From an uncultured bacterium (lineage in GTDB: Bacteria; Cyanobacteriota; Vampirovibrionia; Gastranaerophilales; Gastranaerophilaceae): a stretch of 32,649 bases of DNA. The stretch spans positions 1 to 32,649 of the forward strand of contig CACZSH010000036.1 of assembly GCA_902783785.1 (NCBI GenBank), read 5' to 3'. The notes below the pieces were generated by a model. It had not been told where the DNA came from. It saw nothing but the letters and a program-made list of their open reading frames with translations, and made no database searches. Of this stretch, positions 1 to 32,649 are shown piece after piece (position 1 is the first letter of the stretch; every line of letters begins with the position of its first letter). A program made the position numbers and the translations under genes.

Positions 1-558
1 AAGCATCTTTACTAATGGCCCAAATGTGTCAGGCACTAAAATTCTTCTATATACTCCTGACAATAATGATTGAACATTTGGTGATTTGTCTTCGTTAAAT
101 TTAGAAAATGTTCCATAGTACATTTTATCTACACCTTTAACATTTTCTGCAGCCATTGAATTTGCTATATATAAACCTTCACAAACTTCTCCTTCATCTT
201 TTGCATTATTTAACATCTCTGTCAATGCAGGAATTGCTTTTTCTCTCGCATTTACAAATAAATCTACCTTTTCTTGGTCAAATTGACAATAAGGTTTTTC
301 TTTTGTTGCTAAAATTGGTTTTTTGAATTCTCTATCTTTTGGTAATTCAAATTTATCTTCCTTCTTATCTGCTTTTTCTACAACATTAACTTCGTTTTTT
401 ACTTCAACTTTTTCTGATTTTTTTTCAAAAACATCTGTTTCAGGTTGGTTTAAATTTACTTTTGAAATCGGTGCTATCGGATTTTGAACAGCACTTTTAA
501 ACGCAAATTTTTGAAGAGGTTTTACACTCATAAAATTGTTGATTGAATTAATTTTCAT
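1..558 (-). CDS. Helical-repeat protein of unknown function, cut by the left edge of the window
   Basis: The frame is open from the ATG at 558 to base 1, giving 186 residues with no stop inside the window, so the C terminus is missing. The start is supported by a purine-rich ribosome binding site (AAGGGAAAAGGAA) just upstream. Residues 1-75 look like a low-complexity, charged leader with no hydrophobic signal peptide. It contains TDVFEKKS at 41-48. From about residue 85 the protein aligns by eye with the upstream neighbour at 588-1100: both share AIP.L..., YIA..MA, SKFNEDKSPNVQ, LSG.YR and FGPLVK. The body is predicted to be alpha-helical, perhaps HEAT/ARM-like. It is the last visible gene of a three-gene operon and lies 29 bp behind its paralogue. 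Function is unknown. Confidence 0.8.
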   Translation of the reverse strand, partial: MKINSINNFMSVKPLQKFAFKSAVQNPIAPISKVNLNQPETDVFEKKSEKVEVKNEVNVVEKADKKEDKFELPKDREFKKPILATKEKPYCQFDQEKVDLFVNAREKAIPALTEMLNNAKDEGEVCEGLYIANSMAAENVKGVDKMYYGTFSKFNEDKSPNVQSLLSGVYRRILVPDTFGPLVKML

Positions 559-587
559 TTTGTTTTCCTTTTCCCTTTATATTTAAT

Positions 588-1100
588 CTACTCTACTTTA
601 TCTTTGTTTTTTAAACTTTTTTGAAATGCATCTCTTATGTATTCAATTACAGCTCCGCCAACTTCTTCATTAGGATCATAAGAAATATCTTTGTGCGGTT
701 GTTTGATATTATCAAACATTGTTTTTACCAATGGCCCAAAGGCGTCAGGATTTAATGTTTTTCTATAAAATCCCGATAAGAAAGTCTGAACATTCGGAGA
801 TTTATCTTCGTTGAATTTTGACATTCTAAAATACATTCTGTCCATATTCTTTGTACCAACTTCCGCCATTTGGTCTGCAATGTAAATACATTCTGTTTTT
901 TCGGCTTCGGTTTTTGCATTATCAACAAGTTTGGCCAATTTTGGGATGGCAAGTTCTTTGTTCCGAACAAATGAATCAACTTTTTCATTATCAAAAATAG
1001 CAAAAGGGCGAGTTTTTGTAGGAAGCTCACATGGTTTGTAAGCTTTTGCTGTAAACTCTTTTACTATTCTATCTGTTGTATATCTAAGCGGTTGAATCAT
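588..1100 (-). CDS. Helical protein of unknown function, paralogue of the next gene
   Basis: 170 residues with no signal peptide or membrane segment. It is the shorter paralogue of the truncated gene at 1-558. The shared block runs from about residue 45 (KVDSFVRNKELAIPKLAKLV) through SKFNEDKSPNVQ, LSGFYRK and FGPLVKTMF. It lacks the long charged leader of its partner. The start codon lies inside the end of the upstream gene (17-bp overlap), which suggests translational coupling, and AAGAAACGAA precedes the ATG as a weak Shine-Dalgarno. The predicted alpha-helical hairpins could be a protein-binding surface, but no catalytic motif is visible. Not recognised beyond a lineage-type conserved protein; function unknown. 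Confidence 0.75.
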   Translation of the reverse strand: MIQPLRYTTDRIVKEFTAKAYKPCELPTKTRPFAIFDNEKVDSFVRNKELAIPKLAKLVDNAKTEAEKTECIYIADQMAEVGTKNMDRMYFRMSKFNEDKSPNVQTFLSGFYRKTLNPDAFGPLVKTMFDNIKQPHKDISYDPNEEVGGAVIEYIRDAFQKSLKNKDKVE

Positions 1101-1830
1101 TTCGTTTCTTCTTTTTATTCCTATTTTTCTTTTTCTTTTCTTCCTTCACTTCGTCAAAACTCTTAAGCGTTTTGGCTATTTTGTTGTATATATCGTGTAA
1201 GAATGTTCTTGCTTCAAATGTCCGTTTCGATGCGTCTACGGCTTTTTCTTCTTCAGCTTTTTCAGGATTATAAATACCAAAAAGCGAGAATATTTTTTTC
1301 TTAGCATCCTTTATGCTATCGGAGACTTTTTTCGCTATTGCATTCTTTAATTCTCCGAACATAGCATTTAATTTATCCTGAATATCCGTAAATTTGTTCA
1401 TTATATTATTCGCAAATTTCATAATATTGTTAGGTATATTTTTTACAAAATTTGCGGCAGGAATTAAAACTTTGTTAAATAAAACTTGTGCAGGCTTTGC
1501 AAGAAAGCTTTGACTTTGTGCCAATTGAGATGCAATTACAGCAAGTTTTTGACTAACAGCTAACATTTGTGATTCAAATTTAGCAACAGCAAGAAGTCTG
1601 TTTTGATAAGCTTGTTCGTTTTGTTGAGCTCTTAATTTTTGAGCTCTTAGCATTGCGCCGATTGCAGCACACTCATTCCAACTCATTTCACCTGGCTTTG
1701 CACTAAAATCTGCTTTTTTAGCTCCGCCTCCCATGCCTCCTGAGCAAATAGGACAAGCACTTGGAGGTAATCCGTGAGGACACAAACCTCCTGATGGTTT
1801 ATTCGTTTGTACTGCCATTGGTGATGCCAT
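1084..1830 (-). CDS. Zinc-knuckle and coiled-coil protein of unknown function
   Basis: 248 residues. Near the N terminus (residues 17-29) there is a Cys/His cluster, CPHGLPPSACPIC, followed by a Gly run. C17, H19, C26 and C29 could bind a metal. Residues 50-120 are Ala/Gln-rich and helical (MLRAQKLRAQQ, QKLAVIASQLAQSQ). Residues 120-200 contain amphipathic helices, and the C terminus is extremely basic (EEKKKKNRNKKKKR). There is no Sec signal peptide. It is the first gene of the minus-strand operon that continues with the two helical paralogues. The purine stretch upstream of the ATG is only weakly Shine-Dalgarno-like (AAAGAAGTG). The basic tail could bind nucleic acid or an acidic surface. 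Function unknown. Confidence 0.75.
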   Translation of the reverse strand: MASPMAVQTNKPSGGLCPHGLPPSACPICSGGMGGGAKKADFSAKPGEMSWNECAAIGAMLRAQKLRAQQNEQAYQNRLLAVAKFESQMLAVSQKLAVIASQLAQSQSFLAKPAQVLFNKVLIPAANFVKNIPNNIMKFANNIMNKFTDIQDKLNAMFGELKNAIAKKVSDSIKDAKKKIFSLFGIYNPEKAEEEKAVDASKRTFEARTFLHDIYNKIAKTLKSFDEVKEEKKKKNRNKKKKRNDSTA

Positions 1831-2131
1831 TAAAACACTTCTTTAAGACTAACGATTCTACTAAGTGCCAATTTTTCGATTTTATTACAGGGTAAAATAT
1901 AACTTGGGATAGTGTATATTGCCTTACTTTGCTCGAAGATTGGCTAATTTAAGTATTCCGGCTTTTACGGCTGCGGCACAGCTGAAGATATTCACTTCAT
2001 TTCCTTATGCTCTAATATTATTTTAAACATGTTTTTTTTACAATAAGACTATTGTGTAATGTTAAAATTTCTTAAAAAATAAGCTTAACATTTCTGCCTT
2101 TATTTAGTAGATGTTGTATCATTAGCATACT
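1831..2131. other. Divergent intergenic region with a conserved-looking block open on both strands
   Basis: This 301-bp gap separates two divergent genes. Bases about 1910-2010 are visibly less AT-rich than the rest. On the minus strand a 23-codon frame starts with GTG at 1995 (AAGGA 6 nt upstream) and stops at 1924; its peptide begins (M)NIFSCAAAVKAGILK. On the plus strand a frame from TTG at 1919 runs to the TAA at 2024 (LPYFARRLANLSIPA...). Two overlapping open frames in a non-AT-rich patch could mean a tiny gene, a 5'-leader element of the 1830 gene, or a dispersed intergenic repeat. The sequence alone does not decide. Confidence 0.35.
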
Positions 2132-2941
2132 ATGGAAGATTTATATCAACACGTACCACCAACGAAATTAAGAAATAAAGATGAAAAATTTGCACCTGCA
2201 AAAACATCTGCATTTTGGCTTTTTGTTGCAGATTATGTATTTTTTCATATGATGGAAAACAGATTTTTTGCGTTTAGATACAAAAATGCAGATAAAGTAT
2301 TCCATAGAGATACTTCTGTTCCGACAATACTTTTTGCACCACATACAAACTGGTGGGATGGTCTTGTGGGATATAATATTTGCAGAAGAATTTTTAAAAA
2401 AGAAATAAGAATTATGGTTGAAGAACTAAACCGTTTTCCTCTATTGAGAAGATGCGGAGCTTTTTCTGTCAACAAAAAATCACCGCAAGCATCTATGGAA
2501 GCTTTAAAATTTGCTGTTCAAGAAATCGGTGATTTGAATAACTTTTTATATATATTTCCTCAAGGTATTATTATGCCTCCAAATTACAGACCAATTGAGT
2601 TTCAAACAGGTTTAACGTATATTGCCCAAAACGCTGTAAAAAAATATGGTAAAGTTAATTTGATACCTGTTGCTGTTAATTATGCATTTTTGAGAGCAAA
2701 TAAACCTGAAGTTCTAGTAGATTTTCAGGATATTATTACTTTAGAAGATTCAAAAGTTGATAGAAAAGAGTATACAAAATACTTAGCAGATGTACTTACA
2801 AAAGGTTGCGATAAACAGCTGGAAGAACTTTCAAAAGGTGAATTGGAAGCTTATGACACACTTTACCAAACACCTTTACAATGGTATAGAAAAATTGAAC
2901 AAAGACTTAAAAAGTTAGAAATTCCAGGTTCAGGTGTTTAA
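2132..2941 (+). CDS. PlsC-like lysophospholipid/glycerol acyltransferase family protein
   Basis: 269 residues. Acyltransferases of this family move an acyl chain to a lipid or polar acceptor at the membrane. Motif I, H-x4-D, is intact (H71-TNWW-D76), and motif III appears as FPQG at 142-145 in place of the usual FPEG. This is a substitution known in some lineages of the family, so the exact acceptor is uncertain. The hydrophobic stretch at 27-40 may anchor it to the membrane. The C terminus (200-269) is helical and charged. There is no Shine-Dalgarno; TATCAT lies 9 nt before the ATG, which suggests a very short or absent leader. It converges on the TPR gene with 18 bp between the stops. A phospholipid, glycolipid or pigment substrate is possible. 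Confidence 0.75.
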   Translation: MEDLYQHVPPTKLRNKDEKFAPAKTSAFWLFVADYVFFHMMENRFFAFRYKNADKVFHRDTSVPTILFAPHTNWWDGLVGYNICRRIFKKEIRIMVEELNRFPLLRRCGAFSVNKKSPQASMEALKFAVQEIGDLNNFLYIFPQGIIMPPNYRPIEFQTGLTYIAQNAVKKYGKVNLIPVAVNYAFLRANKPEVLVDFQDIITLEDSKVDRKEYTKYLADVLTKGCDKQLEELSKGELEAYDTLYQTPLQWYRKIEQRLKKLEIPGSGV

Positions 2942-2959
2942 TAAAAAAAAATATAATAA

Positions 2960-4561
2960 TTAAGACTCAAACAAACTATTAATTTTATTAGTTATATCTT
3001 GAGGATCTATTTCATTAGTAACCTTGTTTATATCTTGTGCAATTTGATACAACTTAGCAGCCTCAATCTTGTCGCCAATAACTGTAATAGCTCTAGCAAG
3101 ATTAAAGTGAGCTAATGCGTAATTTGGATTACACTCAATTGACTTTTTAAATAACTCAATAGATTCAGGAACTCGACCTAAATCATCAAGATAAATTACA
3201 CCTAAATTGTTATAAGCTATATCATAATTAGGATCATTTTCAATTGCCAAGTTATATTCTTTGATAGCCTCATCCGTATCACCTTTACCCCAATGCAAGA
3301 AACCTAAATTACAATGAATTTTTGCGTTTGTTGGGTCTAAATCTAATGCACTTCTATAAACAGTTAAAGCATTTTCATAATCTTCTTTATCATAAAAAGC
3401 TGAACCTAAATTTATATAAATATCAATGTCTTCCGGAGTTAATAAATAAGCACTTTGATAAGCACTAATAGCAGCATCTAAATCTTTTTTGTTTTCTTGG
3501 TAAACAAAACCTAATGTCTGAGTTATAACAGAAGTCCAAACTCTATTGGGATTTAGCGTAATTGCAGATTGATAATGAGAAATAGCTTCTTTCACCTCAC
3601 CTTTAACATAATACAAATTAGCTAAATTTGAGTGAAATTCAGGCATTGTCGGCAATATAGTAATTAATTTTTGATAAGTTTCTATTGCACTATCATAATC
3701 GCCTTGCTCTTCATAAGCTTGACAAAGATGACGATATGCAGGAATATTTAAGCTATCTATCCAAATTGCCATTTTATATTCAGTGATAGCATTATCATAT
3801 TGACCTATTGTTCTATATATATCACCTAAAAGACAATACAACGGTGTAAAACCGGGAGCTTTCTCAATAGCATCTATGTATATATCAATAGCCTGATCCA
3901 AACCTTTTGTTTGAACCATATAATATCCTTTTACCAAAACAGGTAAAAATTTCAAATATGACAAAGATTTTAATAAATTTTTAATGGCAAAATGATCAAA
4001 CGGTAAAGTTATAAACGCCATAAAATATTCCCATTTCGAAGCCCACCAACGTAATGGATTTCTGTGAGCAGATATTTTATAAATATTATGCAAAAGACTA
4101 TGAGCCGAAGAACTTGTTAAAGGTGCATATTTTATCGCTTTCTTTGCATTAAATACCGCTTCTAAAAATCTTGCTTTCTTCGTATATGTTTCCGCCAATA
4201 AATAGTAAGCTTTTCCCAAATTAGGATTCTGACTTATTGCTGTATTTAGATAATTTATAGCCTTATCCAAATCTCCCTTAAAATATTGCGCTTGACCTAT
4301 TTTAAAATAAATTTCAGAAGAATTTATATAAGTTTCTAAAGCTCTTTGATATTCAGTAATAGCTTCATCTATGTATTGATACGTATTAGAAATATCCAAG
4401 TGCCATTCTAAATACAAATCACCTAATTTAATATGCAAATCAGCATTAGTAGGTTCGGATTGCAACTTCAACTGACATTGTTCAATTTCTTGTTGAACTT
4501 TGCTCTTTTTGCTTTTTCCGCTAATTTGTCTGTCTAAATTTTCTAATGTATGTTTTTTCAT
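2960..4561 (-). CDS. TPR-repeat protein
   Basis: 533 residues made almost entirely of tetratricopeptide repeats. Residues 30-160 and 205-525 hold roughly a dozen 34-residue units with the A.....A.......P signature (for example A.LYY.KGE..EAI.HYQ.A, then NLG..Y). A non-TPR linker with aromatic and hydrophobic residues lies at about 165-205 (LRWWASKWEYFMAF). There is no signal peptide. Such solenoids are protein-binding scaffolds. It starts 3 bp after the PilZ gene and is surely co-transcribed with it, so it may be the partner of a cyclic-di-GMP effector. The specific role is unknown. Confidence 0.85.
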   Translation of the reverse strand: MKKHTLENLDRQISGKSKKSKVQQEIEQCQLKLQSEPTNADLHIKLGDLYLEWHLDISNTYQYIDEAITEYQRALETYINSSEIYFKIGQAQYFKGDLDKAINYLNTAISQNPNLGKAYYLLAETYTKKARFLEAVFNAKKAIKYAPLTSSSAHSLLHNIYKISAHRNPLRWWASKWEYFMAFITLPFDHFAIKNLLKSLSYLKFLPVLVKGYYMVQTKGLDQAIDIYIDAIEKAPGFTPLYCLLGDIYRTIGQYDNAITEYKMAIWIDSLNIPAYRHLCQAYEEQGDYDSAIETYQKLITILPTMPEFHSNLANLYYVKGEVKEAISHYQSAITLNPNRVWTSVITQTLGFVYQENKKDLDAAISAYQSAYLLTPEDIDIYINLGSAFYDKEDYENALTVYRSALDLDPTNAKIHCNLGFLHWGKGDTDEAIKEYNLAIENDPNYDIAYNNLGVIYLDDLGRVPESIELFKKSIECNPNYALAHFNLARAITVIGDKIEAAKLYQIAQDINKVTNEIDPQDITNKINSLFES

Positions 4562-4564
4562 TTG

Positions 4565-5257
4565 CTAATCCGATTTTCTATTAAGAATACCTTCTATTTT
4601 AAAACATGTTTTAACAATTTTGTCTTTATCATCGTCAGAAATTTTAGTAAACTTAATACAATATTGATTTTCAGGCAAATCGTTATTTTCTATAACTACG
4701 CCTTGTGCAATTATTATATCATCAAAAAGATTAATTTTAAAAGTAATCGTTTTTTGATAAGGTATTTTAACCTTTGACACAATCTTTAAACCGCCTCCAC
4801 CAATATCAATTGTTTCTGCTTCAATAGTATTAGTTTCAAATTCACAAGATAATGGTGCAGCAAACTCAACCATATCTTCGCTTTTAAAATTTTGCAAAGG
4901 TTTCGCACTAATTAATTCATCATACTCACAATCTACAATCGTCTCTATTGGAACCCTTGTATGAACTCGTCTTTGTAAAATACTGGCAAATTCTTCATTA
5001 TACTCTATTGTAAAAGAATCATCAACAGGAGAATTTAAAATAACTGACGTATATAATAAAACACCTAAACGAGTATAAATCTTTGTATTAATTTCTTCAC
5101 CTTCTTGAAGATAATCAAGATTTTCTTCCCAATCTTGAGGTTGAGTTAGAATAAGCCTATCCGGATAAACCTCTTTAATATAAGAAGAAATAGCTTTTGC
5201 TCCATTAGGTGTATTTAATAAAATACTTATTTGCTGATTTACTTGAACGTTTGCCAT
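4565..5257 (-). CDS. PilZ-domain protein, probable cyclic-di-GMP receptor
   Basis: 230 residues. The N-terminal 90 residues form a beta-rich YcgR-like leader domain. The PilZ domain spans about 95-220. It has the arginine motif QRRVHTRVP (R96, R97, R101) and then DIGGGG at 151-156 in the position of the (D/N)xSxxG motif. The canonical Ser is Gly here, so nucleotide binding is likely but not certain. There is no flagellar or pilus gene in the window to name the target. It heads a two-gene operon with the TPR protein 3 bp downstream. The region between its start and the prfB start (57 bp) must carry both divergent promoters. Confidence 0.8.
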   Translation of the reverse strand: MANVQVNQQISILLNTPNGAKAISSYIKEVYPDRLILTQPQDWEENLDYLQEGEEINTKIYTRLGVLLYTSVILNSPVDDSFTIEYNEEFASILQRRVHTRVPIETIVDCEYDELISAKPLQNFKSEDMVEFAAPLSCEFETNTIEAETIDIGGGGLKIVSKVKIPYQKTITFKINLFDDIIIAQGVVIENNDLPENQYCIKFTKISDDDKDKIVKTCFKIEGILNRKSD

Positions 5258-5302
5258 AAGTTTATTTTAAATAATATGAGTAAAAAAAGCAACTTTTTAT
5301 AG

Positions 5303-5314
5303 TATAATTTTTGT
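5303..5314 (+). promoter_or_regulatory. -10 box directly before the prfB start
   Basis: A perfect TATAAT at 5303-5308 ends 6 nt before the prfB ATG at 5315. There is no Shine-Dalgarno between them and no clear -35 box. With normal promoter geometry the transcript would begin at or within a base or two of the ATG, so prfB is probably leaderless. The same arrangement, down to AGTATAATT and a 6-nt gap, precedes ribF. Confidence 0.6.
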
Positions 5315-6383
5315 ATGGAAATAAATATTATAAAAAATAAAATAAGTAAACTTAAGGAGTGTCTTTGACACGGAAAAACTTACACAAGACTTAAAAGAGA
5401 TTGAAAACAAACTCCAAAGTCCTGAATGCTGGTCAAATCAGACACTTGCAAACGAACTTGGACAAAATTCAAAAGAAATAAAAGAAACTCTTACAAACTT
5501 TACCCGATGGGAAAGTTTAGTTTCAGATGCAGAAATAGCCCAGGAATTAGAAGATGAGGAATTAATAAAAGAATCTGAAGAAAAACTAACTCAGTGCGAA
5601 AAAGAAATTGAAAGTTTTGAAATAAAACTCATGTTAAGCGGAGAATATGACGAAGCAAATGCCATTTTGACAATAAACGCAGGAGCAGGAGGAACTGATG
5701 CTCAGGATTGGGCAAATATGTTGCTAAGAATGTACACACGCTGGGGAGAAATAAAAGGTTATAAAACAGAATTATTGGATAAATCTGATGGCGAAGAAGC
5801 CGGAATAAAATCCGCAACAATAAAATTAACCGGAAAATATGCCTACGGATATGCAAAAGCAGAAAAAGGCGTACACAGATTAGTAAGATTATCACCTTTC
5901 AATTCAAGCAATAAAAGACAAACAAGTTTTGCTTCTCTTGAAGTTTCGCCAATAATTCCCGACTTTGAAAAGAAAATAATAATACCTCCAGAAGACCTTG
6001 AAATAGATACAATGCGTTCAGGCGGAGCAGGAGGACAAAATGTTAACAAAGTAGAAACAGCTGTTAGAATAGTCCATAAACCAACAGGAATAGTGGTTCG
6101 TTGTCAGCAAGAACGTTCTCAATTACAAAATAAAGAAAACGCCATGCAAATACTTGCATCAAAATTACTTGAAATAAAACAACAAGAACACGAAAAAAAA
6201 TTGGCAGAATTAAAAGGTGAAGTTTTTGACATAAATTTTGGCTCACAAATTCGTTCTTATGTCTTTCATCCATACAAAATGGTAAAAGATCATCGAACAA
6301 ATTTTGAAACAAGTGATGTAGACAGTGTTATGAATGGTAATATTGATAGCTTTATAGAAAGTTTTCTTAAAGCTAAGCAATAA
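5315..6383 (+). CDS. prfB: Peptide chain release factor 2, expressed by programmed +1 frameshift
   Basis: RF2 recognises UGA and UAA stop codons and triggers peptide release in the ribosome. Translation starts at 5315 and reads 17 codons to CTT TGA (5363-5368). A Shine-Dalgarno-like AAGGAG lies 3 nt before the slippery CTT, and the next base is C: this is the classical autoregulatory site. After the +1 shift reading resumes with GAC at 5367 and continues to the TAA at 6381-6383, for about 355 residues, close to the usual RF2 length. The codon-recognition loop SPF is present in [11 protein letters not shown], and the catalytic GGQ lies at 6030-6038. The frame change is regulatory, not damage. 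An internal ATG at 5631 would give only a truncated product. Confidence 0.96.
5351..5369 (+). promoter_or_regulatory. Programmed +1 frameshift site of prfB
   Basis: CTTAAGGAG TGT CTT TGA C. The in-frame UGA at 5366-5368 is preceded by the slippery CUU codon, with an internal Shine-Dalgarno (AAGGAG, 5354-5359) 3 nt before it. This matches the well-studied RF2 autoregulation signal: low RF2 slows UGA decoding and favours the shift. The internal motif differs slightly from the common AGGGGG form. Confidence 0.93.
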
Positions 6384-6453
6384 TATAAACACATGAAATT
6401 TTATTTAGCAAAAATTTTAAGTGTATTAAATACCAATTTATATATATAAAGAC

Positions 6454-6480
6454 AAAAAAAAAACTCTCTTTCGAGAGTCT
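6454..6480 (-). terminator. Intrinsic terminator of the candidate small RNA (and of metH read-through)
   Basis: On the minus strand ACTCTC-GAAA-GAGAGT (6478-6463) has a 6-bp stem closed by a GNRA loop and is followed by about ten T (6463-6454). On the plus strand the trailing sequence is only moderately T-rich (CTACTTCTTTT), so use by prfB is possible but weaker. Confidence 0.85.
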
Positions 6481-6588
6481 ACTTCTTTTATATGTCCTAA
6501 TTTTTATTTAGTGTTATGTGTTATATGTTTAGGAGTTTATATGAGAGTAAATGTATTAGTGTTTTAACAACACTTTTAAAATCCACTC
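6454..6588 (-). ncRNA. Candidate small regulatory RNA of about 130 nt, Yfr1-like in layout
   Basis: A strong promoter and an intrinsic terminator define a transcript of about 130-135 nt with no plausible ORF. Read 5' to 3' on the minus strand it begins near 6586-6588. The 5' part can fold with AGAGT (6589-6585) pairing ACTCT (6548-6544), enclosing a hairpin AGTGTT-loop-AACACT (6574-6558). A mostly single-stranded middle follows, with the anti-Shine-Dalgarno stretch TCATATAAACTCCTA (6544-6530) and an ACA-rich run. A 6-bp stem TCCTAA/TTAGGA (6534-6529 with 6500-6495) may partly hide the CUCCU. The RNA ends with the GAAA-capped terminator hairpin. Cyanobacterial Yfr1 also places a CUCCU motif between a hairpin and its terminator, but it is about half this length, so homology is only a guess. 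Confidence 0.6.
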
Positions 6589-6592
6589 TTAT

Positions 6593-6621
6593 ATATTACT
6601 CTTAATATTTTTCTAAGTCAA
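6593..6621 (-). promoter_or_regulatory. Strong sigma-70-type promoter for the candidate small RNA
   Basis: On the minus strand TTGACT (6621-6616) and TAATAT (6598-6593) are separated by exactly 17 bp. The predicted start is about 6586-6588. It points away from metH into a gene-free stretch that ends at a terminator 130 nt on, which is why it is assigned to an RNA. Confidence 0.7.
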
Positions 6622-6794
6622 CAATTTGTTTTTATTATTTTTTGCAATTTTCCAAAACGCAATAATAGTGTCAAAAACACACTTTACAAAAGTTAACATT
6701 CTTTTTCTTAGGGCTTTATTTCGTTAAAAATTAAGAAATTAACATTCATTCAAAATATTCTTATAGAATATTAAAGTTTAAATCAGAATTCAGG

Positions 6795-9458
6795 TTAAAT
6801 CTTCATATTGTATTCATCAAATAGGCGTTTTTGTTCAGCTTTAAGATTTTTCAAAAATTCTTTATCTTTAGCAACAATCTTTTGTGCTACAACAACAGCT
6901 TGAGAGGCATCTTCTGTTTGCGCTACAATTCCGTTATATTTCGGAGCTATTTTTAGTGCTGTATGTAATTTACTTGTCGTAACGCCTCCTATCATTATTG
7001 CAGCTAATTTTTCTCCCGATTTTTCAAGTTGTTCCGCAACGGTTATCATTTCTTCCAATGATGGAGTTATAAGACCTGAAAGTGCTATAATATCTGCTTT
7101 TTCCTTTGTTGCTGCTTTTAATATATCACTACAGTTTACCATTACTCCCAAATCTATTACTTCAAAGTTATTGCAGGTTAAAATAAGATTTAAGATATTT
7201 TTCCCAATATCATGAACATCACCCTTTACGGTTGCAAGTACTATTTTCCCTAATTTTGTTTTTGAATTGTCTTTTTTTAGATATTGTTTTAAATAATCAA
7301 CAGCCTGTTTCATTATTCTTGAACTTTTTACAACTTGAGGTAAAAACATTTTGCCTTCGCCAAAAAGTTTTCCTATTTCGTTCATTCCATCCATCAAGTG
7401 TTTTTCAATAATTTCTAACGGAGAAAAATCCTTTAACGCTTCATCTAAATCTTGTTGCAAAAATTCTGCATTACCTTTGATTAGTGCATATTGTAACCTT
7501 TTTTCAACAGATTGATTTCTCCATTCCAGATTATCTTTTTTATGTGTTGATGTTGTATTATCAAGAGTTTGTGCATATTCTAAAAGTTTTTCTCCGGCTT
7601 CATCATTTCTGTTTAAAACAACATCTTCTACAAGAGTACGTAATTTAGGTTCTATTTCATCATAGATTTCAAGCATTCCCGCATTTACAATACCCATTTC
7701 AAGTCCTGCGTTTATTGCATGGTATAAAAACACACTGTGAATGGCTTCTCTTACTCTGTTCAAACCTCTAAAAGAAAACGATATGTTACTTATTCCTCCA
7801 GAAACCATTACTTGAGGGTATTTTTCTTTTACTAACTTGGTTGACTCAATAAACGATATTCCGTTAATATTATGTTCTTTTATTCCTGTTGCAAGCGGAA
7901 AGACATTGAGGTCAAAAATTATATCACAAGGTAAAATTTTAACTTTTTCAGTTAAAATTTTATAAGCCCTATCTACTATTTCAAGTCTTCTTTCCGTTGT
8001 TGATGCTTGTCCTTTTTCATCAAATGCCATAACAATCATTGATGCACCCAAGGATTTTATAAACGTTGCGTGCTCAATAAATTTTTCTTCACCCTCTTTT
8101 AAACTTATAGAATTAACAATTGCTTTTCCTTGAATACATTTCAATCCAGCCTCAATAACATTAAATTCAGAACTGTCAACCATTATAGGGACTTTTGCAA
8201 TATCTGGTTCTGATGCTACAAGATTTAAAAATTCAACCATTTCAGCTTTAGCGTCAATTAATGGCATATCAAAACTTATATCAATAATATTTGCACCGTT
8301 TTCTATTTGTTGACGAGCAATATTTAAAGCTTCATCATAATTTTTTTCCTGAATTAAGCGTGCAAACTTTTTAGATCCTGTAACATTTGTTCTTTCTGCA
8401 ACTATGGCAAATTTTTGATTTTCATTAAGAGAAAAAGGTTCAAGTCCTGTAAAAGTAGGCTTTGTTCCAATTTTAGGAATTTGTCGGGATTTATATTTTT
8501 TTACGGCTTCTGATATTGCTTTTATGTGTTCAGGGCTTGTACCGCAACAACCTCCGCAAATATTTACGCATTCTTTTTTTGCTAAATATGCATAACCTTT
8601 TGCCATATCGTCAGGTGTATCCGTATATTGTCCGAAAGCGTTAGGAAGTCCTGCATTTGCGTACAAGCTAATATAACAATCAGCTATTTTTGATAATTTT
8701 TCAATATGCGGTATCATATCTTCTATGCCAAGAGCACAATTTATACCGACAGATATTGGATTAAACGGTTTTATGCTGTAATAGAAAGCTTCTAAAGTTT
8801 GTCCTGATAATGTTCTTGCTGATTTATCGGATAACGTTACTGATACCATTATCGGAATATCTTTATTATATTTTTCTAGGGATTTCTTTATCGCAAACAG
8901 TGCAGCTTTGGCGTTTAATGTATCAAAAATAGTTTCTACAAGAAAAACATCTATATCATTTTCAACCATAACATCAACTTGTTCTGTGTAAACTTCAACA
9001 AGTTCATCAAATGTTATATCTCTAAAAGCAGGATCTTCAACTTTTGGAGATATAGAAGATGTTTTGTTCGTAGGACCTATTGAACCTGCTACAAAACGAG
9101 GTTTTTCCTCGGTTGAATATTCTTGTGCTATTTCTTTTGCAATTTTTATGGATTGAAAATTTAATTCTTTTACATAATTTTCTAATTCATAATCCTTTTG
9201 AGAAATTTTATTAGAAGAAAAAGTGTTTGTTTCAATTATATCTGCACCTGCTTCAAGATAAGCTCTATGAATATCTTTTATTACATCCGGTCTTGTTATA
9301 CTTAAAACATCATTATTCCCTTTTAAAGGAGTAGAACAATTTAGAAAAATTTCTCCTCTAAAATCTTCTTCTGTTAAAGTTCTTTTCTGAAGCATTGTTC
9401 CCATTGCTCCATCAAGAATTAAAATTTTTTCTTTTAAACTTTCTCTAAAACTTCCCAT
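6795..9458 (-). CDS. metH: Cobalamin-dependent methionine synthase, without the reactivation domain
   Basis: 887 residues. The enzyme transfers a methyl group from methyl-tetrahydrofolate through cobalamin to homocysteine. The homocysteine/zinc domain (1-325) has DGAMGTMLQ (16-24) and the zinc ligands C241 and C304-C305 in [10 protein letters not shown]. The pterin-binding domain is about 340-620 ([12 protein letters not shown]). The cobalamin cap and Rossmann domains are about 645-870, with the cobalt ligand H749 in DVHDIGKN. The roughly 330-residue C-terminal AdoMet reactivation domain of the long enzyme is absent; the protein ends naturally after the B12 domain. No cobalamin riboswitch is visible upstream. 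There is no Shine-Dalgarno before the ATG; TATCAT lies 9 nt upstream. Divergent from the gene at 9587. Confidence 0.95.
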
Positions 9459-9534
9459 GTTGTAATGATGATAACATATTTTATAAAAATAGAATTAATT
9501 GTAATGTTTTATTAAAAAACGGTATAAAGCCCAC

Positions 9535-9563
9535 TTTACAAAAATCTGTTTAACATGTATAAT
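9535..9563 (+). promoter_or_regulatory. Promoter of the small gene at 9587
   Basis: TTTACA (9535-9540) and TATAAT (9558-9563) are separated by 17 bp, a near-consensus promoter. The predicted start near 9570 leaves a short leader with the Shine-Dalgarno AAGAAGGA. Confidence 0.75.
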
Positions 9564-9586
9564 GCAAAAAGAAAGAAGGATTGTTC

Positions 9587-9850
9587 ATGTCAATTATTAA
9601 TACAGTAGCATTAATGCAAAATAGAGCAATGGCAAGTGATGCAACGTATAATATGATGACTAATAATCAAGCAAGATTAAATCTTATTAGTGGTTCTAAT
9701 AATATGAATTTCTTTGGTCTTGCACAAATGGATAAGCAACTTTCAATGCAAAATTTGCAAAATCAGATGTTGATAAAAATGGCAGATGCATTTGAAAAAA
9801 ATCATAGAGAAAAAACAAAAAAAGCAGAAGGTTTTGATACTTTTGCATAG
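9587..9850 (+). CDS. Small Asn/Met-rich protein of unknown function
   Basis: 87 residues, starting at the ATG at 9587. The Shine-Dalgarno AAGAAGGA ends at 9580, 6 nt before it, so the in-frame TTG at 9581 is too close to be used. The protein is rich in Met, Asn and Gln (NMMTNNQARLNL, MQNLQNQMLIKMADAF), likely helical, with a charged tail and no signal peptide or membrane segment. It has its own strong promoter and a strong terminator, so it is a single-gene transcript that may be well expressed. The layout resembles small structural or secreted substrates, but no family is recognised. Confidence 0.7.
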   Translation: MSIINTVALMQNRAMASDATYNMMTNNQARLNLISGSNNMNFFGLAQMDKQLSMQNLQNQMLIKMADAFEKNHREKTKKAEGFDTFA

Positions 9851-9867
9851 TTTTTAAAATAGTTTTT

Positions 9868-9908
9868 ATAGGCGGATTTTGATGTATTTCAAAATCCGCC
9901 TATTTATT
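9868..9908 (+). terminator. Strong hairpin terminator between convergent genes
   Basis: A perfect 15-bp stem, ATAGGCGGATTTTGA (9868-9882) with TCAAAATCCGCCTAT (9889-9903), has a 6-nt loop and is followed by a T-rich tail (TTATTTC). It terminates the plus-strand small gene. The hairpin is symmetric, so it may also stop the minus-strand LOG operon, although the minus side lacks a clear T run. Confidence 0.85.
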
Positions 9909-9923
9909 TCTAAGCTCTAAAAG

Positions 9924-10517
9924 TTAACCCCTAACGTAAATATCATCTAATGTTTTAGGTAATTCATTAGGAATATAATTTTGTAAATATCCTATAACTT
10001 CTTCAGGAGTTTGTGCTAAATAATAATAGTAAGAAGATTTTGTTTGCGCAAATTTTTCTAAAATTATTTGTTCAAAAAATTCAAATAAATTATCGTAGAA
10101 ATGATTTGTATTTAAAAATACTATGGGTTTGTTATTATATCCTAATATTTTTTGTACAATCATTTCAGAAACTTCTTCTAATGTTCCAAAGCCTCCTGGA
10201 AGTACAATTAATCCATCAGAAAGTTCGTCCATTTTTGCTTTTCTATCTCTCATATGTTTGGTTACAAAGTATTCATCATAAATGTTGTTATCTGAATGTT
10301 TACAAATTTTATCTAATTTTTCAGGTATAACTCCAATAATTTTTGCACCATATTCTTTTGCCGTCTTGGAAATTTCTCCCATTATTCCTAAAGATGAACC
10401 TCCATAAACAAGATTATATCCGTTTTTTGCAATTAATTCACCCATTTTTCTTGCTTCATCGTAATATGATTCTTCTAAACCATTACTTGCAGAACAAAAC
10501 ACACATATATTTTTCAT
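9924..10517 (-). CDS. LOG-family nucleotide hydrolase (lysine-decarboxylase-like fold)
   Basis: 197 residues. LOG proteins hydrolyse nucleoside 5'-monophosphates (in plants and some bacteria, cytokinin ribotides), releasing the base. Key motifs are MRDRK at 89-93 and PGGFGTLEE at 107-115, with the N-terminal Rossmann-like GG.S.G.MG. (39-47). Length is typical. It follows rnhA by 8 bp. The rnhA stop codon, the Shine-Dalgarno AGGAG and the LOG start are packed into 15 nt (10528-10514). That block is exactly complementary to the anti-Shine-Dalgarno stretch of the candidate small RNA. The bacterial substrate is not evident from sequence. Confidence 0.88.
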   Translation of the reverse strand: MKNICVFCSASNGLEESYYDEARKMGELIAKNGYNLVYGGSSLGIMGEISKTAKEYGAKIIGVIPEKLDKICKHSDNNIYDEYFVTKHMRDRKAKMDELSDGLIVLPGGFGTLEEVSEMIVQKILGYNNKPIVFLNTNHFYDNLFEFFEQIILEKFAQTKSSYYYYLAQTPEEVIGYLQNYIPNELPKTLDDIYVRG

Positions 10518-10525
10518 ATAAACTC

Positions 10526-11020
10526 CTATTCGTTTTTAAATCCTTCATCACATAAAAGATTTTCATTAGTACATGATGTTGTTGCTAACTGGTCACATCT
10601 TTCGTTGTATTCATGCCCGTTATGACCTTTAACCCATTCGTATTCTATTTTATGAGGCTTCATTGCTTCTATTAATCTTCTCCATAAGTCAACATTTTTA
10701 ACAGGACTTTTGCTTGCGGTTTTCCAATTCTTGCTTTGCCAATTTTCGAGCCATTTGTTTTTTATCGCATCAACAAGATATTTGCTATCTGAATACAAAA
10801 TCACTTCAGATGGTTTTTTTAAAGCTTCAAGCGCCACTATTGCCGCCATTAATTCCATTCTATTATTTGTAGTAAGTTCATATCCTTCTGTTAATTCTTT
10901 TTCATGATATTGTCCTTTTGAATCAACAAAAGTAAGAATTGCACCATAACCTCCTCTACCTGGGTTTGATTTGCAGGCTCCGTCTGTATATATCACAACT
11001 TTATTTTGTTTATCGTTCAT
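10526..11020 (-). CDS. rnhA: Ribonuclease HI
   Basis: 164 residues. RNase HI cleaves the RNA strand of RNA-DNA hybrids, removing primers and R-loops. All four acidic catalytic residues are visible: D13 ([11 protein letters not shown]), E56 (NNRMELMAA), D78 (LYSDSKYL) and D143 (ERCDQLA), plus the flexible His of [10 protein letters not shown] (H133). The length and the basic handle region ([14 protein letters not shown]) match the classical enzyme. The Shine-Dalgarno AAAGG precedes the ATG by a normal distance. It forms a tight operon with the LOG gene. Confidence 0.95.
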
Positions 11021-11157
11021 ATTTCACCTTTGTTCTTATTGTTTTTACTAAAATTATTTTTATAATAACATAATCTACATGAAGGGTAAATATTTGCTAT
11101 TTTAGCTTTTTATATATAAATTTTTTTGAAGAATAAGATTAATTTATTTCATTTTAG

Positions 11158-11169
11158 TATAATTATTTT
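11158..11169 (+). promoter_or_regulatory. -10 box directly before the ribF start
   Basis: TATAAT at 11158-11163 ends 6 nt before the ATG at 11170, inside AGTATAATTATTTT. No Shine-Dalgarno is present, so the transcript is probably leaderless. The geometry is the same as at prfB. Confidence 0.6.
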
Positions 11170-12081
11170 ATGGAAATCTACACAGATTTTATTGAGAAAA
11201 AGAATTTGTCAATTGCTTTAGGTTTTTTTGATGGTGTTCATATTGCACATCAAAAACTTATTTCTAAAGCTGTTAGTTTTGCTAAAAAAAACAATTTAAA
11301 ATCTGCAGTTATAACTTTTAAAACATCTCCTGCAGAGTATTTTAACAATGCAAAAACAAAAACTATTTTAACATTACAGGATAAGTTAAAATTTATTGAA
11401 AATATTGGAATTGATTATGCATTTGTGATTGATTTTAAGGATATTGCAAAAATTGAAGCCTATGAATATTTTAAAAACATATTAGTCAAAAACTTTTCTC
11501 CAAAAGCTATTGTAACTGGATTTAATCATACATTTGGGTATAAAAAAACAGGTAATGTAAAACTTTTAAAAGAATTATCAAATGAATTTGATTATGAATA
11601 TTTTGAAATTAATCCTGAAACTATTGACAATGAAATTGTAAGTTCAACTTTGATAAAAAAATATCTGACAGATGGCGAAATTTCAAAAGCAAATAAATTG
11701 CTCGGTAAAAGTTTTTATGTACAAAACAAAGTTATAAAAGGTGAGCAATTAGGCAGAACTATCGGATTTAAGACTGCGAATTTAGTTTATCCAAGTAATA
11801 TTGCAGATATAAAAAACGGTGTGTATGGCGCAAATGTTATTTACAATGGTAAAAAATACAATGGTATACTTAACTTAGGGGTTAAGCCTACTGTAACAAA
11901 CTCAAATAAAAGGATTTTAGAAGTTAATATTTTTGATTTTAATGAAGATTTATATGGTAAAAATTTAATTGTTAAATTTGAAGAGAAAATTCGTGAGGAA
12001 AAGAAATTTTCTTCTATTGATAAATTAAAACTTCAAATAAAAAAAGATATAGAATTTTGGAGAGAAAAAAATAATGCTTAA
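11170..12081 (+). CDS. ribF: Bifunctional riboflavin kinase / FAD synthetase
   Basis: 303 residues. It makes FMN from riboflavin and then FAD from FMN. The N-terminal nucleotidyltransferase half carries GFFDGVHIAHQ at 18-28, a variant of the GxFDGxHxGH motif with Ala in place of Gly. The C-terminal flavokinase half has GRTIGFKTANL (about residues 196-206) and GVYGANV....GILNLGVKPTV. A normal ESSTLIKKYL-type linker (SSTLIKKYLTDG) joins the two. The start lacks a Shine-Dalgarno and lies 6 nt after a -10 box. Its last 8 bp overlap the start of the formyltransferase gene, so the two are translationally coupled. Confidence 0.93.
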   Translation: MEIYTDFIEKKNLSIALGFFDGVHIAHQKLISKAVSFAKKNNLKSAVITFKTSPAEYFNNAKTKTILTLQDKLKFIENIGIDYAFVIDFKDIAKIEAYEYFKNILVKNFSPKAIVTGFNHTFGYKKTGNVKLLKELSNEFDYEYFEINPETIDNEIVSSTLIKKYLTDGEISKANKLLGKSFYVQNKVIKGEQLGRTIGFKTANLVYPSNIADIKNGVYGANVIYNGKKYNGILNLGVKPTVTNSNKRILEVNIFDFNEDLYGKNLIVKFEEKIREEKKFSSIDKLKLQIKKDIEFWREKNNA

Positions 12082-13042
12082 AGTTGTAATAATCGGACAT
12101 GGTGAAATGCTTGCAAATTTAATAGCAGGAGCTTTAGATGCAAAATGTAAAATTGTAGGTGTATTGAGATATGAAACAGTAAAATATAATTCTTTAAGAA
12201 ATAAAATCAGAGATTTCGTAATTCCTACAGTAGATTACAGCTATATAAAAAGTTACAACCTTTATGACATTAAAGTAAAAAGTGTAAACAGTGAAGAATT
12301 TAAGAAAGAAATATTAAAATTAAATCCAGATGTAATTCTTGTTGGTACTTGGTGTGAAAAATTAAAAAAAGAAATTATAAATCTTCCAAAAATTGCATTT
12401 ATAAATGCTCATCCGTCATTACTTCCAAAATTTAGAGGTCCAAATCCTTATTTAGAAGTAATAAGACATCAAGAAACAAAATCAGGTATAACCTTCCACC
12501 TAATGGACGAAAATTATGATTCGGGAGCTATTCTTCTTCAAAGAGAAGTAGAAATAAAAAAACACGATACCTCAAAAGAATTAAAGATGAGAATTATTTC
12601 AAAAGCAAGAGAAGCTGTGGGCGAACTTCTTTTAAATTTAGATGATGATTTTATTATTCCTCTTGTTCAAAATGAGGAAAGAGCAACATATTATCCAAAT
12701 ATTAAAGAAGAAGATGTAATGATTGATTTTGAAAAATCTGCTGATGAAATTTCTGCGCAAGTAAGAGCTTTTTACCCTTGGTATAAATGTTATTTCGAAT
12801 ACAAAAATCAATTCTTTACACCTGATGCTTATAAAATAAGAGTTATTGAACCGGAAAATGATAAATATAAAGATTTAAAAGCCGGAACAGTTGTTCATAA
12901 ATGTTCAAGAAGCAGAGAATTGCAAGTCATAACAGGTGATAAAAAAATAATACAATTCGCACATGTAAGACTTTACGGAAAAATAAAAAGATTTTTCACA
13001 AGACCTTACATAAAGTTATTTGTTAAAGCTTTTGATAATTAA
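12074..13042 (+). CDS. Formyltransferase, Fmt-like (probable methionyl-tRNA formyltransferase)
   Basis: 322 residues. The 10-formyl-tetrahydrofolate-dependent core has the catalytic trio N111, H113 (NAHPSLLPKFRGPNP) and D149 (MDENYDSGAIL). The segment IDFEKSADEISAQVRAFYPW matches the end of the Fmt catalytic domain, and residues about 265-320 resemble the Fmt C-terminal domain. The N-terminal Rossmann start is VIIGHGEM instead of the usual GTPxFA, so it is divergent. It could be the cell's Fmt, or a related formyltransferase acting on a sugar or another amine. It is coupled to ribF (8-bp overlap), and its stop overlaps the stop of rel by 4 bp on the opposite strand. Confidence 0.78.
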   Translation: MLKVVIIGHGEMLANLIAGALDAKCKIVGVLRYETVKYNSLRNKIRDFVIPTVDYSYIKSYNLYDIKVKSVNSEEFKKEILKLNPDVILVGTWCEKLKKEIINLPKIAFINAHPSLLPKFRGPNPYLEVIRHQETKSGITFHLMDENYDSGAILLQREVEIKKHDTSKELKMRIISKAREAVGELLLNLDDDFIIPLVQNEERATYYPNIKEEDVMIDFEKSADEISAQVRAFYPWYKCYFEYKNQFFTPDAYKIRVIEPENDKYKDLKAGTVVHKCSRSRELQVITGDKKIIQFAHVRLYGKIKRFFTRPYIKLFVKAFDN

Positions 13043-15270
13043 TGTTGGTTCGGCTTTTTATTTTTAGGAAAATTCTTCTTAACATTTTTCTTTGCAAATT
13101 GTTCAGGTGCATGAGAAAAACTTGTTTGAACCCTTTTTACAGAATAAACGTCAGGTAATGATTGAATACATGCAATAACTTTTCTTAATGTGTTAATATT
13201 ATCAAGTTCTATACCCAGTTCAATGATACCAATATTATTTTGTTTAGATTTAACATTTGCATAGTTAATGTTTGTATTGTTATCAGAAACGGCAGAAATA
13301 ATATCTTTAAGCATTCCAAGTTTATCATTTGTTTCAACACGTATGGTTGTACTATATGTTTTGTGCAAATTATTTCCTGCCCATTGAACGTCGAGCAATC
13401 TTTCAGGTTCAACATTTTCAAGAGTTTTACAGTCCAATCTGTGAACAGAAACACCTTTTGAACGTGTAACGACTCCAACAATCGGTTCTCCGGGAATAGG
13501 GGAACAACATCTCGCAAAGGAATACAACATCCCTTCCAAACCTATTACATCTTTTGTTTTTGTTTTTTTAGGTTTATTTTGTGCAGTTTTTGAAATTAAG
13601 CTTTCCTCATCCTCTTCTTTTTTAGGCTTAGGAATTTTATTCAAAATTTTATTAACTGTGGTTTCTCCATAACCCAATGCTGCAAATAAATCTTCTGAGG
13701 ATTGATAATTCATTGTGTTTGCAACTTTTTCAAGTTCGCCGTTTTTCATTAATTCGTCAAAAGTTGCTTTCGTAAGTTCGTGTTCAAGAATATTTTTACC
13801 CATTTCAACATGGTCTTCACGTTTATTCTTTTTAAACCATTGTCTTATTTTTGATGAAGCAGCTTTTGTTACTACAAAATTTAGCCAATCAAGGCGAGGT
13901 GCGGCTTGTTTTGAAGTTAAAATTTCACAAATATCACCGTTTTTTAATTTTGTATCAAGCTGTGCTATTCTTCCGTTTACCAATGCCCCTATCGTTCTGT
14001 GTCCAACATCAGAGTGAATACGATATGCAAAGTCAACAGGTGTAGCTTTTACAGGTAAATCAAACACATCTCCGTTTGGAGTAAATACAAAAACTTGATC
14101 TGAAAATATATCGAACTTTACTTGATTAACATAATCTTCTGCATCTTTTGAGTTTTTATCATACTCAACCATTTTTCTCATCCAAGAAAATTGCATATCT
14201 GATGCATTATCTGCTTTTTGAGAGCCTTTTTCTTTGTATCTCCAGTGCGCAGCAACCCCGTATTCAGCAATTTCATGCATCTTCCATGTTCTTATTTGAA
14301 CTTCCAAAGGTTTTGAACGTGGACCTATTACAGATGTATGTAGAGATTGGTATAAATTACCTTTTGGCATTGCTATGTAATCTTTAAATCTACCGGGGAT
14401 AGGTTTAAATTGTGAGTGAATCAACCCTAAAACTTCGTAACATTCTTTTTCTGTATCAACTATTACACGAACGGCTGTAATATCATACATATCGTGAAAA
14501 GCGATATTTAAACGTTTCATTTTACTGTAAATACTGTAATAGTGTTTTGCTCTACCAGTAATTTGTGCTTTTATTCCGCTTTTTTCAACGTCTGCTGATA
14601 TTTTTTCAATTAAAAGATTAACTGTATCTTCTCTTTCTGCCTTTTTTTGTGATACAAGCTGTACTATTTCATAATATTTATCAGGTTCAAGATATTTTAA
14701 AGACAAATCTTCAAGTTCTGCCTTAATTTTTCCAATCCCTAAACGATTTGCAAGCGGAGCAAAAATATCTAAAGTTTCTTGAGCAATACGTTTTTGTTTT
14801 TGTGTTGCCATAAAATTAAGAGTTCTCATATTGTGCAATCTGTCTGCAAGCTTTAAAAATATAACTCTTATATCTTTTGCCATTGCAATAAACATTCTTC
14901 GAAAGTTTTCAGCTTGACGTTCTTCTTTTGATTTGAATTGATACTTACTTAATTTAGTAACACCTTGAACCAGACTTAAAACGTCTTCTCCAAACATTTC
15001 CTGTACTTGTTCAGGTGTCGTGTCCGTATCTTCAATTACATCATGTAAAAGTGCGGCAATCAATGTTGAGGTATCAGCTTTTAATCCTACCAAAATCTTT
15101 AAAACTTCAACAGGGTGAATTATGTATGGTTCACCTGACACTCTAAACTGTCCGCTATGAACTTTTTTTGCAAATTCGTACGCTTGTTCTATTTTTTCTA
15201 TATCTTCTTTTGAACGATTTTGTTCTTCAAGAGATTTTCTTATATCTGCAAATAAATCTTCATCTGTCAT
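13039..15270 (-). CDS. rel: Bifunctional (p)ppGpp synthetase/hydrolase, Rel/SpoT type
   Basis: 743 residues, the full Rel architecture. The HD hydrolase domain (about 30-200) has H52, H76-D77 and D143, so degradation should be active. The synthetase domain (about 240-345) has GRFKDYIAMPKGNLYQSLH; RFKD is the charge pattern of bifunctional enzymes rather than of RelA. A TGS domain (about 390-455) is followed by the helical region, the CC/zinc motif FARCCSPIPGE, and a C-terminal ACT domain (about 660-725). The tail is basic. No Shine-Dalgarno is present; a promoter (TTGTAA-17-TAAAAT) ends 9 nt before the ATG. It is probably the only alarmone enzyme of this size in the genome, but that is inference. 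Confidence 0.95.
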   Translation of the reverse strand: MTDEDLFADIRKSLEEQNRSKEDIEKIEQAYEFAKKVHSGQFRVSGEPYIIHPVEVLKILVGLKADTSTLIAALLHDVIEDTDTTPEQVQEMFGEDVLSLVQGVTKLSKYQFKSKEERQAENFRRMFIAMAKDIRVIFLKLADRLHNMRTLNFMATQKQKRIAQETLDIFAPLANRLGIGKIKAELEDLSLKYLEPDKYYEIVQLVSQKKAEREDTVNLLIEKISADVEKSGIKAQITGRAKHYYSIYSKMKRLNIAFHDMYDITAVRVIVDTEKECYEVLGLIHSQFKPIPGRFKDYIAMPKGNLYQSLHTSVIGPRSKPLEVQIRTWKMHEIAEYGVAAHWRYKEKGSQKADNASDMQFSWMRKMVEYDKNSKDAEDYVNQVKFDIFSDQVFVFTPNGDVFDLPVKATPVDFAYRIHSDVGHRTIGALVNGRIAQLDTKLKNGDICEILTSKQAAPRLDWLNFVVTKAASSKIRQWFKKNKREDHVEMGKNILEHELTKATFDELMKNGELEKVANTMNYQSSEDLFAALGYGETTVNKILNKIPKPKKEEDEESLISKTAQNKPKKTKTKDVIGLEGMLYSFARCCSPIPGEPIVGVVTRSKGVSVHRLDCKTLENVEPERLLDVQWAGNNLHKTYSTTIRVETNDKLGMLKDIISAVSDNNTNINYANVKSKQNNIGIIELGIELDNINTLRKVIACIQSLPDVYSVKRVQTSFSHAPEQFAKKNVKKNFPKNKKPNQH

Positions 15271-15278
15271 GGTATAAT
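15270..15278 (+). promoter_or_regulatory. Extended -10 promoter of the DUF167 gene
   Basis: TGGTATAAT is a perfect extended -10 element, beginning on the last base of the rel start codon. The same TGGTATAA core precedes gdhA. The two divergent promoters here occupy the same 40 bp. Confidence 0.55.
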
Positions 15279-15279
15279 T

Positions 15280-15308
15280 ATTTTACTCGTATTATTCTAT
15301 TTTTACAA
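15280..15308 (-). promoter_or_regulatory. Promoter of rel
   Basis: On the minus strand TTGTAA (15308-15303), 17 bp, then TAAAAT (15285-15280). Transcription should start within a few bases of the rel ATG at 15270. The -35 box overlaps the Shine-Dalgarno of the divergent DUF167 gene. Confidence 0.6.
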
Positions 15309-15323
15309 GAGGTTTAGCAAAAA

Positions 15324-15593
15324 TTGGAATTAAAACTAAAATTAAAAATTTCTCCAAATGCATCTAAATGTGAAATTATAAAAACAGAGACAGAAATAAA
15401 AATAAAGCTTACTGCTCAACCAATTGAAGGTAAAGCTAATAAGTGTCTTATTGAATTTTTATCTAAAACTTTTAAACTTGCCAAATCAAATATTGAAATA
15501 TTAAAAGGCGAAACGGGAAGAGAAAAAACGTTATTATTTAAAAATCTTGATGAAGAAAAATATAATAAACTTCTTGATAGCCTTACTTTATAA
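15324..15593 (+). CDS. DUF167/YggU-family small protein
   Basis: 89 residues of the conserved small YggU fold, whose function is unknown. It shows the typical order: basic beta strand (LKLKISPNASKCEI), then TAQPIEGKANKCLIEFLSK, then ILKGETGREK. The start must be TTG at 15324, since an in-frame TAG lies at 15315-15317 and there is no ATG or GTG at the N terminus. AAGAGG lies 11 nt upstream, a long spacing. The stop codon lies within the terminator stem. Confidence 0.85.
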   Translation: MELKLKLKISPNASKCEIIKTETEIKIKLTAQPIEGKANKCLIEFLSKTFKLAKSNIEILKGETGREKTLLFKNLDEEKYNKLLDSLTL

Positions 15594-15602
15594 GGCTTTT
15601 TT
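15579..15602 (+). terminator. Intrinsic terminator of the DUF167 gene
   Basis: AGCCTTA-CTTTA-TAAGGCT has a 7-bp stem and 5-nt loop, followed by at least five T. The stem overlaps the last codons of the gene, including its TAA. Confidence 0.85.
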
Positions 15603-15687
15603 AAAAACTTCCTCTTTTTGTATGATAAGTTTTTGTTAACAAATGATGTAAAATGGATACCGTTATTAGCAATTGTCGAAGGTATAT

Positions 15688-15996
15688 ATGGAACAAGAAA
15701 AAAGCTTTAAACGCTGGTATGACAGAGATGAAACAGTTAGTTACATGGTAAAATTAATGGAACAATGTGACGATAAGCTTCAAGTTGAATGTGCAAAAAT
15801 TATTATCGAAAAAGCAAAAGAATATGGTGTTAAAATTACTGATAATGAGCTTGAAGAAACTGTAAAAAGTTTTTTTAGACGTTGGTATGATAAAAATAAA
15901 GTTGTTCAGGAAGCTTTTGAATATCTTCGCCAATCATCATTTGATGTTCAAAAAGGTATTGCTTTTACAATTATTGAAAAAATACAAGATTTATAA
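15688..15996 (+). CDS. RWYD-repeat small protein, copy 1, unknown function
   Basis: 102 residues from the ATG at 15688, which has GAAGG 5 nt upstream; the in-frame TTG at 15673 precedes that site and is not the start. The protein is two copies of a roughly 50-residue unit, each opening with RWYD: KRWYDRDETVSYMVKLME at 8-25 and RRWYDKNKVVQEAFEYLR at about 64-81. Each is followed by a helix ending in ...QxxxAxxIIEK. It is all-helical and soluble, with no catalytic signature. A close homologue lies 75 bp downstream. A 12-bp palindrome TTTGTTAACAAA (15632-15643) lies in its upstream region. Role unknown. Confidence 0.75.
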   Translation: MEQEKSFKRWYDRDETVSYMVKLMEQCDDKLQVECAKIIIEKAKEYGVKITDNELEETVKSFFRRWYDKNKVVQEAFEYLRQSSFDVQKGIAFTIIEKIQDL

Positions 15997-16070
15997 TTTT
16001 TATAAATATCAATGGCATTTATTTTTAATTTAGAATAGAATAAATATATTACATTATTCAAAGGAACGAA

Positions 16071-16373
16071 ATGGAACAACAAAAACGTTGGTATGATATA
16101 GACCCTACTGTTAGCTTAGCAGTAAATTTAATTAGAAATTCCGCAGAAGATGTTCAGTTAAAATGTGCTGATTATATAATTACAAAAGCAAAAGCTTTTG
16201 GTATAAAAAATGAAGAAAATATTTTAACAGAAGCTTTTACGTATATTTTACGTCGTTGGTATGATAAAGATAAAAAAATAGCAGAAGCTTTTGAATATTT
16301 GCGTTCTGCTCCTTTGGATTTTCAAAAAGAAATATCTCTTGAAATAGTTAACTTTTTACAATATTCAGGCTAA
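16071..16373 (+). CDS. RWYD-repeat small protein, copy 2, unknown function
   Basis: 100 residues, a clear paralogue of the gene just upstream. It has the same two internal units (KRWYDIDPTVSLAVNLIR at 5-22; RRWYDKDKKIAEAFEYLR at about 61-78) and the shared QLKCADYIITKAKAFGI block. A good Shine-Dalgarno (AAAGGAA) precedes the ATG. It ends directly at the convergent transferase gene (stops abut at 16373/16374). The pair arose by internal duplication followed by gene duplication. Small helical repeat proteins of this kind usually bind a partner, but no partner can be named. Confidence 0.75.
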   Translation: MEQQKRWYDIDPTVSLAVNLIRNSAEDVQLKCADYIITKAKAFGIKNEENILTEAFTYILRRWYDKDKKIAEAFEYLRSAPLDFQKEISLEIVNFLQYSG

Positions 16374-17420
16374 TTAATCACTTTTTTTGTTGTTATATAT
16401 ATTAATCAAACTTAAAGCAAACATTATTAAAACAAGTGCAAAAATATAAATAAGGTAATGTTTTATTGAGCCTACTGAATATGACGCAATGGCACCGCCT
16501 ACAATAGCAACTGATGTAAGTATTGCAACAGTATTTTTTTGTGAAAAACCAGCTTTTAAAAGTTTGTGATGAATATGTTCCGCATCTGCAACAAAAGGTG
16601 ATTTACCCTTTAAAATTCTTCTTAAGCTTGAAAAAGTTATATCCATAATTGGAACAACCAAAATAACAAAAGGCAATAAAATTGCCAAAGTTGCTGTTTT
16701 CATAACTCCAGCTATAGATAAAGTTGCAAGTAAAAATCCTGAAAATAAAGCTCCTCCATCACCCATAAATATTTTTGCAGGATTGTAATTGTATGTCAAA
16801 AATGCCAAAGTTGAACCTGCTAAAATAAAAGCAATTAAAGCGCTAATAGGATTTGCAGGAATCATAGAAACTGCTATTATACCTAATGTGATTGAATTTA
16901 CGGAAATAACGGAACCTGCTAAACCATCAACTCCATCAATGAAGTTAATTGCATTACTTATGCCTACAATCCACAATATTGTTATCGGATAAGATAAAAG
17001 TCCAAGTTCAAATACACCGCCGAACGGATTAAAAATTACATCAATTTTAACACCTAATAGATATACTAATGTTGCAATTGCAATCTGTATAAACAGTTTA
17101 AACTTAGCATTTAAATTATAAATATCATCAATTAATCCTAAAAGGAACATTAAAGAACCACCTAAAAGAATTCCTGATAATAAACTTCCGTAAGGATAAT
17201 AGCTTAAAAATACTAACAATAAAAAAGTAAGCATGGTGCTGGACCAAATAGCAACACCACCCAATCTCGATACAGGAATTTTATGTATTTTTCTTTCATT
17301 TGGAACATCAACTAAGCCTTCTTTTTTTGAAAAAGCTATAACAGAAGGCACAATAAATACCCCTAATATATATGAAATGACTGCACCTATTATTTGGGCT
17401 TGTGATAATTTTATTAAAAT
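16374..17420 (-). CDS. TagO/WecA-type polyprenyl-phosphate sugar-1-phosphate transferase, probable AUU start
   Basis: A polytopic membrane enzyme that loads GlcNAc-1-P (or a related sugar phosphate) onto undecaprenyl phosphate to begin a cell-wall polymer, O-antigen or capsule. The family motifs are GLIDD, NFIDGVDGLAG, FMGDGGALFSG and HIHHK. The usual start call, GTG at 17351, removes the first membrane helix. The frame stays open 23 codons further up to ATT at 17420, which has AAGGAG 7 nt before it. This restores an N terminus with a helix (IIGAVISYILGVFIVPSVIA) before VDVPNERKIH, as in the family. There is no ATG, GTG or TTG in that extension. Length is then 348 residues. It is the second gene after glyA. 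Confidence 0.85.
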   Translation of the reverse strand: MLIKLSQAQIIGAVISYILGVFIVPSVIAFSKKEGLVDVPNERKIHKIPVSRLGGVAIWSSTMLTFLLLVFLSYYPYGSLLSGILLGGSLMFLLGLIDDIYNLNAKFKLFIQIAIATLVYLLGVKIDVIFNPFGGVFELGLLSYPITILWIVGISNAINFIDGVDGLAGSVISVNSITLGIIAVSMIPANPISALIAFILAGSTLAFLTYNYNPAKIFMGDGGALFSGFLLATLSIAGVMKTATLAILLPFVILVVPIMDITFSSLRRILKGKSPFVADAEHIHHKLLKAGFSQKNTVAILTSVAIVGGAIASYSVGSIKHYLIYIFALVLIMFALSLINIYNNKKSD

Positions 17421-17433
17421 AGTACTTCTCCTT
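17418..17433 (-). promoter_or_regulatory. Ribosome binding site that decides an AUU start
   Basis: On the minus strand AAGGAG (17433-17428) is followed by 7 nt and then ATT (17420-17418). A weaker AGGGG lies before the GTG at 17351. The better site and the restored membrane helix favour ATT. Confidence 0.6.
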
Positions 17434-17434
17434 A

Positions 17435-18673
17435 TTATTTGTATAATGGATATTTAGAAAGTAATTTTAAAGAGCGTTCTTTTAAATTCTTTAATCCTAT
17501 TTCATTATCTGACGAATATATTGCAGATGCAATAATTTTTGCAACTTCTCTCATATCGTCTTCTTTAAAACCTCTTGTTGTAACAGCAGGTGTGCCTAAT
17601 CTTATACCGCTTGTAACAAACGGACTTTGAGGATCATTTGGAACTGTATTTTTATTAGCTGTAATACCTACTTTTTCCAAAACATTAGCCATATCTTTGC
17701 CAGTTTTATTTAATCTTCTTAAATCTAATGTCATTAAGTGGTTTTCTGTTCCACCACCAACAATATCCATTGCTTCATCCATAAGAGTATTTGCAAGCAT
17801 TTTCGCATTTTTAACAATTTGTTCGGCATAATCTTTGAATTCAGGTTTAGAAGCTTCTAATAAAGCAACAGCTTTACCTGCAATAATATGTTCTAAAGGT
17901 CCGCCTTGAATACCAGGGAATACTGCTTTGTCTATTCCTAAAGCGTGTTCTTCTTTACACATAATAATACCGCCTCTTGGACCTCTCAAAGTTTTGTGAG
18001 TTGTAGTTGTTACAAAATCTGCATAAGGTGCCGGAGATGGATGAACACCGCCTGCAATTAATCCTGCAATATGAGCAATATCAACCATTAAATAAGCGCC
18101 GACTTCATCTGCAATTTCTTTAAATCTTTTGAAATCTATTATTTTAGAATAGTTGCTTGCACCTGCAATAATCATTTTCGGTTTATGTTCTTTTGCAAGT
18201 TTTTCTACATTATCATAATCTATTTCACCATTTTCATTAATACCGTAACTTACTATGTTAAAATATAATCCTGAAAAATTAACAGGAGAACCATGTGATA
18301 GGTGTCCGCCGTTAGATAAATCCATTCCTAAAACTGTATCACCTAATTTTAGAGCATACATAAATACAGCCATATTAGCTTGTGCACCGCTGTGTGGTTG
18401 AACATTTGCGTGGTCCATGTTGAATAATTTACATGCTCTTTTTTGTGCTAATTCTTCTATTTTATCTATTTCTTCACAACCGTTATAAAATCTTTTATGA
18501 GGTTTTCCTTCTGCATATTTGTTTGTTAATACGCTTCCGCATGCTTCCATTACAGCTTTTGATGTTATATTTTCACTCGCAATAAGTTCTATTGTATCTT
18601 GTTGGCGTTTTAATTCACCTTCAATAAAACCTGCTACATCAGGATCAACTGCTCTTATAATTTCAATATCCAT
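17435..18673 (-). CDS. glyA: Serine hydroxymethyltransferase
   Basis: 412 residues from the ATG at 18673; an in-frame ATG two codons upstream (18679) directly touches the Shine-Dalgarno AGGAG and is less likely. The PLP enzyme interconverts serine and glycine and charges tetrahydrofolate with a one-carbon unit. PLP-lysine is K227 in [15 protein letters not shown]; other family blocks are [34 protein letters not shown] and [12 protein letters not shown]. Length is normal. It feeds the folate one-carbon pool used by metH and the formyltransferase in this window. The downstream transferase begins 15 bp after its stop. Confidence 0.97.
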
Positions 18674-20317
<1,644 letters not shown>

Positions 20318-20342
20318 AAAAACACTTAATAAATCCACAAAT

Positions 20343-20371
20343 AATAGGGCGAAAAATTTCGCCCTATTTCT
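20343..20371. terminator. Hairpin terminator between gdhA and the convergent gene
   Basis: AATAGGGCGAA (20343-20353) pairs with TTCGCCCTATT (20358-20368) around a short A/T loop. A T-rich tail (TCTTTATC) follows on the plus strand, and TATTTGTGG follows on the minus strand, so it may serve both genes. Confidence 0.8.
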
Positions 20372-20386
20372 TTATCTAAATAAAAC

Positions 20387-21583
20387 TTATGCAACCATAG
20401 AAAATCTGCCTGATATAGTTTCTGGAGTTTTTCTATAGTTTTTATCAGAACCATGTTTAAATCCATATTTAATCAAAGCTTCATTAACTTCTTGCTTAGA
20501 TACTTTTAATTTAGAAGTATCAAGTTTAATCATACCATTAGATTCTTTTTCAAGAGTTTTTGCAACAACAACAGGATAAGCTCTAAAACCTTTCATAGCT
20601 TGTTTGTTATTAATTTTTTCAATAACACCATCCATATATTGTTGCATATAACCTTTAACTTCAGGATGCTTTTCAATCCATTGAGGAAGTGGCATGTTTC
20701 CTCTTAAAGAGTTAGCAGCTTTTGAGGCATAAATATAATTTGATATATTGTTAGCACCAGGTTCAGAACCATCTTTAGGATGTCTGCATCTAATATGCTC
20801 AATAGAACCTACAGAAGAAGCAACAAGAGCTTGTCCAATTTGCCAAGATTCTTTTTCTTTTTTAGTATTAGGATCTTTTTGAGTAAATTTAACAATAAAA
20901 GAACTTACTGTATCATGAGCACGAGGAAGTTCTTCTGCCATATCTTTTAATTGTTGAGCTTTATCTTGTTCTTTCATTGTAGAAGTAATGCCTTCTAATT
21001 TTTCCATAAATCTTCTTCTGCGGAAAATGTAGTTAGCATCTTGTTTATCAATGATACCTTTAGATTCATATAAAAGATTAAATACTTTATCAGAATCTTT
21101 TTCGTCATTAATTTTAACTTCACTCATTTTATTAAGCACGTTAACTTCGTGATTTTTAATATTTTCTAAATGTTCAGGGCGAACAAGATCCAAAACTTGT
21201 CGAAGATCCTTTTTAGGATTTTTTTTGCTCAATCTTTCAATAATCCCAAAAACTTGTTTTTCAACTGGTTGCATTCTATCTTCAAAAGGTTTTAACAAAG
21301 CAACAGATTCTTGTGCAGTACCTGATAGTGTTTTTTTATTTAAATGAGAAACTTCTTTACCGTTAATAATCGGAACACCTGTATAAGGACAAGGGACTCC
21401 GCCTAATTCACGAATAGCTCTACCCTCTTTAGTGTCATCAACGGAAGTAAACGAAATATTAGCAGTTGAACGAACAAAAACATCTGACTGCAAACCTGTA
21501 CTTTTAATAGGATTAGATACCGTTTTTGCCGAATAATCAGGAACTATAAATTTGTTCTGTAACACACTAATAGGATTGAGCAT
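20387..21583 (-). CDS. Unknown protein with HNH-like residues and a DVF-type leader
   Basis: 398 residues. The first 50 residues are a low-complexity leader with DVFVRS at 34-39 and no hydrophobic signal. Then come GGVPCPYTGVPII (61-73, with a single CPxxG), a helical middle (95-225), and a block at 260-300: SIEHIR, NNISNYIYASKAANSLRGN, MPLPQW. The order E-H (262-263), N (279/282), N291 and RGN resembles the beta-beta-alpha-metal core of HNH nucleases, where EHI...NxxNxxxxCxxCNxxRGN is typical. The zinc cysteines of that type are mostly missing here (CPYTG in place of CPYCG). It could be a degenerate or metal-independent relative, or simply a look-alike. Confidence 0.6.
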   Translation of the reverse strand: MLNPISVLQNKFIVPDYSAKTVSNPIKSTGLQSDVFVRSTANISFTSVDDTKEGRAIRELGGVPCPYTGVPIINGKEVSHLNKKTLSGTAQESVALLKPFEDRMQPVEKQVFGIIERLSKKNPKKDLRQVLDLVRPEHLENIKNHEVNVLNKMSEVKINDEKDSDKVFNLLYESKGIIDKQDANYIFRRRRFMEKLEGITSTMKEQDKAQQLKDMAEELPRAHDTVSSFIVKFTQKDPNTKKEKESWQIGQALVASSVGSIEHIRCRHPKDGSEPGANNISNYIYASKAANSLRGNMPLPQWIEKHPEVKGYMQQYMDGVIEKINNKQAMKGFRAYPVVVAKTLEKESNGMIKLDTSKLKVSKQEVNEALIKYGFKHGSDKNYRKTPETISGRFSMVA

Positions 21584-21663
21584 ACTGTATATAGTATCCT
21601 CAATCCTAAAAATTGCTATTTCATGGTATAAATATTTACATTAGTTAACTTTTATTTTTAAAC

Positions 21664-23646
21664 TTAAGAAGGTATTAATGTCTTACCGTCATCAGAAAGC
21701 TTATAAGTTTTGCCATCATTACCTTTTACAATTACAGTACCATCATAATTACTTTGAGCTGTATAACTAATACCATCTATGTACAGATTTTGTCTGGTTC
21801 CAACTTGGTTTTTAACACCATTTATAGCATCTTTGGCACTATTATCTAATGCTGAAACAGATATATTTGTACTAGTAGTTGTAGACCCACCAGGAATAGT
21901 TATCTCAGAAACTGCAGTAGAACCTTTATCAGCCTTCGGTTGAGTTGCCAAAACATCAGGTTGCAAACTAGTTTTTTGTTGAGGTTGTTTTTTCGCCTGT
22001 TTAACTAAAGCCTTTAGCTCATCAGCATTATTGTAATCATCAACTGAAATACCATACTTAGTTATTTCTGCGGAATATTTTTGTTCGGCTTTGTTTAATT
22101 TTTTAGCTGCTTTCTCTTCTGCTTGTGCAGCCTTTACTGCTGCTTTAACAGCTTTATATGCCTCATCACCGGTCATTCCTTTTGTAACAATTTTATCAAT
22201 ATCTATATCATAATTTTCTGCTTTATCAAGTAATTTAGAATAACCAAAATGAATAGTGTCTTCACCCTTTCTCATAGCTTCATTTAATTGATCAGCAGTT
22301 AAAGTTCTTGAAGGATCTTTCAATGATGTAAAAGTACCATCACCATTGTCTTTATATCCCCAATCGGCATCTGTTTTCTTATCATTATACGGAATACCTC
22401 TGGCTTTTACTACATCAGATTTTTTACCTGCTTCTTCATCAGGTTTTGTTTCCGATGTATTAAGTTTTATTTTAGATAGATCATCTTTACCTATTTCAGG
22501 AGGTGTAGAAATAGATACCGGACCAGACATTGCTGCAGCAAGTGCTACATTCTTTTTAGGATTTAACAAATTATCTATTTCAGCACCAAAGTCATTACTT
22601 GTATCTAAGTCAAAGCCCATTTCTTCACTAGCTTTACCATAATTTAGAGTAGTACCTTCTGCCAATTTATTATGGTTTAATTTTCTATTATTATCCTCAT
22701 CGTCTTTTGTTACATGGCTAAATATGTTGCCTACATTTGCAGTTTTTTCACCTTTTAAACCTTTTACAGATTTCTCTAAAGAGTCCAAATCAGTAGCTTC
22801 TAGCTCTTTGTGAGTTTCTTTATCTATTAATGTATATGTTGTTTTGCCATCTTTATCTGTTTCGGTTTTTAGATCGTATTTACTTAAATCAATCTTACTA
22901 ACATCAAGATTTTTTATACTGTTTTTATTTGCCAAATCTCTAAGGTTCTTAGTTACACAATCGTTGCCGCCACCATCAATAGTTTCATCACCTTTGTTTC
23001 GTAGTGTTACTTCTAGTTCAGCCTGTTTCATTTCTTCGGTTAATTTTTGATATTCTGTATAATTGAAATCATACTCTTCTCCAAGAGCTTTTAGTTTACC
23101 CTCAGTTTCTTGTGCAGCATTCATTAATGTCTTTAAGTCATTATCAGATATCTTTTTTTGTTCTCCATTGCCTTGAATATCTTCTTTTAACTTTAAAAAC
23201 TTAGCATATTCTAACTTGTTTTCTTCATATTGCTTTAATTCTTTTTCATAAGCTGGAAGTTTGTTATTTTTATAATCCTCATATTTAGTTTGTTGTTCAT
23301 CCCATTTTTTTTGAGCATTTTTTTGTACAAGTTTCACCTCAGGAGCCACAGATTCAGAATCTGTAACAGTAGGTCTTTCACCTGAAGGAGGCGCAACCTT
23401 ATCAGGTTCCTTAGGAGCCGTCGGCTCACTTTGTACTTTCATATTAGATAATATCATTATTTTTTGAGCAGTGTCTTTATCAAGAGCTTGCGAATTGCCT
23501 TCCGCATCTGCTATTTTTACTTTATTCTCTTCAGCAATTTTATTTATAGATTGAATCTGCATCTGTGCTGAGGTAAACGCAGCTTTTCGTTCCGCCAATT
23601 TTTGATTTAAAGTCGCTAATTTTGGTGTTGTCGACACATTTGTCAT
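21664..23646 (-). CDS. Large coiled-coil protein of unknown function
   Basis: 660 residues from the ATG at 23646, which has AAGGAAGGA 5 nt before it; the in-frame ATG at 23664 lies upstream of that site. There is no signal peptide. Residues 5-60 and 110-215 are long charged helices, predicted coiled coils, interrupted by a Pro-rich stretch (about 75-95). Residues 220-330 and 340-480 are mixed Asp/Lys-rich segments with Gly turns (KDNGDGTFTSL). An Ala/Lys-rich helix lies at about 500-570, followed by a Ser/Thr linker. The C-terminal 50 residues form a beta-like module (YDGTVIVKGNDGKTYKLSDDG). The layout suggests a structural or surface-exported protein. No family is recognised. Confidence 0.7.
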   Translation of the reverse strand: MTNVSTTPKLATLNQKLAERKAAFTSAQMQIQSINKIAEENKVKIADAEGNSQALDKDTAQKIMILSNMKVQSEPTAPKEPDKVAPPSGERPTVTDSESVAPEVKLVQKNAQKKWDEQQTKYEDYKNNKLPAYEKELKQYEENKLEYAKFLKLKEDIQGNGEQKKISDNDLKTLMNAAQETEGKLKALGEEYDFNYTEYQKLTEEMKQAELEVTLRNKGDETIDGGGNDCVTKNLRDLANKNSIKNLDVSKIDLSKYDLKTETDKDGKTTYTLIDKETHKELEATDLDSLEKSVKGLKGEKTANVGNIFSHVTKDDEDNNRKLNHNKLAEGTTLNYGKASEEMGFDLDTSNDFGAEIDNLLNPKKNVALAAAMSGPVSISTPPEIGKDDLSKIKLNTSETKPDEEAGKKSDVVKARGIPYNDKKTDADWGYKDNGDGTFTSLKDPSRTLTADQLNEAMRKGEDTIHFGYSKLLDKAENYDIDIDKIVTKGMTGDEAYKAVKAAVKAAQAEEKAAKKLNKAEQKYSAEITKYGISVDDYNNADELKALVKQAKKQPQQKTSLQPDVLATQPKADKGSTAVSEITIPGGSTTTSTNISVSALDNSAKDAINGVKNQVGTRQNLYIDGISYTAQSNYDGTVIVKGNDGKTYKLSDDGKTLIPS

Positions 23647-23849
23647 ATTAATCCTTCCTTTCATGAAAACATACTATTACCCTATATTGTTTTTGTCGGC
23701 ATAATTATTTGGAACTTTAGGATCAAAAATAGCCCTAAACATGCTAAAATAGCCATGTCCACGATTATTGTTGATTTTCAAAAATTAAGATTCGTTTTTA
23801 CAAAAGTTTACATATTAATTTTAAACATTCATTTTCTACAAAAAATTTA

Positions 23850-23858
23850 TGATAAAAT
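23850..23858 (+). promoter_or_regulatory. Extended -10 promoter of the EF-hand gene
   Basis: TGATAAAAT is identical to the box before the lytic transglycosylase gene. It lies 26 nt before the ATG, and a Shine-Dalgarno AAAGGAG lies between. There is no strong -35 box. Confidence 0.5.
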
Positions 23859-23884
23859 AAACAATATAGAAAAAGGAGTTATTC

Positions 23885-24232
23885 ATGTCAGGAATCAGAT
23901 GGTCTTCACTTATACCAAAAAAACTAAAAAATGCTAATACAGGTGAACAATATAAAGCTTTTGATAAAGATAAGGATGAAAAAATTTCTAAAGAAGAATT
24001 TATCGGAGCTTTACCCAAATTAGTAAAAACATTTGTTGGCAGTAAAAAGTTAGACAAAGTTATATCTTTGTTTGATAATGACGGCGACAATAAAATGAGT
24101 AAAGAAGAAATAGACAAATATTTGACTGAAAATTACGGAATCTCTTTTTCTGATGCTTCAAAAATGACAACCGGCGAACTTGTTGACTACATTCAAGATA
24201 GTGAAGATAAAAAAAAGAAAGATAAGAAATAA
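23885..24232 (+). CDS. EF-hand calcium-binding protein
   Basis: 115 residues with two canonical 12-residue EF-hand loops: DKDKDEKISKEE at 27-38 and DNDGDNKMSKEE at 64-75. Both have Asp at positions 1, 3 and 5 and Glu at 12, so calcium binding is likely. The C terminus is Lys/Asp-rich (EDKKKKDKK). There is no signal peptide, so it is either cytosolic or exported by another route. The Shine-Dalgarno AAAGGAG lies 6 nt from the ATG. Single-gene unit ending at a strong terminator. Possible roles are calcium buffering or sensing; no partner is evident. Confidence 0.85.
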   Translation: MSGIRWSSLIPKKLKNANTGEQYKAFDKDKDEKISKEEFIGALPKLVKTFVGSKKLDKVISLFDNDGDNKMSKEEIDKYLTENYGISFSDASKMTTGELVDYIQDSEDKKKKDKK

Positions 24233-24246
24233 CTACAAATTTAAAT

Positions 24247-24281
24247 AAAAAATACCCTCTATAAAAGCAGGGTATTTTTTT
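24247..24281 (+). terminator. Intrinsic terminator of the EF-hand gene
   Basis: AAAAAATACCCT pairs with AGGGTATTTTTTT around a 10-nt loop. The core stem is 7 bp with a long A/T extension and a 7-T tail. Confidence 0.9.
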
Positions 24282-24326
24282 GAGATATTAATCTAATTTA
24301 GTATTTCTAAAAATATACTATGTCAT

Positions 24327-24355
24327 TTAACACAATCTTCTTATCATGTTATATT
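24327..24355 (+). promoter_or_regulatory. Promoter of mscL
   Basis: TTAACA (24327-24332), 17 bp, then TATATT (24350-24355), with a TG one base before the -10. The leader is about 30 nt and carries the Shine-Dalgarno AAAGGGA. Confidence 0.6.
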
Positions 24356-24390
24356 AATATCTAGATATACAAATATAGAAAGGGAAATTT

Positions 24391-24873
24391 ATGTGTAATT
24401 TTTTAAAAAAGAATTTAGAAGAATTTAAAAACTTCGCAATGAGAGGTAACGTTATGGATGTGGCAATAGGTGTCATTATCGGTGCCGCTTTTGGTAAAAT
24501 AGTTAACTCTATGGTAGATGATATTATTATGCCTCCTCTGGGCTGGATTTTAGGCAAAGTAGATTTTACTAACCTCTACTTAACACTCCCTAACGCGGAC
24601 GGACAATTTGAACACTTTGCTTCACTTGAAGCCGCTAAAGCAGCAGGTGCCGTAACTATTAACTACGGCTTATTTATCAATACTCTTATAAGCTTTTTAA
24701 TCGTTGCTTTCGCTGTATTTATCCTCGTTAAAGTTATTAACAAAATTCAAGATGTAGCTAAAAGACCTTGTGAACCAACTGAAGAAGTTTGCACAACAAA
24801 ACAATGCCCAAGATGTTTTTCTACAATTGATATCAAAGCTACAAAATGTCCTCACTGCACAGCTGATATATAA
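24391..24873 (+). CDS. mscL: Large-conductance mechanosensitive channel with C-terminal zinc ribbon
   Basis: 160 residues. MscL forms a pentameric pore that opens under membrane tension and protects against osmotic downshock. The N-terminal helix and pore helix are typical ([27 protein letters not shown], about 12-38; [13 protein letters not shown]). The periplasmic loop is about 55-90, and the second membrane helix is 92-116. Instead of ending in the usual charged helix, the protein continues into a zinc-ribbon-like tail with C139-P-R-C142 and C153-P-H-C156. Ribbon-tailed MscL variants exist in other bacteria. The tail could tune gating or bind a partner. It has its own promoter and Shine-Dalgarno. 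Confidence 0.93.
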
Positions 24874-24911
24874 GTGATAATAAAATAAATAAATAAATGC
24901 ACAGCAAACAA

Positions 24912-24940
24912 TTGTAAATTTCATTTAAAAGTGATAAAAT
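24912..24940 (+). promoter_or_regulatory. Promoter of the lytic transglycosylase gene
   Basis: TTGTAA (24912-24917), 17 bp, then TAAAAT (24935-24940) with an extended TGA just before it. The Shine-Dalgarno AAAGGAG follows, 7 nt before the ATG. Confidence 0.7.
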
Positions 24941-24962
24941 AATGAAGTAAAGGAGTTTTATT

Positions 24963-25724
24963 ATGGGTACAAATTCTGTACATAACAACAATATTTTTCA
25001 AAATAATTCAGTAAATAAAAAATCAAAAATGCCTGAAAGCTATATTTTAAGACAAACTGATGATGAACTTATGTCAGAATTAAGCAATAATAAAAAAATA
25101 TTTGAATTACCTTCATATGAGTCAAGTTCTCAATTATTTGGCAAAGTTCAAAATTCTCAACCTAAAAATCCATCTGAAATTTTTGGATTAGAAAAAAAAT
25201 CACAAAATAAAACATCAGCAAAGAATACAGATATCAATACGAAAATAAAAAATCATATTGCAAAAGTCATAAAAGAGGATGAAGATAGAGGTAATTCTAA
25301 ATATACTCCTGAACAAATTTCAAGTCTAATTGTAAAAACTTCAAAAAAATATGATGTTGACCCTTTGATTGTAGCAGCTATTGCAAAACAAGAAACTCAT
25401 TTTACACAAGAATTATCAGGTAAAAATGGTAAAGGTATGATGCAACTTACATCTATATCTCTTAAAGATATGTACCAACGTTCTAAAATTTATGGAAAAG
25501 AACTTAAACCTCTGCTTGATAAATACGGTTCGTTTGATAAGTTACTTATAGCTGTTAAAAGTAACTTGGCTGTTAATATTGAAGTTGGAACTGCTTTATT
25601 TAAAAACAAATTGAAAAATGCCAAAGGGAACCTTACAAAAGCACTTCAAAACTACAATGGATCTTCATTAAAAGTTTCTTACGCAAAAAGTGTTCAAGAT
25701 CATTATAAAGAAATGAAAAAATAA
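24963..25724 (+). CDS. SLT-type lytic transglycosylase without a signal peptide
   Basis: 253 residues. The C-terminal half (about 115-250) is a soluble-lytic-transglycosylase domain that cuts the glycan strands of peptidoglycan. The catalytic Glu is E144 in IAKQETHF, followed by GKGMMQLTS (157-165), the usual GLMQ block, and LQNYNGS near the end. The N-terminal 110 residues are Asn/Ser/Lys-rich and unstructured (NNNIFQNNSVNKKSK), with no Sec or lipoprotein signal. The enzyme would need non-Sec export, or act in cell lysis or during assembly of a wall-spanning machine. A strong promoter and Shine-Dalgarno are present. Confidence 0.85.
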   Translation: MGTNSVHNNNIFQNNSVNKKSKMPESYILRQTDDELMSELSNNKKIFELPSYESSSQLFGKVQNSQPKNPSEIFGLEKKSQNKTSAKNTDINTKIKNHIAKVIKEDEDRGNSKYTPEQISSLIVKTSKKYDVDPLIVAAIAKQETHFTQELSGKNGKGMMQLTSISLKDMYQRSKIYGKELKPLLDKYGSFDKLLIAVKSNLAVNIEVGTALFKNKLKNAKGNLTKALQNYNGSSLKVSYAKSVQDHYKEMKK

Positions 25725-25783
25725 CTTTTAAAATTAAATATTATGCTTTACTAGAATAATTTATAAAAAACTGCGTAATTCAC

Positions 25784-25801
25784 ATAACACAAAAATGTTA
25801 T
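25784..25801. promoter_or_regulatory. Inverted repeat upstream of the adhE promoter, candidate operator
   Basis: ATAACA-CAAAAA-TGTTAT is an 18-bp repeat with 6-bp arms and a 6-bp spacer, 15 bp before the -35 box. The rex gene follows adhE, so this is a candidate regulator site. The arms point the opposite way to the usual Rex consensus (TTGTTAAN4TTAACAA). Confidence 0.35.
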
Positions 25802-25816
25802 AGTTATTTTTTATTG

Positions 25817-25845
25817 TTGACAAAACACTTAATCTGCTCTATATT
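25817..25845 (+). promoter_or_regulatory. Strong promoter of adhE
   Basis: A consensus TTGACA (25817-25822), 17 bp, then TATATT (25840-25845). The leader is about 40 nt with a rich Shine-Dalgarno (AGGGGGTAGGA). It is the best -35 box in the window. Confidence 0.8.
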
Positions 25846-25891
25846 GTAAATAAGGAAATAAATCACGATTAAAAAAAAGGGGGTAGGATTT

Positions 25892-28546
25892 ATGCCACGA
25901 ACTAAAACTAAAAAAGATACTACTGTTGAAAAATTAGAAAAAGCTTATCGTTCAACTAATTTGGTAGATAGCGTAGAATCATTGGATTTATTAATAAAAA
26001 GAGTTAAGAAAGCCCAAGAAGTTTATTCAACTTACACACAAGAACAAGTTGACGCAATATTTAAAGCAGCGGCAACAGCAGCAGACAAAGCGAGAATTCC
26101 TCTTGCAAAGATGGCTGTAGAAGATACAGGAATGGGTATTGTTGAAGATAAAATTATCAAAAACCACTTTGCGGCAGAATATATTTTTAACAAACACAAA
26201 AATGCAAAAACTTGCGGAATAATTAAAGAAGACAAAAATAACGGAATTAAAATTGTAGCTGAACCTTTAGGTGTTATTGCAGGAATTATTCCTACAACAA
26301 ATCCGACCTCCACTGCTATATTTAAGGCTTTAATATGTTTAAAAACAAGAAATGCAATAGTATTTTCACCTCACCCAAGAGCTAAAAAATCAACTATTGA
26401 GGCTGCAAAATTAGTACTTGAAGCAGCTGTTAAAGCAGGTGCGCCAAAAGATATTATCGGATGGATAGATACTCCGTCAATGGAATTGTCAAACGCATTA
26501 TTACATCATCCGGATATAGCTTGTATCTTAGCAACAGGCGGGCCTGGTATGGTTAAAGATGCTTATTCATCTGGTAAACCTGCTCTTGGTGTAGGCCCAG
26601 GAAATGTTCCTGCAATTATTGATGAAACTGCTGATATAAAATTAGCGGTATCTTCAATTTTAATGTCAAAAACATTTGATAACGGTATGATTTGTGCTTC
26701 AGAACAATCTGTTACCATTGTTAAAGAGGTTTATGATGAAGTAAAAAAAGAATTTGAATATAGAGGAGCATACATTTTATCAGAAAAAGAATCTGAAAAA
26801 TTAGCAAAAATCATCTTAACTGAAAACGGAACAGTAAATCCTGCAATAGTCGGTCAACCTGCCTATGAAATAGCTAAACTTGCAGGATTAAAAGTTCCTG
26901 AAACAGCTAAAGTTCTTATTTCTGAAAGAAAAAAAGTTGAAACAGAAGATGCCTATGCGCATGAAAAGTTATCACCAATTTTAGCTATGTACAAAGCAAA
27001 AGATTATTCTCAAGCCGTAGATATGGCTCATGATTTAGTTCTTTTAGGCGGAGCTGGTCATACAGCTGCTTTGTATACTGATTCAAGAACTCAAGAAAGA
27101 ATAGATTACTTTGCAAAGAAAATACCTACTTGCAGATTGTTAATCAATTCACCTTCATCACAAGGCGGTATCGGAGATTTATATAACTTTAAATTAGAAC
27201 CGTCATTAACCCTTGGCTGCGGTTCATGGGGCGGCAACTCTGTCAGCGGTAACGTTGGCGTTGAACATTTATTAAATTGTAAGACAGTTGCTGAAAGGAG
27301 AGAAAATATGCTTTGGTTTAAAGTTCCACCAAAAGTTTACTTTAAAAGAGGTGCTACAGATTTAGCTTTAAGAGTTTTAAAAGATAAAAAACGTGCATTT
27401 ATAGTTACTGACAGATTTTTATTCAATTCAGGAGCTATATACAACATAACAAATGTTTTAGATGAACTAAACATAGATTATCAAATATTCTTTGATGTAA
27501 AACCTGATCCTACATTATCTACAATTAATGAAGCATTATCAATATTAAGACCTTACGAGCCTGATTTAATTATCGCATTAGGCGGAGGTTCACCTATGGA
27601 TGCCGCTAAAATTATGTGGTTAATGTATGAACAACCTGAAACCGTATTTGAAGATATTTCAATGAGATTTATGGATATAAGAAAAAGAATTTGCCAAATA
27701 CCTGATTTAGGTAAAAAAGCGACAATGGTTTGTATCCCTACAACATCAGGTACAGGTTCGGAAGTAACACCATTTGCAATTATTACTGATGATGCAACTC
27801 ACGTAAAATACGCTATTGCGGATTACGCTTTAACACCAAATATGGCGATTATTGACCCTAATTTTGTAGATCATATGCCAAAAGGTTTAACAGCGGCATC
27901 AGGTATTGACGCTCTTGTACACGCTATCGAAGCTTACGTATCTTGTATGGCGACAAACTTTACAAATGCACACGCATTAGAAGCAACAAAACAAGTATTC
28001 AGATACCTTGAACGTTCATATAAAGAAGGAGCTAATGACCCTATCGCCAGAGAAAAAATGCACTATGCAGCAACAATAGCAGGTATGGCTTTTGCTAACT
28101 CATTCTTAGGATTATGCCACTCTATGGCTCATAAACTTGGAGCTATGTTTAACATTCCTCACGGCGTAGCAAATGCATTATTAATTCGTCAAGTTATCAA
28201 ATACAATTCAACAGATTGTCCTAAAAAACAAGCTACATTCCCTCAATACAAGTATCCTTGCGCAAAAGCAAAATACGGACAAATAGCAGATGAATTAGGC
28301 TTAGGCGGAAAAAATGATGACGAAAAAGTTGAATTGTTAATAAACGAAGTTGATAAATTAATGAAAGCAATTGACTTACCAAATTCTATAAAAGATTTTG
28401 GAGTTTCTAAAAAAGACTTTGATGCAAAACTTGATGAAATGGTAGAACTTGCTTTTGATGATCAATGTACAGGTGCAAACCCTGTATATCCGTTAATGGC
28501 TGATATTAAAAAACTTTATATTGACGCATATAACGGTATTGTTTAA
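25892..28546 (+). CDS. adhE: Bifunctional acetaldehyde-CoA / alcohol dehydrogenase
   Basis: 884 residues. It reduces acetyl-CoA to acetaldehyde and then ethanol, regenerating two NAD. The N-terminal aldehyde dehydrogenase half (about 25-450) has the catalytic Cys C268 in DNGMICASEQS and the GPGNVPA turn. The C-terminal iron-dependent alcohol dehydrogenase half (about 470-870) has the NAD turn GGGSPMDAAK, TSGTGSEVTPFA, and the iron ligands in GIDALVHAIEAYVS, CHSMAHKLGAMF and IPHGVANAL. Full family length, with no lesion. The Shine-Dalgarno AGGGGGTAGGA precedes the ATG. It is followed by a strong hairpin and then rex. It indicates a fermentative or anaerobic lifestyle. Confidence 0.97.
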   Translation: MPRTKTKKDTTVEKLEKAYRSTNLVDSVESLDLLIKRVKKAQEVYSTYTQEQVDAIFKAAATAADKARIPLAKMAVEDTGMGIVEDKIIKNHFAAEYIFNKHKNAKTCGIIKEDKNNGIKIVAEPLGVIAGIIPTTNPTSTAIFKALICLKTRNAIVFSPHPRAKKSTIEAAKLVLEAAVKAGAPKDIIGWIDTPSMELSNALLHHPDIACILATGGPGMVKDAYSSGKPALGVGPGNVPAIIDETADIKLAVSSILMSKTFDNGMICASEQSVTIVKEVYDEVKKEFEYRGAYILSEKESEKLAKIILTENGTVNPAIVGQPAYEIAKLAGLKVPETAKVLISERKKVETEDAYAHEKLSPILAMYKAKDYSQAVDMAHDLVLLGGAGHTAALYTDSRTQERIDYFAKKIPTCRLLINSPSSQGGIGDLYNFKLEPSLTLGCGSWGGNSVSGNVGVEHLLNCKTVAERRENMLWFKVPPKVYFKRGATDLALRVLKDKKRAFIVTDRFLFNSGAIYNITNVLDELNIDYQIFFDVKPDPTLSTINEALSILRPYEPDLIIALGGGSPMDAAKIMWLMYEQPETVFEDISMRFMDIRKRICQIPDLGKKATMVCIPTTSGTGSEVTPFAIITDDATHVKYAIADYALTPNMAIIDPNFVDHMPKGLTAASGIDALVHAIEAYVSCMATNFTNAHALEATKQVFRYLERSYKEGANDPIAREKMHYAATIAGMAFANSFLGLCHSMAHKLGAMFNIPHGVANALLIRQVIKYNSTDCPKKQATFPQYKYPCAKAKYGQIADELGLGGKNDDEKVELLINEVDKLMKAIDLPNSIKDFGVSKKDFDAKLDEMVELAFDDQCTGANPVYPLMADIKKLYIDAYNGIV

Positions 28547-28568
28547 ATAAAAGACACATTTTATATTT

Positions 28569-28597
28569 TGCGCAGAAAGTTAAAAACTTTCTGCGCA
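28569..28597 (+). other. Perfect 13-bp hairpin between adhE and rex, without a T tract
   Basis: TGCGCAGAAAGTT-AAA-AACTTTCTGCGCA. No T run follows on either strand, so it is not a standard intrinsic terminator. It could protect the adhE mRNA 3' end, attenuate read-through into rex, or bind a protein. Confidence 0.6.
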
Positions 28598-28628
28598 GGT
28601 ATATCAATGCTTATAAAAAGAGGTTTCA

Positions 28629-29237
28629 ATGAATATTCCCGATAAAGTAATTAACAGATTAACCCTATATCATTATATTCTGGAAGATTATAACGAAAAC
28701 GAGAATATATCCAGTACAAAAATTGCAGAATTATTGGATATTGATAATTCTCAAGTCAGAAAAGACATCAAATATTTAAACAATACAGGCAAATGTCGTG
28801 TGGGATATAATGTTCAAAAATTAAAAACTGCAATAGAAAATGAACTTGGTTTCAAAAAACAAAGAGATGCATTTATTATAGGCGCAGGGAATTTAGGTTC
28901 AGCTCTTGTAAAATATGACAGCTTTAAAAATTACGGACTGCAAATACAAGCAATGTTTGATAACGACACAAAAAAAATCGGAACAGAAATAAATAATAAA
29001 AAAGTCTTCAACATTTCAGAACTGCCTGAATTATCTAAAAACCTCAAAGTAAACATAGCAATATTGACAGTTCCTAGAGAATACGCAAAAGAAACAGCAA
29101 AATTTTTAGTAAATTCAGGAATAAAATATATTTGGAATTTTACGCCATGCATACTTGACGTTCCTAAAAACGTCAAGGTATGGAACGAAAACTTAATCGG
29201 AAGCTTCCTTCAGTTTATCAATAAGGATGAGATGTAA
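28629..29237 (+). CDS. rex: Redox-sensing transcriptional repressor Rex
   Basis: 202 residues. Rex senses the NADH/NAD ratio and represses fermentation genes when NADH is low. The N-terminal winged helix (about 1-80) has RLTLYHYILEDY and SSTKIAELLDIDNSQVRKDIKYL. The C-terminal Rossmann domain begins with the NAD turn IIGAGNLGSALVKY (about 85-98) and ends with the domain-swapped helix. The neighbouring adhE is the classical Rex target, and co-location argues for local control. AAGAGG precedes the ATG. The coding region contains a 9-bp inverted repeat, CTTGACGTT/AACGTCAAG (29154-29177). The gene converges on the 29259-30446 gene with 21 bp between the stops and no clear terminator. Confidence 0.92.
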   Translation: MNIPDKVINRLTLYHYILEDYNENENISSTKIAELLDIDNSQVRKDIKYLNNTGKCRVGYNVQKLKTAIENELGFKKQRDAFIIGAGNLGSALVKYDSFKNYGLQIQAMFDNDTKKIGTEINNKKVFNISELPELSKNLKVNIAILTVPREYAKETAKFLVNSGIKYIWNFTPCILDVPKNVKVWNENLIGSFLQFINKDEM

Positions 29238-29258
29238 TTAACAATACAAAATGTATTT

Positions 29259-30446
29259 CTATGCAGATGGTTTATAATTAGGATCATTCATCCTATTTAT
29301 TTCTTCAAGAGCTTTATTAAGTTTTTTAGTTTCATAATCATCAGGAGCAGGCAAAGCTACATCACCCAATCCAGGGGCACCATTTGAATTTGGGATAAAG
29401 AAAGATAAGACATTTAGAGCCACTCTACCTGCGACTCTCCATCCTGACTCATTGTGTATTTCAGCTTCTGCATCAGCTCTTTCTCTCTCTTCGCGAATAG
29501 CTCTACCTCTTTCAACCTGTTCTTGGTTACGAACTTGATTTGTAAGATTATTATTTAAGTTCATAGAGAAATTTCTTGCTTCTTCGAGTCTTCTATTTTC
29601 TTCTGCTTCCGCAGCTTCTCTTGCAAGTTTTGCTTGACCTTGATTATATTTTACAAAAGCCTGATCTGTTGTTTGTAAACCTGACGTATCGATTTCGCCA
29701 TTTAAGGTAACATATTTAGGATCTTTTATTGAGCCTACTTTCAATTGACCATCTGAACCAACATTTCCGTTTTCAATATTTCGCTGTTTTATTTCATCTG
29801 CTTTTGCACTTAATTCAGAGGCTGACGGTTTATAATTCGGATCATTACCATGTTCTGCTTTTAACTCCATCTCTGCATAATGCTGCCAGCCTTTATTATT
29901 TTGAACAGGAACATCAGTTTGAATTTCTGCTTCAGCCTTTTTTTCTTCTTCTGCAGCTTTTGCTTCCTCAGATGCTTTTGCTGCTTCTGCTTCTGCAACA
30001 GCTATATCACTTTTTATGGTTTTATTATCTGCTTGCAATTCTTTACCATCAGCATCTAATTTTACGCCATCACTTTTTAAAGCTTCACCTGTTTTTACTA
30101 AATCTGTTTTTTGATTATTAAAATCTGATATTTGAGAATCATAATTAGCCATTTCGGCTTCTAAATCACTTATATCTCCTTCAATAGCAACTCTTTCAGT
30201 ATCATCTTCACAAGAATTTAAACTAGCTTGCAATGAATTTAACTGACCTTGAACACCTGTACGCAAATTTTGAGCATCAGCTATTTGTCCGTCAACTGCT
30301 TTTACTTCTCCGTCATTTGCGGAAACATCATGTGTATTTTTATCTATATCGGTTGTATTCTTTTTAATATCACCTTCATTTCCAGATAATCTAACTTGTA
30401 AAAACGATAATTTTTGCGCCGGATCAATACCCATAACATACCCCAT
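29259..30446 (-). CDS. Coiled-coil protein of unknown function with a repeated C-terminal nonapeptide
   Basis: 395 residues. Residues 10-175 are one long heptad-type helical region of Asp/Lys/Ala/Gln with repeating spacing (DIKKNTTDIDKNT, ADGKELQADNKTIKSDI), followed by an Ala/Glu-rich helix (145-175). A linker follows, then a second charged helical region (260-330), a short hydrophobic helix (GRVALNVLSFFIP, about 342-354) and a Pro-rich end. The nonapeptide NDPNYKPSA occurs at 201-209 and again as the last nine residues. The start may be the ATG at 30434 (MGIDPAQ...), which has GGGG 6 nt upstream, rather than the ATG at 30446. There is no signal peptide. Function unknown. Confidence 0.65.
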   Translation of the reverse strand: MGYVMGIDPAQKLSFLQVRLSGNEGDIKKNTTDIDKNTHDVSANDGEVKAVDGQIADAQNLRTGVQGQLNSLQASLNSCEDDTERVAIEGDISDLEAEMANYDSQISDFNNQKTDLVKTGEALKSDGVKLDADGKELQADNKTIKSDIAVAEAEAAKASEEAKAAEEEKKAEAEIQTDVPVQNNKGWQHYAEMELKAEHGNDPNYKPSASELSAKADEIKQRNIENGNVGSDGQLKVGSIKDPKYVTLNGEIDTSGLQTTDQAFVKYNQGQAKLAREAAEAEENRRLEEARNFSMNLNNNLTNQVRNQEQVERGRAIREERERADAEAEIHNESGWRVAGRVALNVLSFFIPNSNGAPGLGDVALPAPDDYETKKLNKALEEINRMNDPNYKPSA

Positions 30447-30596
30447 ATTTTACTTACTCTACTAATATCGGCAATATATACATGAAACTTTAAATCCATT
30501 TCATATATATATAAGCTATATTAGTTGATAAAGCAAGGCTTTAGTCATTTTAAAGCAAATTTACAAAACTTAACCATTTTAAAACAAACAATAAAA
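30447..30596. other. AT-rich gap between two minus-strand genes
   Basis: About 150 bp. It contains an imperfect direct repeat (CATTTTAAAGCAAA at 30547-30560 and CATTTTAAAACAAA at 30576-30589) and no clear hairpin terminator for the glycosyltransferase gene. The leader of the coiled-coil gene begins near 30450-30480. Confidence 0.4.
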
Positions 30597-32078
30597 TTAA
30601 TCCATTGGAGGAACTATAAAATAATAAATCGTATATTCTCTAGGCATTCCAAATGCATTCTTAACAGAGAATTTATACTCTGTTGGTTCTATTACAAAAT
30701 TATCAGACAAATACGGGCAAGATAATCTTGTATATCCAATTGTAGAATCATAAGTTCTATCAACAATCATTGCACCCGATTTCTTTAAATCTTCCGCATC
30801 CAGCCAAGGATCTTTGTATCCATGAGTATCAAGAATTGTTTTTGGATGTATATCACCATAAATGGTCAAAGGCAATGTCCATTCCAAATACCCGCCTACA
30901 TATTTTATTGGAGTATCATATTTTTGAGCCCAGGCTGATTTTAAATCACCAAAAACTTCTGCAACAGGATATCTGCTTCTATAATTTTGTTCAACAGAAA
31001 GCAAACCGCCTAAAGCTAGAAATATTATAAACATTACAACATATGCAGATTTAAGAGTAAACACAAATTCTTTTTTTGTAATATTTATAGGGAAAAAGTA
31101 AAATAACATTATTCCTAATAAAAACCAAAATTCAAAACCCCATCTTGGGCGCATTGTTCCGCCATCAGCTAAACCCATTAATAAATGTAGTATTATCGGA
31201 ACAAATCCTAACAACAATAAAAACCAAACATCTTTTTTATCATAATTTTCAATTAATTTAAACGGAGACTTAAATTTCTTTTTTAGCAAAGCAAAAATAA
31301 TCAAACATCCTAAAATAAGTGCTATTTGCATAATAAAAAACAATAACGGAGCTGTTAAATGGTTAATCCAACTGTTTGAAGTTAACTCTCCTTCAAAATA
31401 CAAAAATGGGAAGAAATCATATTTAAACAGCCATAAAATATGCGGTAAAAATATTAATAAAGCTAAAATAACAGAAAAATAAAAAAATCTGTTTTTAAAA
31501 ACATCTCTCTTAAAACAACATGCCCATATAAACATAGGCAAAATTAAAAATGCAGTCTGATATTTATTTAAAAACGCTATTCCAACAATTAACCCTAATT
31601 TAAACCAATCCTCAGCTTTATTTTCAGCCATACAATTGTAAAAATAAAAAGCAATTGCAGGCAATATAAATAATAGGATAACATCAGGATTAAAACCGTA
31701 ATAACCTGTTATATAACTATATACCCAGCAACCTTCAAGAATAACAACGGATAACATGGCACAATTTTCGTCAAGAAAATACTTTGCTAGTCTGTATATA
31801 TAAACAAACCCTGCAAGAATAAAAGTTTGACTCATAAAATAAACACAAAAATCAGACTTAAAAGGCATGTAAGCCAAATAAGTAAGCCAACCCGCAAGAG
31901 GAGGATGTTTCGGAGTTCCAAAATCATGTAAAGACCCCCAATAAATACCTTCCAAAGCATCAGTCGGCATTATTGTTCTAATCAAACCAACACCCGTCCA
32001 AACAAGCAAGTGTACTAATAAAAATATGTAAAATAATCTTTTTTCAGATTCCAAATTTTTCCAAAAATTAATATTCAT
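30597..32078 (-). CDS. GT39 (ArnT/PMT-like) integral membrane glycosyltransferase
   Basis: 493 residues with about 11-12 hydrophobic segments, a GT-C fold enzyme that transfers a sugar from a polyprenyl-phosphate donor to an envelope acceptor. The N-terminal periplasmic loop carries the acidic pair of the family in TDALEGIYWGSLHDFGTPKHPPLAGWL (about residues 39-65); D40 and E43 are candidate catalytic residues, followed by the conserved HPP. The C-terminal 110 residues form a soluble periplasmic domain. Acceptor and sugar cannot be read from sequence; lipid A, glycolipid or protein are options. It starts with the Shine-Dalgarno AGAGAG before the ATG; a TATACT -10 candidate lies upstream (32110-32105). 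Monocistronic. Confidence 0.82.
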   Translation of the reverse strand: MNINFWKNLESEKRLFYIFLLVHLLVWTGVGLIRTIMPTDALEGIYWGSLHDFGTPKHPPLAGWLTYLAYMPFKSDFCVYFMSQTFILAGFVYIYRLAKYFLDENCAMLSVVILEGCWVYSYITGYYGFNPDVILLFILPAIAFYFYNCMAENKAEDWFKLGLIVGIAFLNKYQTAFLILPMFIWACCFKRDVFKNRFFYFSVILALLIFLPHILWLFKYDFFPFLYFEGELTSNSWINHLTAPLLFFIMQIALILGCLIIFALLKKKFKSPFKLIENYDKKDVWFLLLLGFVPIILHLLMGLADGGTMRPRWGFEFWFLLGIMLFYFFPINITKKEFVFTLKSAYVVMFIIFLALGGLLSVEQNYRSRYPVAEVFGDLKSAWAQKYDTPIKYVGGYLEWTLPLTIYGDIHPKTILDTHGYKDPWLDAEDLKKSGAMIVDRTYDSTIGYTRLSCPYLSDNFVIEPTEYKFSVKNAFGMPREYTIYYFIVPPMD

Positions 32079-32225
32079 AAATAATCTCTCTTTCTGACTT
32101 TAAAAGTATACATCAAAAATTAATTATTTACTTTTTTGTTAAATTAATAGATTTTGTAATTTTTATTATTTTTAGAATAAAGTATTATCTTCTTTGTTTT
32201 AATCTACTTTTTAAATAAAATTTTA

Positions 32226-32246
32226 GAGGTCTGAAACTCAGACCTC
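32226..32246 (-). terminator. Hairpin at the outer end of the structured element
   Basis: GAGGTCTGA-AAC-TCAGACCTC is a perfect 9-bp stem. On the minus strand it is followed by TAAAATTTTATTT, a loose T tract, so it would stop any transcript that reads through the tRNA terminator and the element. Confidence 0.6.
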
Positions 32247-32261
32247 CATTTTCGTTAATGG

Positions 32262-32421
32262 TGGGCAGGGGTGGATTGTCTTGAGTAGCTCGCATTAAAC
32301 GTGTCTACGAATTTTCTTTTCCGAAACTTCGTTTCTTCCAAAGAAAAGTCCTCCGCACTCTGCTCGCTCCTCGCTCGAACCAGACAAAGCTCCGCCTTGT
32401 TGTGGTTCTCATCCACTCTTA
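32262..32421 (-). mobile_element. Candidate tRNA-associated repeat element, about 210 bp measured to the tRNA end
   Basis: On the minus strand this segment follows the tRNA genes and ends with an exact 16-nt copy of the tRNA-Tyr 3' end (32277-32262), reaching precisely to the discriminator base. It is clearly GC-richer than its surroundings. It contains a hairpin TTTTCTTT/AAAGAAAA enclosing GAAAC-TTC-GTTTC (32312-32347), a GAGCGAG direct repeat near 32361-32377, and a hairpin AACCA..ACAAAGC/GCCTTGT..TGGTT (32378-32407). It has no integrase, so it would be non-autonomous. It could also be an old tRNA remnant or a dispersed intergenic repeat. Confidence 0.45.
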
Positions 32422-32429
32422 CACACAAC

Positions 32430-32466
32430 AAAAAAGAGGTTAGGAGCTAAACTCCAACCTCTTTTT
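32430..32466. terminator. Bidirectional terminator downstream of tRNA-Tyr
   Basis: AAAAAGAGGTT-a-GGAG (32431-32446) pairs with CTCC-AACCTCTTTTT (32452-32466) around a 5-nt loop, with one bulged base. Both strands end in a T run. It lies 6 nt beyond the tRNA-Tyr 3' end on the minus strand. Confidence 0.88.
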
Positions 32467-32471
32467 AAATT

Positions 32472-32554
32472 TGGGCAGGGGTGGATTCGAACCACCGTAG
32501 ACTCGCGTCGGCAGATTTACAGTCTGCTCCCTTTAGCCTCTCGGGCACCTACCC
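32472..32554 (-). tRNA. tRNA-Tyr (anticodon GTA)
   Basis: An 83-nt tRNA with the long class II variable arm expected for tRNA-Tyr. The anticodon arm is CAGACTGTAAATCTG with GTA in the loop, the T arm is GGTGGTTCGAATCCACC, and the acceptor GGGTAGG pairs with CCTGCCC with one G-T wobble. The discriminator is A. The CCA end is not encoded. It lies 9 nt after tRNA-Thr in the same direction, so the two are co-transcribed. Confidence 0.97.
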
Positions 32555-32563
32555 ATATTTAAT

Positions 32564-32635
32564 TGCCTTTGACGAGATTTGAACTCGTGGCCTCTCCCTT
32601 ACCAAGGGAGTGCGCTACCCCTGCGCCACAAAGGC
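32564..32635 (-). tRNA. tRNA-Thr (anticodon GGT)
   Basis: A 72-nt tRNA. The acceptor GCCTTTG pairs with CAAAGGC with discriminator A. The anticodon stem CTCCC/GGGAG holds TTGGTAA with anticodon GGT, and the T arm is CACGAGTTCAAATCTCGTG. CCA is not encoded. More genes of this tRNA unit may lie beyond the right edge of the window. Confidence 0.97.
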
Positions 32636-32649
32636 GTTATATTCTTGAT

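Follow-up and report, generated by a model that had tools for sequence, protein, structure and literature searches.

A predicted small-RNA gene in the prfB–metH gap, a genus-restricted second copy of an sRNA found across a bacterial family

The prfB–metH locus and its conservation

Does the gap between prfB and metH hold a stand-alone small-RNA gene, and would such a gene belong with the cyanobacterial sRNA Yfr1? We examined the locus within the whole stretch of DNA analysed (32,649 nt, hereafter the window). On the minus strand, a sigma-70-type promoter, TTGACT-17-TAATAT (6593–6621), was read from the sequence, with the −35 element at 6621–6616, a spacer of 17 nt and the −10 element at 6598–6593. 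It was followed by an intrinsic terminator, AGACTCTC-GAAA-GAGAGTTT with a T tract (6454–6480), in which the stem-loop ACTCTC-GAAA-GAGAGT precedes ten T residues, the last at 6454. Direct reading of this strand thus confirmed the promoter and GAAA-capped terminator that a preliminary description had placed at 6454–6621. The transcript, with its start inferred from the promoter, would run from 6587 to 6454 (~134 nt), in line with the 130–135 nt and the lack of a reading frame proposed earlier: its longest frame was a GTG frame of 21 codons that is not common to the sRNA family described below, in which no frame is conserved. The neighbouring prfB is convergent and ends at 6383, and metH lies on the same strand as the sRNA with its stop at 6795.

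The promoter by itself was not beyond chance in this AT-rich DNA, as 10 promoter-like sites were found against 9.6 expected in a 2-kb region (3 against 1.0 for terminator-like sites); the status of the gene was settled by conservation. In a second species of the genus (RUG14857, G001), the orthologue of the transcript was identical at 131/134 positions (97.8%), and the three that differ all lie in the apical loop of hairpin 1. Between the same two genomes, identity was 81% for the prfB coding sequence, 71% for the DNA after the terminator and 47% upstream of a conserved box (see below). The gene on the 5′ side differed, being metH in the window and gdhA on the opposite strand in G001 (names at the latter locus taken from translations), and prfB adjoined both copies. 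Slower evolution than that of the prfB coding sequence, whatever the 5′ gene, argues against both a metH 3′ UTR and a chance fold, and the comparison indicates strong purifying selection on the window copy in the two sampled species.

The promoter, 5′ hairpin, CUCCU core and terminator also recurred at the locus of a paralogue and across 33 genera, and the comparison with relatives that the preliminary description had named as its own refutation test therefore upheld it. The gene has its own promoter and intrinsic terminator, is intergenic, holds no conserved ORF and is conserved across genomes, as is general for trans-encoded sRNAs. Judged from sequence conservation, 6454–6621 of the minus strand is a genuine small-RNA gene, and the earlier proposal of a stand-alone sRNA with an anti-SD (anti-Shine–Dalgarno) region gains strong support from the near-identity across a changed 5′ gene and from the wide distribution of the family.

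Elsewhere in the window, an AdoCbl-II (cobalamin) riboswitch scored above the Rfam gathering threshold (1945–2020, minus) upstream of the ORF 1084–1830 (no Pfam match), and the B12-dependent metH is in the window as well. Two adjoining tRNA genes lie at the window edge (32472–32635, minus).

An sRNA family in 33 genera

A paralogue in the same genome, found using blastn, adjoins ruvC (contig C95). It has the promoter TTGACA-17-GATAAT and the terminator CCGCCC-ATTC-GGGCGG, the latter of other sequence and in the same place as that of the window copy. The two loci also resembled each other over ~100 bp on the upstream side of the promoter, as far as a box TTTTGTAAAGTGT-N5-TNACACTATT (6664–6691, minus) that is common to the paralogue and many other genera. 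Plain blastn of 58 relatives gave clear matches only within the genus, a limit set by the short, AT-rich conserved core; it was the upstream box that exposed the family. Searched in 56 relatives, the box occurred mostly once per genome, and the same type of RNA gene lay downstream in 16 of the 19 matches. Within the GTDB family, a covariance model (R2) built from these box-associated RNA genes detected the sRNA in 181 of 239 genomes, representing 33 of 41 genera, and most carriers had one copy; these copy numbers are minima, and MAGs may collapse identical copies. Some genomes carried two family-type copies (L089 on G204:C25 and L152 on G204:C20). MAG contigs were also seen to end inside the sRNA (L150/L151 in G216 and L148/L149 in G141), as is expected if near-identical copies break assemblies, so that the true copy number is probably higher.

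In the class sample, the sole R2 match outside the family was in G039 (family f6; E = 5e-4). The 19-mer GACCATTAGGATGCAGAAA, searched with up to one mismatch in 386 genomes of the phylum, was likewise present in the family and in G039; none was found in about 200 phylum genomes outside the class, and the reversed control gave zero. The G039 locus (contig C7, L145, minus strand ~1470–1600) is a shortened sister-family form having TTGACA, an AAGTGT-N7-ACACTA dyad, GAGACCATTAGGATGCAGAAA and a terminator, with no CUCCU region. A pattern match in Dorea had an unrelated context and was taken as chance. A mobile origin was rejected, as searches of plasmids, of phages and, by exact pattern, of viral contigs gave no match. 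Rfam searches at gathering and permissive thresholds (E up to 10) gave no relevant match to the sRNA, and the literature searched did not describe any sRNA from this lineage. The family is previously unrecognised, and no Rfam family covers it. Carried by three quarters of the bacterial family and marked by a 19-nt signature of near-perfect conservation, the sRNA is a likely core regulator; the covariance model is ready for annotation, and GACCATTAGGATGCAGAAA offers a concrete probe for metatranscriptomes.

A cis-acting leader or riboswitch was also considered. The downstream neighbour, prfB included, was convergent in 46 of 54 loci by mechanical ORF calls, and the sRNA is therefore not a leader; nor was an Rfam riboswitch found at the site. 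Genes of the rsmG type were frequent convergent neighbours in related genera. On the upstream side, small-protein families (~80–140 aa) often lay divergently beside the sRNA (L063, L080, L081, L084, L095, L103 and others), and a shared regulatory region of these genes and the sRNA is possible.

The family promoter, TTGACA/T-16..18-nnnnAT, stood in the same place at nearly every locus for which the upstream DNA was complete. Many genera, though not all of them, have the upstream box, which starts 70–73 bp before the −35 element in most and 81 bp in one, and contains in the window a dyad, AAGTGT-N7-ACACTA (6666–6684, minus). A second such dyad coincides with the 5′ hairpin (6557–6575, minus), at about +12 of the transcript, and was present in nearly all homologues; where both exist, they are spaced by 107–110 bp (116 in one). 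The exact dyad occurred four times in the window's own genome, all at the two sRNA loci, suggesting a dedicated regulator. We take the box to be a putative transcription-factor site, and a regulator binding one or both dyads would control transcription of the sRNA. Two divergent sRNAs of genus g9 (L139 and L146) have one dyad only, about 90 bp before the core.

Conserved elements, candidate targets and proposed mode of action

The anti-SD/anti-start core CATATAAACTCCTAA (6529–6543, minus) was near-invariant in the family. All 23 representatives profiled contained AACTCCTA, and, for the C-rich core CAUAUAAACUCCUAA, AACUCCUA was likewise present in 23/23. The window transcript folded as hairpin, CUCCU region and terminator, better than 199 of 200 shuffles (MFE z = −3.3), so that the order of elements described earlier stood. 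The claim that the CUCCU region is mostly open was only half right: UCCUAA (6529–6534) was paired in all predicted folds with UUAGGA (6495–6500, minus), which lies 28 nt downstream. Both sides of this helix are almost invariant across the family, and because of this it has no covariation support, whereas five of the six pairs of the terminator helix showed compensatory two-sided changes. In the genus g9 sRNAs, UUAAGA replaces UUAGGA opposite CUCCUAA, leaving an uncompensated C-A mismatch.

Conservation in the family was highest not in the anti-SD but in the near-invariant element GACCAUUAGGAUGCAGAAA. The G039 form keeps GACCAUUAGGAUGCAGAAA without CUCCU, suggesting that the ancestral function may have been something other than anti-SD pairing and that, as far as these sequences go, the 19-nt element may be the older part of the family. 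A small conserved peptide was rejected: although ATGCAGAAA itself hardly varies, the reading frame that follows it differs between members, ends after a few codons (MQK*, MQKT*) or enters the terminator. ATGCAGAAA is absent from the window copy.

The R2 scores were 76.8 bits for the window copy and 113.9 bits for the family-type copy on C95. Sequence comparison marks the window copy, found in two sampled species of the genus only, as a divergent, genus-restricted second copy of the family sRNA. It kept the promoter, box, hairpin, CUCCU core and terminator and lost the otherwise invariant GACCAUUAGGAUGCAGAAA, with AAAAAUUAGGACAUAUAAAA standing at the site of the family GACCAUUAGGAUGCAGAAAA. Compared with C95, it also lacks four bases (TATA) before UCAUAUAAACU, a loss that makes CATTTACTCTCATATAAACT (6534–6553, minus) contiguous. 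These 20 nt are the exact reverse complement of AGTTTATATGAGAGTAAATG, the translation start region of an HNH-type gene (MRVNAIS...), in both species (G000:C96 and the G001 orthologue). The predicted duplex of −33.4 kcal/mol was equalled by none of 1853 background windows, the best of which (−27.1 kcal/mol) was the start region of a LOG gene within the window; C95 with the same HNH-type message gave −25.8 kcal/mol. Since it was short-listed on the strength of this very match, the HNH-type gene is only a candidate target. It belongs to a tandem pair of HNH-type paralogues that share 39% identity (L032, 626–3301, minus), of which the upstream one has a different start region without the 20-nt complementarity.

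A further candidate target is the start of the LOG/lysine-decarboxylase-like gene (ORF 9924–10517), where TAGGAGTTTATATG (10515–10528, minus) is an exact 14-nt complement of the core; its duplex (−27.3 kcal/mol) was the best partner in the window. Outside the sRNA, exact TAGGAGTTTATATG had only about five occurrences in 56 genomes. The pattern TTTAGGAGTT-N1-6-ATG was not enriched over the reversed control, giving no general anti-SD regulon by exact SD motif, and the genes matched in different genomes were unrelated, with no coherent regulon.

Taking these results together, we consider it rather probable that the window gene, as a genus-restricted second copy of a family-wide sRNA, encodes a trans-acting regulatory sRNA that represses translation by start-region pairing, base-pairing over the ribosome-binding sites of mRNAs being the most likely mode of action from the sequences. 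The core CAUAUAAACUCCUAA would pair with messages reading (A)GGAGUUUAU-AUG over the SD and start codon, which would block ribosome binding, and the UCCUAA/UUAGGA helix would admit only those messages that match the open CAUAUAAAC portion as well. The conservation of AACUCCUA in every representative profiled, and of the 20-nt start-codon complement in both species, is in favour of pairing, whereas the predicted pairing of the CUCCU half of the core and the incoherent regulon speak against it. The loss of GACCAUUAGGAUGCAGAAA together with the 20-nt complementarity to the HNH-type message suggests target specialisation of the duplicate.

A stronger version of this idea is possible, if clearly less likely: the family would be an ancient, single-copy core regulator, ultraconserved in this bacterial family, with GACCAUUAGGAUGCAGAAA acting via a dedicated protein or RNA partner and the dyads via a dedicated regulator, and the duplicate would be neofunctionalised, repressing, without GACCAUUAGGAUGCAGAAA, one HNH-type gene by 20-nt start-codon pairing. 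In either case, the window copy offers a natural case of duplication and divergence, in which loss of an element and a new 20-nt complementarity are directly testable.

Alternatively, the conserved UUAGGAUG might be a protein-binding site, e.g. titrating CsrA (RGGAUG) or serving a lineage-specific RNA-binding protein, with the CUCCU strand merely presenting UUAGGAUG in a hairpin. In favour of this, no stretch is conserved better than GACCAUUAGGAUGCAGAAA, which is also present in the CUCCU-free sister-family form, and the AGGAUG of the family element matches the core of the CsrA consensus. However, the family consensus contains a single GGA and CsrA was not found in many of the strongest-match carriers (G002, G007, G008, G011, G014 and others), on which grounds a CsrB/RsmY-type titrating RNA was rejected as a general explanation; the window copy, moreover, lacks the element and is still under strong selection. 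We regard a protein site as an improbable explanation of the locus, although GACCAUUAGGAUGCAGAAA of the main family may act through a protein other than CsrA.

Other readings of the locus and comparison with known sRNAs

The terminator sits in the metH–prfB gap on the metH strand, and the locus could in principle be no more than the metH 3′ UTR with its terminator, or a terminator shared by the convergent metH and prfB. This is very improbable, as G001 has the opposite-strand gdhA on the 5′ side and still keeps the promoter and transcript, the paralogue lies beside ruvC, and family copies occur in many other contexts. A plus-strand mini-gene (AGGAG-ATG, MRVNVLVF*) with incidental minus-strand features can be practically dismissed, for although the plus strand at the site reads TTTAGGAGTTTATATGAGAGTAAATGTATTAGTGTTTTAA, the paralogue reads ATG ATA TAG there and the mini-ORF has not been preserved across the family, unlike the minus-strand promoter and terminator.

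Yfr1 is an RNA of 54–69 nt in which an unpaired stretch of 16–20 nt holding ACUCCUCACAC lies between two stem-loops (PMC2190773). The window sRNA shares with it the order of 5′ hairpin, ACUCCU region and Rho-independent terminator (PMC2190773), as well as presumed anti-SD pairing; of the earlier description of the gene as Yfr1-like, this loose architecture and the ACUCCU hexamer stand. The closer resemblance does not. With up to two mismatches, the ultraconserved undecanucleotide ACUCCUCACAC of Yfr1 was not found at the sRNA, where the site agrees in 7 of 11 positions; the single match in the window (53–63) is fewer than expected by chance. The transcript is ~134 nt from its inferred start to the terminator, the linker is much longer than that of Yfr1 with UCCUAA paired to UUAGGA in all folds, so that the motif is half paired, and the synteny is different (guaB/trxA for Yfr1; prfB with metH or gdhA here, and ruvC beside the paralogue). 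The family sRNA has, in addition, the invariant GACCAUUAGGAUGCAGAAA and the upstream dyad box, and its signature was found in 0 of about 200 phylum genomes outside the class. Membership of the Yfr1 family, as an orthologue in a non-photosynthetic relative, is thus hardly credible. The window sRNA may nevertheless act as Yfr1 does, pairing through ACUCCU.

In Yfr10 and Syr5-type sRNAs, the full Yfr1 motif sits within a different structural setting (PMC6778093). The window sRNA resembles them in that the motif is partly structured and synteny poorly conserved, and differs in that the full Yfr1 motif, which is theirs, is absent from it.

Among Gram-positives, RoxS/RsaE and FsrA have unpaired C-rich stretches and an intrinsic terminator. 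No sequence homology to them was apparent, as judged from the Rfam scans only; the likeness lies in the C-rich CUCCU (with AACCCC in the family consensus), which is suited to cover a G-rich SD.
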